DNA of 64,000 bases. Origin: Pseudomonadaceae bacterium (GTDB lineage Bacteria; Pseudomonadota; Gammaproteobacteria; Pseudomonadales; Azotimanducaceae). Made by a program: the position numbers and the translations under genes. The notes beneath the pieces are model-generated. The model saw only the letters and a program-made list of their open reading frames with translations, ran no database searches and was not told where the DNA came from. Shown here in pieces: positions 1 through 64,000 of the stretch. Positions within the stretch are counted from its first letter, which is position 1. Each line of letters opens with the position of its first letter. The stretch is from NCBI GenBank assembly GCA_024743175.1, contig JANSXA010000002.1, positions 310,001 through 374,000 of the forward strand, written 5' to 3'.

Positions 1-557
1 GTGAATTCACTGTAGTCAATCCTTATATGGTGCAGGACCTTAAAGCTCTGGGCTTGTGGGACAAGGTCATGGTTAATGATCTGAAGTATTACGATGGCAG
101 CCTGCAGGCGATCGAGCGCATACCAGCAGAAATCAAACAGCGTTATGCCACTGCGTTTGAGGTAGAACCACGCTGGCTGGTGGATGCAGCGAGCCGTCGA
201 CAGAAGTGGATTGACCAGGCCCAGTCGCTGAACCTCTACATGGCTGGAGCGTCAGGCAAAAAACTCGATATTACTTATCGTATGGCCTGGCTGCGCGGGT
301 TGAAAACCACTTATTACCTGCGCGCACTCAGTGCAACCAGCGCGGAAAAATCCACAGTGGATCAGGGAACGCTGAATGCGGTCTCCGCTCAGGGAAGCTC
401 GCAGCAGACCAGCGCGGCACCGGCGACAGCGCCTGTTGCAGCAACTCCCGCTGCTCCCGCACCTGCCACAAACCCTACAGAGATCGAATTGGGTGACGCA
501 GCTGACGTACCGTTAGCTTGCTCGTTAGACGATCCAGATTGCGAAGCATGCCAGTAG
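1..557 (+). CDS. nrdA: Ribonucleoside-diphosphate reductase alpha subunit, 3' end only
   Basis: This is the C-terminal end (about 184 residues, reading from base 3) of the class Ia ribonucleotide reductase large subunit, which reduces NDPs to dNDPs; the gene starts outside the window. The motif KTTYYLR contains the adjacent tyrosines that carry the radical from NrdB to the active site. After it comes a flexible Ala/Pro/Thr/Gln-rich linker of about 60 residues, and the protein ends in CEAC-Q, a C-x2-C tail of the kind that re-reduces the active-site disulfide and is itself reduced by thioredoxin or glutaredoxin. It lies 28 bp upstream of nrdB on the same strand, the usual arrangement. The long linker matches the low-complexity N-terminus of the neighbouring NrdB. 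Confidence 0.93.
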
Positions 558-585
558 ACGGCATGACAAAAGGAGAATTAGGATA

Positions 586-1959
586 ATGTTAAGTTGGGAC
601 GACTATAACGAAGATGACAGCACACGCGATGTTAAAAACGCGGCAGCTGCAAAGACAATCGATGAACCGCAGGCGGCGGTGGAAATACAGGTAGAAGTAC
701 CTGTTGCACCTGCTGCACCTGCTGCTGTTATACCGGAGCCTCAAGTACAGGCTTCAGTTGCTGCACCGGCACCTGATGTGCCGCCAGCAACCCCGCCTGC
801 ACAACCAATGCTTGAACAACCAAAAGCTGAACAACCAGCGGTTGCACCCACCATTCCCGAGGCGGCCGTTGCTGAACAGGCGCCAATGGCGCCGGTTGTA
901 CCGCCAGCTTTACCTTCGGCACACATAGAACCGGAAACAACAGAACGTGTCACGGTTGACCAGAAGGCAATGATCAATTGTCGTGCAGACCTGAACCAGC
1001 TGGTACCGTTCAAGTACGACTGGGCCTGGCAGAAGTACCTCGACGGTTGTGCCAATCACTGGATGCCCCAGGAAGTAAACATGACCGCAGACATCGCGTT
1101 GTGGAAATCCGATAGCGGACTCAGCGACGATGAGCGCATCATCATCAAGCGTAACCTCGGGTTTTTCTCGACCGCTGACTCTCTGGTGGCCAACAACCTG
1201 GTTCTGGCGATTTATCGGCTCATTACCAATCCGGAATGTCGCCAGTATCTGCTGCGCCAGGCTTTTGAAGAGGCTATTCATACTCACGCGTATCAATACT
1301 GTATTGAATCGCTGGGAATGGATGAAGGCGAAATTTTCAACATGTACCACGAAATACCGTGTGTGGCGAAAAAAGCCAGCTGGGCCTTGCAGTACACGCG
1401 TGAAATCAACGACCCGACATTTAATACAGGCACCGTTGAGACCGACAAGGCGCTGTTGAAAAACCTGATCGCGTACTATTGTGTACTGGAAGGTATCTTT
1501 TTCTACTGCGGGTTCACCCAGATTCTGTCCATGGGCCGGCGCAACAAGATGACCGGCACCTCAGAACAGTTCCAGTACATCCTGCGGGATGAGTCCATGC
1601 ACGTGAACTTTGGCATCGATGTCATTAACCAGATCAAACTGGAAAACCCACATCTGTGGGATAGTGAGATGCAGGCACTTGCACGGCATATGATCCTGGA
1701 AGGCACTGACCTGGAAATTGCATACGCACGGGATACCATGCCCCGCGGTGTCCTGGGCATGAACGCCAACATAATGGAAGAGTATCTGCAGTTTATTGCC
1801 AACCGCCGCCTGGCCCAGATTGGCCTCGGAGAGCAATACGCCGGCGTTAAGAACCCCTTCCCATGGATGTCAGAAATCATGGATTTAAAGAAAGAGAAAA
1901 ACTTCTTTGAAACCAGGGTTACTGACTACCAGACCGGTGGTGCATTGAGCTGGGACTGA
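586..1959 (+). CDS. nrdB: Ribonucleoside-diphosphate reductase beta subunit (diiron-tyrosyl radical)
   Basis: The small subunit of class Ia ribonucleotide reductase makes the tyrosyl radical used by NrdA. The visible diiron ligands are D198, E229, H232, E302, E336 and H339, and the radical tyrosine is Y236 in the pattern E-x2-H-x3-Y. An AGGAG ribosome site at about 571-575 supports the start. The protein has 457 residues, longer than the roughly 350-400 typical of the family, because residues 20-118 are an Ala/Pro/Val/Gln-rich low-complexity segment. The protein begins MLSWDDY and ends GALSWD, so the tail peptide expected to dock on NrdA has a near copy at the N-terminus. A strong terminator follows at once. 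Function is certain; the role of the extension is unknown. Confidence 0.96.
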
Positions 1960-1973
1960 TCGCGGTCTAACAT

Positions 1974-2007
1974 AAAGCCCCCACCGTTTCGGCGCTGGGG
2001 GCTTTTT
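1974..2007 (+). terminator. Rho-independent terminator after nrdB
   Basis: The 8-bp stem AGCCCCCA (1976-1983) pairs with TGGGGGCT (1996-2003) around a 12-base loop and is followed by five T. It sits 15 bp after the nrdB stop and separates the nrd operon from the next gene. Confidence 0.9.
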
Positions 2008-2053
2008 AATGCCCGGAAAATGTGATTACCCGGAGTCGGGGGAGCTTCTATCC

Positions 2054-4375
2054 ATGTCTATTGCTCACAAACGGATCGTCTGCATAAGCGCGATTGTATT
2101 CAGCCTCTTTTCTGCAAGGGTTTACGGGCTCGATGAAGATGCCATCTACCGTGTCGACGGACTAAAAAAGCCGGCTGAAATCATTGTCGACACTTATGGT
2201 GTACCGCATATCTACGCCGAAGATCACTATGATGTTTTTTTTGTGCAGGGGTTTAACGCAGCCCGCGACCGACTCTGGCAGATCGACCTCTGGCGCAAAC
2301 GGGGCCTGGGTGAGCTGGCCTCTGTTCTCGGGGAAGCGTACGTCGCCCAGGACAGTGCGGCGCGTCTGTTTCTGTATCGTGATGACATGTACGCCGAATG
2401 GCTCGCTTACGGCAATGATGCAAAAAAAATCACCCAGGCATTCACCGCTGGCATCAACGCATTTGTGGCCCTGACAGAAAAACAACCTGAACTGCTGCCA
2501 CCCGAATTTAAATTGTTGGGATACAAACCCGCTCTCTGGCAACCCGCAGACGTTGTGCGTATTCGCAGCAATGGCCTGTGGCGCAATGTCACCACAGAGG
2601 TCTGGCGCGCACAGCTGGCCTGTCAGAAGCAGCTCGATCTCGCCGCGCAGTGGAAGCAGCTGGAGCCAGCCTGGACAACTGCGATACCGCAAGGGTTGGA
2701 TCCGTGTGTTATTCCGGACGACGTGTTGGATAAATATAAGCTGGCTAAAGCACCGGTAGTATTCGATCAGACACTGGCTACAGCGATCGCCCTGCAGGAC
2801 GAAGGCGACCATTCTCTGGGCAGCAACAACTGGGTTATTGCACCAGAGCGCACCGCCACCGGCAGACCGATACTGGCAGATGACCCTCATCGAGGCCATG
2901 CCACACCGTCGTTACGCTATATCGCTCACCTGGTCGGCCCGGGTATTGACGTGATAGGTGCAGGTGAGCCGGCTTTGCCCGGCATTTCTATTGGTCACAA
3001 CCAGCAGATTGCGTTTGGCCTGACCATTTTCCCCATTGATCAGGAAGATCTGTACGTCTACGAAAAGACGGCCGATGGTTACCGATATCAGGGCCGCAGC
3101 GAGCCGTTTATCGAAGTTGTCGACAGCATAGAAGTCAAAGCCGAAACCAGCCAGGAAGTTACCCTGCGATTTACCCGTCATGGCCCGGTGGTTGCAGAGA
3201 CTGAAACACACGCGTTTGTTGTGCGTGCAGCCTGGCTGGAACCTGGAATGTCTCCCTACTTCGGCAGCATCGAATACATGCGCGCGCAGAACTGGCGGGA
3301 ATTTGAAGCGTCATTAAACCGGTGGGGGGCACCCGCTGAAAATCAGGTCTACGCGGACATTGAAGGCAATATCGGCTACAAACCTGCGGGGCGCTTTCCG
3401 GTCAGGGTCAACTGGGATGGTCTGATGCCGGTGCCAGGGAACGGCCGATTTGAGTGGCAGGGCTTTTTCGACATGGACGTGCTGCCGGTTGAGTACAACC
3501 CGGAGCGCGGTTTCACTGGCACCGCCAATTCCATGAATCTGCCGCCGGACTATCCCATCACTGACTACAAAATAGGTTTCGAATGGTCGAGCCCCTGGCG
3601 CTACAAGCGGTTGTGGGAAGTACTGGAGACTCAGGATGAACACAGCATCACTGATTCAATTGAACTACAGCGCGACTACACTTCGGTGTTTGCCCGCCGC
3701 GTCCTCGCACATCTGCCAGAATTGAAAGCACAGCCTGAGGGCACGCTTCTCAGCAAATGGGATCACGTAATGGACCCGGATTCAGCGGCCGCAGCGTTGT
3801 GGAATGTCTGGTATACGCGGCACCTGATGCCAGCACTAGGCAAAACCCTGGCTGGTGACCGAGCGGTGCCAGACAATCCTCTGGATCCACAAACTGTTCT
3901 TGCCCTGCTTGAGACACCCGCAGGCAGGAACACCGCTTATGCTTCTTTTGCGCCCGCGGTTGCAGAAACCCGGGCTTTGCTCGGCAGTGAACCCAGCCAG
4001 TGGCAGTGGGGGGACCTGCACCGCATCAGATTCCAACACCCCTTGTATGACCAGGCCCCACCAGAACTGCAGGCTCAGATGGAAATCCCAGATTACCCGC
4101 GCGGTGGAAATGCCAATACCACCAACAATACGGGATTTCGCGGCGACGGTTTCGACGTTGCCTCTGGCGCCTCATTTCGCATGGTGGTGGACGTGGGCAA
4201 CTGGGACAACGCCTTTGCAACCAACGCTCCAGGTCAATCCGGAGACCCCAGGTCGCACTTTTATGACAACTTATTAGACAACTGGGCCAAAGATGACAGT
4301 TTTCCGTTGCTCTATTCGAGAACTGCTGTCGAAAAAAATGTCGCTTTTTCTATTACCCTGCTGCCGGGAGAATAA
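2054..4375 (+). CDS. Penicillin acylase family Ntn-hydrolase (periplasmic amidase/acylase)
   Basis: A 773-residue precursor of the penicillin amidase / acyl-homoserine-lactone acylase family, which hydrolyses an amide bond between an acyl chain and an amine. Such enzymes are exported and self-cleave into alpha and beta chains. Here the beta chain would start at the serine of G-SNNW (Ser257 from the chosen start), the catalytic N-terminal nucleophile. An N-terminal signal peptide is visible (basic MSIAHKR, then a hydrophobic stretch). I chose the ATG at 2054 because GGGGGA lies about 10 bp upstream and the signal peptide starts there; an ATG at 2009 sits inside the nrdB terminator. Substrate (penicillins, AHLs, other N-acyl amines) cannot be read from sequence. 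Confidence 0.88.
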   Translation: MSIAHKRIVCISAIVFSLFSARVYGLDEDAIYRVDGLKKPAEIIVDTYGVPHIYAEDHYDVFFVQGFNAARDRLWQIDLWRKRGLGELASVLGEAYVAQDSAARLFLYRDDMYAEWLAYGNDAKKITQAFTAGINAFVALTEKQPELLPPEFKLLGYKPALWQPADVVRIRSNGLWRNVTTEVWRAQLACQKQLDLAAQWKQLEPAWTTAIPQGLDPCVIPDDVLDKYKLAKAPVVFDQTLATAIALQDEGDHSLGSNNWVIAPERTATGRPILADDPHRGHATPSLRYIAHLVGPGIDVIGAGEPALPGISIGHNQQIAFGLTIFPIDQEDLYVYEKTADGYRYQGRSEPFIEVVDSIEVKAETSQEVTLRFTRHGPVVAETETHAFVVRAAWLEPGMSPYFGSIEYMRAQNWREFEASLNRWGAPAENQVYADIEGNIGYKPAGRFPVRVNWDGLMPVPGNGRFEWQGFFDMDVLPVEYNPERGFTGTANSMNLPPDYPITDYKIGFEWSSPWRYKRLWEVLETQDEHSITDSIELQRDYTSVFARRVLAHLPELKAQPEGTLLSKWDHVMDPDSAAAALWNVWYTRHLMPALGKTLAGDRAVPDNPLDPQTVLALLETPAGRNTAYASFAPAVAETRALLGSEPSQWQWGDLHRIRFQHPLYDQAPPELQAQMEIPDYPRGGNANTTNNTGFRGDGFDVASGASFRMVVDVGNWDNAFATNAPGQSGDPRSHFYDNLLDNWAKDDSFPLLYSRTAVEKNVAFSITLLPGE

Positions 4376-4387
4376 GCGAGATGCGCG

Positions 4388-5431
4388 ATGTTGCAGTTAA
4401 AATCGAGTCCAACGTACCTTTTGTGGGCTGCGCTGACAGTGTTCACTGGCGCGTCAGCCTATGCCCAGGTCAGCTATGAAACCCTGACCTTCATCGACAG
4501 CGATGGCTATTCCTATGTGAATTACGCCACCACCCGATCTGATGTCGAGCGCTACACCGTATTTCTGGATAAAGCTGAAAATCTCGGTGATTACCTGTAC
4601 ATCAACCCGAACCAGTATCAGTTTGATGATTCTGAATCCTCATTCAATCAGCTGAAGTTTGATCAGGGCAGCTACGCAACAATCAGCCAGGGCAGCTACA
4701 TCAATACCCAGCAGCCGGAAAAATCAGCTCTGCAGGTTGAGACAGATGGTACTTTTCGTCTGCGTACCTGGGATGGCGCAAAACAGAGCAACGGACACTA
4801 CGGTATCTGGAATACACCTGATCCGTTTGCGCGGTTTGCCGCAGCGTGGGTATTCCCGGCACACTTTGAGGTCACCGGCTACCACAGTAACCGCGAAGGC
4901 GAATGGGTTCAGCGCGGCAACACCCTGGCGTTTTTCACCAACGACGCGAACAATCTGACGTTTGAATTCACCTACCGGCGCAAGAGCCAGCCCGCGTTCA
5001 GCGCGCTGATGGCACAGCTTAAAGATAATCAGGCAGTTGCCGTAGAACAGCAGGGCAACGGACTCAAAGTAACGCTGACCAACGAGATTCTTTTTGCGTC
5101 AGGTTCAGCTGAACTTTCCCAGGCGGGCCGGGAATTACTCAGCAACGTCGTGAGCAATTTGAGCAGTCGCGAGGGCTACAATTTTATCGTGGAAGGGCAC
5201 ACGGATAACGTCCCCATCCGTGGACAGTTGCAGCGCCAGTATCCTACAAATTGGGAACTGTCAGCCAAACGTGCGCTGAACGTTGTGCACGCGCTGGACG
5301 ATGCCGGGATCGAACCCGATCGGTTACAGGCACGCGCCTTTGGTGCACACAAACCCAGGGTTCCAAACGATAACGACAATAATCGACGCGAAAACCGTCG
5401 TATCGAGCTGCTCATAGAACCGGTGAGTTAA
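4388..5431 (+). CDS. Exported OmpA-family peptidoglycan-associated protein
   Basis: A 347-residue exported protein with a signal peptide ending near ASAYA-Q (residue 26), an N-terminal domain of about 190 residues that I do not recognise, and a C-terminal OmpA domain (about 220-347). The OmpA signatures are GHTDNVPI, NWELSAKRALNVV and NRRENRRIELLI, which bind peptidoglycan meso-diaminopimelate in this family. It therefore probably anchors an envelope structure to the cell wall. It starts 12 bp after the acylase gene and is likely co-transcribed with it. The domain variant (GHTDNVP, NWELS) resembles MotB-type OmpA domains, but there is no N-terminal channel helix and no motA neighbour. Confidence 0.82.
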   Translation: MLQLKSSPTYLLWAALTVFTGASAYAQVSYETLTFIDSDGYSYVNYATTRSDVERYTVFLDKAENLGDYLYINPNQYQFDDSESSFNQLKFDQGSYATISQGSYINTQQPEKSALQVETDGTFRLRTWDGAKQSNGHYGIWNTPDPFARFAAAWVFPAHFEVTGYHSNREGEWVQRGNTLAFFTNDANNLTFEFTYRRKSQPAFSALMAQLKDNQAVAVEQQGNGLKVTLTNEILFASGSAELSQAGRELLSNVVSNLSSREGYNFIVEGHTDNVPIRGQLQRQYPTNWELSAKRALNVVHALDDAGIEPDRLQARAFGAHKPRVPNDNDNNRRENRRIELLIEPVS

Positions 5432-5438
5432 GTATCGC

Positions 5439-6329
5439 TCAAGAGAGTTGTTTGCACATCTCGCGCAGGGTATCGACAAATACCAGGGGCTGATCGAGAA
5501 ACACGTGGTGCTGGGCGTTTTCGATACCCACAGCGGGAAAATCCTGCGGTACCAGCTCGCGCATATACGCCAGGGTGTTCCGAGAAAACAGCTCACTGTC
5601 TTCGCCATAGATTAAGCCCAGCTTTAACTTGAGGTTCTGGTAATCCTCCGGCTGACGCTCGATATCTTTCATCGCCGTATAGAAGTCTTCGTCAAACTTC
5701 CAGGCGTAACCGCCGCCTTCGACGGGCATCAGAGAATTACGGGCAATATATTGCAGTATGTAGGCATTTTCACAGGGCTGTGGCGGCTGCAGGCGAAAGC
5801 GCATCAGGGCGTTTTCTTTATCCGGATAAACCTTTGCGCGGACATTCATCATCGCATGATCCGGTGGCGGATCTTCCGGGCTGCGTATACCGGAATCAAT
5901 CAGGATCAGTGCTGCAAACCGCTCAGGGTATTGATTAGCCGCACGCACCGCCATGTAGCCACCAAAACTGTGAGCCACTACAAAACACTGGTTATCAAAA
6001 CCCGCATCATCCAGTACAGCTTTAATTTCTTCGGCGTACAGGTCGGCATTATATTCATAGCGATAATCGGAGTCGCCCATGCCGGTGAGATCCATTGCAG
6101 CTATTTCATATTCGTCGAGCAGATGTGGTGCGATGAAATCCCACCAGTGCGAGTGTGCATGCATGCCGTGAATCAGCAGCATGCCGCGCTTACCCGGATT
6201 GGGATAGAACCGATAAACGACGTCGCATTCGTCTACCTCAACACTTCTGGTTTCAGCCGGGGTTTCCACCGCTTCCCAGAACCAATCTGGAATCGTGTTT
6301 GCGCTACCTTGAGAATCCCAACGAGCCAT
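5439..6329 (-). CDS. Alpha/beta-hydrolase fold enzyme
   Basis: A 296-residue cytoplasmic alpha/beta hydrolase. Visible elements are the oxyanion HG turn in LLIHGMH (52-57), the nucleophile elbow AHSFGG with Ser121, an acidic residue D244 in YGEDS, and the histidine in AQHHVFLDQ (about 274-275), giving a complete Ser-Asp-His triad. The reaction (ester, lactone or thioester hydrolysis) is not identifiable. It is convergent with the OmpA-family gene (7 bp gap) and lies downstream of two acyl-CoA dehydrogenase genes on the same strand, 63 bp after the nearer one, so it may serve the same acyl/ester catabolic route. Confidence 0.85.
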   Translation of the reverse strand: MARWDSQGSANTIPDWFWEAVETPAETRSVEVDECDVVYRFYPNPGKRGMLLIHGMHAHSHWWDFIAPHLLDEYEIAAMDLTGMGDSDYRYEYNADLYAEEIKAVLDDAGFDNQCFVVAHSFGGYMAVRAANQYPERFAALILIDSGIRSPEDPPPDHAMMNVRAKVYPDKENALMRFRLQPPQPCENAYILQYIARNSLMPVEGGGYAWKFDEDFYTAMKDIERQPEDYQNLKLKLGLIYGEDSELFSRNTLAYMRELVPQDFPAVGIENAQHHVFLDQPLVFVDTLREMCKQLS

Positions 6330-6392
6330 ATCCCCTCACTCCTGATCTAAGCGCCCACTACCACACCTTAGACATCTGCCAGGAACAGTTCC

Positions 6393-7523
6393 CTACAGAC
6401 GCCCGAAGCGTTTCAGATGGAAATCTACATTGCCAAACAGCGTATCAATGATGGTCAGCCGTTTGAAGTAGTGGCCAATGTTCAACTCATCAGTCATGCC
6501 CATACCGCCATGCAACTGCACAGCATTCTGGCCGACAAATCGACCGGACTTACCCACCTGCACTTTGAACGCACTGACGGCTTTCTGGGCCTCAGGACCA
6601 TAACCTTCGTCGAGGCGCATCGCGGCCATGTACATCAGTGATTTAGACTGCTCATGCTCCATGAACATATCCACCATGCGGTGCTGCAGTACCTGGAATT
6701 TGCCAATCGGCTGGCCAAACTGTTCACGGGTTTTACAGTATTCAACGGTATCTTTGTAAAGTACTTCCATAGCGCCAACAGCTTCGGCGCCGACGCTTAA
6801 AATGCCATCGTCGATCACGTGCTCCAGCAGGCCAAGTCCTTTGCCTTCTTCGCCGAGCAGCGCATCGGCAGCCACGGCTACATTTTCGAAAGTAATTTCA
6901 GAAGCGCGCAAGCCGTCTACGGTAGGGTAATCTCGACGCGTCACCCCGGCGGCATTGGCATCAACCACAAACAGAGATACCCCATCGGTATCGCGTTGCT
7001 CGCCACTGGTGCGAGCAGATACAACGAGAATGTCTGCAGCCGGGCCATTGAGGACCACAGCCTTGTAACCATTGATGACATAACCGCCATCTTTTTTACT
7101 GGCCTTGGTTGTCAGGTCACTCAGATTAAAACGACCCTGGGGTTCCGCATAGGCCAGCGCACCCTGCACAGAGCCGTCGATGATACCGGGCAGATATTTC
7201 TCTTTCTGTTCAGCAGTGCCGCCGTGCTTGATCGCGCCGCCGGTCAGAACGATGGTTGCCAGAAAAGGCTCAACAACCAGGGCTTTACCAAAAATTTCCG
7301 CCATCAACATGGCTTCTATCGCGCCCCCACCAAAGCCGCCATCAGCTTCGGAAAAGGGAACGCCAAGCCAACCCAACTCAGCAAAAGTTGACCAGTTCTG
7401 CGCGCTGTACCCTAACTCAGAGCGGGTCAGTTTCTGGCGCGACTCAAAGTCGTAATCATTCTGCATGTATTTGGTGACGCTATCTTCTAACAGCGTTTGT
7501 TCTTCGGTAAACGAAAAATCCAT
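6393..7523 (-). CDS. Acyl-CoA dehydrogenase, pimeloyl-CoA dehydrogenase small-subunit type
   Basis: A 376-residue flavoprotein of the acyl-CoA dehydrogenase family, which introduces a 2,3 double bond in an acyl-CoA. Features: an all-helical N-terminal domain starting FSFTEEQ, the central beta segment AEPQGRFNLSDL, and the C-terminal FAD-binding helices with TREQFGQPIGKFQ and LHGGMGMTDE. The canonical C-terminal catalytic glutamate (as in EGTSEIQR) is not present; the equivalent region reads DTLFGNVD. This pattern is seen in PimD-like subunits that work in heteromeric enzymes. It lies 39 bp downstream of a second, more divergent family member, its likely partner. Confidence 0.85.
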   Translation of the reverse strand: MDFSFTEEQTLLEDSVTKYMQNDYDFESRQKLTRSELGYSAQNWSTFAELGWLGVPFSEADGGFGGGAIEAMLMAEIFGKALVVEPFLATIVLTGGAIKHGGTAEQKEKYLPGIIDGSVQGALAYAEPQGRFNLSDLTTKASKKDGGYVINGYKAVVLNGPAADILVVSARTSGEQRDTDGVSLFVVDANAAGVTRRDYPTVDGLRASEITFENVAVAADALLGEEGKGLGLLEHVIDDGILSVGAEAVGAMEVLYKDTVEYCKTREQFGQPIGKFQVLQHRMVDMFMEHEQSKSLMYMAAMRLDEGYGPEAQKAVSAFKVQVGKSGRFVGQNAVQLHGGMGMTDELNIGHYFKRLTIIDTLFGNVDFHLKRFGRL

Positions 7524-7562
7524 TCCTAACCCCTATGTTCTGAGCCTTTCAGGTAGCCCTGT

Positions 7563-8831
7563 TTATAATTTATCTGCAGTTTTGCCTGCAGTCTCTGTTG
7601 TGTCGTTCTCTGTTGTGTCGTTCTCTGTCGCCTCTTCTGAAGAGCGCGCTGCAATCTCTAAATGTTTCGCGGCCCGATCTTTCAGTGCTGTTGTTCCAGC
7701 ACCGGCGTCCTGCTCGAAAAAAGCGTTCACCTGTTCCGCCAGCGCCTGTTGCATGACGCCAGCTGCCTCAATCGGACCAATAGGGCCTTCATTGTGCAAC
7801 AGCATCGGATTCTGGAAGGCCGGATCCGGATAAGGAAGCGCATAATACCCGAAACAATCGATCTGTAGTGCTCCAACTTGCAAGAGGATTTCACCACTGC
7901 GCAGCCGCATCAGTTCCAGGGGCACCGGTAGCGGCTGGCCTCTGGCCAGCGCATCAATACAGCGCAGCTCCAGGGCTTGCAGACCTGCAAGATCAACCGC
8001 CAGCGAGTTTCTCTTAACAGCCAGATCCTCATCGTCCGAAAGCGTCGCCAGCACCGCATCAATGCGTTCAAGTTGAGCCGCCACCGAAGCGCTCCTGGCC
8101 AGAGTGGCATAAACACTACTGTACTGCAGTTGTTGGAAACTCTGTGCCGGAGCTGGCTGAGTCAGGCAATACTGGGATGGCAACTCAATCGAATGCATGG
8201 ACACGTGGGCAACTTCAGTGACCCCATCCAGAGTCGTGGAATAACTTATGCTCAATCCAGGATGATCGACCGGCACAGCCACCAGCACAAAAGCCTCGGG
8301 CTGATCCGCACAGCGCGCCACCACACCCAGCCAGTCAGCATTGCGCAGATCCAGAATCAGCGACTTGTCGCCACTCAGACACAAGTCACCGCCATCACCA
8401 CCGACTGTTGTTGTCATTGCAGAAACCTGAGCGTCACAGGCCGGCTCAAACAAAGCCAGACACCAGCGGGTACGCCAGCCACGAATGTCGGCCAGAAACT
8501 CATCCTGGGCCGCTTGACGCCCTGCAGCAATCAGCATGGGTCCGACAACGGTCACGCCAGCACCTTCTGCAAAGCTCTGATCGACATTATGCCGGGCACA
8601 CACCTGCTGCCAGATAAAATGCTCTATCGCATTCCAGCCTGTGCCGCCAAATTGTTCCGGCCAGGCGGGTACAGACCAACCCTGGTGGACAACCGCACGC
8701 CGCCATGCGGCGATTTGCGCCGACTGCACGTGCTCCTGCCCGACTGGCCAGTGCGCTTGCACAAAAGCCTCAACCTGAGCCGCAAATTTTTCCTGTTGTG
8801 TCGCCAAAGCGATCTGCACGGGTCTGTCCAA
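7563..8831 (-). CDS. Divergent acyl-CoA dehydrogenase family protein, probable partner subunit
   Basis: A 422-residue protein with the overall length and helical N-terminus of an acyl-CoA dehydrogenase (PAWPEQFGGTGWNAIEHFIW is typical), but with degenerate core motifs: the usual E-P-x-x-GSD flavin/substrate loop is replaced by FEPACDAQVSAM, the Arg of TREQFG is not evident, and no EGTSE catalytic segment remains. It probably lacks activity on its own and pairs with the downstream acyl-CoA dehydrogenase; alpha2-beta2 dehydrogenases with one catalytic and one degenerate subunit are known in steroid-degrading actinobacteria. The C-terminus is a variable tail containing a TEND-T repeat encoded by a 15-bp tandem repeat (7593-7630). 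Confidence 0.7.
   Translation of the reverse strand: MDRPVQIALATQQEKFAAQVEAFVQAHWPVGQEHVQSAQIAAWRRAVVHQGWSVPAWPEQFGGTGWNAIEHFIWQQVCARHNVDQSFAEGAGVTVVGPMLIAAGRQAAQDEFLADIRGWRTRWCLALFEPACDAQVSAMTTTVGGDGGDLCLSGDKSLILDLRNADWLGVVARCADQPEAFVLVAVPVDHPGLSISYSTTLDGVTEVAHVSMHSIELPSQYCLTQPAPAQSFQQLQYSSVYATLARSASVAAQLERIDAVLATLSDDEDLAVKRNSLAVDLAGLQALELRCIDALARGQPLPVPLELMRLRSGEILLQVGALQIDCFGYYALPYPDPAFQNPMLLHNEGPIGPIEAAGVMQQALAEQVNAFFEQDAGAGTTALKDRAAKHLEIAARSSEEATENDTTENDTTETAGKTADKL
7593..7630. repeat. 15-bp in-frame tandem repeat in the C-terminal tail of the divergent ACAD
   Basis: The 15-bp unit CTCTGTTGTGTCGTT occurs at 7593-7607 and 7608-7622, followed by a partial third copy. It is a whole number of codons and encodes repeated Thr-Glu-Asn-Asp-Thr units, so slippage would change only tail length. 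Confidence 0.85.
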
Positions 8832-8921
8832 AGGCGTGAAAAGCCGATTATTTTAGCACGTGGAAAAAGCAACTTAAGCCAGGCAACATAGCGGGTCATT
8901 TTTATCAGCGCGGAAACTGCA

Positions 8922-9779
8922 ATGAGCTACGACACCATTTTGTACGACGTCGACGACGGCATTCTGACTATCACTATGAATCGGCCCGAAGCGATGAATG
9001 CCTTCAACCACACCATGATGAACGAAATGATTGATGCCTGCGATCGCGCCGATGCAGACGATGACGTTAAAGCCATCATCGTAACCGGTGCCGGGCGTGC
9101 TTTCTGCGCCGGTGCTGATCTGTCCGGTGGCGGCGATACGTTTGACGCAGACGCACGCGATGATCGCGCCAGCGGTGTGCAACCTGACGGTGGTGGCCGT
9201 CTGACACTGCGGTTGTACGAATTGAACAAACCTGTTATCGCTGCAATCAACGGTGCCGCAGTGGGTGTCGGCGTCACCATGACCCTGGCGATGGACATCC
9301 GCCTGGCTGCTGACGTGGCGAAATTCGGTTTTGTCTTTGCGCGGCGCGGCATTGTCCCGGAAGCCTGCTCCAGCTACTTCCTGCCACGCGTTGTCGGTAT
9401 CAGCAAAGCACTGGAATGGTGTTATTCCGGACGGGTCTTTCCAGCTCAGGAAGCTTTGGACGGCGGTCTGGTAAGATCATTACATGAAAAGGATGACCTG
9501 CTGGCGGAAGCACGTGCCCTAGCAGAGGATATCCGCGATAACACAGCCCCGGTGTCGGTGGCCATGGTCAGACACATGATGTGGCGCATGCTGGGTGCAG
9601 ATCATCCAATGGAAGCGCACAAAATTGATTCCCGTGGTATCTATTACCGGGGCCGCTCGCCGGACGCTAAAGAAGGGGTGCAGTCGTTTTTAGAAAAGCG
9701 ACCGGCAGAGTTTTCCGGCAAAGTAAGCTCTGACATGCCGGAATTCTTCCCGTGGTGGGATGAGCGTGAATTTTCATAA
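8922..9779 (+). CDS. Enoyl-CoA hydratase/isomerase family protein (crotonase fold)
   Basis: A 285-residue crotonase-family enzyme that would hydrate or isomerise an enoyl-CoA. The CoA oxyanion-hole segments are visible as FCAGADL (about 61-67) and NGAAVGVG (about 110), and the acidic active-site region as RRGIVPEACSSY (about 143-154), where the Glu matches one of the two catalytic glutamates of hydratases. The rest of the fold, DIRLAAD and PAQEAL, is standard. It is divergent from the acyl-CoA dehydrogenase pair (90 bp apart) and fits the next beta-oxidation step after them. The C-terminal 40 residues are Pro/Trp-rich and may define a subfamily. Substrate unknown. Confidence 0.9.
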   Translation: MSYDTILYDVDDGILTITMNRPEAMNAFNHTMMNEMIDACDRADADDDVKAIIVTGAGRAFCAGADLSGGGDTFDADARDDRASGVQPDGGGRLTLRLYELNKPVIAAINGAAVGVGVTMTLAMDIRLAADVAKFGFVFARRGIVPEACSSYFLPRVVGISKALEWCYSGRVFPAQEALDGGLVRSLHEKDDLLAEARALAEDIRDNTAPVSVAMVRHMMWRMLGADHPMEAHKIDSRGIYYRGRSPDAKEGVQSFLEKRPAEFSGKVSSDMPEFFPWWDEREFS

Positions 9780-9818
9780 ACATTTGCGGACTAAATACAG
9801 ACAATAAAGGAAAACAGC

Positions 9819-10061
9819 ATGACACAACCCACAGTTGCACAGACGGCGCCGTTCCCGGTAGACGTTGAAGAAGGCAAAAAATACTTCTGGTGCGCCTGCG
9901 GTAAGTCCGCGCGCCAGCCGTTCTGCGACGGCTCCCACGAAGGTACCGAATTTACGCCAATGGCATATCAGGCTCCGGCCAGCAAAACGCTGTATTTCTG
10001 TGGCTGTAAACACACCGCCAATGCACCGCTGTGTGATGGCGCTCATAACTCATTGGGATAA
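9819..10061 (+). CDS. Double CDGSH iron-sulfur protein
   Basis: An 80-residue soluble protein with two CDGSH-type 2Fe-2S sites. Site 1 has ligands C25, C27, C36 and H40 (C-x-C-x8-CDGSH); site 2 has C61, C63, C72 and H76 (ending CDGAH). The three-Cys-one-His ligation gives redox-active, pH-labile clusters in this family, which includes the human CISD3 type with two motifs per chain. There is no membrane anchor. It follows the crotonase by 39 bp and precedes the DUF349 gene by 8 bp, so it may be in one transcript with both. Cellular partner unknown. Confidence 0.93.
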   Translation: MTQPTVAQTAPFPVDVEEGKKYFWCACGKSARQPFCDGSHEGTEFTPMAYQAPASKTLYFCGCKHTANAPLCDGAHNSLG

Positions 10062-10069
10062 GGTAAACG

Positions 10070-12799
10070 ATGTTAAGTCGATGGTTTAAAAGAAGTAATC
10101 GACTTGAACACGCGGACGCCGCGACGCGGTTGGCAGCGGTCAAAGCACTATCTGCAGAGCAAGCTGCAGACAGCCAGGAGACGCTGGCCACTCTGGCCAG
10201 GGACGATGCTGATACCGATGTGCGCAAGGCGGCTATCACCTGCCTGTCGGATGGTGAGCTTCTCGGTGCGCTGTTAGACGACAACGCAGTGGCTGAAGCT
10301 GCTGTGACAAGAGTGTGCAAGCTTGTTGCACAGGGCCAGGCCCCTGCCTGCGCGCAACACGAGGCGGTCATCGCCGCTCGCATCGCAACCTGCACCGCAG
10401 ATGATCTCGAATCCCTCTGGCCTGCACTGACGACCCCGGAGCAGTGTGCAGAACTGGCTTTGCAGCTGCGCGATGAAGCCAGAGCTCGAGTACTCACGCA
10501 CCCATTGTTAAAGGCAGAATCTGGTCTGGCGGTGCTGCAGAAAGCGGCCCGTGGGCGTGACAAATCCTGCCACCGGCATGCGCGGGACAAACTTGATCAG
10601 ATCAAACAGGCGCGCGCGGCTATCACCGAGCAGGACCAGCGTCTTGTGGAACTGGACAGTGCTATCCACAAGGCGCTGAAACTGGAACCCGCAGAACCCG
10701 GTGCTTTGTTAGTACATCGCCAGAAGCTGTTACGGATGCGGGATATGCGTGCGGAGTTGATCACAGCCCTCTCCGAGCTGCAGAGCCAACTTATCGCGGC
10801 AGGTGGAAACCATGATTTCAGAGATCCCGGCGTTGATCCTCTGGCTGACGCTGACCTGAGTTTGCCTGACCCGCTGGACAACCCGTTTATCGCTCTGAGC
10901 GAACAGTGGCGCGCCCTGCAGAAAAAAATGCTTGCAGGCGAAGATGCTGAGCTGCTGCACACAGAACAACAGAATCTGACCAGCCAGTGGTTGCAGCATG
11001 CAGATAAAATACCGCCCACAGCTGAGCAGCATGCAACCTTCACTGACATCAGGAGGGAGCTGCAGGCCTATCGAAAGACCTGGCAACGCAGCGATACCCT
11101 GCGCAGCGAGCCCCTGAGCGCACCGGAACCATTAGCAGAGAAGCTGACCTTCGATCGAGATACCAAAGGCCTGTTAAAGCAGCGACGCAGTTGGCTGAAG
11201 CGCTGGAAAAAGACCATCACTTCGGTGGACTGGCCATCAGATCAGGCGACACCTGACTGGCTGACAAAGGCCCAGGCGCAGCTGGCACAGGTTGAAAAAG
11301 ACCTGGAGAGACTGGCAGCCGTGACCAAAGATGCGGGACAGCAGATGGAACGTCTGGTCGAAGATGCCGATCAGGCGTTAACGGAGGGACAAATCGAACG
11401 CGCCATTCAACATATTCGTCAGGCAAGAGAGCTGCAGAAAGCCGGCATCAGTGACAACGACGCCGCTCTTGCCAACCTCAGCGCCAGGCTTGCGGAACTT
11501 CGCGACTGGCAGAAGTTTGCCACAGATCCTAAGCGTCAGGAACTGCTCGACGCAATTGAACAACTGGCGACAAATCCAAGGACGCCCGTAGACCAGGTTG
11601 CCCTGCTGAAAGACTTACGTGAGCAATGGCGCGCTCTGGGTCGCCCGGTAAGCGCTGAACACATCGCCCAGCAGCAACAGTTTGATCAATTTGCAGATCA
11701 GGCTTTTGAGCCCTGCAAAACTTACTTCGCGGAACAAGCGCAGCTGCGCCAGGAGAACCTGGCTGCCCGCGTCCAGCTGTGTGAACAACTACAGACCTAC
11801 CTTGATCAGACAGACTGGCAGAACACCGACATCCAGGCGGCAGAGAATATTATGCGCAGTGCGCGTGAGGAATGGCATCGCTACCGGCCTTGTGATCGCA
11901 AAGCCCTCAAGCCAGTGGAACAGACCTTTGAAACCCTGCAGGACACCTTACACAGCAAAATTAAGAGCGTATGGAATGATAACGTTGCCGCCAAACAGGC
12001 GATTGTTGATGAGGCACAAGCCCAGGCGGCAGCAGTGGCTGACAACGTTGACGATGAAGTGCTGAATGCCGCGATTCAGAGCGCCAAAGACCTGCAGCAG
12101 CAGTGGCGCACAATCGGGCGTACTCCCAGATCTGCAGATCAGAAGCTCTGGCGCGATTTTCGTAGTGCCTGTGATCAGATTTTTGCTCAGCGAGATGCAG
12201 CTGACACTGCGCACAAACAAGCCAGCGCAGAACAGCTGCAAAGGTTTGAAGAGGCTGTAAAAGAGTTTGAAATGGCTGCCGCTGGCACTGAACACAGCCG
12301 CGCGGCGCTGGACACATTTATCGATAATCTGAATGATCTCGCACAGGATATCAGCCTCTCCGCGCAACATCGACAGCGGGTCGAGAGTGCCCGAGAGACC
12401 TATCGCGCAGCGCTTCAAACCCTCGCCAAAGCTGGCGTTGTAGCGCAGTTAAAGCAGTTTGAAAACTGGGATGCTGAGGTCTCAGCCGCTGAGGCAGAGG
12501 GCACTGAAATCGATGCCCCACATCCTGTTTTTGCTCCGCGACTTGCCGGAGACAGTCATACCGAAGATTGGTTGGAACTAACTCTCGAAGCAGAGATCGC
12601 GGCCAATTTACCCAGCCCGGAGACCGATCGCAGTGCGCGAATGGCACTACAGGTTGAGCTGATGAACGCAGGCAGACGTGACCTCGCCCAGGAAGACTGG
12701 AAAGAGCTGCGTAACCGGTGGTGTGCAGCAGGTCCAAAAGATGAAATGGGCGAGCAGCTGCGCAGTCGTTTTTTTGCGGCGCTGCAGACCCGGCTGTAG
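10070..12799 (+). CDS. DUF349 repeat protein
   Basis: A 909-residue, soluble, almost wholly alpha-helical protein. The N-terminal about 130 residues look like HEAT-type helical repeats (aspartate-rich ARDDADTDVRKAAIT), followed by repeated DUF349 units recognisable by Q-W-R-x-L/I-G-R elements (QWRALGRP, QWRTIGRT, EWHRYRP) and long charged coiled-coil-like helices. DUF349 proteins are found in many proteobacteria; no biochemical role can be read here. It overlaps nothing and is convergent with the histidine kinase gene (16 bp gap). Confidence 0.85.
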   Translation: MLSRWFKRSNRLEHADAATRLAAVKALSAEQAADSQETLATLARDDADTDVRKAAITCLSDGELLGALLDDNAVAEAAVTRVCKLVAQGQAPACAQHEAVIAARIATCTADDLESLWPALTTPEQCAELALQLRDEARARVLTHPLLKAESGLAVLQKAARGRDKSCHRHARDKLDQIKQARAAITEQDQRLVELDSAIHKALKLEPAEPGALLVHRQKLLRMRDMRAELITALSELQSQLIAAGGNHDFRDPGVDPLADADLSLPDPLDNPFIALSEQWRALQKKMLAGEDAELLHTEQQNLTSQWLQHADKIPPTAEQHATFTDIRRELQAYRKTWQRSDTLRSEPLSAPEPLAEKLTFDRDTKGLLKQRRSWLKRWKKTITSVDWPSDQATPDWLTKAQAQLAQVEKDLERLAAVTKDAGQQMERLVEDADQALTEGQIERAIQHIRQARELQKAGISDNDAALANLSARLAELRDWQKFATDPKRQELLDAIEQLATNPRTPVDQVALLKDLREQWRALGRPVSAEHIAQQQQFDQFADQAFEPCKTYFAEQAQLRQENLAARVQLCEQLQTYLDQTDWQNTDIQAAENIMRSAREEWHRYRPCDRKALKPVEQTFETLQDTLHSKIKSVWNDNVAAKQAIVDEAQAQAAAVADNVDDEVLNAAIQSAKDLQQQWRTIGRTPRSADQKLWRDFRSACDQIFAQRDAADTAHKQASAEQLQRFEEAVKEFEMAAAGTEHSRAALDTFIDNLNDLAQDISLSAQHRQRVESARETYRAALQTLAKAGVVAQLKQFENWDAEVSAAEAEGTEIDAPHPVFAPRLAGDSHTEDWLELTLEAEIAANLPSPETDRSARMALQVELMNAGRRDLAQEDWKELRNRWCAAGPKDEMGEQLRSRFFAALQTRL

Positions 12800-12815
12800 A
12801 ACTCTGTCGAAGCGG

Positions 12816-14153
12816 CTATTGGGGTAAATAAAGGCTGACGCTGGCCCCACCCAGGGCGCTGTTGTCTATGTCCAGTTCGCCGGCATACAACTCCACCAGT
12901 TCAGCCACCATCGCGAGACCGATACCCTGGCCCGACTGGATCTCGTCCAGGCGGCGCCCGCGGCGTAAGACTTCCGAGCGCATGGCTGACGGAATGCCCT
13001 CTCCGTCATCTTCTACGGTTATCTGCGCGCGCTGACCGTGCTCTGCATCCGCTACCGCCGAGACGGTTATGGCAATCCTGCTTCTGCTGTATTTAAACGC
13101 GTTCTCCAGCAGGTTGCCGACCATCTCCATGAAATCACGCTCATCACCCCGCGCTGTAACATCAGCATCCGCATTGACCTGCACCGCTATCCCGCGTTCC
13201 AGGTATGCAGTCTGTAATGCGCGCAGCAGACGTTCCACCATTTCTCCAATCATCACATTCTGTCCCACCACTACAGGCCCACTGGCTGATGCTTTGGTGA
13301 GCTGATGCATAACCGTGGTTTCCATGCGATCGAGTTGTTCTGTCAGCAGCGGTTTATCAACCTGGGTATCAAGCAAACTGTTACGCACCACCGCCAGCGG
13401 TGTTTTCAGGCTGTGCGCCAGGTCGTCCAACGCATTTCGATAACGGCTGCGGGAACGTTGTTCATGATCGACAAAACGATCGAGATTCTGCGCCAGACCG
13501 GCCAGCTCTTTCGGGTAGTTAGCACTGAGGCTCTGGCGCTGCCCGGCTTCCAACTCCTGAACTTCCTCCGCCATGGTGCGTAACGGTAACAGGCCCCAGC
13601 GTAACGCCAGCAGTTGTGCAAAAATAAACAGCGCGGTGGCTGCACCCAGGCCAATACCCAGGCTGCGACGGAACTGATTAATCGCAATGCGAAAGGGACG
13701 CTGATCTGTGGCAGCACTGAAAATCACTTCTTCAGTGTCGGCATTCTCCCAGATCACGGTATAACTCAGATGGTAACGGGGTGTTGCGTCGCTGACTGCC
13801 GTGAACACAAAGGCGCCAGGTTCCGCATCTATGCTCGGAAATGCCACCACAGAGGTCACCGCTGAAGGCGAGCGCCAGATGACCTCTCCCAATTCGTTGC
13901 TGACTTTGGCATACAGACCGCTTTCAGGCTGGGTGAGTCGTGGTTCGGTAACACCTTCGCTGAAGGTCAGACGACCGTTAATTTCGTCGACCGAACCCAT
14001 TAAAGAATAGATCACCAGGCGCAACTGCTCCTGAGCACCGCTCACCACGCTGGCGGTGAACGAACGTTCAAGCACATAGCCGGTGATGGTCAAAAACAGC
14101 GCCAGCACACAGGTTGTGGTGATGAGCAGCCGTTTTTGAATGGAGTTATTCAA
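12816..14153 (-). CDS. Sensor histidine kinase, PhoQ-like
   Basis: A 445-residue inner-membrane histidine kinase. Transmembrane helices lie at about 8-28 and 165-187, bracketing a periplasmic sensor of about 130 residues. Then come a HAMP-like linker, a dimerisation/phosphoacceptor helix with H247 in DLAHSLKTPL, the N box with N351 in LLENAFKYS, the G1 box DDGEGIP (about 382-388) and the G2 box GQGIGLA. The start codon overlaps the stop of the response-regulator gene by 4 bp, indicating translational coupling. The LAHSLKTPL variant is that of PhoQ-type kinases. The sensed signal is not determinable; the sensor is not notably acidic, so Mg2+ sensing should not be assumed. Confidence 0.92.
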   Translation of the reverse strand: MNNSIQKRLLITTTCVLALFLTITGYVLERSFTASVVSGAQEQLRLVIYSLMGSVDEINGRLTFSEGVTEPRLTQPESGLYAKVSNELGEVIWRSPSAVTSVVAFPSIDAEPGAFVFTAVSDATPRYHLSYTVIWENADTEEVIFSAATDQRPFRIAINQFRRSLGIGLGAATALFIFAQLLALRWGLLPLRTMAEEVQELEAGQRQSLSANYPKELAGLAQNLDRFVDHEQRSRSRYRNALDDLAHSLKTPLAVVRNSLLDTQVDKPLLTEQLDRMETTVMHQLTKASASGPVVVGQNVMIGEMVERLLRALQTAYLERGIAVQVNADADVTARGDERDFMEMVGNLLENAFKYSRSRIAITVSAVADAEHGQRAQITVEDDGEGIPSAMRSEVLRRGRRLDEIQSGQGIGLAMVAELVELYAGELDIDNSALGGASVSLYLPQ

Positions 14154-14821
14154 ACAGGATTATCCGCCAGAAAACGGTAACCCTGGCCGCGTACCGTGCG
14201 GATAAGATCAACCGGGGAGATTTTTTTCCGTAACCGGCCAACAAAAACTTCAATTACATTGCTGTCTCGATCAAAGTCCTGTTCATACAAGTGATCCGTC
14301 AGCTCACTTTTGCTGACAACACGATTCGGATTGAGCATCAGATATTCTAACACTTTATATTCGTATGCCGTCAGCTCAATGGCCTGCTCAGATACCCGGA
14401 CTTCCTTTTTCGCCGTATCTAACTGCAGATCACCCTGACTCAATACCGGCGAGGCATAGCCTGCCGTTCTACGAATCAGCGCATTCAACCGCGCCATAAG
14501 TTCTTCCATCTGAAACGGTTTGGCCAGGTAGTCGTCCGCACCCGCTTCAAGCCCCTGTACCTTATCCTGCCAGTGGCCGCGTGCGGTCAGCACCAGGACC
14601 GGGAAGCTACGGTCTTCACCACGGAGGGTTTTGATCAGCGAAAGGCCGTCAACTTTTGGCAAACCCAGATCAATGACCGCAGCGTCGTACTCATACTCAC
14701 GACCAAAGTACAGACCTTCCTCACCGTCAGCGGCAAGATCCACCGCATAACCTTCACCTTTAAGATGGCTTCCCAGTTGTTCACGCAAGCTGGCTTCGTC
14801 TTCAACTATCAGTATTCGCAT
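14150..14821 (-). CDS. OmpR/PhoB-family response regulator, PhoP-like
   Basis: A 223-residue response regulator. The receiver domain (1-120) has the acidic pair E7/D8, phospho-acceptor D51, T79 and K101. The C-terminal domain (about 125-223) is the winged helix of the OmpR/PhoB family with AYEYKVLEYL, the recognition-helix region NVIEVFVGRLRKK and the wing RTVRGQGYRF. It would bind DNA as a phosphorylation-driven dimer. The gene order PepSY protein, regulator, kinase is on one strand and likely an operon; the PepSY protein may feed back on the kinase. Confidence 0.95.
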   Translation of the reverse strand: MRILIVEDEASLREQLGSHLKGEGYAVDLAADGEEGLYFGREYEYDAAVIDLGLPKVDGLSLIKTLRGEDRSFPVLVLTARGHWQDKVQGLEAGADDYLAKPFQMEELMARLNALIRRTAGYASPVLSQGDLQLDTAKKEVRVSEQAIELTAYEYKVLEYLMLNPNRVVSKSELTDHLYEQDFDRDSNVIEVFVGRLRKKISPVDLIRTVRGQGYRFLADNPV

Positions 14822-14890
14822 ATCTGCCTATCAATTCATTAGCTGTTGCGGTTCTGGTGTAACCCACTCAAAGTCTTGAGCGCGCAGCGG

Positions 14891-15247
14891 CTAGCGACCG
14901 CCTTTCACCCTGCCTTGCTGGTCTACCGTAACCGTTATCACCCGCTCACCATCCACCAGCATGCGGACCCGGTAAATGGTGTTACCGCCTCGCTGTTTCG
15001 GCGTGGCTGACAAAACACGTCCGCCCACTTTCTGCCGCGCCAGCGAAGTTGCTTTGTCTATCGAGATTCCGGGAGACGGCGCAAACGATTGACCACGGTT
15101 CAAACCATTCCGCGGCTGCTCAACACTGCTCAGACCATCCCGCGGTTCTGCGGCATGAACCGACAGACTCAGCAGTGCAGACATCAACAGCACACCAGCG
15201 CGCACCAGGAGGCGTCTGCTCGGATTTCTGATGTGTTTGTTGTGCAT
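14891..15247 (-). CDS. Exported PepSY-domain protein
   Basis: A 118-residue protein with a signal peptide (basic start, hydrophobic LLMSALLSLSVHA, cleavage near AxA at about 33) and a single C-terminal PepSY-like domain (about 60-116: ISIDKATSLARQKV, then IYRVRMLVDGERVITVTVD). PepSY modules are small periplasmic regulators, often encoded next to PhoP/PhoQ-like systems, as here (69 bp upstream of the regulator). Between signal and domain lie two short RDGL/RNGL repeats. Confidence 0.83.
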   Translation of the reverse strand: MHNKHIRNPSRRLLVRAGVLLMSALLSLSVHAAEPRDGLSSVEQPRNGLNRGQSFAPSPGISIDKATSLARQKVGGRVLSATPKQRGGNTIYRVRMLVDGERVITVTVDQQGRVKGGR

Positions 15248-15316
15248 GACTGCTGACCTGACCTCGGAAGCGTTTATTGTACGCGTAATAATTACTGGGT
15301 TGACAGAGGTGACTGC

Positions 15317-15871
15317 TTAACCCGCCGGGCTGACATGTACCCGTACACGGATCGAGTCACCAGGATCTCTGGGCATGCGCGTCTGATAAGTCTGACCCGC
15401 ATAACGGTAACGCACATCGTAACCCGTCAGCTGTTGTTCAGAGCGATACTCACTGACAGTTTCGCAAACCTGTTCAGTCCGATACTGCACGGGTGCACCA
15501 CGATAACTGCGATTCTGACGTGCAATATCAGCACCGATCGAACCACCGAGCACCGCACCTACTACCGTCCCCACCTGCTTGTTACGCTTTTTATGGCCTA
15601 CAGCATTACCCAGCGCGCCACCGATAATGGCACCAAGGATCGGACCTGTGGCAGAAGCTCGATGTTCCGGGGCGTGACGATAGGCCACCTGTTCGGACCG
15701 ACACTCCTGCACCGGTACCTCGTAAGATACGGTTTCATAGACGGGCTGGGCACTGACCACACGCGCCCGATCATAAGTACCGGCCGCCAGGGTCAAACCC
15801 GGCACCAGAACCAGCGGCAGCGCCGCCAGTTTGACTTTCTTTAATATGGAATTTTTGTCTGTGTTGATCAT
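15317..15871 (-). CDS. Glycine-zipper outer-membrane/envelope protein (Rick_17kDa-type)
   Basis: A 184-residue exported protein with an N-terminal signal (LAALPLVLVPGLTLAAG) and a central glycine-zipper hairpin (about 75-117: GPILGAIIGGALGNAVG, then GTVVGAVLGGSIGADIA). This 2TM zipper is typical of the 17-kDa antigen/SlyB-like envelope family. There is no lipobox cysteine at the signal cleavage site. Two Cys-containing flanks (VQECRSEQVAYR and EQVCETVSEYRSEQ) are similar to each other and could form a disulfide across the zipper. It is 69 bp upstream of the PepSY gene on the same strand. Confidence 0.8.
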   Translation of the reverse strand: MINTDKNSILKKVKLAALPLVLVPGLTLAAGTYDRARVVSAQPVYETVSYEVPVQECRSEQVAYRHAPEHRASATGPILGAIIGGALGNAVGHKKRNKQVGTVVGAVLGGSIGADIARQNRSYRGAPVQYRTEQVCETVSEYRSEQQLTGYDVRYRYAGQTYQTRMPRDPGDSIRVRVHVSPAG

Positions 15872-15944
15872 TTGTATTGCCTCGTGGTTGATCGATTCAC
15901 GGGGGCTATATTAGGTACTGTCAACTGAACGCCATCTGAATAAA

Positions 15945-16844
15945 TCAGGGCTTCAGCGAGACTGTGACCTCAGTCACCTGATGCTGCTCGTCGAGTTGCA
16001 GCACAAACCCCGGTGTATCGGGTCGCTGCTGCCAGAGGGCTTCTGTCAGACGCTGGTAATGGGCTATAAATCGCCTTATCTGCGCTTCATCCATACGCTG
16101 TTCAAGGGGAATCTGCTGCTCCTGCTGGCTGCGCCAGGCCTGCACCTGGGCAAAGCCCGGCACCCGCAGATGTACCCACAAATCCACTTTCTGCCAAAGG
16201 CTTTCATAGTGCTGTTGCAGTTGATCGTTTACCCAGTGACGCCACTCACCCCGTCCGTCTTCATCACGCTCAAGTTCGTTACAGGGGGCAGCCAGGGCCG
16301 ATTCAGGCTGCGCTCTGACACCCAGACACCAGCCTTCGAACACCAGAAGATCGGCATCAATTTCACGTTGCGCTACCCGATCATCCAGACCTTTATCAAA
16401 AACGGGTACCTGCAGGGGTCTGTTACCCCGGTGTACCTCATCAAGCACCTGTTGCAGCCACTGCCAATCATGGGTACCGGGTACACCACGGGTCTGCAAT
16501 AGAGGGTGGACCTGCTCAGCCAGAGAAGCGCGTGCTTGCCGGGTGAGATAAAAATCATCTATCGACAACGCAGCTGCCTGCTGTCCCGCGTTAATCAGCG
16601 TGTTCTGAAGACATTGCGCAAGTGTTGATTTGCCACTGCCCTGACTGCCACTGATCGCGACAACGCGAGCCCTGGTAGCTAACGCAGCCGATGCGACCAG
16701 CGCACTGGCCTGCCGCCAGTCTGCATAGCCCGCTGCAGGCTCAGGAAAAATCAACTTCTGCCCGAGCTGGCGGGCGGCTTGACGCTGGGCCGAGGCCCAA
16801 TCGAACAGAGACGTGTCAGTCATGTAGTCAAAATCCAGAGACAA
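15945..16844 (-). CDS. P-loop kinase, D-glycerate 3-kinase-like
   Basis: A 299-residue P-loop enzyme of the PRK/uridine-kinase-like group. The Walker A is GSQGSGKS (66-73), followed by the DDFYLTRQ segment (about 96-103) and LLVFEGWCLGVRAQ, features of the D-glycerate 3-kinase/YggC subgroup, which phosphorylates glycerate or an unknown small acid. An in-frame ATG seven codons in (16823) is an equally good start. The assignment to glycerate is by family resemblance only. Confidence 0.72.
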   Translation of the reverse strand: MSLDFDYMTDTSLFDWASAQRQAARQLGQKLIFPEPAAGYADWRQASALVASAALATRARVVAISGSQGSGKSTLAQCLQNTLINAGQQAAALSIDDFYLTRQARASLAEQVHPLLQTRGVPGTHDWQWLQQVLDEVHRGNRPLQVPVFDKGLDDRVAQREIDADLLVFEGWCLGVRAQPESALAAPCNELERDEDGRGEWRHWVNDQLQQHYESLWQKVDLWVHLRVPGFAQVQAWRSQQEQQIPLEQRMDEAQIRRFIAHYQRLTEALWQQRPDTPGFVLQLDEQHQVTEVTVSLKP

Positions 16845-16905
16845 AGAACAAAGGTTTACTGCAACCTGAGCCAGCAGACACTCGCCGGGGAACCATATTC
16901 AGTTT

Positions 16906-17619
16906 ATGAGTCTAACCAATTCACAACCAGAGCAAATAACAATGAATAACATCGTCGCATCTTATAACCGTTTGTATGATCGTATATTTGGCCTGATCAG
17001 CAATCACCTGGGCGGTGTGGTTTCTATTGTTCTGCGCCTCATTCTCGGTCCTGTGCTGATAGGCGCAGGTTGGGAAAAAATCACCGGCGACAACTGGTTC
17101 AGTCAGGACCTGTTACCGTTCCCATTTAGCGTGATTCCGGTAGAACTGTCCTGGTTTCTTGCCAGCTGGACAGAATTCATTGGCGGAATCTGTTTGCTCC
17201 TGGGGCTCGCGACCCGATTGTGGGCCATTCCTTTGGCTGTCACCATGCTGGTTGCCGCCGGATCTGTGCACTGGGATAACGGCTGGCCAGCTATTGCGCC
17301 TTCCAACCCAGCACAGCTTTGTGTGCCCGATACCGACGCTTACGCACAATCCAACGTACTGCAGCGGTATATCAAGTGTTACAACGTCAACGAGCGCACC
17401 ATTGAAGCTGCTGACCGTCTGTCCCGCGCGAAATCTATTCTGCGAGAGCACGGCAACTATGGCTATCTGAACGGCAGCGGCAGCATTGTGAAACTGAACA
17501 ACGGCATCGAATTTGCGATGATGTACTTCGCCATGATCATGGCTTTGCTGATTATCGGCGGCGGTCGTTACTTCAGCCTGGATTATTACCTTGCCTTACT
17601 GTTTAAACGTCAAGCGTAA
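16906..17619 (+). CDS. DoxX-family membrane protein
   Basis: A 237-residue inner-membrane protein with four predicted helices: about 38-57 (VVSIVLRLILGPVLIGAGWE), 82-103, 105-122 and 205-222. The first three, with W-x-K-I and FIGGICLLLGLATR, match the DoxX family, small quinone- or redox-linked membrane proteins. An insertion of about 80 residues between helices 3 and 4 (containing two cysteines, C143 and C160 approx.) is larger than usual. The start may instead be the ATG at 16942; no ribosome site is clear for either. Confidence 0.72.
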   Translation: MSLTNSQPEQITMNNIVASYNRLYDRIFGLISNHLGGVVSIVLRLILGPVLIGAGWEKITGDNWFSQDLLPFPFSVIPVELSWFLASWTEFIGGICLLLGLATRLWAIPLAVTMLVAAGSVHWDNGWPAIAPSNPAQLCVPDTDAYAQSNVLQRYIKCYNVNERTIEAADRLSRAKSILREHGNYGYLNGSGSIVKLNNGIEFAMMYFAMIMALLIIGGGRYFSLDYYLALLFKRQA

Positions 17620-17640
17620 GGTCATCACCAATCGTGTAAA

Positions 17641-17677
17641 CTGCGCCCCCTTTGTAAAAGATGTAAAGGGCGCGCAG
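17641..17677 (+). terminator. Stable hairpin after the DoxX gene, possible terminator
   Basis: CTGCGC-C-CCCTTT pairs with AAAGGG-C-GCGCAG, a 12-bp stem with one C/C mismatch and an 11-base loop, 22 bp after the DoxX stop. No T-run follows, so intrinsic termination is uncertain; it could instead be a 5' leader structure of the M16 gene. Confidence 0.4.
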
Positions 17678-17742
17678 ACCGGTTTATCGCGGTCATCATT
17701 CCACTCAACGCGCCACATTATCACCCGCTTTAAGGAGTTAAC

Positions 17743-20574
17743 TTGAAGTACATACTGTTATTCACCCTTTCATTGCTTACCCTCAGCGGCTGCGGTAACA
17801 ATCCGCCAGCGCCCGCTGATGAGCAGAATACTTCAACAGAAAGTAGCATCACCCTTCGTAAAAGTCCTAATGACGACCGCGAATACCGCTACCTGCAGTT
17901 GCCGAACAAATTACGCGTTGTGCTGGTTTCCGACCCAACCACAGAAAAAGCAGCTGCTGCCATGGCTGTTTTCAGAGGCAGCAATCACGAGCCCGAAGCG
18001 CATCCGGGACTGGCGCATTTCCTGGAACACATGCTGTTCATTCAAACCGAAGCTTATCCCGAACCCAGCGGCTTTCAGGACTTTGTCAGCGCCAACGGAG
18101 GCAGCACCAACGCCTACACCGCCCTTGACCACACCAACTACTTTTTTGATGTGCAGGTATCTGCTTTTCCAGAAGCATTAGACCGTTGGGGTCACTTCTT
18201 CATTTCGCCGATCATCAGCCCGGAATATTCACAGCGTGAGAAAAATGCGGTGGATTCTGAATACCAGATGCAGCTGAAAAACGATGGCTGGCGTGGCTAT
18301 ATGGTTGGTAAACAGGCCATAAATCCTGAACATCCGAATTCCCGCTTCACTATCGGCAGCCTCGACGTACTGGAAGGTGACATTCACAACGAGTTGGTCG
18401 AATTTTTCGAAACACACTATTCCGCGGACCAGATGGGGCTGGTCGTTGTTGCCGACCAGTCGCTGGACGATCTGGAAGCAATGGTCACACCGCTGTTTGG
18501 ACAGATTGAAAACAAGGACATCGGACCCGCTTACCCGACTGTTGAACTGTTCAAAGAAGACATGTTACCCGCGACTTTAAAAATTCAGACCATCGAAGAA
18601 GGCGCCAGCATCAGCTATCTGTTCCCGTTACCCGCAGCGCGAGAGCACTACAAAAACAAACCTGAACAGTATTTTTCCAACCTGCTTGGACATGAGGGCA
18701 AAGGCAGCTTACACGAACTGTTAACCAGCAAAGGCTGGATCCAGAGCTTGGGCGCGGGTGTTGGCGAGCTGGATCGAAACACCAGTGCCATGCTTGTCAA
18801 CATAGACCTGACGCCTCTGGGTGAGCAACACACAGATGAAATTACCAATATGGTCTTTCAGGCGATTGAGCTGATCAAACAAAGTCCCGCGGAATTGTGG
18901 CGCTTTGAGGAGCAGGCCATCATTGCGGAAATGGCTTTCCGTTTTCAGGAGAAATCTTCCGCGACCGGGCTGGTTTATCAACTGGCGCCGAGGATTGATG
19001 AATATCCTCCTGCAGACCTGCTGGTTGCCCCCTATCTTATGGAGGAGTTCGACGCGCAGGTGATCGAAGAGCTGTTGAGTTACCTGCGCCCGGACAACGT
19101 GCTGGTGGAAATCAGCGGCCCGGACATCGTCGGCGACCAGGTAGAACCCTGGTTTAAAGTCCCCTTCAGTCTGGCAAGCGGCGACATCGCACAAACCACC
19201 GTAGCAGATGTAAACCTGTCGCTGCCTGAAGAGAATCCCTACCTGCCTGAGAATCTGGAGCTGGTTGCGGCAAACGACGAGCCACTGCAGCAGTATGTAC
19301 AAACTCCGGAACTTGAGCTGTGGCTGAATTCAGACGTGCAGTTCGGCAGCCCTCGCGCCAACATTTTTCTTGAGCTGGCGATTGAAGATGGCCTCATCAG
19401 CCCATCGGACAGAGCGATCGCCCAGCTTTATCGCATGATTGTTCAGGATGCCCTCAGCAAAGATGTTTATCCCGCCTACCTTGCCGGTCTGAGCTATTCG
19501 ATCAGCGTTCCTGACTCGGGATATGAGATTCGTATCGGCGGTTATCAGGATCAGCAACAGGTCCTGCTGGAGAGTGTGCTGGATGCATTTCTCAACACAG
19601 AACTCGACGCTGAACGTTTTGCCACACTGAAGAATCAGCTGATCAAAGACTGGCGAAATGCTGTTAACGACCGGCCTTACAGCCAGGCTTTTTCAGCCAT
19701 ATCTGATACGCTGCGCAGCGGACGCTGGCCTCGTCCGATGCTGATTGATGCGCTGGAGCCCGTGAAACTGGCAGATGTGCAAAGCTGGCGTCAACGCAAG
19801 CTGGACAGCTTTGCGGTGCGCGGACTTGTGCATGGTAACGTCGAGCAACAGGACGCCCAGCAGCTGGTGCAGTTGTTACGTTCCTCCCTGACATTGGCTG
19901 CACATGACTTCATCACGCCGGAAGTTAAAGATATTGATAACGCCCTGCGCCTGCAGCTTGAGGTTGATCATGCTGATGCTGCCATGGTGCTGCATGTGCA
20001 GAACCCTGATGAGAGTTTCGCCAGCCGCGCACGCAGTTCACTGGCCGCGCAGATCATGCATCCCTCCTATTTCCAGGAGCTGCGGACTGAACAACAGTTG
20101 GGTTACGTGGTCAGCGTCTCTAACCGACCCGTTGCCAATCGCGGTGGTGTATCTTTTATAGTGCAATCACCGAATACTTCTGCTGCTGAGCTTGAGCAGG
20201 CAACACTTGAGTTTGTTGATGAGTTTGTCAGCGCGTGGCCGGAGGTGAGCAGCGCTGAATTCGAACAACAGAAGTCCGGTCTGATCACGCGGCTGCTGGA
20301 GAATCCGAAAAACCTCAACGAAGCGTCCAACCGTTACTGGGCAGATTTGACCGAAAACGTCATGAGCTTCGACAGTCGCGAACAGGTGGCAGACCTGGTG
20401 GCCGGACTGACTCAGGAAGATATGCAGGCCTACTTTGGTCAGGTGCGCGAAAAGCTGCAGAATCATCGGCTACTGGTCTTTGCCCAGGGGCGATTTGAGG
20501 CAGTTCCTCAGCGCGGTCAGTTGCTCGGCAACGCTGCAGAACCCTGGGCAGCAGACGCACCGCCTGCAAGCTGA
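17743..20574 (+). CDS. M16 (insulinase/pitrilysin) zinc metallopeptidase, lipoprotein
   Basis: A 943-residue zinc peptidase of family M16A. The inverted zinc motif is H92-x2-E95-H96 in AHFLEHMLF, with the third ligand E173 in AVDSEYQ, at the spacing seen in E. coli pitrilysin. Four homologous domains of about 230 residues follow, the expected clamshell. The N-terminus is a lipoprotein signal with lipobox LSGC (Cys17), so the enzyme is probably anchored in the envelope and degrades small exported peptides. The start codon is TTG, chosen because AAGGAG (17732-17737) is correctly spaced and the lipoprotein signal starts there. The last 58 bp overlap dinG on the other strand. Confidence 0.92.
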   Translation: MKYILLFTLSLLTLSGCGNNPPAPADEQNTSTESSITLRKSPNDDREYRYLQLPNKLRVVLVSDPTTEKAAAAMAVFRGSNHEPEAHPGLAHFLEHMLFIQTEAYPEPSGFQDFVSANGGSTNAYTALDHTNYFFDVQVSAFPEALDRWGHFFISPIISPEYSQREKNAVDSEYQMQLKNDGWRGYMVGKQAINPEHPNSRFTIGSLDVLEGDIHNELVEFFETHYSADQMGLVVVADQSLDDLEAMVTPLFGQIENKDIGPAYPTVELFKEDMLPATLKIQTIEEGASISYLFPLPAAREHYKNKPEQYFSNLLGHEGKGSLHELLTSKGWIQSLGAGVGELDRNTSAMLVNIDLTPLGEQHTDEITNMVFQAIELIKQSPAELWRFEEQAIIAEMAFRFQEKSSATGLVYQLAPRIDEYPPADLLVAPYLMEEFDAQVIEELLSYLRPDNVLVEISGPDIVGDQVEPWFKVPFSLASGDIAQTTVADVNLSLPEENPYLPENLELVAANDEPLQQYVQTPELELWLNSDVQFGSPRANIFLELAIEDGLISPSDRAIAQLYRMIVQDALSKDVYPAYLAGLSYSISVPDSGYEIRIGGYQDQQQVLLESVLDAFLNTELDAERFATLKNQLIKDWRNAVNDRPYSQAFSAISDTLRSGRWPRPMLIDALEPVKLADVQSWRQRKLDSFAVRGLVHGNVEQQDAQQLVQLLRSSLTLAAHDFITPEVKDIDNALRLQLEVDHADAAMVLHVQNPDESFASRARSSLAAQIMHPSYFQELRTEQQLGYVVSVSNRPVANRGGVSFIVQSPNTSAAELEQATLEFVDEFVSAWPEVSSAEFEQQKSGLITRLLENPKNLNEASNRYWADLTENVMSFDSREQVADLVAGLTQEDMQAYFGQVREKLQNHRLLVFAQGRFEAVPQRGQLLGNAAEPWAADAPPAS

Positions 20575-22640
20575 AACTGGTAAGGCGGCAGGGACTCCAG
20601 CAGCGCCTTGCCGTACCTTTTTGTGACGATGCGTTTATCCAGCATAGTGATTGTGCCGTGGTCGTTTTCATGTCGTATCAGACGACCACACGCCTGCACC
20701 AGCTTTAGCGCTGCGTCGGGTACTGATATTTCGTAAAACGCATTGCGACCACGTGCTTCAGCCCATTCCGCCATTGCCTGATCCACTGGATCGTCTGGAA
20801 CCGCAAACGGCAGTTTGACAATAATCACGTGCCGACAATAGTCGTCTGGTAAATCCAGGCCTTCAGAGAAACTGGCCAGCCCGAACAGATAAGAGGAGAG
20901 ACCCGCATCAATGCGCTTACGGTGCTCCGCTAACAGCACCTGTTTGGCGCCCTCGCCCTGCACAAACATTTTTTCGTCGAGATCTTTAGGCAGCGCCTTG
21001 ACCACCGCATTGAGCTGGCGCCAGGAAGTAAACAGTACCAGTGCGCTCACCTGCTGGGCTAACAGGTCCGGCAACAACGACACAACTTCGTCGGTGTGGG
21101 CATCAAAATCCCTCGGCTCAGATTGCATCGGCGGTACCACAAAGCGCGCTATCTCCGGATAGTTAAAGGGACTGGCAATGCGTGCCCGCAGCACATCAGC
21201 TGACAAACCGGTGCGTTCAAAGAAGCGATCAAAACGACCCATGGCACTGAGGGTGGCCGACGTGCAGATGGCACCAAATGCACGCTGCCACAAGACCTCC
21301 TGCAGTATGTAACCTGGCTCGATGGGGGCACTGACCATTTCTATGTCGTACGGGGTTCGGTTGATCCAGCGGGCATGTCGGTACTGCGACTGCAGCGCAT
21401 AATCCTGCAGCAGAGAAAGTGTTGCCAGCGCACGGGTCTGCAGCTGCCCAACGGGCACCAGCCAGTCTTCGGCCTCGAACGCATTGGTCCAGTTCACGTC
21501 CCCGGCTACCGCGCCCTGTACCAGAGCATGAGTGCGCTCCAGGTCGTCACAGATTTTGGAGATAAACGGTACCGCGGCTGAGGCAAAATCCTGAATTGTT
21601 TCCGGCACCTCCCCCAACGGAAAACGGCAGGTGTCGAGATCATCATCGCGGACTGTGTATTCCAGTTCATGCAGACCAGCGGACAGCGCCTCCAGCGCAC
21701 CGCGCAGAGCGCCACTTTCTCCAGCCACGCTGGTGGCAAGGTCCACCAGGTCTGCCGGTCGCGCAAATCGCTGGGTCAGGCTGCCCAGCACCGAATTCAC
21801 CTGCTCCAGCCAGTTCAGGGTCGCGTTCAGCCGTGCGTTGGTCGAGAAATGTGTCTGCGTTTTCTCAGCCAGGTGGTGGGCTTCATCAAGGATGTAAATA
21901 CACTGTTCCGGTTCCGGCAGCACCGCACCGCCGCCAAGGGCCAGATCAGACAGCACCAGGTCGTGATTGGCGACAATCACGTCACTGCCTTCCAGCGCAC
22001 CACGGGCTTTGAAAAACGGACACTGCTTGAAAAAGCTGCAACGGTTATTGCTGCAGCCACGATGATCGGTGGTGACGCCTCGCCAGGCGCCATCGGGCAG
22101 CTCCTCTGGCCAGCTATCCAGCTCGCCGTCCCACTGACCTTGCGCATAACGTTCCAACATGCCCTGGTATAAAGCAGAGTGTTCGCCGGACTCGACTTCA
22201 AAAATGGGAATTTCCTGCTGCTCGGAATACTTCAGATGGTCGTCCAGGCGCTTTAAACACAGATAGCGTCCACGACCTTTGGCAAGACTGACGGTAAATT
22301 TTAACTGAGCGTTATTCTTCAGATCCGGAATGTCATGCAGCGTCACCTGCTCCTGCAGGGCAACGGTTGCTGTGCTGAGAACAATGGTTTTGCCCAGCGA
22401 CCGGGCGGTTGGAATTGCGGCAATACAATAAGCCGCGGTTTTTCCGGTACCGGTACCGGCCTCGATCACAGCAATGCGATTGTGTTCCTGGGTCAGGGTT
22501 CTGGCCACATGGGCGATCATTTCCCGCTGGCCCCGTCGTGCCTTGAAACCCCGGGCATTCAACCAGGCTCGATAAGCAGCCTGAATGGTGTTTTTCAGGT
22601 CGTCTGATAACTGATTAAGCCCCGGGGCGGATGCGTTCAT
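20517..22640 (-). CDS. dinG: ATP-dependent DNA helicase DinG
   Basis: A 707-residue superfamily-2 helicase of the XPD/DinG family that unwinds DNA 5'-3', with preference for R-loops and forks in E. coli. Walker A is EAGTGTGKT (60-68), the DEAH box is at 252-255, and the 4Fe-4S cluster ligands are C128, C196, C201 and C207, with the C-x4-C-x5-C spacing of E. coli DinG. The C-terminal RecA domain contains VQACGRLIRHENDHG. In E. coli dinG is LexA-controlled, but I see no CTGT-N8-ACAG box in the 75 bp upstream here. The 3' end overlaps the convergent M16 gene by 58 bp. Confidence 0.95.
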   Translation of the reverse strand: MNASAPGLNQLSDDLKNTIQAAYRAWLNARGFKARRGQREMIAHVARTLTQEHNRIAVIEAGTGTGKTAAYCIAAIPTARSLGKTIVLSTATVALQEQVTLHDIPDLKNNAQLKFTVSLAKGRGRYLCLKRLDDHLKYSEQQEIPIFEVESGEHSALYQGMLERYAQGQWDGELDSWPEELPDGAWRGVTTDHRGCSNNRCSFFKQCPFFKARGALEGSDVIVANHDLVLSDLALGGGAVLPEPEQCIYILDEAHHLAEKTQTHFSTNARLNATLNWLEQVNSVLGSLTQRFARPADLVDLATSVAGESGALRGALEALSAGLHELEYTVRDDDLDTCRFPLGEVPETIQDFASAAVPFISKICDDLERTHALVQGAVAGDVNWTNAFEAEDWLVPVGQLQTRALATLSLLQDYALQSQYRHARWINRTPYDIEMVSAPIEPGYILQEVLWQRAFGAICTSATLSAMGRFDRFFERTGLSADVLRARIASPFNYPEIARFVVPPMQSEPRDFDAHTDEVVSLLPDLLAQQVSALVLFTSWRQLNAVVKALPKDLDEKMFVQGEGAKQVLLAEHRKRIDAGLSSYLFGLASFSEGLDLPDDYCRHVIIVKLPFAVPDDPVDQAMAEWAEARGRNAFYEISVPDAALKLVQACGRLIRHENDHGTITMLDKRIVTKRYGKALLESLPPYQFQLAGGASAAQGSAALPSN

Positions 22641-22714
22641 CCGGCAAGCTTACTTGTCCGACCTGTGTGACACCACTGTTGAGTACCTCAATCCCTTGTG
22701 CGAGATTTCAACTT

Positions 22715-23818
22715 ATGAAAAACCTAATATTGCTTGTACTCATGTTCGGCACCGCAGCTCATGCGGGTACCGCAAATCCTCTGGTGGTGCCACCTGGTTT
22801 CACTGTCGAAACCTTGAATTTCACCGCGCCGAACGCTCGGCAGATGGCACTGACCGAAAACGGCACCCTGATTCTTGGCACGCGTCGGGCGGGCAATGTC
22901 TACGCGGTGCCCAACGCGCTGAGCGACGCTGAACCACAGGTCATCACACTGTTATCTGACCTGCGCCTGCCCAGCGGCGTAGCTGTGCAGAACGGCGATT
23001 TATACATTGGCGCCGTGGATCGCATTCTGAAAGTGTCGGAAATCGACAACCGGCTGCAGGCCGACGTACCGTACTCGGTAATCACGGACCAGCTGCCCGG
23101 GGAGTCGCATCACGGCTGGAAGTATCTGAAATTTGGCCCTGACGACGCCCTGTATGTACCTGTCGGCGCACCCTGTAACATCTGCCTGTCTGCAGACCCC
23201 CGGTTTGCCAGCCTGTTAAAGATGGACCCAGCCAGCGGTGAAACAACCATCTACGCCCACGGTATTCGAAATACTGTCGGCTTTGACTGGCATCCTGAGA
23301 ATGACAGTCTGTGGATCACCGATAACGGTCGCGACATGATGGGAGATGATATCCCCCCGGAAGAACTCAACGTCGCAACCCAGCCAGGCAAACATTTCGG
23401 CTATCCCTTTCTGCATGGCGACGGCATCCCTGACCCAGAGTTCGGTGACCACAAAGACCGCGCTAAGTACAGCTTCACTGCGCCTGCGCTGAACATTCAG
23501 GCACACTCAGCAGCGCTGGGAATTACCTTTTATGACGGACCTCAGTTCCCGCAGGATTATAAGAACGCAATCTTCATTGCCGAACACGGCTCCTGGAACC
23601 GTACCGAAAAAGTGGGCTACAAAGTCAGTGTGGTCCTGAAAAAGGCCGACGGGGTGTTGTCTTATCAACCCTTCGTCACCGGCTGGCTGCAGGGACAGGA
23701 CAACTGGGGGCGCCCCAATGATGTACTGGTTGCACCCGATGGCAGCCTGCTGATTTCTGACGATCAGGGCGGCCGGGTATACCGCGTACGCTACACCGGC
23801 GCGTTCGCCACGCCGTAA
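22715..23818 (+). CDS. Exported sorbosone/PQQ-glucose dehydrogenase-like beta-propeller
   Basis: A 367-residue periplasmic protein with a signal peptide (MKNLILLVLMFGTAAHA) and a six-bladed propeller of the soluble PQQ glucose dehydrogenase / L-sorbosone dehydrogenase family. Diagnostic segments: GESHHGWKYLKFGPDDALYV, GIRNTVGFDWHP, LWITDNGRDMMGDD and FIAEHGSWNR. The latter two correspond to Ca/PQQ-binding loops in relatives, so an aldose or aldehyde oxidation is plausible but not proven. A CNIC pair (about 154-157) may form a disulfide. The start at 22715 was chosen because it begins the signal peptide; an in-frame ATG at 22631 would add 28 non-signal residues and overlap dinG. Confidence 0.82.
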   Translation: MKNLILLVLMFGTAAHAGTANPLVVPPGFTVETLNFTAPNARQMALTENGTLILGTRRAGNVYAVPNALSDAEPQVITLLSDLRLPSGVAVQNGDLYIGAVDRILKVSEIDNRLQADVPYSVITDQLPGESHHGWKYLKFGPDDALYVPVGAPCNICLSADPRFASLLKMDPASGETTIYAHGIRNTVGFDWHPENDSLWITDNGRDMMGDDIPPEELNVATQPGKHFGYPFLHGDGIPDPEFGDHKDRAKYSFTAPALNIQAHSAALGITFYDGPQFPQDYKNAIFIAEHGSWNRTEKVGYKVSVVLKKADGVLSYQPFVTGWLQGQDNWGRPNDVLVAPDGSLLISDDQGGRVYRVRYTGAFATP

Positions 23819-23892
23819 CACCTGCCCCTGCTTGACAGAACTACAGCGGCACCTGATAGTCAGACCGCTTTAGATCCTTGGGGAGGGACAGC

Positions 23893-25554
23893 ATGACCAC
23901 CAGCTACATCGGTGCTGATCTGATTGCAGACGGCCTGGCGCAACTCGGCGTTGAACATGTGTTTGCCATCGTCAGCATCCACAACATGCCGATACTGGAT
24001 GCCATCAACCGCCTCGGGAAAACCAAAATCATCGACGTACGTCATGAACAGGCGGGCACCCATGCTGCAGATGGTTATGCGCGCGCCAGCGGTAAACTGG
24101 GGGTGATGATTGCCTCCACCGGGCCAGGTACATCCAACACAGTTACCGGCCTGTACGAAGCCCAATATGGATCTTCCCGGGTGCTGGTCATCACCGGGCA
24201 GGCAGAAACCGGGTTCTATGGCAAAGGTCTGGCTTACGTACATGAAGCTGAAAATCAGATCCCCATGCTGGCCAGTGTCTGCCGACGGGTCGAAAGCCCA
24301 CGGCATATCTCACAGCTGGGCTCTGCCTTTGCCCAGGTGATCAACGACATGTTTACCGGCCGAGGTGCGCCAGGGGCGCTGGAAATTCCAATCGACCTGC
24401 AATATGCACAGGCTGAACCGGCAACCTTCAGTCTGCCGACGCAGAATGAGTTTGAACCTGATGCTCAGCTAATCGATCAGGCGGTTGATAAAATCAAACA
24501 AAGCAGCCGACGCATCATTGTTGCCGGTGGCGGCGTCATTGCCGCGGGTGCCAGTGAGGCATTACAGACACTTGCCCGCCAGCTGGACTGCCCGGTGCTG
24601 ACTACCGTTGATGGTCGGGGCGTCCTGGCGGAAGACGACCCTCTGTGTGTCGGCAACTATTACAACAGTGCCGGAATTTACAATGCCATTCAGGGCGCGG
24701 ATCTCACCATCGCAGTGGGCACCAAATTTGCCGTTGGTGTGGATGGCCAGTTTCAGGCTCAAACGCCGCCGGGCGAAATGATTCAGATAGACATCGACGG
24801 CAACATGATCGGGCGCACCCATCGCGCCCACCTGGGCATAAAGGCTGACGCCAACCTCGCTCTGAATGCGCTTAATGCAGGCCTGGATGACCTATTGCCC
24901 AACGATGGACAGTTCAACCAGACAATCTGGGAAGCTCGCGACGGCGTGCGCGGCGCCATGCGCAAGCGTCTCGGCGCCGACTGGCCCCAGGTGATGGATA
25001 CCATACGTGCAAAGCTGCCGCGAGACAGTGTCTTTGTGCGGGACCAGACCATATCAGCCTACAACTGGGGGAATCAGCAGTTCCCCATTTACCAGCCGCG
25101 TACGTCTATCAACCCAACTTCGGGCGCTATTGGTCCAGGCTTTCCAATGAGTGTCGGTGCAGCAGTGGCTACCGGACGCAAAACTGTTGTCATTCACGGC
25201 GACGGTGGTTTCATGTTTCATGCGACTGAGCTCGCCACAGCGGCTCAGTATCAGCTGCCTTTGATCGTATGTGTGTTTAACGATTCGGGATACGGCGTAC
25301 TGCGCTGGTTGCAGGACAACCGGTTCGGCAGAATCAACGAAACCGACCTGGGTAAAGTTGCTTTTGCGCAAATGGCGCAAAGTATGGGTGTACCTGGCGA
25401 ACGGGTTGCCAGCGTTGCAGAGTTTACCCAGGCTTTTGACACTGCCGTGGCAACCAGTGGTCCGTATCTGATTGATGTCGACATGGAGCATTTTGCGCCG
25501 ATGGAAATATCGGTGATGCCAAAGCAGAAAAAAGAAGTCGATCTGCGAGGCTGA
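23893..25554 (+). CDS. Thiamine diphosphate-dependent enzyme, acetolactate synthase superfamily
   Basis: A 553-residue ThDP enzyme with the three-domain PYR / central / PP layout. The catalytic glutamate that activates ThDP is E52 in VRHEQAG; the Mg-ThDP motif runs from GDG (436-438) to N463 in CVFNDSGYG. The central domain contains VAGGGVI and AVGTKF. The closest groups are acetolactate synthase-like and benzoylformate/oxalyl-CoA decarboxylase-like enzymes; there is no regulatory subunit gene next to it, so it is probably catabolic rather than branched-chain biosynthetic. GGAGG at 23882-23886 sets the ATG start. It opens a run of same-strand genes with an acyl-CoA dehydrogenase and an M81 peptidase. 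Confidence 0.87.
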   Translation: MTTSYIGADLIADGLAQLGVEHVFAIVSIHNMPILDAINRLGKTKIIDVRHEQAGTHAADGYARASGKLGVMIASTGPGTSNTVTGLYEAQYGSSRVLVITGQAETGFYGKGLAYVHEAENQIPMLASVCRRVESPRHISQLGSAFAQVINDMFTGRGAPGALEIPIDLQYAQAEPATFSLPTQNEFEPDAQLIDQAVDKIKQSSRRIIVAGGGVIAAGASEALQTLARQLDCPVLTTVDGRGVLAEDDPLCVGNYYNSAGIYNAIQGADLTIAVGTKFAVGVDGQFQAQTPPGEMIQIDIDGNMIGRTHRAHLGIKADANLALNALNAGLDDLLPNDGQFNQTIWEARDGVRGAMRKRLGADWPQVMDTIRAKLPRDSVFVRDQTISAYNWGNQQFPIYQPRTSINPTSGAIGPGFPMSVGAAVATGRKTVVIHGDGGFMFHATELATAAQYQLPLIVCVFNDSGYGVLRWLQDNRFGRINETDLGKVAFAQMAQSMGVPGERVASVAEFTQAFDTAVATSGPYLIDVDMEHFAPMEISVMPKQKKEVDLRG

Positions 25555-25558
25555 GCCC

Positions 25559-25897
25559 ATGGCCATCCGCCTGACTAAACCCTGGATACCCTTAGAGGAA
25601 GGCATTGCTGGCCTACGCGGCCACCTTGGTGTATTTCAGCTCGCCGATGCGCAGCAGCAGATTGTTTACATAGGCTTTGCCGGCGGCAACAGCCTGTTCG
25701 GCCTGCGTGGCGAAGTCACGGCGATGAGTAAAGAGATAGCAGACAGCGCTTTTGTACGGGTGGAAATCACCACCGCTTACCTCAGCCGTTACCGTGAGCT
25801 GATGATGATACACATCGCCGACCACGGCATCCTGCCATCGGCCAACAAACTGAATAAGCAACCACTTACCCTAGGCAAAATGAGTCCCGCAGGATGA
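25559..25897 (+). CDS. Small protein with a GIY-YIG-like hairpin
   Basis: A 112-residue protein between the ThDP enzyme (4 bp gap) and the acyl-CoA dehydrogenase (4 bp ATGA overlap), so almost certainly translated with both. Residues 22-50 resemble the GIY-YIG fold: GVFQLAD, then IVYIGFAGG after ten residues, then a helix with an Arg (GLRGEV). The end reads RYRELMMIHIADHGILPSANK. Whether the nuclease residues are complete is unclear, and a nuclease in a catabolic operon would be odd, so the fold may serve a non-nuclease role. I do not recognise a named family. Confidence 0.6.
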   Translation: MAIRLTKPWIPLEEGIAGLRGHLGVFQLADAQQQIVYIGFAGGNSLFGLRGEVTAMSKEIADSAFVRVEITTAYLSRYRELMMIHIADHGILPSANKLNKQPLTLGKMSPAG

Positions 25898-27060
25898 ATT
25901 TAAATCTGACCCCGGAACAGGATCTTATCATCGGCATGGTGCGCAAATTTGTGCGTGAAGAGATTATCCCGCTGGAGATGAACCTCGACCCGGACGCCGA
26001 TGAACTACCCGCTGCGGACAAAGCCCGCCTGGTCGAAAAAACCAAAGAGATGGGGCTTTACGGCCTGGACATCCCACCGGCTTACGGCGGACCGGACATA
26101 GATCTGGTGACCCGCACTCTGATTGCGGTGGAAATGTCGCAACATAGAGCCGGTTTGTATGCACCCTGTTACGGCACGTTTGGCGGTGCAGGGCTTGCGC
26201 AGCTGTTCGAAGCCACAGACGATCAGAAAGAGCGCTATCTCTACCCCACCCTGCGCGGTGAAAAGCGCGGTTTTTTTGGCCTGTCCGAACCCTCTGGCGG
26301 CTCAGACCCCGCTCGCGCGATACAGACAAAAGCCGTGCAGGACGGTGATGACTGGGTCATCAACGGCGGTAAGCTGTGGATCAGTGGTGCCGACAGAGCC
26401 GACTTTGGTCTGGTATTTGCTCGCACGGACAGCGACCAGGGCCGCAACGGGGTCACCTGCTTCATTGTCGACACCGACACCCCGGGCTTCCATGTGCGAC
26501 GTATTGTGCACACCCTGCGCTCAGCCAATTACGCCACCGAGCTCCAGTTCGAAGACATGCGCGTGCCCGCCAGCAACATTCTCGGCAAGCTCAACCGCGG
26601 CTTCGCGATCGCCAACGATCGTCTTACGCGTCAACGTATTCCCTATGCTGCCGGATGCATAGGGGTAGCGATCAAAGCCCAGGAGATGGCCCTGGAGTAT
26701 GTGCCTCAAAGGGAGACTTTTGGTGCGCCGCTGTCTTCCCGACAGGCGATTCAGTGGATGCTGGTAGACAATGATATCGATATCAAACAGTCTCTCTGGC
26801 TGACCCTTGAAGCTGCGAGCAAGGCAGAACAAGGTGAAGTGTTTCGCAAGGAAGCCGCCATGGCTAAACTGGTGGCAACCGAAGCTGGCGGCAGAGTTGT
26901 CGACCGCTGCATGCAGATGTTTGGTGGTTTAGGCGTAGCCAAGGACCTGCCATTTGAACGCTGGTTCCGCGAAATGCGTATTCGACGCATTGGCGAAGGA
27001 CCTTCAGAAGTGCAGCGTCATGTGATTGCCCGGGAACTGCTGGGTGCATCACTTCGCTGA
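25894..27060 (+). CDS. Acyl-CoA dehydrogenase
   Basis: A 388-residue acyl-CoA dehydrogenase with all canonical parts: N-terminal helices (TPEQDLIIGMVRKFVREEI), the flavin/substrate loop SEPSGGSDPA, REPE-type FAD segment (RETFGAPLSSRQ), GGLGVAKDLPFER, and the C-terminal catalytic region IGEGPSEVQRHVIAR, where the Glu of GEG aligns with the base of medium-chain enzymes. Its start overlaps the preceding small gene by 4 bp. Co-transcription with the ThDP enzyme suggests one catabolic route, with an acyl-CoA derived from the decarboxylated or carboligated product; this is inference. Confidence 0.93.
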   Translation: MNLNLTPEQDLIIGMVRKFVREEIIPLEMNLDPDADELPAADKARLVEKTKEMGLYGLDIPPAYGGPDIDLVTRTLIAVEMSQHRAGLYAPCYGTFGGAGLAQLFEATDDQKERYLYPTLRGEKRGFFGLSEPSGGSDPARAIQTKAVQDGDDWVINGGKLWISGADRADFGLVFARTDSDQGRNGVTCFIVDTDTPGFHVRRIVHTLRSANYATELQFEDMRVPASNILGKLNRGFAIANDRLTRQRIPYAAGCIGVAIKAQEMALEYVPQRETFGAPLSSRQAIQWMLVDNDIDIKQSLWLTLEAASKAEQGEVFRKEAAMAKLVATEAGGRVVDRCMQMFGGLGVAKDLPFERWFREMRIRRIGEGPSEVQRHVIARELLGASLR

Positions 27061-27086
27061 CAAGGAATATCACGCAGGGAGGGCAC

Positions 27087-28604
27087 ATGAAAGTCGGTAT
27101 CGCCATGATGAGTCACGAGACCAATACCTTTTCACCGGTCATCACCGACCTGGCTCGGTTTTCTGGTGGTCGCTCCGAACCTCTGCGTGGTGAGCTCGCC
27201 ATCAGTACCTATACCGGCACAGCCAGCTGCCTGGGCGGCTTCATCAAAGTTGCCACTGAACAGGGCGTAGACATAGAACATGGTATCGCAGCAGGCGCGC
27301 CACCCAGCGGTCCGGTAGAAAATGAAACCTTTGAATACATGTGTGATGCCATCGTCTCGCTTGCCGGTCGCGTAGATGCCTTATTGTTGGATCTGCATGG
27401 CGCCATGGCGACAAAAAGTTATCAGGATGGCGAAGGTGAGCTGCTGTCGCGGATCCGGGCAGCCCGCCCTGACCTGCCGGTCTGTGTGTCCCTGGACATG
27501 CATGCCAACGTCACAGAGAAGATGATCAACAATTGTTCGGTGCTGACCGGCTATCACACTTACCCGCACATCGATATGGATGCCACCGCTGAGCGTGGAG
27601 CAAAAGTGTTCTTCGACATGCTGGCAGGCAAGTGTAATCCGGTGATGCACTGGGAAAACGCACCTATGCTGCCTCATGTGATGCGACAAGGCACAGACGA
27701 TTTCCCGAACAACGCGCTGCAACAACACGCCATTGCATTGGAGCAGAGCGACTGCCTGGCGGTAAGCCTGTTTACCGGATTTCCCCATGCCGACATTCAA
27801 GACGCTGGCCTTTCCTGCGTGGTGATTACCGATGGTGATGCGCAAGCCGCCGCGCAACACACAGGGGAACTACTGGACTTCGCCTGGGCCGAACGACATA
27901 AGTTTGTTTACCAACCGGAAGCGCTACCTGATTCCATGGCGCGTGCACAAGCGAGCACAGAAGCGCCGGGAGAGGGTCCGGTAATTATCCTGGACCACTA
28001 CGACAACACCGCATCCGGCGGCACCATGGATACCACAGAAGTGCTCGCCGCGGTGCTGGATGCTGGTCTGGATGATGTTGCGGTGTTTGGATTCTTTGAC
28101 CCCGACGTGGTCGAGCAGATGATCGCAACAGGCGTGGGCAATGAAGTGACTGTGGAACTGGGTGGCAAGCTGCCCATGCCTGCTCTGGCAAAACAATCCA
28201 AACCTTTGACCCTGACCGGAGAGGTAAAACTGATCAGCAACGGAAAATTCAAAGCGCGGGTGGCCATGTCTCGTGGTTTGACCATCAACATGGGGCGCGC
28301 TGCGGTATTGAGCGTGGGCGGTGTGGATATCGCGGTGATTTCCCGGCACATCGAGCCTTACGATCCGGAGTGTTTTCGCGCGTTGGGCATGGAGCCGACC
28401 CAGCGCAAGTTCCTGATGCTGAAGAGCCGCATCCATTATCGCGTAGGCTTTATGCCCATCGCCAAAGAAATTGTGGAATGTGCTGGTGTGGGTGTGTGCA
28501 CGTCAGACTATGATCAGCTCACATTCGAGCATGTACGCCGACCGATCTTTCCCTTGGATAATCCCGGTAGTAACGCAGAACGTGTGGCGTATGCCGCAGA
28601 TTGA
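27087..28604 (+). CDS. M81 family metallopeptidase, MlrC-like
   Basis: A 505-residue protein of the M81/MlrC family. The N-terminal half carries the family motifs HETNTF (10-15), DLHGAM (102-107) and DMHAN (137-141), and the C-terminal half carries DHYDNTASGG (about 301-310). MlrC in sphingomonads cleaves linear peptides at the end of microcystin breakdown; the wider family occurs in many bacteria without microcystin genes, so here a peptide, amide or small cyclic amide substrate is possible. GGGAGG lies 8 bp before the ATG. It follows the acyl-CoA dehydrogenase by 26 bp. Confidence 0.88.
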   Translation: MKVGIAMMSHETNTFSPVITDLARFSGGRSEPLRGELAISTYTGTASCLGGFIKVATEQGVDIEHGIAAGAPPSGPVENETFEYMCDAIVSLAGRVDALLLDLHGAMATKSYQDGEGELLSRIRAARPDLPVCVSLDMHANVTEKMINNCSVLTGYHTYPHIDMDATAERGAKVFFDMLAGKCNPVMHWENAPMLPHVMRQGTDDFPNNALQQHAIALEQSDCLAVSLFTGFPHADIQDAGLSCVVITDGDAQAAAQHTGELLDFAWAERHKFVYQPEALPDSMARAQASTEAPGEGPVIILDHYDNTASGGTMDTTEVLAAVLDAGLDDVAVFGFFDPDVVEQMIATGVGNEVTVELGGKLPMPALAKQSKPLTLTGEVKLISNGKFKARVAMSRGLTINMGRAAVLSVGGVDIAVISRHIEPYDPECFRALGMEPTQRKFLMLKSRIHYRVGFMPIAKEIVECAGVGVCTSDYDQLTFEHVRRPIFPLDNPGSNAERVAYAAD

Positions 28605-28666
28605 GTCCAACAAGCGGGCGCCAACAGAAATCCATCCAAGATTCTGCTGGTGACGAGCGCCGAAGC

Positions 28667-31321
28667 ATGTCCCAGCTGAAACTGCTTGTCTCCCGTTACC
28701 GCAACGATTCGTCGCTGCACTTTAAGCTGTGGTGCGCTGTCAGCATTGGCCTGATACCCGCGATCATAACCGCAAATATTCTACCGATTGGTGGACTCAT
28801 GCCTGGCTTCGGCATCGAAGTCATCAATATCACGTACCTTCCGGGATGGATTTGCGGCCTGGTCTTCCTGATATCTGCTGCGATCTGCATCGTTCAGCGA
28901 CGTTACGGGTTAATCGTTTTGTTACTACCTTGGCTGATCATGTTTTTCTACGGCGCTGATGAATTGAATCTGCAGTTGCCGTCGCAGTGGGAGGTCAATG
29001 AGCGCATTGCGCAGGATCTGAAACAGGCCGGGGAGATCGCGGCAACGCCAGCGCCCACGACAGGAGACATAGAGGAAGACGACACGCCGAAGGACCCGGA
29101 GATCTCAAAATTTGATGTGATTCGCGCCAATCTTGATCAAATTGTTTTTGCCAATACCCCTTTGTTACAACTCGATAGGCAAGCCCTCAAAAACGACCTG
29201 GCTTTGATTGAAGAAAAGCTGGCCAACGCCACCCCGGACAATGAAAACCCTGCAGAAGCGACCTCGGTTCGACTGTTCAGCCTGAGATTGAAGATTGCCC
29301 TGGCAGAGACTCAGATGCAGCGCACCAGCCAAGCATTGCGTACCAGCAACGTGTTATCTCTGTTCAGTTTGGGCCTGTACGACAATCGCCTGGAGCAAAA
29401 GCTACGCCGGAGCCTGAAAAAGGTCTCCGAGCACCGTGATCAACTGATCTCCCAGCGCAATGCCCTTCGCGTCGAGCTCGAAGGCATCAACCAGGCTCAT
29501 GCCAGTCTGGCTGAGTTGCAGGCCATCGATGCGGCTGTCAGTTCCGGGCTGTGGGCGAGTCAGACTTACCAGGCCTGGCTTGTTACGCTGTTCTTCAGTT
29601 CGATCTGTTTTCTGGCGCTGATGTTGCTCGCCTGGAAATTCACGCTGGGCTCGTGGGTGTACCTGCTGCCTGTGTTTGGCTCAGTGTTAGTGCTGACAAT
29701 TTACGTCGATGCGCCACTCGTTTTCCGCCTCTGGGTGATCGTCAAATTTGTCATCGTTTCGCTGATCCTGCGTGCAGCATTTCTGCTGTACTCCGAGAAT
29801 TTTCCATTACTGCGGCGCCAGACGCGGGATTTTTTACTCCGCACCTCCAGGCAAACGCTGATTTACTACCTGCCCTTCATCATCCTGATCATCCTTGGAG
29901 GGGTCACGAAGGATCATCTGGATCAGCGATTCGACGACTGGCTCTACGGTCTTGCCGTTATGCAGAAGTCAGTGGAAGCACCCGATACCAACGGCAAATA
30001 CATCGATAATCATGCAGAAACTACTTTAAAACCAGACCGGGATCGTCACAGCCGTCGCGAGAATATCGACATTGCCATCGACATTCACTTCAAGGAATTG
30101 GAAGACAAACTGCAACAAAAACTCACCAGCCTGTCCACGCAGGCGGGCCTGACGACAGCGCAAGTTGCGAGGGAGACAGTCAGGTTTTATGAGGAAACCA
30201 TTGTCGAAACACTTCCGGAAGTCGACGCGGAACTCGATCCTCCGGGCTGCCGGGGCTTTCTGCCATGGGTGTTCAAGACCGGCCAGTGTGCCGAAAATGC
30301 CGTTCTGGAGCCGCTCAACGAAGAGTTCACCGACACTCGCAACGATCAGCGCGACAGCCTGAAGCAAACCACCAGTCTGTACGCGGACCGGGTCGGCAGT
30401 GACGCGCAAAAGGCGATCGCGATCGCCAGAGAAGATTTAAGCGGGCACATGCTGACGCTCGAAGAAACGATAAAAACGCAATTGGATTATATTTACACGG
30501 TAATTGACTTCTTCACCTGGGTATCGCTGCTGATGCTGATCATGGTCATCGTGAAGAGCTTCATGTACATCTTCGCGCGGATCTTCTTCGCCGGCGAAGA
30601 AGACCAGAAGCGCGTCATCCAGTTCGAGCCTACCGCGCAACCCCTGCAAGGGGGGCTGATCGATGAAGTGTCCGATACGCTGACACTGACCGAAGATAAA
30701 GGCGCCTATTTTTACGTCAACAAGGCTTATGACTTTGCCAACGCCCCGCCTGATGAATTCACACCCCAGGCCTCCAAGGCTGTCTTTTCCAGGTTTAAAA
30801 ACGGTGTCTGGCACCTGAACAGGATTCGTGCCGCAAAGTCGAAGGACGCTGACGATGTCCCCTATCGTCGCATTCCAGATGACGAGCGGGTTGTCATCTG
30901 GACGCTGAAACCCGGTGATGCGGTTGTGTTCTCCTGGAAGACTTTTGTCGGCATGAGCGACAGCATCCGTATTCGTGCCCAGTACAGCTGGCAACTGTCG
31001 TCGCTGGTGTTCGGCCGCATGTTTTACGTGGTTGCTACTGTTGATGCCGATTCCCCCGTCGACGGCACGCTGTTACTGGTTGCCCGCGGTAGTGACGGAA
31101 TCCGGGAAACCACCAGCCCCAGCAACTCTCCGGACCAACTGCTCGCCTGGCAAACCACCAGTCGATTTCAGTTACGCGCCAGCCTCAGCCTTCGTAATGT
31201 TTACCGCAGCGGTATCCAGATCAAAGCCTGGGATTCCGATCTTGCGGTCATGCATTTAAGCGACAAGACACAGAAAACCGGCGCCGCGGCATTCCTGAAA
31301 TATTTTCTGATGCCTGTGTAA
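28667..31321 (+). CDS. Large multi-pass membrane protein, unrecognised
   Basis: An 884-residue protein I cannot place in a named family. Three N-terminal membrane helices (about 17-40, 55-76, 80-96) are followed by a Pro/Thr/Asp linker and coiled-coil helices (about 160-290, e.g. KLRRSLKKVSEHRDQL), a cluster of about four helices (300-420), a charged segment of about 190 residues, one more helix (about 610-640) and a C-terminal soluble beta-rich domain (about 655-884). That last domain contains GDAVVFSWKTFVGMS and FYVVATVDADSPVDG, faintly like AIM24-type beta domains. I prefer the ATG at 28667; a TTG at 28601 would add 22 residues. An OmpA-domain gene follows by 14 bp, so the two probably work together in the envelope. 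Confidence 0.75.
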   Translation: MSQLKLLVSRYRNDSSLHFKLWCAVSIGLIPAIITANILPIGGLMPGFGIEVINITYLPGWICGLVFLISAAICIVQRRYGLIVLLLPWLIMFFYGADELNLQLPSQWEVNERIAQDLKQAGEIAATPAPTTGDIEEDDTPKDPEISKFDVIRANLDQIVFANTPLLQLDRQALKNDLALIEEKLANATPDNENPAEATSVRLFSLRLKIALAETQMQRTSQALRTSNVLSLFSLGLYDNRLEQKLRRSLKKVSEHRDQLISQRNALRVELEGINQAHASLAELQAIDAAVSSGLWASQTYQAWLVTLFFSSICFLALMLLAWKFTLGSWVYLLPVFGSVLVLTIYVDAPLVFRLWVIVKFVIVSLILRAAFLLYSENFPLLRRQTRDFLLRTSRQTLIYYLPFIILIILGGVTKDHLDQRFDDWLYGLAVMQKSVEAPDTNGKYIDNHAETTLKPDRDRHSRRENIDIAIDIHFKELEDKLQQKLTSLSTQAGLTTAQVARETVRFYEETIVETLPEVDAELDPPGCRGFLPWVFKTGQCAENAVLEPLNEEFTDTRNDQRDSLKQTTSLYADRVGSDAQKAIAIAREDLSGHMLTLEETIKTQLDYIYTVIDFFTWVSLLMLIMVIVKSFMYIFARIFFAGEEDQKRVIQFEPTAQPLQGGLIDEVSDTLTLTEDKGAYFYVNKAYDFANAPPDEFTPQASKAVFSRFKNGVWHLNRIRAAKSKDADDVPYRRIPDDERVVIWTLKPGDAVVFSWKTFVGMSDSIRIRAQYSWQLSSLVFGRMFYVVATVDADSPVDGTLLLVARGSDGIRETTSPSNSPDQLLAWQTTSRFQLRASLSLRNVYRSGIQIKAWDSDLAVMHLSDKTQKTGAAAFLKYFLMPV

Positions 31322-31335
31322 ACGGAATACAGCAC

Positions 31336-31977
31336 ATGAAAAACTACCTGATTGTCCTCGGCTTTATCATCACTGCATTCGCACTGTACCTGATCTGGGG
31401 GAACCTGAATGCTCAGATCGTCGTACTCGAATCCGCAACCGGCAGTTACATCTATACGGAGGATAACGACACCCTGCTCGACCCGTATGATCCCGAGCTC
31501 GGTGCGCTGCGCAATCAGCTGGCGTTGTTACAGGAAGCGCAATCCACCAATGCGGCGGCCATTGAGAACATCCTGCGCAGATTGGAAAGCCTGGGTGACG
31601 GAGCCTGTCGTGAGGCCAGATGCGCCAGCGAGATTATACGTCGTGAAATCATTCATTTTGCCCATGACAGCAGTGCATTGACGTCTGAGAGCATGCAGAA
31701 GATCGACGATCTGCTTACAGGCATGCGTGACAGCTCCGTGGTGAGTCTGCGCGGCCACGCAGACACCCGCGGAGACAACCAGTACAATCAGCTGCTGTCA
31801 TTGCGACGCGCAGTTGCGGTCAAGCGCTATATGGATCGCAGGCGCAACACAGACAACCGCTTGCACAACCTGTTGATCATGGTTGACGGCATCGGCGAAG
31901 AATCGTCGATCAGGCCAACCGCAGATGAGGTAGAGGAGCCCTCCAACCGAGTCGTCGAAATACTGGTATACGAATGA
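31336..31977 (+). CDS. Membrane-anchored OmpA-domain protein
   Basis: A 213-residue protein with one N-terminal membrane helix (about 4-23), a short coiled-coil stretch (about 57-85), and a C-terminal OmpA-type peptidoglycan-binding domain (about 105-213). Domain markers are IIHFAHDSSALT, LRGHADTRGDNQYNQLLSLRR and EEPSNRVVEI. The helix is not followed by a signal cleavage site, so the protein is likely held in the inner membrane with the domain in the periplasm. Tight linkage to the preceding large membrane protein suggests it ties that protein to the cell wall. C97 and C101 (approx., CREARC) may form a disulfide. Confidence 0.85.
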   Translation: MKNYLIVLGFIITAFALYLIWGNLNAQIVVLESATGSYIYTEDNDTLLDPYDPELGALRNQLALLQEAQSTNAAAIENILRRLESLGDGACREARCASEIIRREIIHFAHDSSALTSESMQKIDDLLTGMRDSSVVSLRGHADTRGDNQYNQLLSLRRAVAVKRYMDRRRNTDNRLHNLLIMVDGIGEESSIRPTADEVEEPSNRVVEILVYE

Positions 31978-32037
31978 GCGTGTTTGTCCAATCCTATGCG
32001 GCTTTTTGTCGCTAAAACTATTTTACCCAGGGGAATC

Positions 32038-32418
32038 ATGTCCGAACCAGCACAGATGCTTATTGATGGTGAGTGGGTCAATCAGAACGGATCCACAGTC
32101 GAGTTGCGGGAGCACAATGGCGTGCTCAGTGGCCACTACCTCTCCCGCAAAGGCCGCTCCGCAGCAGGCAAAAAATATCCACTTTCAGGCATACGCAACG
32201 GCGCCGTATTGGCATTCCACGTAAACTGGCTGGATGAACAAGCCAATCTCGAATCGATAACATCTTTCTCAGGCCGAGTAGTGCTGGATGCCAGCAACGA
32301 GGCCACCATACACACTCTATGGACGCTGGTACGTCGCTGGGAGGATGAAGCGCAAACAAAAAATACCGGTGCGTGGAACGCTTTCCTGACAAATGCAGAT
32401 GTGTTTACCCGTATGTGA
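32038..32418 (+). CDS. Avidin-family biotin-binding protein without signal peptide
   Basis: A 126-residue protein spanning the whole avidin/streptavidin barrel. Aligned by eye to streptavidin, the biotin contacts are kept: N15, S19, Y34, S36, W64, S73, T75, W95, W113 and D121; the residue matching Trp92 is F77, as in avidin. Diagnostic strings are GEWVNQNGST, LSGHY, AFHVNW and TNADVFTRM. W113 is the tryptophan that in streptavidin reaches across to the neighbouring subunit, so a dimer or tetramer is likely. The ATG at 32038 is preceded by AGGGGA; no signal peptide is seen from it or from an in-frame TTG at 31984, which is unusual in a family that is mostly secreted. It lies 60 bp after the OmpA-domain gene. 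Confidence 0.9.
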   Translation: MSEPAQMLIDGEWVNQNGSTVELREHNGVLSGHYLSRKGRSAAGKKYPLSGIRNGAVLAFHVNWLDEQANLESITSFSGRVVLDASNEATIHTLWTLVRRWEDEAQTKNTGAWNAFLTNADVFTRM

Positions 32419-32441
32419 CAACTTGCAGAATCGAACCGGAT

Positions 32442-33290
32442 TTAGCGCTCCCCCACAACAGGGTTGCTGAGCGTGCCGATGGGTTTAACTTCAATCTCAA
32501 TCAGGTCACCATCATTCATAAATACCGGTGGCTTGCGCGCTGCGCCTACACCGCCAGGTGTGCCTGTAACAATGACATCACCCGGTTCGAGCTCGATAAA
32601 GGTAGAGCAGTATTCGATAAGCTCGCGAAACCCATGCACCAGCAGGTCTGACGTGGCGTTCTGCATCACTTCGCCATTCAGACGCGTGGTGATTTCCATT
32701 TTATCCAGATCGCCAATTTCATCACAGGTCATCATCCACGGGCCAAAACCACCCGTCGCGGTAAAGTTTTTACCGGGTGTGAACTGACTTGTCTGGCGCT
32801 GGTACTCCCGCACGCTGCCGTCATTATAAATGCCAAAACCTGCGACATGATCCATCGCCTGAGACTGGGGGATGCGTCGGCCGCCGGTGCCGATAATCAT
32901 GGCGATCTCGCCTTCAAAGTCGAGGGTATTAGACTCACGCGGACGGATCATCGGTTGGTTGTGTGCCACCTGCGCCGCCGCAAAACGAACAAAAACCGTT
33001 GGATAGCCTTCGCCACCTCGACCGGTCTCTTCCTGGTGTGCTTTGTAGTTCAACCCTACACAGAGGATTTTTTTCGGATCAGTAATGGTGGGTGCAAAAG
33101 TGATGTCTGCAAGAGCGGCGTCTGCATCATCCCCACAGGATTGAGGTAATGACTGCAAAGCATCTGCAGCAATCGCTTCACGCAGCGAGGCGTACTCGCT
33201 GCGCTTGCCGACATCCACCACACCAAGACCATCGCTGGTGACATAGCCAAAAGACGTTCTGTCATTGGTAACAAACGATAGCCAGCGCAT
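32442..33290 (-). CDS. Fumarylacetoacetate hydrolase family protein
   Basis: A 282-residue FAH-superfamily enzyme. The metal site is visible as E126 and E128 in LDFEGEIA and D157 in YNDGSVRE; the C-terminal GDVIVTGTPGGVG is also diagnostic. Members hydrolyse or decarboxylate beta-diketo acids (acylpyruvases, 2-hydroxyhepta-diene-dioate isomerases). The substrate is not identifiable. It is 21 bp downstream of a zinc alcohol dehydrogenase gene on the same strand and is convergent with the avidin gene. Confidence 0.9.
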   Translation of the reverse strand: MRWLSFVTNDRTSFGYVTSDGLGVVDVGKRSEYASLREAIAADALQSLPQSCGDDADAALADITFAPTITDPKKILCVGLNYKAHQEETGRGGEGYPTVFVRFAAAQVAHNQPMIRPRESNTLDFEGEIAMIIGTGGRRIPQSQAMDHVAGFGIYNDGSVREYQRQTSQFTPGKNFTATGGFGPWMMTCDEIGDLDKMEITTRLNGEVMQNATSDLLVHGFRELIEYCSTFIELEPGDVIVTGTPGGVGAARKPPVFMNDGDLIEIEVKPIGTLSNPVVGER

Positions 33291-33311
33291 ATCGACTCCT
33301 TAAATGGGCTG

Positions 33312-34394
33312 TTAGTCGAACATAATTACGCTGCGCGCAATTTCGCCGGTTTCCAGTGCTGCCATACCTTCGTTGATGTCGGACAGGGCAATTCGTTTGG
33401 ACACAAGATCATCCAGATGCAGCCTGCCCTGCAGATAGAAATCTACAAAACGGGGCATGTCGACGCGAAAACGGTTTGAGCCCATCATGGAGCCCTGGAT
33501 TTTTTTCTCGAACAGGAAATCGACGCCGTGCAGTGACACCATATCGCCGGGTGGAATCATGCCGATAACTGTCGCTGTGCCGCCGTTACGCAACATCTGA
33601 AAAGCCTGTTCAGCAGTTTGTTTCAAACCAATGGCTTCGAAAGCGTAGTGCACGCCGCCACCAGTCATTTCAATGACCTTCTGCACCGCTTCACCGTCGC
33701 TGGCATCAACCACATCCGTAGCGCCAAACTTGCGCGCAAGGTCTAACTTTGAAGCCACCATATCGACCGCAATAATGCGAGCCGCACCAGCAATAGCAGC
33801 GCCGTTGATACACGACAGACCAATACCACCACAACCAATCACTGCCACAGTTGAGCCAGGTTCAACCGCTGCGGTATGAATCACCGCACCAACACCCGTA
33901 GTAACACCACAGCCAATCAGGGCAGCGCGGTCCATGGGCATGTCTTCGCGAATTTTCACCAGCGCGTGTTCATGCACCAGCATCATTTCGGCAAAAGAGC
34001 CCAGCTGCGCAAATTGTGTGAGCCTGGTGTCTGCCTGATGCAGCCGCGGCGGCTCATCCTCAGTGCGGTTAACTTCCGGCTCCTGACACAGAGACAGATG
34101 GCCAGTAAGACATTGTTCACAGTGACCGCAGAAAACAGACAGACAGGTAATGACATGATCGCCCGGCTTCACGTAGTGCACATCGCTGCCCACCTGTTCA
34201 ACAATACCTGCGCTTTCATGGCCTAGGATCATAGGCACCTGGCCCGGGTAGGTGCCATTGAAGAAATGCATGTCACTGTGGCAAATACCTGCCGCCTTGG
34301 TGCGAATCAGAACTTCGCGTGGACCCGGCTTGGATACTTCGACTTCTTCGATTTCCATGGGCACATTGACTTCACGAAATACGGCTGCTTTCAC
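33312..34394 (-). CDS. Zinc-dependent alcohol dehydrogenase (medium-chain family)
   Basis: A 360-residue medium-chain dehydrogenase. Catalytic zinc ligands: C38 (GICHSD), H59-E60 (GHESAG) and a Cys near 168 (IGCGVTTG); structural zinc: C89, C92, C95 and C103. The Rossmann motif is VIGCGGIGLS. The class is the NAD-linked group of S-(hydroxymethyl)glutathione/mycothiol and aryl-alcohol dehydrogenases, so an alcohol or thiohemiacetal is the likely substrate. I chose the GTG at 34394, which has AGGGGA upstream and starts the conserved KAAVFRE strand; a longer in-frame reading to 34547 would overlap pdxA. Confidence 0.9.
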   Translation of the reverse strand: MKAAVFREVNVPMEIEEVEVSKPGPREVLIRTKAAGICHSDMHFFNGTYPGQVPMILGHESAGIVEQVGSDVHYVKPGDHVITCLSVFCGHCEQCLTGHLSLCQEPEVNRTEDEPPRLHQADTRLTQFAQLGSFAEMMLVHEHALVKIREDMPMDRAALIGCGVTTGVGAVIHTAAVEPGSTVAVIGCGGIGLSCINGAAIAGAARIIAVDMVASKLDLARKFGATDVVDASDGEAVQKVIEMTGGGVHYAFEAIGLKQTAEQAFQMLRNGGTATVIGMIPPGDMVSLHGVDFLFEKKIQGSMMGSNRFRVDMPRFVDFYLQGRLHLDDLVSKRIALSDINEGMAALETGEIARSVIMFD

Positions 34395-34455
34395 TGACTT
34401 CCCCTCAAACAGATATGGAATAAATACATAACCAAGTGTGCCACACTTTTTTGCT

Positions 34456-35439
34456 CTAGCTAAGTTCTCTAGCGATGATTTCTTGGGCAACCTCAATTGC
34501 CGCCAGCAGCCCCTGAGGATTGGCAATGCCCTGGCCGGCAATATCAAAAGCGGTGCCGTGATCTACAGAGGTGCGGATAAACGGAATACCCAGAGTTGCC
34601 GTGGTTGAACTATGGAAATTGTGTACCTTGATCGCGATGTGGCCCTGGTCATGATAAAGCGCCAGCACCACATCAAATTCACCACCGATCGCGCGATTGA
34701 AAACTGAATCTGCAGGAATCGGACCTGTTGCCCGGATACCCCGCAGTTGAGCATCAGCCACCGCCGGAGCAAGTTCTTCTATCTCTTCACGGCCCAAAAG
34801 TCCGCCTTCACCCCCATGCGGATTCAGCGCTGCCACGGCGATGCGCGGTTGGGAAATGCCCCATTGGCTTAACGTATCCGCAACCAGCTGCAGTTTTTCC
34901 AGCACCGTGGCGCGGGTAACATAACGGGCCGCCTCAATCAGCGATTTGTGGGTCGACAGATGCGCGACACGTAAACCCGGGGTCATGAGCATAGTGGCTG
35001 TCCATTCAGCGCCGGAGAGACGCGACAGAATTTCCTGATGGCCGATATCATCCACGTAACCCGCCGCATGAATCGCCTCTTTGTTGATCGGACAGGTCAC
35101 CATTGCCGAGACATCACCGGCCAGCGCCGCACGCGCAGCCCATTCAACAGACTCAACTGCGATTCTGCCGCAGGCGGCGTTGACCTTACCGAATTCGAAT
35201 AGCACCGGCGCTGGCGCATCAACCTCATACATCGCCAGTCCCGTGGTGATTTCCTGAGCGGAGGTCACCGTTTGAATCGACGGCAATTTAACCCCGGCCG
35301 CCTGCGCACCCTGCTGCAATGCCCAGCGACTGCCCACCAGCAACCAGGGCATAGACAGCTGAACTTCAGCCAACACCTTCGCAACCACTTCAGGACCAAT
35401 ACCGGCGGGATCACCGAGCGTGATTGCAAGTGGCTTCAT
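34456..35439 (-). CDS. pdxA: 4-hydroxythreonine-4-phosphate dehydrogenase PdxA
   Basis: A 327-residue PdxA, which oxidises 4-phosphohydroxy-L-threonine in pyridoxal 5'-phosphate biosynthesis. Signatures: the N-terminal TLGDPAGIGPEVV, the metal-binding STHKSLIEA, AALNPHGGEGG and YHDQGHIAIK, which carry the metal-site histidines of the family, and the C-terminal VDHGTAFDIAG. It is divergent from the small four-cysteine gene with a LexA-type operator between them. PdxA-like paralogues occur in catabolic clusters, but this one has normal length and motifs. pdxJ is not nearby. Confidence 0.93.
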   Translation of the reverse strand: MKPLAITLGDPAGIGPEVVAKVLAEVQLSMPWLLVGSRWALQQGAQAAGVKLPSIQTVTSAQEITTGLAMYEVDAPAPVLFEFGKVNAACGRIAVESVEWAARAALAGDVSAMVTCPINKEAIHAAGYVDDIGHQEILSRLSGAEWTATMLMTPGLRVAHLSTHKSLIEAARYVTRATVLEKLQLVADTLSQWGISQPRIAVAALNPHGGEGGLLGREEIEELAPAVADAQLRGIRATGPIPADSVFNRAIGGEFDVVLALYHDQGHIAIKVHNFHSSTTATLGIPFIRTSVDHGTAFDIAGQGIANPQGLLAAIEVAQEIIARELS

Positions 35440-35457
35440 AATTCAGTCTCAATAAAG

Positions 35458-35477
35458 TACTGTATATATAAACAGTA
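35458..35477 (+). promoter_or_regulatory. LexA (SOS) operator
   Basis: TACTGTATATATAAACAGTA contains the core CTGT-N8-ACAG (35460-35475) with the AT-rich alternating centre of strong E. coli LexA boxes; it differs by one base from the umuDC box as I recall it. It lies 26 bp before the start of the 78-residue gene and 18 bp before the pdxA start on the other strand, so it could repress either or both. Confidence 0.87.
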
Positions 35478-35503
35478 TCTGGATAAATGGGCGAACAGCG
35501 ACG

Positions 35504-35740
35504 ATGCAGACTTTACAGGATTTGAGTGCCACATTTCGCGTCTACGGTGTGTGTGAACCGTGCCAACGGGTGAAAGCAGTCGACCTGGCCGCACTGCTGG
35601 AAAAAGAAGGTAAAGATTATCCGGTTGACCGGCTAAGGATGCGGCTGTGGTGCAGTCAGTGCCGCCAGCGCAGTCAGGCTATGCGCATTGTTTACGTCGG
35701 TCCGGAAGGCCGCACAGCAACCTTCCGTTACGCCCGTTAA
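35504..35740 (+). CDS. Small four-cysteine (zinc-ribbon-like) protein under a LexA box
   Basis: A 78-residue protein with two CxxC knuckles, C17/C20 (YGVCEPCQR) and C50/C53 (LWCSQCRQR), 29 residues apart, and a basic C-terminus. The arrangement fits a zinc-ribbon that could bind nucleic acid or a protein partner. I do not recognise the family. The LexA operator just upstream predicts induction by DNA damage. It is convergent with ribB (12 bp gap). Not an ordinary ribosomal zinc protein by sequence. Confidence 0.78.
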   Translation: MQTLQDLSATFRVYGVCEPCQRVKAVDLAALLEKEGKDYPVDRLRMRLWCSQCRQRSQAMRIVYVGPEGRTATFRYAR

Positions 35741-35752
35741 CGGCTGCCTGGG

Positions 35753-36853
35753 TTAGAGGATCTCGGTAGATTCGAGGGTCAGGCCAAAGCCACTAACGCC
35801 CACATACTCTACTTCCCGACCCGCAATCAGCCGAATTCGACTGATGCCAAGATCACGAATGATCTGTGCACCTACACCTACTTCAAGCCACTGGCTACGG
35901 CGCTCTTCTTCTTTGGACTGACCTGCAAGGTTTTCGTGTGGTACGCCCACAAAACCGGTACGCAGATAAATCAGCACACCAGCACCCAGGGACTGAATTT
36001 TTTCCAGCGAGGCATCCAACAGGTTTTGTTCGTGATCTGTTTGAGGACCGAACACATCATCTATGAGTTTTTCCCGATGGATTCTGACCGCAACGGAAGG
36101 CTCGCTTTTGATATCACCGAAGACCAGCGCCAGATGTTCCGCATCTTCGAACTTGGTGCGATAAGCATAAGCGGTAGCCGGTCCGATGCGGGTTTTCACT
36201 TCAAACTGATTAGTCCGTTCAACAAGCTGCTCGCGGGTCTGCCGGTAGGCAATCAGATCCGCAATAGCGATGAATTTGAGGTTATGTTCAGCCGCAAACT
36301 CCACCAGCTGCGGCATACGCTGAACTGTACCATCGTCGTTGACCAGCTCCGCAAGCAGGCTGACGGGCTGCAGGCCAGCCAGTACAGACAGGTCTACACC
36401 TGCCTCGGTGTGGCCAGATCGGACCAGAACACCACCTTGGCGAGCAACCAGGGGAAAAATATGACCGGGACGCACAAAATCGGCAGCGCTGACATTGCTG
36501 TTTGTCAGTGCCTGCACAGTTGCTGCCCGTTCTTCCGCGGAAATACCCGTAGTCAGACCCTGTTTGTAATCAATTGAGACCGTGAACGCGGTGCTCATGG
36601 GTGCATCGTTGCGGGCAACCATAGGATCAAGATGCAGCTTGGTGGCGTGGTCTTCAAACAGCGGCGCACACAGAATGCCACTGGTATGGCGAATCATAAA
36701 GGCCACCGCTTCCGGCGTTGCTTTACTGGCCGCCATGATCAGATCACCTTCGTTTTCACGATCATCATCATCAACGACCACCACCATTTCACCGCGGCGA
36801 ATGGCTTCGATGGCATCTTCTATGGAGTCAAATTTCACGCCCGTGTCGCTCAT
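35753..36853 (-). CDS. ribB: 3,4-dihydroxy-2-butanone-4-phosphate synthase with degenerate GTP cyclohydrolase II domain (RibBX type)
   Basis: A 366-residue two-domain protein. The N-terminal domain (about 1-205) is a complete DHBP synthase that converts ribulose 5-phosphate to the four-carbon riboflavin precursor; VVVDDDDRENEGDL, GHIFPLVAR and HTEAGVDL carry its active site. The C-terminal domain has the GTP cyclohydrolase II fold but not its chemistry: the three zinc cysteines are absent (the segment reads HREKLIDDVFGPQTDHEQ) and the catalytic RQEGRGIGL loop reads YLRTGFVGVP. Such RibBX proteins are known in other proteobacteria, where a separate RibA supplies the cyclohydrolase. The gene has a terminator-like hairpin 50 bp upstream. 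Confidence 0.92.
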   Translation of the reverse strand: MSDTGVKFDSIEDAIEAIRRGEMVVVVDDDDRENEGDLIMAASKATPEAVAFMIRHTSGILCAPLFEDHATKLHLDPMVARNDAPMSTAFTVSIDYKQGLTTGISAEERAATVQALTNSNVSAADFVRPGHIFPLVARQGGVLVRSGHTEAGVDLSVLAGLQPVSLLAELVNDDGTVQRMPQLVEFAAEHNLKFIAIADLIAYRQTREQLVERTNQFEVKTRIGPATAYAYRTKFEDAEHLALVFGDIKSEPSVAVRIHREKLIDDVFGPQTDHEQNLLDASLEKIQSLGAGVLIYLRTGFVGVPHENLAGQSKEEERRSQWLEVGVGAQIIRDLGISRIRLIAGREVEYVGVSGFGLTLESTEIL

Positions 36854-36903
36854 GGCTATCTCTAAAGTGATGAAAATAGGGCGCGGGAGATTAACACACT
36901 GAC

Positions 36904-36928
36904 AAAAAAAAGCCTGCTTACGCAGGCT
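36904..36928 (-). terminator. Intrinsic terminator or attenuator upstream of ribB
   Basis: Read on the minus strand: AGCCTGC, loop GTAA, GCAGGCT, then a run of T. It is a textbook intrinsic terminator pointing toward ribB, ending about 50 bp before its start codon. The nearest upstream minus-strand gene ends at 37766, more than 800 bp away, so this is either a read-through stop or the expression platform of a ribB leader. Confidence 0.75.
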
Positions 36929-37062
36929 GTTGAATCAAAATCTGATTCCAAAGTTAGGGATAAATACAACTGCAAAGAATTCTCGGGCAATTTTTTACAG
37001 TTAGTAGCTAAGTCGTGCTTGCGCTGTAAAAGTTTCATTGACGTGATAAAGAATCGGTGTAT

Positions 37063-37176
37063 TTTGAAACCGTGCGCGGCAACGCCCGCACCATAACCCG
37101 CTGGCGGCTTAAGCCCCGGCGAAGAAACCCCACGAGGCGATCGCGTTTCAAACCGATCACACCTCGCAGCAGGAGG
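37063..37176 (+). promoter_or_regulatory. Structured 5' leader with competing hairpins before the Spy-like gene
   Basis: Two strong hairpins share the same design, a stem with one bulged C followed by GGC: 37072-37091 (loop AAC) and 37099-37121 (loop TTAA). TTTGAAAC (37063-37070) can close the region by pairing with GTTTCAAA (37145-37152), which can alternatively pair with GAAAC (37124-37128). CCTC (37162-37165) can hide the AGGAGG ribosome site (37171-37176), while CCTCG (37162-37166) can instead pair with CGAGG (37133-37137) and free it. A weak promoter, TTGACG (37038-37043) with TATTTT (37060-37065), would start the RNA near 37071. The 330-bp gap between ribB and this gene holds no coding region I can support. 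Confidence 0.55.
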
Positions 37177-37183
37177 AAACATC

Positions 37184-37678
37184 ATGTTTCATCGTTGTAA
37201 TCGATGGTCTGCGCGCTACGCGTATGGCCACTCTGGTTTTCAAAGCAAAGGTTTTGAAGACAAAGGCTCCCATGAGCAATCTCACGCTATTCACTATCAG
37301 GCACGCGGCCGACGCGGCGGTCACCATGGTGGCGGCAGCTATTTCGGTGTGCGCAGGCCGATACGCTATCTGTCTTATCAGCTGGATCTGGACGACGCTC
37401 AGACACGCAAGGTCGCGGCGGTACTGGACCGACTGAAAGTCGAGCGCGAGCAGGCTAAGCTGGACGAAGCCCGCACTGTTATTGATGTTGCCAGCCTGGT
37501 GACTGAATCAGAGCTCAGCGTCGAGATGTTGAAAGAGGCCCTGGCACCCAGGGTAACCAGCGCAGAGCATCTGCAGGTTGCAGTCGCCAAAGCCATGCAC
37601 GACATCATTCGCGAACTGGACCCGGAACAGCGCGAAGACTTTGCGTATCTCTTAAATACCAAGGCCTTTGTGCTGTAG
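37184..37678 (+). CDS. Spy/CpxP-like helical protein
   Basis: A 164-residue protein. The N-terminal 70 residues are Gly/His/Arg-rich and unstructured; the conserved core begins at VRRPIRYLSYQLDLDDAQ (about 66) and is all helical to the end, with LDPEQREDFAYLL near the C-terminus. This matches the Spy/CpxP (LTxxQ-type) family of helical chaperone/metal-sensor proteins. No signal peptide is evident, which sets it apart from periplasmic Spy. The His-rich N-terminus (QARGRRGGHHGGG) may bind metal. AGGAGG at 37171-37176 gives a strong ribosome site that can be masked by the leader. Confidence 0.72.
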   Translation: MFHRCNRWSARYAYGHSGFQSKGFEDKGSHEQSHAIHYQARGRRGGHHGGGSYFGVRRPIRYLSYQLDLDDAQTRKVAAVLDRLKVEREQAKLDEARTVIDVASLVTESELSVEMLKEALAPRVTSAEHLQVAVAKAMHDIIRELDPEQREDFAYLLNTKAFVL

Positions 37679-37687
37679 CGGCAACCT

Positions 37688-37727
37688 GATGCTGACTCAA
37701 TTCGAATCTGTGGGTTGAGTCAGCATC
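37688..37727. terminator. Perfect 13-bp inverted repeat between convergent genes
   Basis: GATGCTGACTCAA (37688-37700) pairs with TTGAGTCAGCATC (37715-37727) around a 14-base loop, just after the Spy-like stop and 38 bp before the end of the convergent DUF5666 gene. No T-run follows on either strand, so it may act as an RNA 3' end or a factor-dependent stop. Confidence 0.5.
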
Positions 37728-37765
37728 CGTCGTTGGCGATGGATGTTATGGGTCGCGTTGCCCGC

Positions 37766-39319
37766 TTAATCGTCGATCTCTACCTCATCCGCTACTACAG
37801 ATGTGCTGCTGAAGACATCCCAACGCGCCGAAACCTCATCCCCTGGAGTCAGCAGATCAAAAAACTCACTCAGGCTCAGAAGGTTTTCATCATCATCTTC
37901 AAACTGAGTAATGCCATCCTGCACGGAAATTGACACACCCTGAATTTCAAAACTGTTGTTCGCTGCATCTATATTCGAAACGAGACCACGCAACCGGGCA
38001 CGGTCTTCCGGGTCTTCACGCTCAAGGCTTGTCGCCACCACAACTGACCCATCCTGATAACCGCGAACCTCAATTTCGTCACCAATGCCAAGATCACCGA
38101 GCCCAAAGGGTTCAACCTCTGCACTGCTCTCATCTTCGAGTTCTGTAAGTGCCCTGATCTGATAGGTAACATCGAGGACTGAAACCGTCTGCGCAACAAT
38201 ATCCAGAGCCTCGATATTTCCCTCAGCACGAATCGTTCCTGTTGGTTGCAAAGTGATTTCCTGCGCTAGAATTGCGCCGTTACCATTAGCTACGCCTTCT
38301 ATCTGAACTTTGATACCCAGAGCCAGACTCGACTCTTCGCCATTTTCAAATTCCGTATCGTCGTCAATTGTTATCGGTGTGGTCTGGACATCAAAGTCCT
38401 GGATAGAACCGAAGCGATCGATAAAGCCTTCAACGCGAACAATGGCATCACCACCGACTGTCAGGATCGGCAACTGCTCTACCTCACTGGCCTCAAGGTT
38501 CGACGGCGCGGTAAAAGCTGTCGCGGGCGCTCTGACTTCTACAACGTCAGCCGACTCAAGCGTTGCGTTGTCAAAATCTCTCAGGGTGGCATTGGCATAA
38601 TCGACAGTAAGACCACCCAGCTGAAACTGGTTCGCAGTAACGCCATCGATCTGCCCAGTTACTTTGTATTCTGAAAGCGTTGTTTTGCGTTCGATGAAAG
38701 AGGCAATAATGTCACCGTTGGTTTCAACGGTACCGCTCACTTCTAGATCGTCTCCGACTGTAATAGCGGCAATGTTTACATTTGCATAGGTGGTCGCGCC
38801 ATCGCTGATCACGTTCTGCCCCAGCACCGTAAAAGAAGCCAATCCAAGCGTTGCATCCAGCACGTTTACCGCGGTGACAGGACCTTTAACGTTAGCACGA
38901 TAGAGTACCTGGCTCGCTGTATCGGTTGCTGTGTCACTCAGAATAAGCACCTGTTGGCCCTGCTTGAGATCGGCCTGAGTGCCACTCTGGCCCTCGATAA
39001 CAAATTCCGCATCATCGGTTTGTGTTGTGATGCCGTTGGCAATCACGCTGCCAAATGCCTGGATATCACCCGCAACCAGACCTGTCCCGCCTACCGCAAC
39101 ATCCAGAACAACGCCGGTAACATCCGAATCCAGACTCACGCGTACGCCACCTGAAACAAGCCCGCCCGTGACAACCGAGTTGCCACCTGTACTACCTCCG
39201 CCACTGGGAGGCGTTGCTGGCGGTGGGGTGCTGTCGGTTCTACTACTACTGCTGCCACCGCCGCCACAGCCTGCAAGGGCAAAAAACAGCACGCCACAGG
39301 CGATGTGATTAAAACTCAT
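37766..39319 (-). CDS. DUF5666-repeat lipoprotein (second of the cluster)
   Basis: A 517-residue exported lipoprotein: signal with lipobox LAGC (Cys18), then a Gly/Ser/Pro-rich spacer, then repeated beta-strand domains of about 70 residues of the DUF5666 type (elements such as VRVEGFIDRFGSIQDFDV, IRAEGNIEALD, EVRGYQDGS, RLRGLVSNIDAANNSFEIQG). The chain is rich in Asp/Glu. Likely surface or periplasmic; no enzyme motif is present. Its start overlaps the stop of the DUF6502 gene by 4 bp, so the two are translationally coupled. Confidence 0.85.
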   Translation of the reverse strand: MSFNHIACGVLFFALAGCGGGGSSSSRTDSTPPPATPPSGGGSTGGNSVVTGGLVSGGVRVSLDSDVTGVVLDVAVGGTGLVAGDIQAFGSVIANGITTQTDDAEFVIEGQSGTQADLKQGQQVLILSDTATDTASQVLYRANVKGPVTAVNVLDATLGLASFTVLGQNVISDGATTYANVNIAAITVGDDLEVSGTVETNGDIIASFIERKTTLSEYKVTGQIDGVTANQFQLGGLTVDYANATLRDFDNATLESADVVEVRAPATAFTAPSNLEASEVEQLPILTVGGDAIVRVEGFIDRFGSIQDFDVQTTPITIDDDTEFENGEESSLALGIKVQIEGVANGNGAILAQEITLQPTGTIRAEGNIEALDIVAQTVSVLDVTYQIRALTELEDESSAEVEPFGLGDLGIGDEIEVRGYQDGSVVVATSLEREDPEDRARLRGLVSNIDAANNSFEIQGVSISVQDGITQFEDDDENLLSLSEFFDLLTPGDEVSARWDVFSSTSVVADEVEIDD

Positions 39320-40188
39320 GAATCTTCTCCGTTTTCTGGTGGCTGCGCTGCACGTACCTGCCTGTTTATCTGGAACATGCCGACACCAACAGCAAAGCGA
39401 GCATCGTCGCCAGATTGATCTTTTCCAGAGTCGTGCTCGTTCAGCCAGTGAACTATTTCATCTAACGCACTCATTGAGACGCGCTTTGAATGCTGATTAA
39501 AGGCCGCCAGGTGTTTTTCCGGCAGGTTGTTGGCCAGAACTTTTACCTGCAGCAGTTTGTCCTGCGGAGCGGCCTGAATGTTGTGATCTATGGTTTCAAT
39601 GAATTCGGAAGTATCCATACCCAGGATATCTACCATTGCTGTGGGATCTGCATCAGGCGCATATCCTCGGTGGGACATGCGCAAGCGGTCATCTATCATT
39701 TCAACGGCACCAAGGCGTAAGAGCTCGTCCGCCACACTGCGCGGGTACATATCACCGCTGTATTTTTTCACCAGTTCCGTGAAGTTAGGCGACGGTCCAT
39801 TGAAAGGCAGATCAATGGGATAACCTGCCTTGGTCTGAAAATACTCATCTGACATCCAGCCTGCCAACACCGTTCCCGCGCGATTCCACCAGGTCCGATC
39901 AGTTTCATTGATGTTGTCCAGTTTGTGCAGGCGGGCAACTTCTTTACGATTCAGGCCGGTAATAACAGAAACCCGGGCCAGCGTCTGTGGTTTACCGTCA
40001 ATGCCAAACTCCTCAAATGCCACGTCTACAAACACTTTGCGCGACAGTTCCTGAAAGGCACTTGCCGTGATCCCGTTACGCAACAAAATGCGCACCACCG
40101 GACGCAGTATTCGTCTGGCAGCGCGCAATAAGTGGTTTTCAAGAGCTTCTGTCACAACTTCATTCAACCAGATCAGCGGGGTAGACAA
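39316..40188 (-). CDS. DUF6502 protein with helix-turn-helix-like segment
   Basis: A 290-residue soluble, helical protein that resembles the DUF6502 family. Residues about 15-85 include a likely winged or three-helix DNA-binding fold, with LARVSVITGLNRKEVARLHKL looking like a helix-turn-helix. A middle segment (PIDLPFNGPSPNFTELVKKYSGD) is characteristic of the family. It lies between two DUF5666 lipoprotein genes, 23 bp after the first and overlapping the second by 4 bp. The context suggests it regulates them, perhaps through the palindromes at 42161-42205; this is inference. Confidence 0.75.
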   Translation of the reverse strand: MSTPLIWLNEVVTEALENHLLRAARRILRPVVRILLRNGITASAFQELSRKVFVDVAFEEFGIDGKPQTLARVSVITGLNRKEVARLHKLDNINETDRTWWNRAGTVLAGWMSDEYFQTKAGYPIDLPFNGPSPNFTELVKKYSGDMYPRSVADELLRLGAVEMIDDRLRMSHRGYAPDADPTAMVDILGMDTSEFIETIDHNIQAAPQDKLLQVKVLANNLPEKHLAAFNQHSKRVSMSALDEIVHWLNEHDSGKDQSGDDARFAVGVGMFQINRQVRAAQPPENGEDS

Positions 40189-40211
40189 CCAGTGTATACC
40201 CCGCCTGGGGT

Positions 40212-42125
40212 TTATAAATCCTCGATCTCAATTGCCACACCATCCGCATCGACGGTGACGCTGATCGCAAAACTGCCTGTCAGCAGATCCGCCAGGGTTA
40301 AACCTGCCGGGACCTGATCAAAAGGCACATTGTCGCCATCCACCTCACGACCGAGGGCACTTTCAACAATCGAATCGTCAATCAGCGTACTGCCTACCAC
40401 CGTAATTGTTTGACCGTTAAGCTCGAAGCTGTTGCTGGCAACATTTGTAGGTGTACCCGTAACCTGAGAAAGACCAGCCGGTCTGTCTGGAACCGTTCCG
40501 ACCAATCCATCGTCAGCTTCAAAAGACACTTCATCTGCAGTTAAGCGTCCTAATTCGCATCCCAGGCCATTGTCGTCGCTTTCTGCTTCAACAATATCGC
40601 CCACGCTCAACAGTTCAAAGAAAGCTGCTCGGCCCAATGGCTGGTCATCGACGCCTTCGAAGTCGTCCGCAGAATTGATCTGGCTGACGTCCACGGTGAC
40701 CCCCTGAATGACAAAACTGAAACTGTTGGCATCGTCACCTTCGATAGAGGTTACCGGCCCCCGAAGCTTACACGACTGATCGTCTTCGTCTTCTCGTTCG
40801 ATACGGGTCCAGACAACAGAATCATCAGCATCCAGATAGCCACGCGCCTCTATAAAATCGTTTGGCATGATGCGCTGCAGGAATTCCCCAGGGGTCAGGC
40901 TGTCACCGTCATCACCAGCGTCATCTTCGATTCTGCTCATGCCGGTTGGAGTGATGACAACACCCAGACGGGTAGTCAAAGTGGTTTCACTGGATTCAGT
41001 TACCCGATCTTCGATACGCACGCTGTTCTCTACTTCAGGTCTTGTTTCGGATAGATCCAGAACACCGTTGTCATCAAAACTGCCCTTAAGTTCCAGCAAT
41101 CGGCCTTCCTGACCAGCCAGAGCGCTGGCATCAGATACAGCAAGCGTGACCGAGCCGATCACCACAACATTGGGTACAACATCTGTATCTACGGAGACCA
41201 GGATGCCTTCAATTTCGAATTTTCCATTACGATCATCATCGTCGACACGACCATCACCGTTGTCATCGTCAAAGTCATCTTCGCGTTCCACTTCTACGGC
41301 GACAAAATTCCCTGACGCATCCAGATCAGCCTCAACTTCCACAAAAACCCCGACCAGTGTCTGATCTGCAACCAGGCCATCATCGAAGAACGTGCCCCCG
41401 GCGCCTTCGACAACAAGGAATGTGGCATCGTTGATACGGAAAGAGCTGCCGTCATCGGCGACCTCATCAACAAACCCTTTGATTTCAAATTCGTCGTCGT
41501 CTACATCGGGACGACCGGCGGCATCGTTGACTCGATCAATACGTGTAGCGAGGAATCCGTCGGGCATTACCAGCCCGCTGACCTCAACCACCATCTGCCC
41601 GGTGGAAAGTATCAGATCTCTGATATCAATAGTGCCGTCTGCGTTGTTGTCACCTACGTCATCATCAAACGCTGTGTTGGCGTCAACAACAACGCTCTGA
41701 CGAAGCACCGTGAAAGATCCGGTTGCGGGATTTGCGGTATCAACAACGACGTCTCTCGCAGGACCTTTCAGATCATCATCGTAGTCAATACGCTGAGCAA
41801 CGCGCTGGCCATCCTGCTCACTGGCGCGAATTCTGACTTTCATGCCTACCCGCAACGCGCTGTCATCACCAACTCGTTCACTTTCACCTTCAATGGCAAC
41901 AACGGTGTCGCTTTCAACCTCGTAGCGCGCGCCGTTAACAAAAACGCTGCTGAACCCCGTGATCACACCAGATGCAGTGACTGGTATGAAAGCAGGTGCT
42001 GGTGGGTTAGCGCCTGAAGGCGGCGGCGCGGAGGAAGAACCTCCACCACCGCCACCACACGCACTCAGCCCTAGAGCTGTTATGGCGGCAGCCGCGATAC
42101 CGGTAATTTTAGATCTCATATTCAT
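40212..42125 (-). CDS. DUF5666-repeat lipoprotein, strongly acidic (first of the cluster)
   Basis: A 637-residue lipoprotein: signal peptide ending in lipobox LSAC (Cys23), then a poly-Gly/Ser/Pro spacer, then about seven DUF5666 beta domains. It is extremely rich in Asp, with calcium-loop-like segments (DDDNGDGRVDDDDRNG, about 295-310, and DDVGDNNADGTIDIRD) that resemble dockerin/EF-hand loops, so Ca2+ binding is likely. No catalytic motif is seen. A start at 42119 (two codons in) is also possible. It heads the minus-strand operon and faces the paired palindromes. Confidence 0.85.
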   Translation of the reverse strand: MNMRSKITGIAAAAITALGLSACGGGGGGSSSAPPPSGANPPAPAFIPVTASGVITGFSSVFVNGARYEVESDTVVAIEGESERVGDDSALRVGMKVRIRASEQDGQRVAQRIDYDDDLKGPARDVVVDTANPATGSFTVLRQSVVVDANTAFDDDVGDNNADGTIDIRDLILSTGQMVVEVSGLVMPDGFLATRIDRVNDAAGRPDVDDDEFEIKGFVDEVADDGSSFRINDATFLVVEGAGGTFFDDGLVADQTLVGVFVEVEADLDASGNFVAVEVEREDDFDDDNGDGRVDDDDRNGKFEIEGILVSVDTDVVPNVVVIGSVTLAVSDASALAGQEGRLLELKGSFDDNGVLDLSETRPEVENSVRIEDRVTESSETTLTTRLGVVITPTGMSRIEDDAGDDGDSLTPGEFLQRIMPNDFIEARGYLDADDSVVWTRIEREDEDDQSCKLRGPVTSIEGDDANSFSFVIQGVTVDVSQINSADDFEGVDDQPLGRAAFFELLSVGDIVEAESDDNGLGCELGRLTADEVSFEADDGLVGTVPDRPAGLSQVTGTPTNVASNSFELNGQTITVVGSTLIDDSIVESALGREVDGDNVPFDQVPAGLTLADLLTGSFAISVTVDADGVAIEIEDL

Positions 42126-42160
42126 ATCCTCAGGAGTCTACAGAAAAAATAATCTCAGAA

Positions 42161-42205
42161 AAGGGATATATTTCCCTATTCGATGAGAAGGGAAAATATT
42201 CCCTT
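42161..42205. promoter_or_regulatory. Two copies of a GGGA-N6-TCCC palindrome between divergent genes
   Basis: Copy 1 GGGATATATTTCCC (42163-42176) and copy 2 GGGAAAATATTCCC (42190-42203) are near-perfect palindromes with the same arms and AT-only centres, 27 bp centre to centre. Both are flanked by A/T, giving AAGGGA-N6-TCCCT. They fill the space between the start of the acidic lipoprotein gene and the start of the thioredoxin-like gene, as expected for a dimer-binding operator pair. Copy 2 followed by six T could also act as a weak terminator. Confidence 0.68.
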
Positions 42206-42214
42206 TTTTAGTGG

Positions 42215-42751
42215 ATGTCAACTCGGAAGATACAAAAACGTGAGAAGATTGGCTTGCCAGCCATACAAACCCCGGCGCTGGCGCTCATGGAAATGTTTCG
42301 AAAAAAGGACCGTTATATCAATCAGGAAGATAATCCCAGCCGCCGAAAACCTTGGGTTTTCATTAGCACCATCACCGCCATAACAGTACTTCTGGGCGTG
42401 ATGTACATGGTGTCACCTGAAGGTTTTAAGATGACTCACGAGCAGATAGGTACCGGCAAGCCCGCCTTAGTATTTGTCTACGACCCAAATCTTGGCGTGA
42501 GTACTACCCAGCCTGAACAAATGAACATAGCTCGCGATCAGCTGGGCGATCAGGTGTTCTTCCTGATCGCTAGAATCGGCACGCCAGACGGTGACAAACT
42601 GATTGCCGGGCACAATGCCAGACCACCGGAACTCCTCCTGTTCGACTCTTCCGGACGTCTGATACAAAGGCAGTTTGCTTTGATAGAGGCCAGCCAGCTT
42701 ATCCAGTGGCTCCAGTCAGCCGCGCCTGAACTTAACCAGATAGCTCCCTAG
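42215..42751 (+). CDS. Single-pass membrane protein with thioredoxin-like domain lacking CxxC
   Basis: A 178-residue protein: about 47 cytoplasmic residues, one membrane helix (about 48-68, WVFISTITAITVLLGVMYMV), and a periplasmic domain of about 105 residues. The domain reads like a thioredoxin fold (GKPALVFVYDPNLGVST, then a helix, QVFFLIARIGTPDGD, PELLLFDSSGRLIQ), but the redox CxxC is absent. It is divergent from the lipoprotein operon across the palindromes, and overlaps the convergent hotdog gene by 4 bp. The true start may be the ATG at 42287. Fold call is tentative. Confidence 0.6.
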   Translation: MSTRKIQKREKIGLPAIQTPALALMEMFRKKDRYINQEDNPSRRKPWVFISTITAITVLLGVMYMVSPEGFKMTHEQIGTGKPALVFVYDPNLGVSTTQPEQMNIARDQLGDQVFFLIARIGTPDGDKLIAGHNARPPELLLFDSSGRLIQRQFALIEASQLIQWLQSAAPELNQIAP

Positions 42752-43710
42752 ATTTCTTTACCCAGCCGCAGAGCTTCTTCCGCGTAATGTTCGTAGGATT
42801 GCTTCAAAGTGGCCGAATTCAGCAGAGTAGTTGCCAGCAGTTCGCCGGTTTCAGGATCTGAAATATAGGTTTTGATCCACATTGATTCGGTTCGCTTGCT
42901 CTCACCTAAGCCAACAACTTCACGCTCCAACTGATAGTTCTGGCCAACAAACAAGGGCCCCTTGATCATTCTGACTTCGAGGTCGGCAAACAAACCAATG
43001 GATGGCCCTTTGGGTCCTTTGAGACCGGACTTTGTATAACCTACCAGGGGGCTGATCATTTCTGTTGGAATTATCGGCCGACTCCAAGGCGACTGAGCTG
43101 CAGCTTCCGCCGTGTACCAACGACACTTCTCTGTGATTTTTTCGAGTTTGCTGGCGAGGGTAAAAGGATAGCTGTTGCCCAGATGTTGATCGAAATCCAT
43201 AACAACGATATCCCGGTCTGGCGACTTATCTCCAATCTTTACACCTTCCAGGAGAACCAGGTTCTCGGGCGTCGGTCTCGACGCCATTAAACTGTCAAGG
43301 CGGGTCTCAGGATGATCAGGCCCCAATGAAGCCGTACCTTCCAATACCGGTTCCCCGGTTTTCTTAACCGCCCAGAGCCTGGTAATTTTTTCATCAGCGG
43401 CCGGCAGTTCGACAAAAGCCTGCACCTCCTCGCCTTCCACGACAACGTTCTTGAAATGCGCGCTGATACATCCTGATTCAAACCAGGCACTACCCCAGAT
43501 TTTGTACAACAGCGGATCAAACTGGGAAAAATGTGTGGGCCCTTCAATAGGGGCACCACTGAAGCCAAGCTCCTGCGCCTGGTCATCATCATGGATAGAC
43601 AGATGCCCACCGTATTCCTGTTCCGCCAGCATCTGCACCGGAAACCGGAACGGGCCGTTGATGGTGTTGTCTCGTTGCTCTATTTCCGTATCGAATGCAG
43701 CTTTAACCAT
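42748..43710 (-). CDS. MaoC/hotdog-fold protein, double domain
   Basis: A 320-residue protein with two hotdog-like halves. The N-terminal half contains LGFSGAPIEGPTHFSQFDPLLYKIWG, the hydrophobic helix of hotdog enzymes, followed by EGEEVQAFVELP strands. The C-terminal half repeats the pattern (EMISPLVGYTKSGLKGPKGPSIGLFADLEVRMIKGPLFVGQNYQLEREVVG). The D-x4-H dyad of active R-specific enoyl-CoA hydratases is not obvious, so it may bind acyl-CoA rather than hydrate it, or be a variant. No acyl-CoA gene lies immediately next to it. Confidence 0.65.
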   Translation of the reverse strand: MVKAAFDTEIEQRDNTINGPFRFPVQMLAEQEYGGHLSIHDDDQAQELGFSGAPIEGPTHFSQFDPLLYKIWGSAWFESGCISAHFKNVVVEGEEVQAFVELPAADEKITRLWAVKKTGEPVLEGTASLGPDHPETRLDSLMASRPTPENLVLLEGVKIGDKSPDRDIVVMDFDQHLGNSYPFTLASKLEKITEKCRWYTAEAAAQSPWSRPIIPTEMISPLVGYTKSGLKGPKGPSIGLFADLEVRMIKGPLFVGQNYQLEREVVGLGESKRTESMWIKTYISDPETGELLATTLLNSATLKQSYEHYAEEALRLGKEI

Positions 43711-43803
43711 GTTGATCCCCGAGTTTCAAAGAGCATCAGAATAGTTATGTTAGCCAGCAGAACTCAAGGTTTGTGTTTACGCGGCACGAGCTTAACGGGA
43801 CCG

Positions 43804-43858
43804 ATAGGTTCGTGTCCCTGGGCAACCGAACTAAGAAATGGCGCACCCGGCAGGACTC
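43804..43858. repeat. Direct repeat copy A, with detached tRNA-Arg 3' fragment
   Basis: 55 bp that match 43924-43978 at 53 positions, displaced by exactly 120 bp. Its last 20 bp (43839-43858) equal the 3' end of the tRNA-Arg gene including CCA; beyond it the rest of a tRNA is missing. Confidence 0.93.
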
Positions 43859-43860
43859 AC

Positions 43861-43912
43861 GTTAAACCATCGGTTTAACGGTATGCGCGCGATATCGCTT
43901 GCAAGCGATGTC
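43861..43912. repeat. Two palindromes in the spacer between the direct repeats
   Basis: GTTAAACC-ATC-GGTTTAAC (43861-43879) is a perfect 8-bp hairpin; ATCGCTTGCAAGCGAT (43894-43909) is a perfect 16-bp palindrome, extended outward with a wobble to 43891-43912. The 250-bp region 43711-43958 holds only these and the repeats, no gene. Confidence 0.85.
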
Positions 43913-43923
43913 GAGACAAGCGC

Positions 43924-43978
43924 ATAGGTTCGTGTCCCTGGGCAACCTAACTAAGAATTGGCGCACCCGGCAGGACTC
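43924..43978. repeat. Direct repeat copy B, overlapping the 3' end of tRNA-Arg
   Basis: 55 bp, 53 identical to copy A. The right 20 bp are the 3' end of the functional tRNA-Arg gene (CCA, discriminator, acceptor strand and part of the T arm). The left 35 bp are its downstream flank. Confidence 0.93.
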
Positions 43979-44035
43979 GAACCTGCAACCCTCTGGTTCG
44001 AAGCCAGATATTCTATCCAGTTGAACTACGGGTGC
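43959..44035 (-). tRNA. tRNA-Arg (anticodon TCG)
   Basis: A complete cloverleaf on the minus strand, 77 nt with an encoded CCA. The acceptor stem GCACCCG/CGGGTGC pairs fully; the D arm contains AACTGGATAG, the anticodon arm is TCTGG-CTTCGAA-CCAGA with anticodon TCG (reads CGA and, by wobble, other CGN codons), and the T arm contains GGTTCGAGTCC. Discriminator base is G. The gene's 3' end is repeated 120 bp further along. Confidence 0.96.
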
Positions 44036-44198
44036 GTAGGGACGGGCATGTTGCCTCAGGGCTGCGGCTGAATCAACTACAACTCATTTTTTGCCAGAGC
44101 CGGTTGGTCGAGCCCAATTCGCAAACTTCTCGACGGGTCTCTGATGCCTCTTTATAGTTTCTGACCACGACTCACTGCCCTAGAAAACCGAGATCAAT

Positions 44199-44912
44199 AT
44201 GCAAAGGCTCTTTCAACAAACAATCTGCGTCGCCCTCCTCCTGTGTCTGCAGGGATGTGAATCCACCGCATTGCTGGATGACCTGCTCAAAACGACCAGC
44301 AGCGGGACGGGCCTATCCAACGACACAATTGCGCAGGGCATGCGGGAAGCGCTTACCGTGGGGTCAGCAAGAGTGGTAGATACACTCGGTACCGAGGGTG
44401 GATTCGCAAACTCAGCCTTTCGGATCCCGCTACCGCAACAACTGCAGGATGCACAGGAGTTTGCCAATCGGTTTGGGTTAGGGGCGCCGTTTGAGACGCT
44501 GGAAGCAAAAATGAATCAGGCCGCAGAAGCCGCCGTGCCCGAAGCCCGCAATCTGTTTGTTGGTGCTATTCGGTCAATGACTTTCGCAGACGTGATGGCA
44601 ATCTACCGGGGTCCAGACGACGCCGCGACCCGGTATCTCAAACAAACCACTCAGGCAACTCTGGATAGCAGGCTGCGCCCCATCATCAATACTCATCTGA
44701 ACAGTGTCGGCGCAGTAAGAGCTTTTCGACAGGCTGTTGATCAGTACAACGCCATCCCACTGGTTAAACCCATAGACGCCGACCTCAATGGTCACGTGAG
44801 TGGCTATGCGATGGACGCATTATTCAACCAGCTGGCGGAAGAAGAAGCAGCTATCCGCCGCGACCCGGTGAAACGCACAACCCAGCTGCTGCGCACGGTA
44901 TTCGGCGCTTGA
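44199..44912 (+). CDS. DUF4197 lipoprotein
   Basis: A 237-residue exported protein with lipobox LQGC (Cys19) and a helical DUF4197 domain over the rest: LSNDTIAQGMREALTVGSARVVDTLGTEGGF, IPLPQQLQ, EAAVPEARNLFVGAIRSMTFADVMAIYRGPDDAATRYLKQTT and a C-terminal DPVKRTTQLLRTVFGA. Gene length is normal. Function is not known for the family; the lipid anchor places it in the envelope. No ribosome site is obvious. Flanking intergenic regions (44036-44198 and 44913-45035) show nothing clear beyond possible promoters. Confidence 0.9.
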   Translation: MQRLFQQTICVALLLCLQGCESTALLDDLLKTTSSGTGLSNDTIAQGMREALTVGSARVVDTLGTEGGFANSAFRIPLPQQLQDAQEFANRFGLGAPFETLEAKMNQAAEAAVPEARNLFVGAIRSMTFADVMAIYRGPDDAATRYLKQTTQATLDSRLRPIINTHLNSVGAVRAFRQAVDQYNAIPLVKPIDADLNGHVSGYAMDALFNQLAEEEAAIRRDPVKRTTQLLRTVFGA

Positions 44913-45035
44913 AACCACCCTGGTAGGCCCGCACCCAATTTCAGGACGTCGCTCAAGCACGATCCCTACGTATCGACTGACCTCGAAATGCTCTTTATAG
45001 TCTGCCCGGGATAAATAATATGAAGCAGGGATCAG

Positions 45036-46613
45036 ATGGCGAATAAAAACAACAAACCGGCCCATTACGAGATCGTAATCATTGGCGCCGGATTCTCAGG
45101 GCTGCTCGCGGCTCACTACCTCAAAGATGCCGGGTTCTCCTCTATCCGCTTGTTCGAAAAGAGTCCTTCGGTTGGCGGCGTCTGGGCCCACGGTGGCGTT
45201 GGCGGTTATCCAGGTGCGGCCTGCGATGTGCCTGCTTACACCTACCTGCCCTTTCTGGATCGCACTGGATTCATTCCATCGAAGAAATACGTCAGCCAGC
45301 AGGAAATTGCTGATTATGCGGAGCTGCTTACCGATCATTGTGATTTACGTGACATGATGGCGTTTTCTAGAGAAGTTGCGGACGTTACCCTCGTTGAAGG
45401 CCACGACAACCTGTGGCAGGTAACAACGCTGAACCCGGTTACCCGGGAAGTTGCAGAGGTGGTGACCTGTCATCACGTTATTGCCGCCAACGGCCCCCTT
45501 TCCAGCCCGAGACTGCCAGAGGTCCCTGGTATGGAGACTTTCACAGGTGAGAGCTTCCACACTGCGCGCTGGAACCCAAACGCTGAGCTGAAAGGTAAAA
45601 ATGTTGGCGTGATTGGCACTGGCGCTTCAGCAGCTCAAGTGATCACAACCATTGTAGACGAAGCTGAACACCTCACGGTATTCCAACGCACACCCACCTG
45701 GGTGCTGCCCCGGGACGACGAGCCTACTCCGCCAGAGATCACCAAAGCCTTTCAGGCTGGCGGCTACGGCGAGGAACTGCGCAAGGTTGACTGGGACAGC
45801 GATAACCCCCCAACAGAAGTGCTGCTGACCTTTGATGACCTGCACGACCCGGAAAAGAACGCTGAGGTCTGCACTATGATCACCGAACGTATCAACGCGG
45901 AGGTTAAAGATCCGGAACTGGCGGCCACTCTGACACCGGACTATCCTTTTTTCTGCAAACGCGCCCTGTTTATCGATGATTATTATTCAACCTTCAATCG
46001 TGATGACATTACCCTGGTGAATGATCCCGGTGGTGTCGTACGCATCCACCCGGACGGTGTTGAACTGGCGAATGGCGCGCGCCACCAGGTCGATGTGCTG
46101 ATTTACGCCACCGGCTTCGACAGCAATCTGATTCCATTTCCGGTGACCGGTCGCAACGGCGTCACGCTTGCGGACGCTTTTGGCGCTGACGAGGATAACA
46201 AGTGGCAGATGACACGGCCGCGTAGCCTCTGGGGTATACACGTTCCAGATATGCCTAACTTCCACATGATGATTGGCCCTCAGAGCCTGAACCCCTATAC
46301 CAATGTCACCCTGGTCTGCGAGGAACAGGCGCGCTATCTGGCAAAGCTACTGTCAGATATGCGTGATCGCGGCGCTCACACCGTCGAGCCCTCGGCCGCA
46401 GCTGCTGATGCCTGGACAGAACTGTGCGAGCAAAGCTCCGAGGGTAAAGTCTGGCTGCGCTGTAACAACTGGTATATGAAAACCACCAAGTCTGACGCTG
46501 CAGCTGGTCGTGAGCGTTCCGCCGGCATGTGGATGGGATCTTACGAGGATTACCTGCGACATCTTGTTGGGCACGAAGGTGGTGAGCGGGATGATCTGCT
46601 GGTGTTTGGCTGA
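45036..46613 (+). CDS. Flavin-dependent monooxygenase, Baeyer-Villiger type
   Basis: A 525-residue class B flavoprotein monooxygenase that would use FAD and NADPH to insert oxygen next to a carbonyl or oxidise a heteroatom. The FAD Rossmann motif is GAGFSG (17-22), the NADPH Rossmann motif GTGASA is near 194-199, and the Baeyer-Villiger fingerprint FxGxxxHxxxW is present: F169, G171, H175, W179. The C-terminal YATGFDSN is the usual second FAD contact. Substrate (ketone, steroid or other) is unknown. It stands alone between a DUF4197 gene and a convergent DUF4105 gene. Confidence 0.92.
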   Translation: MANKNNKPAHYEIVIIGAGFSGLLAAHYLKDAGFSSIRLFEKSPSVGGVWAHGGVGGYPGAACDVPAYTYLPFLDRTGFIPSKKYVSQQEIADYAELLTDHCDLRDMMAFSREVADVTLVEGHDNLWQVTTLNPVTREVAEVVTCHHVIAANGPLSSPRLPEVPGMETFTGESFHTARWNPNAELKGKNVGVIGTGASAAQVITTIVDEAEHLTVFQRTPTWVLPRDDEPTPPEITKAFQAGGYGEELRKVDWDSDNPPTEVLLTFDDLHDPEKNAEVCTMITERINAEVKDPELAATLTPDYPFFCKRALFIDDYYSTFNRDDITLVNDPGGVVRIHPDGVELANGARHQVDVLIYATGFDSNLIPFPVTGRNGVTLADAFGADEDNKWQMTRPRSLWGIHVPDMPNFHMMIGPQSLNPYTNVTLVCEEQARYLAKLLSDMRDRGAHTVEPSAAAADAWTELCEQSSEGKVWLRCNNWYMKTTKSDAAAGRERSAGMWMGSYEDYLRHLVGHEGGERDDLLVFG

Positions 46614-46660
46614 GAGAAAGCCGAAAGCGAGTCAACTACCAGCTCAAGCGCGTATTCAGG

Positions 46661-48616
46661 TCAGTCAAAAAAGACGGCAACCGATGCCGTCAACTGGGTT
46701 CGCGCGTCGAATTTCTCGACAGCCATTCTGATGTCAAAACGAGACTTTGGATTAAACGCGACATCGACCCCCCAGAGCCAGTCTCTTTCACCGGAGGTGG
46801 CCCCCCAGTAACCGCGACCGAACGCGTGCATCTTCCAGTTTTCGGTAACATCCAACACAGCGCCTGCTTCCGTCTGCATGGTCAGGAATTCATCTTCGAT
46901 ACCGCTGCGAGTATGCAGCCTTGCCCCACCCAATCCATATAACAAAGACCTGGAGCCGGTGCGAACAGCTTTTCCCGCTTGGGTTGTGAAGCCAAAATCT
47001 TTGCAGTCTTCACATAAGTTGCTACGGCTCTTGTAATCAACCGCGAGCCCCCACGAACGTACCTTGCCTGTATCAGAGGGGAGAATACTTGTACTTAAGC
47101 TACGCAGCTCGACCAGCACTAGACGATTTAGAGACACCGCAGAATCTTTTATTTTTAATTCAACATCACCCATTGTGAAGTGGGAGACTTCCTGACCTAA
47201 CGCGCGTGGTTCTAAAAAATCGTTATTGGCTATTCTGTATTGCAACAGCTGAAATGGCTCCTGTTCGGCAAGGCCCATACCGACACGAAGAAAAGAAGGC
47301 TTTCGCGCGTTTAGCGGAGACAGATCAGGCATCTCACTGCCAGTAACCGCATTTTCCACGGCCGGTCTTTGAAACAGCTCGTTCAGTATTGTTGCCCGCC
47401 GAGCTTGCGACCTGGTTTTGAGGGTTACATCCGCTTCCTCAAGTTTTGATTTGGCCAGATCAAGATCGATATAGTCGAGAGCCAGCATGAGCGTATCGCT
47501 CGACCTGGAGCTGACGAGCTTTTCTTGCTGTTCCTGTTCAGCGTTTACAAACCTGGAAAACTCTTTTCGTTGCTCTCTTGGCAACAGGTTATATTCGTTA
47601 GAGAACCTCGACAAAAGCGAGGGCTTAAAAGTTTCTTCAACAATCAGCGAACGCCCGGAATCTCGCCCGCGCAGATTACGGATCACCTGAATCGGCTGTA
47701 ACCAGAACCCGTGCGTCTCAGTCAGGTTTCGGTCTGTGGCCAGTTCAATTATGCGAGCAATACGATGGGCGCAATTGTCATTAAAAAAATAGTAATCAAA
47801 TCGAGCGGACCTCATTTCCCAGCTGTGCTCGAGCACAAAATCAAGTTCGGACCGCGACAGCCCTAGCTCAAACTCCCAGGTGTCGCGTAACTGGGCACTG
47901 GTATACAAGTAGCTGTGCAGAAAGTAGTTGTTCTGCGAATAAGATGCGGTGTAACCACCAAACAACCCTTTCAAAATATAAAGTGGATTACCGGGATTAT
48001 CGTTCGCGTCAGCGCCGTAATTTAGAGCGGTATCTAGAGCTGCATGCCGCGAGCCTGAAGTTGAAGTTGGATAATTCAACTTGAGCAACGTATGCCCGTA
48101 GTAGGAAGCCGGGTTGTCGAAATACCCGCTGGCAAAGACCATGGAGACAGACTTCACATCGTTTGGCTGCATCTGCTCAGCGTATAAAGGACAAACCAGA
48201 GATGTATCCAGCTGCGCATCAATTGCTTCAAGCACAAGTCTCGTTCGGGCTGGAAAACGACAGAGAATTTCGGTTCCCTCACCGGTTCGAATGAAGCCGG
48301 CTACAGCTTGCTTAAACGCATGGAACTCTGCATCAGGGTCAACAGCGCCATGATCCAGGATGAAAAAATCTGCGTTCGCTATTTCACTGACGTAACTGCC
48401 GTTGGTTTGAAGATGATAGTAGTTCAGGATCAGCCAGTTCGCGCGAGTAGCGCCAACCAACTCTACCGCCTCTATTCGCTGGAAAGCTGCCTGGCGCTGT
48501 TCAGAAGATAGAGGATCACCGTGCAGTTCTATGGCCCAGGCGGGTGCTTGGTGCAGTGAAAAAAACACATAAAAAAAGACCAGCTTATAAAGCTGGTCTT
48601 TTAACTGCCGAGACAA
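46661..48616 (-). CDS. DUF4105 envelope protein
   Basis: A 651-residue exported protein. The N-terminus is a signal peptide (basic start, LVFFYVFFSL, cleavage near APAWA-I). Residues about 40-330 are the DUF4105 (Lnb N-terminal-like) domain: LCRFPARTRLV, SMVFASGYFDNPASYYGHTLLKLN and YFFNDNCAHRIARIIE carry the conserved Cys and His residues of a papain-like arrangement. The C-terminal about 300 residues alternate polar/hydrophobic strands and end in a Phe (ASVAVFFD), suggesting an outer-membrane barrel. The start is TTG, one base after the DUF3015 stop, so translation is probably coupled; an intrinsic terminator lies inside the signal-peptide codons. Confidence 0.8.
   Translation of the reverse strand: MSRQLKDQLYKLVFFYVFFSLHQAPAWAIELHGDPLSSEQRQAAFQRIEAVELVGATRANWLILNYYHLQTNGSYVSEIANADFFILDHGAVDPDAEFHAFKQAVAGFIRTGEGTEILCRFPARTRLVLEAIDAQLDTSLVCPLYAEQMQPNDVKSVSMVFASGYFDNPASYYGHTLLKLNYPTSTSGSRHAALDTALNYGADANDNPGNPLYILKGLFGGYTASYSQNNYFLHSYLYTSAQLRDTWEFELGLSRSELDFVLEHSWEMRSARFDYYFFNDNCAHRIARIIELATDRNLTETHGFWLQPIQVIRNLRGRDSGRSLIVEETFKPSLLSRFSNEYNLLPREQRKEFSRFVNAEQEQQEKLVSSRSSDTLMLALDYIDLDLAKSKLEEADVTLKTRSQARRATILNELFQRPAVENAVTGSEMPDLSPLNARKPSFLRVGMGLAEQEPFQLLQYRIANNDFLEPRALGQEVSHFTMGDVELKIKDSAVSLNRLVLVELRSLSTSILPSDTGKVRSWGLAVDYKSRSNLCEDCKDFGFTTQAGKAVRTGSRSLLYGLGGARLHTRSGIEDEFLTMQTEAGAVLDVTENWKMHAFGRGYWGATSGERDWLWGVDVAFNPKSRFDIRMAVEKFDARTQLTASVAVFFD
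48571..48602 (-). terminator. Intrinsic terminator inside the DUF4105 signal-peptide codons
   Basis: On the minus strand a 13-bp perfect stem (48574-48586 with 48590-48602, arm core AAGACCAGCTT) with a 3-base loop is followed by seven T. It begins 15 bp after the DUF3015 stop and would end most transcripts there, yet the reading frame of the next gene runs straight through it. Confidence 0.85.
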
Positions 48617-48617
48617 T

Positions 48618-49127
48618 TTAGAGGATTACGTCACAGGCTCCCTGGGAGGCATCAACAACTTCTTTCACATTTCCATAAAGCGCACTGGCTTTTTCGTAAC
48701 GGGATTTTTGAGCATATGAAGCCTCCTGCACCACTTGAGCATACGCGCCCCTTAGTTGAGCATTCAGGTCTGTCTGTACCGAGGAGTCACATAACATGGT
48801 TTCGTTGAGGGCAGTGAGATGGGCGCCGCCACCAACAGCAATGTCCTGCTCCAGACTCGGTAACGTTTCCAGGATCAACCTTGCCGTAGCCACTTTTCTT
48901 GCATTACAAGTTTCAGGTGAACTGATCGCAGAGATGATTGCAGTTACACCAAGGTCCCAGATCACGTTCGAAGTCGCAGCAGCCCAGGTAACATCCTGAA
49001 AAATTGCAGCACCAATGCCACACTCTGAGTAGGGATTTGGACCACTACCTGGGGCTTTGCCTTCCGCTGCAAACGCAGTCGCAGGCATACAGGCAACAGC
49101 GATAATCAACAAAGTTCTTCTCAACAT
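48618..49127 (-). CDS. DUF3015 exported protein
   Basis: A 169-residue periplasmic protein with a signal peptide (MLRRTLLIIAVACMPATAFA) and the DUF3015 domain. Family markers are NPYSECGIGAAIF, TSNVIWDLGVTAI and SSPETCNARKVATARLI. Four cysteines (about 36, 84, 112 and 166) are placed to make two disulfides. Function is unknown; DUF3015 genes are often next to DUF4105 genes, as here. A terminator follows immediately but read-through into DUF4105 is implied. Upstream, 49128-49288 is a plain intergenic region with no gene. Confidence 0.88.
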   Translation of the reverse strand: MLRRTLLIIAVACMPATAFAAEGKAPGSGPNPYSECGIGAAIFQDVTWAAATSNVIWDLGVTAIISAISSPETCNARKVATARLILETLPSLEQDIAVGGGAHLTALNETMLCDSSVQTDLNAQLRGAYAQVVQEASYAQKSRYEKASALYGNVKEVVDASQGACDVIL

Positions 49128-49288
49128 CTAATTCTCTCCGGGGTTAGATAATTTAACAGGTCGAGTCATTCATCTGGCACGACAGAGTGAGTATAGTACA
49201 CAAACAAACATCAGCAGCGGCAATTATATTAACATGCCAGCAAACATGATTGCTTAGGTAGATCCAACCGTTAGGATCAAGAGAAAAG

Positions 49289-50263
49289 ATGGCAAAAAAC
49301 TATATCGTGTACGGTGGTGAACTGAGTTTATTCACCCGCAAACTTGAAGCAGCCATGGACTTCTACGGAGCAGATTATATCCGAGAAGCCAAAACCCAGG
49401 AAAACGCTGAGCTGATTGAACGCCGCTCAGGCACTCATCAGATCCCCGTGTTGTTAACCCCGGAAAACTGGATGATTTGCGATACAACGCCTTTGTTAGA
49501 GATGCTGGACCGCCGTTTCCCGGATCGTGCGATGTTCCCATCCGGTGAACTGGGTGTATTGGTTCACATACTCGAAGAGCATTTTGATGAGTGGATTGCA
49601 CGCGTCATGGTGCACTATCGCTGGCATTACCCGGACAGCGCAAAGTTTGCCGCGCAGCGCATGGCCAACGGCAACCCGGAAGTCGTCAAGCGAATGCTGG
49701 ACTGGGGCCCCAGAGCCTGTCGCGCCACCGGCACGGATTCAGCACAGCAGCGTGATGCCGCAGAAGCTGAATATCTACGCATTCTGCAGGCTGCCGAAAC
49801 ACAGCTCAAACAAACAACTTTTCTGTTAGGTGATCGTCCTACGGCTTTGGATTGTATTGTTCTAGGCGGATTAAGGGCGCATACCCATATGGACCCCGAC
49901 CCCAAAAAGGTGACCGCACAGTTTCCAACGGTTGTTGATTGGGCGGAGCATCGGGCGAACCAGTGGGACGGCACAGGTGAGTTAGCACCATTTGACGCAC
50001 CCACTGATTTTGCCTTACATGTTCTGGGAGAAATGGCTTCAACCTATTCCCCTTATGTCCTGGCTAACCGCGACGCTCAGCGTGTCGGCGCTAAAGCCTT
50101 TCACGTGGATATTTATGGCGAAGACGTCAGCTACCTGTCTCGGCCCTACCCGGAAACGGCACGCAACATGGTGGTTGAGCGCATCAAGAAGCTGGATTCA
50201 ACGCAATATAAACGGGTACAGGCAATGCTCAGTAGCACGGGGTTGAGTGGAACATTTGATTGA
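49289..50263 (+). CDS. Glutathione S-transferase family protein
   Basis: A 324-residue protein with an N-terminal thioredoxin-like GST domain (about 4-82: YIVYGGELSLFTRKLEAAMDF, then HQIPVLLTPENWMICDTTPLLEML, which contains the cis-Pro and the glutathione gamma-Glu contact) and a C-terminal helical domain with FLLGDRPTALDCIVLGGL (about 184-201), the GST folding box. An extra C-terminal stretch of about 80 residues is longer than usual. The catalytic residue at the N-terminus (Ser13/Tyr8 region) is uncertain. Substrate unknown. Confidence 0.85.
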   Translation: MAKNYIVYGGELSLFTRKLEAAMDFYGADYIREAKTQENAELIERRSGTHQIPVLLTPENWMICDTTPLLEMLDRRFPDRAMFPSGELGVLVHILEEHFDEWIARVMVHYRWHYPDSAKFAAQRMANGNPEVVKRMLDWGPRACRATGTDSAQQRDAAEAEYLRILQAAETQLKQTTFLLGDRPTALDCIVLGGLRAHTHMDPDPKKVTAQFPTVVDWAEHRANQWDGTGELAPFDAPTDFALHVLGEMASTYSPYVLANRDAQRVGAKAFHVDIYGEDVSYLSRPYPETARNMVVERIKKLDSTQYKRVQAMLSSTGLSGTFD

Positions 50264-50357
50264 GTAGAGACACTCTGGATTACAGTACTGTTGCACACGT
50301 TTGACAGAAATTGAATTTCGCTTGTTGGCTTTTCAATCATCGGTCCAGCGCTATCGA

Positions 50358-51707
50358 CTACCCAGCACCTCCCAAGGGCCCACCAAAGACATTGTCCGGA
50401 TCATATTTTGCCTTGATAGCAGTCAGCCGTTCCCAGTTGGGTCCGAAACCCGCTTGTGTACGCGCCACATCGTCCCGGTCGAGATAGTTAAGGTAAACTG
50501 TTCCATCAGAGAATTGCATCAGCTTCTCGGCAATAGCGCGGGTCGCTTTCACCGCCGCTTCATCCATCGCGGGATCAACCCAGCCAGTTGAAACCCCAAG
50601 ATTCCAGCGCGCCCTGCGGTTGGAGAAAGCAGTATTGGTTACGCCGATGCGCGCCACCGCCCCACCCAGGGCTTCCATGAAGATCTGCGTGTATTCTCCG
50701 GGGATAGTGCGGATACCCTCGAGCAGCACATCGACCAGATCATCTGACAAGTCGTCCACAAAGATCGACTTCCAGTAATAGCGCCCACCCTTTGGACTGG
50801 CATCAGCAAAGGTTTTCTGAAATTCAACATAGGGCTGGGTATCAACAAAGCCAAAGATCATGTCTCCGAGTTCAAGGCAGGGCTGAAGTTCAGCGCGTGC
50901 CTGCGCTGCTACACCCGTGTGGCAACCAACCATCACTATGGCGTGCTGACCGTGAAACTCTGCAGGAAAAGGTTCAACCGGCGGAACTTTGAGCATAGCT
51001 GGGACGAGACCAAGATCATCGCTGGCATCCTGCATGGTATTCCTCAGGAAGCGCATAACTTCATGTGCCTTCTCGATCGGATACCACGCCTGCCCAACAA
51101 CCACTTCCGGACCAACCGGATGCAGCGCGAAATTGAAACGAGTGACTATGCCGAATTGTCCGCCACCGCCGCGAAGCGCCCAGAATAGATCGGGCAGTTC
51201 TTCTTCGCTTGTCTCTATAATCGATCCGTCCGCCAGCACCACCTGTGCACTCACAAGGTTATCGATCGTCAGCCCCAGCTTGCGAGCAAGAAAGCCGATG
51301 CCGCCACCCAAAGTAAGCCCTCCCGCGCCTGTGCCCGGCTCGACTCCGGCGGTGACGGCAAGGCCGTGTGCCTGCGTCGCCACATCGAGATCGCCCAACA
51401 GCGCGCCGCCACCAACCTGCGCGAACTGGCGCTCCGGATCGACTACAATGGAATTCATCAGGGTAAGATCGATTATCAGGCCATCTTCCGGAAGCGATGC
51501 GCCTGACACCGAGTGCCCGCCTCCGCGAGCGACGGCGGTCATGCCATGCTCGGCAGCGTATCTGACGGCGCGGGACACATCCTCCACACTTTCACAGCAG
51601 GCTATCAGAGCCGGACGGCGGTCTATCATTGCGTTCCAGCCCATGCGCGCAGCATCGAAATCGGCGTGCTTGGCGTGTGTGAGTTGCCCCGTAAATCCCT
51701 CAATCAT
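50358..51707 (-). CDS. FAD-linked oxidase, berberine bridge enzyme-like
   Basis: A 449-residue flavoprotein of the PCMH (BBE-like) family, oxidising alcohols, sugars or phenolics with oxygen. FAD is covalently bound through H65 in RGGGHSVSG. The second covalent site of bicovalent members (a Cys in a GVCPTVG-like loop) is absent: the sequence reads VEPGTGAGGLTLGGG. PCMH motifs GGGIGFLARKLGL and ALRGGGGQFGIVT are intact, and the C-terminal BBE motif ends in KYDPDNVF. It begins divergent from the small gene at 51806. Confidence 0.88.
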   Translation of the reverse strand: MIEGFTGQLTHAKHADFDAARMGWNAMIDRRPALIACCESVEDVSRAVRYAAEHGMTAVARGGGHSVSGASLPEDGLIIDLTLMNSIVVDPERQFAQVGGGALLGDLDVATQAHGLAVTAGVEPGTGAGGLTLGGGIGFLARKLGLTIDNLVSAQVVLADGSIIETSEEELPDLFWALRGGGGQFGIVTRFNFALHPVGPEVVVGQAWYPIEKAHEVMRFLRNTMQDASDDLGLVPAMLKVPPVEPFPAEFHGQHAIVMVGCHTGVAAQARAELQPCLELGDMIFGFVDTQPYVEFQKTFADASPKGGRYYWKSIFVDDLSDDLVDVLLEGIRTIPGEYTQIFMEALGGAVARIGVTNTAFSNRRARWNLGVSTGWVDPAMDEAAVKATRAIAEKLMQFSDGTVYLNYLDRDDVARTQAGFGPNWERLTAIKAKYDPDNVFGGPLGGAG

Positions 51708-51805
51708 GGTATCGCCTCCATTTATCAGAGCAGGCTACCATGCTTGATCTCGGTTAATGAAGGGCAAATCAGACACCCTTCGCTTTGTCGTTTGGAGTTT
51801 CAATA

Positions 51806-51928
51806 ATGTCTGACCAGCATTTTGGCCTCACCTCAAGTCACCACCAGACTACCCACCAAAAAGAACGAACCAACGACGCCGACATCAAAACCTTACGCAC
51901 CCAATCAAACCGTTGGTTTTCGGGTTAA
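51806..51928 (+). CDS. Possible small gene, 40 residues
   Basis: A short open frame with ATG at 51806 and GGAG at 51794-51797, correctly spaced. The product begins MSDQHFGLTS and is rich in His, Thr and Gln, with no recognised motif. It lies in the 314-bp gap 51708-52021 between the BBE-like gene and the basic small protein; I see nothing else supportable there. Confidence 0.35.
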   Translation: MSDQHFGLTSSHHQTTHQKERTNDADIKTLRTQSNRWFSG

Positions 51929-52021
51929 TTGAAGCAAACCGTACATTCCTCAAAAAAAGGCGCATACTCGCCCCACTGTCTGAGTGCTTTTCAGTGCCAG
52001 ACGATTAGAATGAGCAGAGTT

Positions 52022-52162
52022 ATGGCGAAAGGTCAGGATAAACGAGGCCAAGGCAGCAAAACCAAGGCGCAGAGTTCTTTGAAAGAAAAGCGAGCGGTTA
52101 AACGCTCAAAGCGCAACGATTCCAAGTCGACAGACGCTTTTGCTAAGATCAAAACCCCATAA
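52022..52162 (+). CDS. Small, very basic protein (46 residues)
   Basis: A Lys/Arg/Ser-rich peptide, MAKGQDKRGQGSKTK at the start and ending FAKIKTP, with no hydrophobic segment. The MAKGQ start resembles short basic proteins seen in pseudomonads and relatives, whose function is unknown; nucleic-acid or ribosome binding is possible from charge alone. A start at 52010 would add four residues. It is 67 bp upstream of the DUF1488 gene. Confidence 0.6.
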   Translation: MAKGQDKRGQGSKTKAQSSLKEKRAVKRSKRNDSKSTDAFAKIKTP

Positions 52163-52229
52163 ATTATGGCGCTCAGATATTACATGTTGGGAGATTCAAG
52201 CATCTCACGAATCCCTACAGGAACATGAG

Positions 52230-52496
52230 ATGTCAATAACCTTTGAGAACCCCACCCGTCGTTTTGACGAGAGTATCAATTGTATGCGCTTTTCAGGATA
52301 CGACGGGGCAATTGAAGTTTCGTTCTTCCTGAAGGTCGAAGCGCTGGTAAAACTATGTCCGAAACTAAACGAGACTGAGGCCGAAATATTGCAGGCCTTT
52401 GATTTACGGCTGCAGAAAATCCATAAGGCGGCATCAAAAGTCTACGGCCAAAACAGGAAAACCTACGTCTGCACAATTACCAGCGAAGATATCTAG
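52230..52496 (+). CDS. DUF1488 domain protein
   Basis: An 88-residue protein matching the DUF1488 pattern: ITFENPTRRFDE, VRF-like MRFSGYDGAIEVSFF, then a helix (LNETEAEILQAFDLRLQKIHKAA) and a final strand KTYVCTITSEDI. The family is common in proteobacteria, of unknown function and usually single-domain, as here. The ATG at 52230 has ACAGGA upstream; a longer frame from 52140 overlaps the small basic gene and does not extend the domain. Confidence 0.82.
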   Translation: MSITFENPTRRFDESINCMRFSGYDGAIEVSFFLKVEALVKLCPKLNETEAEILQAFDLRLQKIHKAASKVYGQNRKTYVCTITSEDI

Positions 52497-52556
52497 TTTC
52501 GGTAGCTCAATTCTGACCCAAAGCTAGACTTTAAATCGTGCGCAGCGGTTGTTCTC

Positions 52557-54248
52557 CTAACTGCGCAACAGCCGCCCGGGTACCGCGCCACTATGCTCAT
52601 TATCGGTGAGTAGTATTTCACCGTTCACCAAAGTATGTTTGATGCCATCCGCCGTCTGCTTCAGACGCTTTGCCCCCGCCGGCAGGTCATGCACAATCTG
52701 CGGCAAACGAGCACCAATGGTCTTCGGATCAAAAATCACCACGTCTGCCGCCATGCCTTCACGCAGCAAACCACGATCGTGTAACCCCCACATGGTTGCA
52801 GTGTTGTACGTGATCTGACGAACGGCTTCTTCCAGTGACAGCGCCTGTTTTTCGCGCACCCAGTAACTCAACAGATGGGTCTGCAGGGAGCTGTCCATAA
52901 TCTGCGCGACATGTGCACCGGAGTCGGAGAATGTCACCACCGAACGAGGGTGTTTCATCATTTCCAGCACGTGATCCTGGTTTTCATTGGCAATCGGCTG
53001 ACGGAAAAAGATCCTGAAGTCATGCTCCAGTGCCATGTCAATCATCAGTTCAACAGGATTAACCCCTTTTGCACGAGCCAGCTCCGCCATGGAGGGCTGG
53101 TCGTAAACCATGTCACTCATGGGATACACATACTCCCACTCCGGCGGACGCGGCTCAGCGCCGACTACTTTTGGTCCGGTGTATTCGCGGTTGGCAATCT
53201 CTACCAGCTTGGCTTTCAAAGCCGGGTCACGCAGCTTCACTTTCTGTTCTTCAAGCGGCAGCGCTCGAATATCGGACCACAACTCCCACTTATCAAATGG
53301 CGTATGGCTTTCAAAGGATAACAGTGTATTTAAGGCGCGAGTGTGCACCTGTGCATACATACGCCCGCCCGCCTCTGCGGTTTCGTCCAGCAGATCAAAA
53401 TAGGGCCGCCAGAGTTCTGGCGCAACACGGACACTGAACATACCCCAGGTCTGAGTAACACCGGACTCAACCGACAGGTCTCTTAAGCGGTTATGATATT
53501 CGCGGATACGCTCCGGGTTTCGACCTGGCGCTTCGCCGGCAATCTCAAACACCCCTTTACCGGTTTCTCCGACCGCATTCACGATACCGCGCACTTCATC
53601 CCAGTGCGCGATACGACTGGCCACCGGCCGATCGTCTGCGGTGATGTGATTGAACGTGCGTGAGGTTGAGAATCCAATTGCGCCTGCCTGCATCGCTTCT
53701 TTCACCAGCGCCTGCATGTGCTTCAGGTCATCTTCGCTGGCCTGCTCGGTGAAGGCACGCTCACCCATGGTGTAGGTGCGTAACGCCGAGTGGCCAATAT
53801 AGCCGGCATAGTTGATACCTTTTGGCAGGCGGTCTACGGAATCAAGAAACTGTGGGAAGGTTTCCCAGGTCCAGTCGATGCCTGCCAGCATTGCTTCGCG
53901 GGATAGATCTTCTGCGCGTTCCAGGTTGCGGAATACCAGATCCGCGTCTTCGGGTTTGCAGGGTGCCAGGGTGAACCCGCAGTTGCCCATGACGACACTG
54001 GTTACACCGTGATAACAGGAGCATGAGCCGATGGGATCCCAGAACACCTGTGCGTCCATATGCGTGTGCCCGTCTACAAAGCCCGGTGACACAACGTGCC
54101 CTTCAGCATCAATGGTTTGTCGTGCTGGGGCGTTAATGCGCCCGATAGAGGCTATTTTGTCACCCTGAATAGCCAGATCGGCTCGATACCCAGCGCCACC
54201 GGAACCGTCCACAATCAAACCGTTTTTTATTACTACGTCGTACATCAC
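52557..54248 (-). CDS. D-aminoacylase/N-acyl-D-amino-acid deacylase-type amidohydrolase
   Basis: A 563-residue amidohydrolase-superfamily enzyme that would hydrolyse N-acyl-D-amino acids or related cyclic amides. The start has the beta-sandwich (VVIKNGLIVDGSGGAGYRADLAI), then the metal motif H61-x-H63 in GHTHMD, C90 in MGNCGFTLAP (the metal cysteine of D-aminoacylase) and the late Asp in FSDSGAHV (about 435). The C-terminal sandwich includes GLLREGMAADVVIFD. It starts MMYDVV, so the first or second Met may be used. It is 30 bp downstream of the asparaginase-like gene. Confidence 0.9.
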   Translation of the reverse strand: MMYDVVIKNGLIVDGSGGAGYRADLAIQGDKIASIGRINAPARQTIDAEGHVVSPGFVDGHTHMDAQVFWDPIGSCSCYHGVTSVVMGNCGFTLAPCKPEDADLVFRNLERAEDLSREAMLAGIDWTWETFPQFLDSVDRLPKGINYAGYIGHSALRTYTMGERAFTEQASEDDLKHMQALVKEAMQAGAIGFSTSRTFNHITADDRPVASRIAHWDEVRGIVNAVGETGKGVFEIAGEAPGRNPERIREYHNRLRDLSVESGVTQTWGMFSVRVAPELWRPYFDLLDETAEAGGRMYAQVHTRALNTLLSFESHTPFDKWELWSDIRALPLEEQKVKLRDPALKAKLVEIANREYTGPKVVGAEPRPPEWEYVYPMSDMVYDQPSMAELARAKGVNPVELMIDMALEHDFRIFFRQPIANENQDHVLEMMKHPRSVVTFSDSGAHVAQIMDSSLQTHLLSYWVREKQALSLEEAVRQITYNTATMWGLHDRGLLREGMAADVVIFDPKTIGARLPQIVHDLPAGAKRLKQTADGIKHTLVNGEILLTDNEHSGAVPGRLLRS

Positions 54249-54278
54249 AGCACCCTCTTTAACCCTCGTTAATCGAGT

Positions 54279-54776
54279 CTAACACCGCACAAACACATTT
54301 TTCTCCAGGTCTTTACGCACCTGACCCGCTGCAAAAACCTGCCCGTTCATTACAATATATACCCCAGGGGGCAGTGCCTGGACGGCCGCAAACGCCATCC
54401 CGACATTAAACGTTGCATCACTTTTTGCAAAGCGGGCGGGCGACAGAGCGCCGGTCAACACGATGGTTTTTTCTCCAGGATGCAGCGATTGTGCCGTCAG
54501 GGTCATGGTATCCGTGCCATGGGTGATCACCACACAACGTTCCTCGCAGGCTTCAACCGCTTTCGCTATGGCTTGCCGGTCGTCCTCATTCAAATCGAGC
54601 GAATCTTTACGCATCACCTCGACCAGACGATGAGGCGCATCCACATGGGCTTCTTTCAGCAGTTCGAGCACAACCGAATCTCCGATGGCAAATTCACTGC
54701 GGGCATCAAAATATACTTTGTCGATGGTGCCACCGGTGGTGAGCACTGCCACCGCTTCTGTCTGTAATGCAGACAT
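54279..54776 (-). CDS. Single-domain asparaginase-like protein
   Basis: A 165-residue protein equal to the N-terminal half of L-asparaginase I/II. Both catalytic threonine regions are present: TTGGTID (T17 equals the nucleophile position) and THGTDTM (T88, D89). The C-terminal domain of full asparaginases (about 150 further residues) is missing. The following gene starts 30 bp later in the same direction and shows no remnant of the second half, so this is a natural short family rather than a recent truncation. Amide hydrolysis alongside the neighbouring deacylase is plausible. Confidence 0.8.
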   Translation of the reverse strand: MSALQTEAVAVLTTGGTIDKVYFDARSEFAIGDSVVLELLKEAHVDAPHRLVEVMRKDSLDLNEDDRQAIAKAVEACEERCVVITHGTDTMTLTAQSLHPGEKTIVLTGALSPARFAKSDATFNVGMAFAAVQALPPGVYIVMNGQVFAAGQVRKDLEKNVFVRC

Positions 54777-54866
54777 GTTATTTCACCACTCTAATCGCTA
54801 ATTTCATGAAGCCTGCCATGGTAGCATGCACCCCTGATGCCGAGTCTCCCGGAGCCCAGCCAGAGC

Positions 54867-55655
54867 ATGCCTCCTGTTAAACTTGCTTATACCGTCCACC
54901 CCGGCCAGGGACCTTACCTGGCAATGGTGCATGGCTTTCTGTCCAGCTCCCACCAGTGGAATCACAATCTGTCGGCACTCGGCCGCGTCTGTCGTCCGGT
55001 AACCATCGATTTGTGGGGGCATGGCAAGTCGCCCAGCCCGACTGAGGAGCAAGCCTACCACCCGGATTACTACGTTGAAGCGCTTGAAAATATCCGCCTG
55101 GCCCTGGGCGCAGATCAATGGCTACTGTGTGGCTATTCCATTGGTGCGGCGCTGACCATTCGCTATACCCAGGCCTACCCAGAGCATGTGATTGCACACA
55201 TCTTTACCAATTCGAGCTCAGCTTTTGCGGATGAGGCGCAGATTGCCAAGTGGCGGAGTGAAGCAGCGGACAGCGCAGCAAGAATTCACAGGGGCGGCCT
55301 TAAAGCGATATCACGTATTCCTGTGCATCCGCGTTTTGCTAAAAGGCTGCCACCTGACCTGTACGCCACGTTAATGGAAGATGCCCAGACGCTTTCTCCA
55401 TCGGGTGTTGCGCACACGCTCTCGCACACAACACCCAATGCCAGTATTCGTCATCTTGCCGGTCATAATTCAAGGCCTGCGCTGCTGGCCCACGGAAAGC
55501 TCGAAGCCCGCTTTGCAGGCTCCAGGGACTGGGCCGTTGCCCACATGCCACATCTGACAGTGGTTGATCTGCAGGCTGGGCACGCAGTGAACATGGAGGA
55601 CAGCGAGGGTTTCAATCAGGCGGTCACTGAGTTTGTGGGAGCACACACGTTATGA
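54867..55655 (+). CDS. Alpha/beta-hydrolase fold enzyme, MenH-like
   Basis: A 262-residue alpha/beta hydrolase: oxyanion MVHGFLSSSHQW, Asp-containing VTIDLWGHGKS, nucleophile elbow GYSIGA (Ser about 93) and C-terminal His in QAGHAVNMED. The catalytic acid is likely in the loop before HAVNMED. The closest look is the MenH/esterase group, but neighbours do not support menaquinone synthesis. I chose the ATG at 54867 over one at 54837 because only it has a GGAG upstream. Its last codons overlap the acyltransferase by 4 bp (ATGA). Confidence 0.82.
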   Translation: MPPVKLAYTVHPGQGPYLAMVHGFLSSSHQWNHNLSALGRVCRPVTIDLWGHGKSPSPTEEQAYHPDYYVEALENIRLALGADQWLLCGYSIGAALTIRYTQAYPEHVIAHIFTNSSSAFADEAQIAKWRSEAADSAARIHRGGLKAISRIPVHPRFAKRLPPDLYATLMEDAQTLSPSGVAHTLSHTTPNASIRHLAGHNSRPALLAHGKLEARFAGSRDWAVAHMPHLTVVDLQAGHAVNMEDSEGFNQAVTEFVGAHTL

Positions 55656-56479
55656 CTCATATCGTTGACACCCTGATTGAAGAACGCGCGGTTAAGCTGC
55701 GCCAGCATCCGTTCATCTGGAAGCTGATACAGGAATACCTGTATCCGGTGTTTGGTTATCAGACCACCATAGACCTGGTTGATGAGGTGCAGGGTATGAG
55801 TGGTTATGACGTGTTTGAACACGTCAGCAATCTGCTGGGTATGAAAGTCACCGTAGAAGGGTTGCAGCATCTGCCGGCCGAGGGCCGCACCGTTGTCATG
55901 CCGAACCATCCAGCGGGTATTGCCGACGGGTTAGCTGTCTTTGACGCCATCAAAGCCATTCGCCCGGACATGAGTTTCTTTGCCAATCGGGACGCTGTGC
56001 GTTGCCAGGAAAATCTGAGCGAAATCATCATCCCTGTTGAGTGGATGGAAGAAAAACGCAATCACAGCAAAAGTAAAGAAACCCTGCGCAACATGTTACG
56101 CGCGGTGAAAGACGAACGGCTGATTGTCATTTTCCCTTCGGGACGATTAGCACGCCCGACTCCGATTGGGCTGGTTGAGCGTGAATGGCTGGTATCCGGA
56201 GTGAGCCTCGCGCAGAAGTACAACTGCCCCATCGTCCCGATGCACATCAAAGGTTACAACAGCACGCTTTATTACCTGCTCTGGTTCCTGAACTCAGAAC
56301 TCAAAGACATGACGCTGTTCCGGGAGATGCTGAAAAAGTCTGGTCAGCGTTACCACATTCAGATCGGCGAACCGATACAGTCAGATATTGAAGCGACATT
56401 GCTGACGCCCGCCCTGCGCAAATACGTTACCCAGGATCTGAAGCGCGGTGTCACGCGTTTTGTTGAACCCGACGCCTGA
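55652..56479 (+). CDS. PlsC-type phospholipid acyltransferase
   Basis: A 275-residue acyltransferase of the 1-acylglycerol-3-phosphate acyltransferase family. Motif I is N85-H86-x5-D92 in MPNHPAGIADG (catalytic His and Asp); motif III is FPSGR (about 167), which binds the glycerol phosphate. The family's usual hydrophobic N-terminal helix is missing, so it may be a peripheral membrane enzyme acting on an unusual acceptor. It is translationally coupled to the preceding hydrolase. Downstream 56480-56593 has no gene. Confidence 0.85.
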   Translation: MTHIVDTLIEERAVKLRQHPFIWKLIQEYLYPVFGYQTTIDLVDEVQGMSGYDVFEHVSNLLGMKVTVEGLQHLPAEGRTVVMPNHPAGIADGLAVFDAIKAIRPDMSFFANRDAVRCQENLSEIIIPVEWMEEKRNHSKSKETLRNMLRAVKDERLIVIFPSGRLARPTPIGLVEREWLVSGVSLAQKYNCPIVPMHIKGYNSTLYYLLWFLNSELKDMTLFREMLKKSGQRYHIQIGEPIQSDIEATLLTPALRKYVTQDLKRGVTRFVEPDA

Positions 56480-56593
56480 GAACCCGGTTGCGCAGATCAC
56501 ATGGATTGACTTCCCACGTCGTTGCGATAGCTTTGCAGCGGGCGCTGAAGAAATGTCCCCGCAATTTTAACTAAGATAAAAGGCCAGCTCGCC

Positions 56594-57505
56594 ATGTCAA
56601 AACAACCTGCCCGACCTCGACGATGTCAGCTATCGGTACCCGGCAGTTCAGAGAAAATGATGGCCAAAGCCGCTGCGCTTGAACTGGACCACGTTTTTCT
56701 CGATCTGGAAGATGCCGTTGCCCCAAGTGCCAAAACTGCTGCCCGGGGTAAAATAGTTGAAGCGTTGAACACCCACGACTGGCGACCGCGGACGTTGTGT
56801 GTGCGCATTAACGATGTCGAAACCCAGTGGTGCCATGATGACGTTATTGAAGTGGTCACCGGCGCCGGCGACAAACTCGATACCATCATGTTAACCAAGG
56901 CTAAAAGTGCTGCAGACGTACGTTTCCTACACCTTTTACTCGATCAGCTTGAGCAGAAGCTGGGCCTGACACGACGCATCGGCATTGAGTGTCTGATTGA
57001 AGAGGTGGAAGGCATGATGAACGTGGAGGAGATCGCGGCCTGCAGCGATCGACTGGAATGCCTGATTTTCGGCATGGGTGATTACAGCGCCAGCCAGCAG
57101 ATGCAACTGTCTTCCGTGGGCAGCACCGGTGGTTATCCACCTGACATCTGGCACTACCCACGCTATAAGATGACCATCGCCTGCCGCGCCAACGGAATCG
57201 ATCCGGTGGACGGACCTTTCGCTAACTTCAAAAATCCGGAGGCCTTCCGCAAAGAAGCTGAGCGCTCACTGATCCTGGGCATGGTTGGCAAATGGGCCAT
57301 CCATCCTGCCCAGGTTGAGATTGCCCAGGAAGTGTTTGCACCCACCGCAGAAGACGTGGCCAAAGCACGCAAACAGAAAGAAGCGTACGATGCCGCGCTG
57401 GCCGAAGGCCTCGGTGCCATCAACGTTGATGGCGTCATGGTGGATGCCGCCAGCATCAGGATCGTGCAGAACACCATAGACCGCGCCGACCTGATCGGCA
57501 TCTGA
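56594..57505 (+). CDS. HpcH/HpaI aldolase/citrate lyase (CitE-like) family lyase
   Basis: A 303-residue TIM-barrel lyase. Typical CitE/malyl-CoA lyase elements: LSVPGSSEKMMAKA, DHVFLDLEDAVAP (with the Mg-binding D and E), TLCVRIND, and the Mg-site GIECLIEEVEGMMN, IFGMGDYSAS and GKWAIHPAQVEIA. This family cleaves or forms C-C bonds in malyl-CoA-type compounds. With an acyl-CoA dehydrogenase 19 bp downstream, it may act in an acyl-CoA degradation or methylmalyl-CoA-like route; the substrate is inference. Confidence 0.87.
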   Translation: MSKQPARPRRCQLSVPGSSEKMMAKAAALELDHVFLDLEDAVAPSAKTAARGKIVEALNTHDWRPRTLCVRINDVETQWCHDDVIEVVTGAGDKLDTIMLTKAKSAADVRFLHLLLDQLEQKLGLTRRIGIECLIEEVEGMMNVEEIAACSDRLECLIFGMGDYSASQQMQLSSVGSTGGYPPDIWHYPRYKMTIACRANGIDPVDGPFANFKNPEAFRKEAERSLILGMVGKWAIHPAQVEIAQEVFAPTAEDVAKARKQKEAYDAALAEGLGAINVDGVMVDAASIRIVQNTIDRADLIGI

Positions 57506-57524
57506 GTTAATCAAGAGCACCACT

Positions 57525-58706
57525 ATGTCTGCACACTACCTCACCGAAGAGCGCCTCATGATCCAGGAGGTTGCGCGGGAATTCTCTCTTAAAGAAGTGC
57601 TGCCGGTTGCTAACGAACTGGATCCGGTGCAGGGCACAATCCCCCTGGATCTGCGACGCAAGATGGGCGAGATGGGCTACTTTGGTATCCGTATGCCGGA
57701 AGAACATGGCGGCATGGGATTAGGTGTGTTTGAGTATTGTCTGATAGCCGAAGAGCTCGCCCGAGGCTGGATGAGTGTGGCCAGCATTATCGCCCGGGCG
57801 TCTTCCTTGATGGCTGTAGGCGGATGGCCGGAAGCCAAACGCCGGGAGTTAACCGCCCGTGCCGCTCGAGGTGATTACCTGTGCGCCGTCTCGCTGTCCG
57901 AACCCAACGTCGGCAGCGATCTCGCTGCTGTAAGTTGTAAAGCGGTGCTGGACGGGGACGAGTGGGTTATCACCGGCAACAAATACTGGTGCACCTTTGC
58001 CGACCAGGCCGACTATATCAATCTGTTGGCTCGAGTAGAGGCACCGGCGGATGAGGCGCGCTACACCGGACTGCGATCCTTCATTATTGAAAAGCCGCGT
58101 GGCGAATTACCCAAAGGCTGCCAGGGCGCTGCGATTCCTAAAATCGGTTACTTCGGCTGGAACACTTTCGAACTGGCATTTGATGGTTGCCGGATCCCCA
58201 AGGAGAACATCATTACCGGCGGTGGCGGCGAAGGTTTTAAGAGTACGGTGAATATGCTCAATGCAGCCCGAGCACATACCGCTGCGCGCTCCATTGGCCT
58301 TGCCCGTGGCGCCCTCGAAGACGCTACAGCGTACGCCCATGAGCGCCAGCAGTTTGGTGTACCGATTGGAGATTTTCAGGAAACACGCTTCAAACTGGCA
58401 CGTATGGCCAGTGAAATAGAAGCCGCACGCGCCCTGATGTATGACGTCTGCACCAGGATGGATGCCGGCCAGACCTGTGACAAAGAAGCCGCCATGTTGA
58501 AATGGTTCGCCGCGGAAATGGCAGAGCGGGTGACCTCGGATGGACTGCAGATTCTCGGCGGTGCTGGTTACACTAAACTGCACGCGGTAGAACGTTATTG
58601 GCGTGACGCGCGCCTGACCAAAATTTTTGAAGGCACCAGCGAAATCCAGCTGCGCATCATCTCTGACCGACTGCTCGGCAAACCCACCCAACGCGCCAAT
58701 GCATGA
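57525..58706 (+). CDS. Acyl-CoA dehydrogenase
   Basis: A 393-residue canonical acyl-CoA dehydrogenase. It has the N-terminal TEERLMIQEVAREFS helix, the loop SEPNVGSDLA, WCTFADQADYINLLAR, the FAD segment ERQQFGVPIGDFQETRFKLA, GGAGYTKLHAVERYW and the C-terminal base segment FEGTSEIQLRIISDR (Glu near residue 369). Its start follows the CitE-like gene by 19 bp, and its end overlaps the uracil-DNA glycosylase start by 4 bp, so three genes are likely co-translated. Confidence 0.94.
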   Translation: MSAHYLTEERLMIQEVAREFSLKEVLPVANELDPVQGTIPLDLRRKMGEMGYFGIRMPEEHGGMGLGVFEYCLIAEELARGWMSVASIIARASSLMAVGGWPEAKRRELTARAARGDYLCAVSLSEPNVGSDLAAVSCKAVLDGDEWVITGNKYWCTFADQADYINLLARVEAPADEARYTGLRSFIIEKPRGELPKGCQGAAIPKIGYFGWNTFELAFDGCRIPKENIITGGGGEGFKSTVNMLNAARAHTAARSIGLARGALEDATAYAHERQQFGVPIGDFQETRFKLARMASEIEAARALMYDVCTRMDAGQTCDKEAAMLKWFAAEMAERVTSDGLQILGGAGYTKLHAVERYWRDARLTKIFEGTSEIQLRIISDRLLGKPTQRANA

Positions 58707-59299
58707 GCCGGTTCATACAACTGGTTGAAGAAATCCGCAGCTGTACGTTATGCGCTGAACACCTGCCGCTGGGTCCCAGACCGGTTATCCAGGCTGATCC
58801 TGCCGCCAGAATACTCGTCGTTGGCCAGGCGCCGGGAACAGCGGTGCACAAAACCGGCATTCCGTTCAACGACCCAAGCGGGGAACGCCTGCGTAGCTGG
58901 ATGGGCATTGATCGGGATACTTTTTATAACCCGGAAAAGATCGCCCTTATACCGATGGGTTTCTGCTATCCCGGCAAAGGCAAAGGCGGCGATTTACCCC
59001 CTCGCAAAGAGTGCGCACCCGCCTGGCGGGATCAATTACTCGGACAATTGGACAACATCGAACTGACTATCGTAATGGGTCGCTATGCGCTGGCTTGGCA
59101 TTTGAACATTCCCTCAAACCAGACATTGAACACCGTGGTGGCCAACTGGCGGCAGTACTGGCCTCAAGCCGTGCCCCTGCCACACCCGAGCCCGCGCAAC
59201 ACCCAATGGTTGAAGCAACGTCCCTGGGTAGAGGAAGACATCATCCCGGCGCTGCAACATCGCATTCGCACCTTGCTTAACGAAGGCAGCGCCACGTAG
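58703..59299 (+). CDS. Uracil-DNA glycosylase, 4Fe-4S family-4/5-like
   Basis: A 198-residue uracil-DNA glycosylase superfamily protein. Motif A is GQAPG (41-45), motif B is the HPSPRN loop (H161), and four cysteines, C14, C17, C88 and C104 (C-x2-C ... C-x15-C), match the iron-sulfur cluster of family-4/5 enzymes. Its ATG overlaps the stop of an acyl-CoA dehydrogenase gene by 4 bp, an odd setting for DNA repair, and a MoxR gene follows by 34 bp. Family-4 enzymes excise uracil from DNA; the catalytic Glu of family 4 is not evident in GQAPGTAVHK, so specificity is uncertain. Confidence 0.83.
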   Translation: MSRFIQLVEEIRSCTLCAEHLPLGPRPVIQADPAARILVVGQAPGTAVHKTGIPFNDPSGERLRSWMGIDRDTFYNPEKIALIPMGFCYPGKGKGGDLPPRKECAPAWRDQLLGQLDNIELTIVMGRYALAWHLNIPSNQTLNTVVANWRQYWPQAVPLPHPSPRNTQWLKQRPWVEEDIIPALQHRIRTLLNEGSAT

Positions 59300-59333
59300 A
59301 CTCAAAGGTTAATACCGGGAGTTAACCATCGTC

Positions 59334-60725
59334 GTGACAACGCAACCTAACGCCGCCACTCTGGGCGAACTCAAATCCAGCGGCTATAAACCGCAGCCTG
59401 TTAAAGAAGAAATCCGCAAGAATCTCATCACCAAGCTGACTCAGGCTGAAACATTATTCCCCGGCGTTGTGGGTTATGAAGATACTGTTGTGCCGCAGAT
59501 CACCAACGCCATTCTCGGTTGCCAGGACATTATATTCCTGGGTGAACGTGGTCAGGCCAAATCACGAATCGCCCGTTCTCTGGTGTCGTTACTTGATGAG
59601 TGGAGCCCGGTGATTGCGGGCACAGAAATCCCCGAAGACCCGCTGCAGCCCATCACCAAAGCAGGCAAAAACCTCATAGAAGAACACGGCGATGCCACGC
59701 CGATCGCCTGGCTGCATCGCGACGATCGCTATGGAGAAAAACTGGCCACACCGGATATCACCATTGCAGACATCATTGGCGAGGTAGACCCTATCAAGGT
59801 CGCTGAAGGCCGCTACCTGTCCGACGAACTGACTTTGAGTTATGGCCTGGTGCCACGCATGAACAAAGGTATTTTTGTCATCAACGAACTCCCCGATCTG
59901 GCCGAGCGCATTCAGGTGGGACTGCTCAATCTGCTGGAAGAACGCGACGTACAGATCCGCGGCCACAAAGTTCGCCTACCGGTGGATGTGTTCATCCTCG
60001 CCACCGCCAACCCGGAAGACTATACCAACCGCGGGCGCATCATCACGCCGCTCAAAGACCGCTACGGCGCCCAGATCCGCACGCACTACCCGGAGCACGT
60101 CGAACAGGAAATTGCCATCGTCGAGCAGGAAGCCAACGTGCTGTCCATGCCCGATGTAGATGTGCTGGTGCCGGATTACATGAAAGAGATTATTGCTGAG
60201 GTCACCCACCACGCCAGGCGCTCACCGGATGTGAATCAACGCTCCGGCGTATCGGTACGCGCATCCATCGCTAACTTTGAAGTGCTGGTCGCCAACGCGT
60301 TTCGCCGCGCCCTGGTATTGGGAGAAAAGGAAGTGGTACCACGCATTTCGGACCTCGATTACATCGCTCCCTCTTTTCAGGGCAAAGTCGAATTTGAAGC
60401 CATGGAAGACGGCCAGGAAGACAAAATTACCAATCGCATCATACAGGCGGCGACCAAGGCTGTTTTTGATCGTACTCACGATCTACAGGACCTCGCTCCT
60501 ATTATAGAAGCATTCAACAACGGCCTCAGCATCGAGATTGGCGAGGCGGTTTACGCTGAGGACTACAGTCAGATTATCGACAAAATCCCGGGCATGGGAG
60601 AACGGATCACGGCTAAGACGCCTGGCACACGAGCGGCTGAGGTGGAATTTCTGCTCGAAGGCCTGCATCTGAACAAACTGCTTAACAAATACGCGGTGTC
60701 CGGCCGCTCAACCTATACAGGATAG
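59334..60725 (+). CDS. MoxR/magnesium-chelatase-type AAA+ ATPase
   Basis: A 463-residue AAA+ ATPase of the MoxR/BchI group. Walker A is GERGQAKS, a variant with Ala before Lys, Walker B is FVINELPD, and sensor 1 is ILATANPEDY, with an arginine-finger region GRIITPLKDR. The start codon is GTG, with GGGAG about 12 bp upstream. The next gene (5 bp later) is a von Willebrand A protein, giving a MoxR-VWA pair that typically acts as a chaperone/metal-insertion machine on a client enzyme. No dedicated client is obvious next to it; the acyl-CoA dehydrogenase or glycosylase nearby are candidates by position only. Confidence 0.87.
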   Translation: MTTQPNAATLGELKSSGYKPQPVKEEIRKNLITKLTQAETLFPGVVGYEDTVVPQITNAILGCQDIIFLGERGQAKSRIARSLVSLLDEWSPVIAGTEIPEDPLQPITKAGKNLIEEHGDATPIAWLHRDDRYGEKLATPDITIADIIGEVDPIKVAEGRYLSDELTLSYGLVPRMNKGIFVINELPDLAERIQVGLLNLLEERDVQIRGHKVRLPVDVFILATANPEDYTNRGRIITPLKDRYGAQIRTHYPEHVEQEIAIVEQEANVLSMPDVDVLVPDYMKEIIAEVTHHARRSPDVNQRSGVSVRASIANFEVLVANAFRRALVLGEKEVVPRISDLDYIAPSFQGKVEFEAMEDGQEDKITNRIIQAATKAVFDRTHDLQDLAPIIEAFNNGLSIEIGEAVYAEDYSQIIDKIPGMGERITAKTPGTRAAEVEFLLEGLHLNKLLNKYAVSGRSTYTG

Positions 60726-60730
60726 ACGCC

Positions 60731-62728
60731 ATGGCTCCTTCGCGCCGACAACGTTACTCCGCCTGGGATGGTTCCCAACAGTCTGCCTGGGACGCCGAAG
60801 AGATCATGAAAGCTCTGGCTGACGACCTGATGGAGTATGGCGATCTGCGCTGGGCTATGCGCAATCTGGTTTCCCGCGGCATGCCCATTCCCGAAGGTGG
60901 CTACCTGGAAGGTCTGCGCGACATGATCCGGCAGCTGCGCGAACAGAAGCAGCGACAGCTCAATCGTTTCAACCTTGACTCTATTTTTGAGGACTTCCGC
61001 GAACGCCTGGACGAGATCATCGCCATGGAGCGGGATCAGATCAACGCCTGGAAAGCCAAAGCTGCAGAGGCCGAGAACTTCAGTGACACGCTGTTGAAAG
61101 ATATCGCCGAGCGTAACGAGAAAATTCTTGATGACCTGCCTGACAATATCGGCGCGCAGATAAATACCCTGGAAAAGTTTGAGTTCATCAATACTGACGC
61201 ACAGAAAAAGTTCATTGAACTGTTGAATGAACTGCGTAAAGCGATGACCGGCACGTTCTTTAATGACATTGAGAACATGGTTAACAATCTGTCAGACGGC
61301 GACATCGAACGCATGAAGCAGATGATGAAAGCCCTGAACGACATGCTGGTGAAAAAGATCGCCGGTGAAGATCCGGGCTTTGATGAGTTCATGGCGGAGT
61401 TTGGTGAGATGTTTGGCGACGACCCGCCAAAAAACCTGGACGAACTGTTAGAGCAGATGCGCCAGCAGATGGCGGCGGCTCAATCACTGATGAATTCCAT
61501 GTCACCGGAACAACGTCAGGCGCTGCAGGAGATGTTCAACGGTCGTTTTGGTGATCCTGAACTGGAAGCGGAAATGGCCAAGCTGGCCAAAGAACTGGAT
61601 TTCCTCAACCCTGATGGCCAGGGCTACAATTTTTCTGGTGACGAATCCCTTGGTCTGGATGAAGCCATGAGACTCATGCAGGAAATGCATGAAATGGACG
61701 ATTTACTTGGCCAGATGCAGGATGCGGAACGGCGCGGCGACCTCAGCGGCATCAACAAAGACCTGATGCGGGATTTAATGGGTGAAGATGAAGCCGATCA
61801 ACTCGAAGAGTTGGAAAAGCTCATGAAAATGCTCGAAGACTCAGGCTACGTGCGCAACGAAGATGACAAAGGCTGGGAACTGACACCACGCGGCTCAAGG
61901 GTTATCGGCCAGAAAGCCCTTGGCGAGATTTATCAGCGACTGAAGAAACAGAGCCTGGGCAATCACGCAATACCTGAGGAAGGCCGCTTCGGCGAACGCA
62001 TCGAAGACACCAAAAGCTACGAATTTGGTGACCCCTTCCATCTGCATATGCCCAGAACCATCCGCAATGCCATCAATCGACAGGGTCCCGGCGCTCCGGT
62101 GCAGCTCAACCCAGCTGATTTTGAGATCTACCGCAGTGAGCAGATCACCTCAACAGCAACCGCACTGCTTGTGGACCTGTCCTGGTCCATGGCGTTGCGC
62201 GGCTCTTTCCAGGCTGCAAAAAAAGTGGCTCTAGCGTTGCACAACCTGATTACCAGCCAGTACCCGAAAGACAGCTTCTACATCATCGGTTTTGCAGCGA
62301 CGGCTAAAGAACTCAAACCTCAGGATCTGCCTTTTCTGCAGTGGGATGAATATGTTCTGGGTACAAACATGCAGCACGCCCTGCTCATGGCAGAGCGACT
62401 GCTATCGAAACATCCTGCCGGCAGCAAACAGATCATCATGATTTCGGACGGTGAACCAACCGCGCATATGGAGAATGGTCGGGCCATGTTCGCCTATCCG
62501 CCCACCGCGGAAACCATCAGGGCAACCTTCAGAGCGGTAAAGCGCTGCACCACCAAAGGCATCGCCATCAACTCTTTCATGCTTGAATCTTCCGAATATC
62601 TGCGCGCCTTCATGCAGGAAGTGGCACGTATGAATGGCGGGCGCGTTTTCTACACCTCACCAGAACAGTTAGGTGAATATATACTGGTAGATTATGTGGA
62701 AGGTAAACGGAAAAAACTCGGCCGTTGA
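60731..62728 (+). CDS. VWA-domain protein, MoxR partner
   Basis: A 665-residue protein. Residues 1-360 are mostly charged helices rich in Met and Glu (for example repeated EMF, MKQMMKAL); the last about 190 residues form a von Willebrand A domain with the MIDAS motif D482-x-S484-x-S486 in LLVDLSWSM, then IIGFAATA and IMISDGEPTAHME. A MIDAS metal ion and a MoxR ATPase together remodel or activate client proteins. It follows moxR by 5 bp and is convergent with a CbiM-like gene (12 bp gap). Confidence 0.87.
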   Translation: MAPSRRQRYSAWDGSQQSAWDAEEIMKALADDLMEYGDLRWAMRNLVSRGMPIPEGGYLEGLRDMIRQLREQKQRQLNRFNLDSIFEDFRERLDEIIAMERDQINAWKAKAAEAENFSDTLLKDIAERNEKILDDLPDNIGAQINTLEKFEFINTDAQKKFIELLNELRKAMTGTFFNDIENMVNNLSDGDIERMKQMMKALNDMLVKKIAGEDPGFDEFMAEFGEMFGDDPPKNLDELLEQMRQQMAAAQSLMNSMSPEQRQALQEMFNGRFGDPELEAEMAKLAKELDFLNPDGQGYNFSGDESLGLDEAMRLMQEMHEMDDLLGQMQDAERRGDLSGINKDLMRDLMGEDEADQLEELEKLMKMLEDSGYVRNEDDKGWELTPRGSRVIGQKALGEIYQRLKKQSLGNHAIPEEGRFGERIEDTKSYEFGDPFHLHMPRTIRNAINRQGPGAPVQLNPADFEIYRSEQITSTATALLVDLSWSMALRGSFQAAKKVALALHNLITSQYPKDSFYIIGFAATAKELKPQDLPFLQWDEYVLGTNMQHALLMAERLLSKHPAGSKQIIMISDGEPTAHMENGRAMFAYPPTAETIRATFRAVKRCTTKGIAINSFMLESSEYLRAFMQEVARMNGGRVFYTSPEQLGEYILVDYVEGKRKKLGR

Positions 62729-62740
62729 CGCCTCTGCGCT

Positions 62741-63403
62741 CTAGCTGAGATAAAAATCATCATTGAATGTCTTCACCACATCCGGATAGAAAACAGTAAA
62801 CGCTGTCACCAGCATGCCGTTGATAAAGCCTTCCGGAAACATCAGCAATAGAATAAACGCCCAGTTATCGGCAGCGAGTTCAAACCACTCCGACTGGCCC
62901 ATCACCCAGAAAGTAGGTAACGCCAGAATACCCAGCACCAGCACACTCAACAGACCACCCCCAAAACCCGCACCCAGCATATAAACAAAAAGGTTTCGCA
63001 AAGCGCGTGTACGCAGAAAGTGCACCAGCAGGCGGGTTGTAGTGGCCGGTATCAGCACCGAGAACATCCAGGCCAAAGGCACAGCCCACACAGATTGCTG
63101 CTGCCAGGTGAGAAAAACAAACAGCACAAGGGTTGCCCCAATGATAGTCAGACGCCAACCTACAATCAGCGTCAGGCTGGTAACGCCAAGCAGATGAATC
63201 CAGACACCGGCAATGACCTGAAACGACAGCAGCCATAAAAACAGCAGCGCCAACAGGCCACCCAGGAACACGTGCTGGCGCGCTGATGCCGCCCACAATG
63301 CAGACCAGGGCGCTGCTATAGCCGTCCAGGTCACGCAGACCAGCATCGCAAGGCCGACAGTGAGATTAAGCCAGAATGGAATGAGTTCGGCTGCGACGAT
63401 CAT
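62741..63403 (-). CDS. CbiM-like energy-coupling factor transporter permease
   Basis: A 220-residue integral membrane protein with six or seven helices. The FPEGFINGMLVTAF segment near the C-terminus and the overall pattern match the CbiM family of ECF-type transporter permeases, which take up cobalt, nickel or other substrates. The N-terminal His-based metal-binding motif of true CbiM (MHIP...) is not seen; the start reads MIVAAELIPF, so substrate is uncertain. No ATPase or CbiN/Q gene is adjacent in the window. Confidence 0.65.
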   Translation of the reverse strand: MIVAAELIPFWLNLTVGLAMLVCVTWTAIAAPWSALWAASARQHVFLGGLLALLFLWLLSFQVIAGVWIHLLGVTSLTLIVGWRLTIIGATLVLFVFLTWQQQSVWAVPLAWMFSVLIPATTTRLLVHFLRTRALRNLFVYMLGAGFGGGLLSVLVLGILALPTFWVMGQSEWFELAADNWAFILLLMFPEGFINGMLVTAFTVFYPDVVKTFNDDFYLS

Positions 63404-63458
63404 AGCGAAGTGATCTCAGTGCTCGTTAATCAAAACCCATAGTACACAAGCGCAGGAT

Positions 63459-64000
63459 TTATCCCCGCAGCTCCCGTTCAAGGCTGGCCGCAGCATCACC
63501 TCGAGGCTTCGACCACGGCGCAATGTAGCGATAAGCCAGTGGTGTCAGGTACAGGGTGAAAACGGCAGCAAGACCGAGGCCGGCAAACACAACCCATCCG
63601 ATGGCGTGCCTCGCCTCCGCTCCCGGGCCTGTGGAGAGAATCAAAGGCAGCGCCCCGAATACTGTTGACACAAGGGTCATGACAATAGGCCGCAAGCGAA
63701 CGCGCGCAGCTTCCTGGATCGCTTGCGCCACACTGGCCCCACCGTCCCGAAGCTGATCAGCGAATTCCACCAGAATAATACCGTTCTTAGCCATAAGTCC
63801 GATCAGCATGATCAGCCCCACCTGAGAGTAGACGTTCAGCGTAGTGCCCGTGATATACAAAGCAAAGAGCGCAGCAGCAAGACCAAACGGCACAATCAGC
63901 ATCACTACCAGTGCGCTGGTAATGCTTTCGAATTGCGCAATCAACACCAGCAGGACGATCAACAGAGCAAACGCGTAGGTCAACAGAGCATCTCGATTGG
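63459..64000 (-). CDS. RND-family efflux permease, C-terminal end only
   Basis: The last about 180 residues of an AcrB/MexF-type RND permease; the 5' part lies outside the window. Visible: FALLIVLLVLIAQFES (helix), VPFGLAAALFALYITG, NVYSQVGLIMLIGLMAKNGIILVEFADQLRDGG, RLRPIVMTLVSTVFGALPLIL and the final helix ending LAYRYIAPW. The GLMAKNGIILVEF segment is the hallmark of the hydrophobe/amphiphile efflux subfamily. The transported compound cannot be told from this part. Confidence 0.93.
   Translation of the reverse strand, partial: NRDALLTYAFALLIVLLVLIAQFESITSALVVMLIVPFGLAAALFALYITGTTLNVYSQVGLIMLIGLMAKNGIILVEFADQLRDGGASVAQAIQEAARVRLRPIVMTLVSTVFGALPLILSTGPGAEARHAIGWVVFAGLGLAAVFTLYLTPLAYRYIAPWSKPRGDAAASLERELRG

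Follow-up and report, generated by a model that had tools for sequence, protein, structure and literature searches.

An avidin clade with a near-invariant charged lid and no signal peptide in one family of uncultured Pseudomonadales

The 64,000-nucleotide stretch of Azotimanducaceae DNA analysed here (the window) encodes an avidin, the only avidin match in its genome, which belongs to a coherent and, judged by gene starts, apparently cytosolic clade from one family of uncultured Pseudomonadales. The avidin family is already known, and selectivity for free biotin has already been proposed for other members; what is new is the clade with its near-invariant charged lid (Lys-Gly-Arg), and neither this lid variant nor its distribution was found described in the open literature searched. 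We infer that these proteins bind free biotin in the cytoplasm under a lid that would favour a free carboxylate and would thereby buffer or store biotin, a reading judged evenly poised between right and wrong. The features on which the analysis is based are listed in Table 1.

Table 1 Features of the avidin locus, in window coordinates. Residues following an equals sign are numbered as in streptavidin.
Feature	Position	Strand	Remarks
Avidin-family open reading frame	32038..32418	+	126 aa, ATG to TGA, no signal peptide
AGGGG, ribosome-binding-site-like	32029..32033	+	Putative, by reading the sequence
OmpA-domain protein gene	31336..31977	+	Pfam OmpA, E 3.2e-12; N-terminal hydrophobic segment
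N-Q-N-G-S, residues 15-19, with the N23 and S27 equivalents	32080..32094	+	N and S in 44/44 clade sequences
Loop 3-4 lid, S36-R-K-G-R40	32143..32157	+	[ST]xKGR in 43/44 clade sequences, 0/39 other avidin rows
Trp64 = W79	32227..32229	+	Clade: W 16/44, F 28/44
Trp95 = W108	32320..32322	+	44/44 clade sequences
Trp113 = W120	32374..32376	+	44/44 clade sequences
Asp121 = D128, ureido nitrogen contact	32398..32400	+	44/44 clade sequences

The window protein matched the Pfam Avidin profile (PF01382) with an E value of 4.3e-19 and 69.4 bits, against a cut-off of 24 bits, which bears out the family assignment of the initial annotation. A sequence search of the PDB placed shwanavidin entries first (3t2w, E 6.5e-12), followed by entries for streptavidin, afifavidin and rhizavidin. 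Structure prediction, one of the checks proposed in that annotation, gave a confident model with the avidin beta-barrel, matching the streptavidins, and a non-avidin fold did not appear. Foldseek with this model returned shwanavidin at all of ranks 1 to 15, shwanavidin being the nearest relative both by this measure and by sequence; it belongs with afifavidin, rhizavidin and agroavidin to the short avidins. Against the NCBIfam streptavidin equivalog (NF047623) the protein scored 31.2 bits, far under the 300-bit cut-off, and it is therefore an avidin and not streptavidin proper.

Residues were aligned with the streptavidin sequence. The window protein keeps N23, S27, Y43, S45, W79, S88, T90, W108, W120 and D128, and the nearly complete biotin pocket described earlier is thus upheld, all ten residues then named aligning with streptavidin contacts; the five ureido contacts (N23, S27, Y43, S45 and D128) are all identical. 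The position of W92 is occupied by Phe, again as first described and as in chicken avidin, whose Phe79 stands at this position according to a passage of PMC5398887 on bradavidin Trp75. W120, with which Trp113 aligns, is the residue that in streptavidin extends into the pocket of the adjacent subunit (PMC7385176, in part). Avidins are dimers or tetramers, and in many of them a Trp is shared in this way. The complete set of ten contacts occurs in only seven of the 44 full-length clade sequences, that of the window among them, which places the window protein among the most streptavidin-like of the clade.

The lid differs from that of streptavidin at two positions that had not been remarked on before, Val47 being replaced by Lys38 and Asn49 by Arg40. 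In the closed lid of streptavidin, Val47 and Gly48 touch the valeric chain and the backbone of Asn49 touches the carboxylate, while the side chain of Asn49 is bonded to Arg84 of loop 5-6 (as set out in parts of PMC7385176). Arg84 is Ala69 in the window protein and its loop 5-6 slice holds acidic residues, at least one such residue being present there in 43 of the 44 clade sequences; on these grounds Arg40 may either bridge to loop 5-6 or contact the carboxylate. The window protein further differs from streptavidin in being shorter between strands 4 and 5 and longer in loop 7-8. A disulfide in loop 3-4 marks the dimeric avidins of the rhizavidin type. The window protein does not have it, as it contains no cysteine and its lid reads SRKGR, in contrast to the cysteine-containing lids of shwanavidin and afifavidin; according to part of PMC7385176 such a disulfide is natural to several streptavidin homologues. 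The C-terminal peptide of bradavidin is described as an intrinsic ligand (PMC3344845, in part), whereas the window protein ends five residues past the D128 equivalent.

Both the pocket and the lid are near-invariant in the clade. N23, S27, G48, W108, L110, W120, D128 and the Phe at W92 are present in 44/44 sequences, the position of S45 holds Ser in 41 and Thr in three, and the lid has Lys at position 47 in all 44 and Arg at position 49 in 43. The near-invariance of N23, S27, W108, W120, D128 and the lid Lys and Arg supports a free-biotin binder. Other contacts are looser: Y43 is Tyr in 11 sequences and Phe in 33, Ser occupies the S88 position in 32, and Thr the T90 position in 20. As Y43 and W79 are often Phe, many members of the clade may bind with modest affinity or have a different ligand. 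The single exception to the lid Arg, with Leu in its place, is the full-length member of two avidin copies lying about 1 kb apart in one genome (G557:C112, L086), the other copy being short.

A hydropathy heuristic (10 residues with a mean of at least 1.8; not SignalP) found no signal peptide from the ATG of the window gene, from a second in-frame ATG that precedes it by 14 codons, or from a TTG at 31984, in agreement with the initial annotation as regards the ATG and TTG. Four bases separate the AGGGG from the ATG at 32038, and this supports the ATG as the start. A start codon lies 0-6 residues ahead of the domain in 43 of the 44 clade sequences; the remaining one is an open frame without a usual start codon. 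The scan was positive for two of the 44 clade frames (L084 and L094, where the hit depends on GTG codons and an ATG lies closer to the domain) versus 22 of 37 other avidin rows, a set that includes the duplicates L025/L056, L038/L048 and L040/L125 and some partial genes. The 39 rows used for the lid motif (Table 1) are the same 37 with L108 and L109. The statement that known bacterial avidins are mostly exported was not supported: a survey with 118 analysed sequences predicted a signal peptide for about half of the putative bacterial avidins, as given in a portion of PMC8033661, and the scan revealed further signal-less avidins beyond the clade (the proteobacterial L118, L119, L121 and L122, and L222). 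Like the clade, these five have the start codon at strand 1 and no signal peptide; unlike it, they fall on separate branches of the tree and do not carry the K-G-R lid. One of them, L222:3001-3420, is a streptavidin relative encoded on a Streptomyces plasmid.

The window genome encodes 12 PF00364 domains, of which seven have a biotinyl-type motif (SMKM twice, AMKM four times and, by eye, AMKS once); hence the host cell uses biotin. The competition with biotinylated carboxylases that had been foreseen for a cytoplasmic avidin is therefore a real tension in principle, and the idea that the host makes no use of biotin, so that a cytosolic avidin would be harmless, which the lack of BirA and bioB matches had suggested, is ruled out by the same seven domains. 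One biotinyl domain stands alone as a 73-aa protein with an SMKM motif (G000:C1:42660-42851).

No match to BirA was found in the window genome, nor in 87 of the 206 genomes of its family (a count that includes it), and neither bioB nor bioA was above cut-off in the window genome. The usual position of birA is between the rRNA genes and tufB. Many of the BirA matches listed lie no more than a few kb from the start of their contig. In the window genome, contig C8 ends inside the 16S rRNA gene. Contig C6, according to peptide patterns and ARAGORN, begins within an EF-Tu gene, and its other end lies 309 bases beyond tRNA-Trp, close to nusG and rplK. The place of birA thus probably falls between contigs, and the likeliest reason for its absence is that the assembly breaks between 16S rRNA and tuf. 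In one genome of the family (G026) bioB adjoins birA, so the bioB of the window genome could lie in the same gap; such gaps could mislead automated biotin-pathway calls on assemblies of this kind. Among the 40 genomes of the genus bioA was above cut-off in one, which is not the window genome; this suggests, short of proof, that the host is a biotin auxotroph.

In the proposed role, the clade avidin would fold as the usual beta-barrel and most likely hold free biotin by the ureido contacts, with the charged lid (Lys38 and Arg40) probably closing on the ligand where its carboxylate lies; it would either touch the carboxylate itself or form salt bridges with an acidic loop 5-6. Such a lid would favour free biotin, which has a free carboxylate, over the amide-linked biotinyl-lysine of the carboxylases, and the protein could then buffer or store free biotin and leave the holo-carboxylases unpoisoned. 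In streptavidin, affinity drops for biotin conjugated to large molecules (PMC7385176, in part), and the idea that some bacterial avidins bind free biotin and not BCCP, sparing the cell, has been put forward for bradavidin and rhodavidin in a section of PMC3344845; the likeness to these two proteins lies in this proposed selectivity. The initial annotation argued that the protein has to be tuned or regulated, or else has another ligand; that necessity does not follow from the results, although the clade-specific K-G-R lid is a concrete candidate for the tuning. A stronger version, considered less likely than not, is that the clade consists of dedicated intracellular biotin buffers whose lid reads the free carboxylate and refuses protein-bound biotin; what they hold would then be free biotin, or perhaps biotinyl-AMP or another activated form. 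In favour of a free-biotin buffer are also the seven biotinyl-type domains of the host, the low dN/dS values and the greater frequency of bioB in clade-avidin genomes (the last two described below). Weighing against it are the replacement of Y43 and W79 by Phe, the confounding of the bioB association, the lack of bioB and bioA above cut-off in the window genome and the recurrent neighbours, which are not biotin genes (also below).

The purpose of bacterial avidins is treated as an open question in a part of PMC8033661, and the clade makes it directly testable by asking whether an avidin can tolerate, and discriminate against, the biotinylated proteins of its own cell. If the buffering role is correct, avidins would have a physiological, non-defensive function inside biotin-requiring cells, and a lid that selects for a free carboxylate, if real, would be useful in designing binders that are reversible or specific for free biotin.

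An avidin match is present in 51 of the 206 genomes of the family. The signal-less clade accounts for 46 of the 206; its sequence is full-length in 44 of these, truncated where the contig stops in G560, and a short frame close to the end of a contig in G559. The remaining five genomes comprise three congeners of the window genome, two with a signal peptide by the hydropathy scan (G011 and G059) and one with a signal-like start, by eye, that is broken by a stop codon (G029), and two genomes with longer proteins and a short avidin match (G426 and G435). In the three congeners (loci L010, L012 and L056) the avidin with the signal-like start takes the place of the cytosolic kind; within the genus, 7/40 genomes bear an avidin and none has more than one match. 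A sample of the class gave one match in 369 genomes, the window genome itself, and a sample of the order 26 in 390, family members counted in, while the clade profile matched 13 of 349 genomes of the phylum, all distant avidins except that of the window genome. A named-genome scan yielded 37 loci, 33 of which are in the model alignment, all from metagenome-assembled genomes that are largely those of the family set; by record label 35 are Pseudomonadales or Gammaproteobacteria, one is Proteobacteria and one Klebsiella. The last (L212, CAMAVY010000338.1) is labelled Klebsiella pneumoniae and carries a clade avidin; the label looks wrong.

All 44 clade sequences form one branch of the tree, from which other avidin rows under 27 bits were left out, with moderate support (81/92; 82% of 200 bootstrap trees). 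Genera are intermixed within the branch, which makes gene transfer or recurrent loss likely. No relative was found in the phage collection and none was confirmed in the viral-contig scan, and a phage or viral origin is thus not supported; 87 plasmid records contain relatives, every one less than 60% identical. In two other avidins (L039 and L043) the domain follows a long N-terminal region; they may correspond to the fusions with an aspartic peptidase that PMC8033661 describes.

Clustering of the neighbours within 7 kb of the 44 clade genes, or less where contigs end, ruled out a clade-wide gene neighbourhood, as no neighbour family occurs in more than five genera. Within genera there is recurrence: a macro-domain gene lies immediately upstream of the avidin gene in six loci of genus g24 (L054, L055, L099, L100, L101 and L102), ending a few bases ahead of it, and a nitroreductase-family gene immediately downstream in five loci of genus g31; both look co-transcribed with the avidin. 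Malate synthase G is encoded upstream on the same strand, one to seven genes off, in 12 loci of these two genera. These names come from Pfam assignment of two macro-domain, three nitroreductase-family and four malate synthase G proteins. No biotin gene is among these recurrent neighbours, and none of them is present at the window locus.

The patchy presence (46/206), the lack of a clade-wide neighbour and the mixing of genera are the pattern of an accessory gene, and as such would suit an ordinary signal-less avidin for defence, kept inside the cell and released by lysis or another route to starve competitors or grazers of biotin, with lid differences that reflect drift and an unchanged ligand. 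Defence is the role favoured by the authors of the survey, who, in the portion of PMC8033661 concerned, report no clear pathway association and an enrichment of two defence-related terms near avidins, and about half of the putative bacterial avidins are without a predicted signal peptide (same source, in part). Yet the K-G-R lid is about as invariant as the pocket (43-44/44), which is not expected of drift, and the phage and viral-contig searches also speak against this explanation; it is considered rather improbable, even if individual genomes may have a defence gene near the avidin.

An avidin scaffold with another ligand at Lys38 and Arg40, be it a biotin precursor (dethiobiotin), an activated form (biotinyl-AMP) or a different anionic metabolite, would account for the near-invariance of two positively charged residues where the carboxylate lies and for the frequent Phe at Y43 and W79. 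It would also fit the distribution of bioB, which was above cut-off in 27 of the 46 clade-avidin genomes versus 19 of the 160 others (206 genomes, partial bioB under cut-off in G557 and G474 being scored absent). In the 83 genomes of the four genera with most cases the overlap of bioB and avidin was 24, against 18.8 expected when shuffled within genus (p 0.0007) and 20.4 when size class was kept fixed as well (p 0.007). Genome size and kinship, the latter also below the level of genus, confound the association, and the window genome goes against the trend; it is regarded as a lead. Against a different ligand, between 41 and 44 of the 44 sequences retain each residue of the ureido set N23, S27, S45 and D128, which points to a biotin-like ring, and the window genome has neither bioA nor bioB above cut-off. 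This alternative is thought unlikely.

Selection was assessed in 14 hand-picked pairs among the 44 sequences, two of which were saturated. Eleven of the 12 computable pairs gave dN/dS values of 0.04-0.20 and one close pair 0.43; the clade avidin is under purifying selection in the sampled pairs. Together with the 44 full-length family relatives, the low dN/dS confirms, far beyond chance, that the reading frame is real. A decaying or non-functional relic, for which patchy presence, a handful of interrupted or shortened copies in other genomes (G559 and one of the two in G557) and the little-informative lack of promoter-like or terminator-like patterns could be cited, is highly implausible given the intact frame, the strong family match, the near-invariant pocket and these dN/dS values.

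No promoter-like or terminator-like pattern was found around the avidin gene, where shuffled sequences lead one to expect 0.6 and 1.0, respectively, so this result says little. The OmpA-domain gene lies 60 bp upstream; no functional link to the avidin was seen, and it is absent from the neighbours common to other clade loci. It begins 14 bases downstream of a gene for a 906-aa protein with hydrophobic stretches (28601-31321, + strand), which had no match at E 0.001 in Pfam, NCBIfam or PHROG, and the two genes look like one operon.
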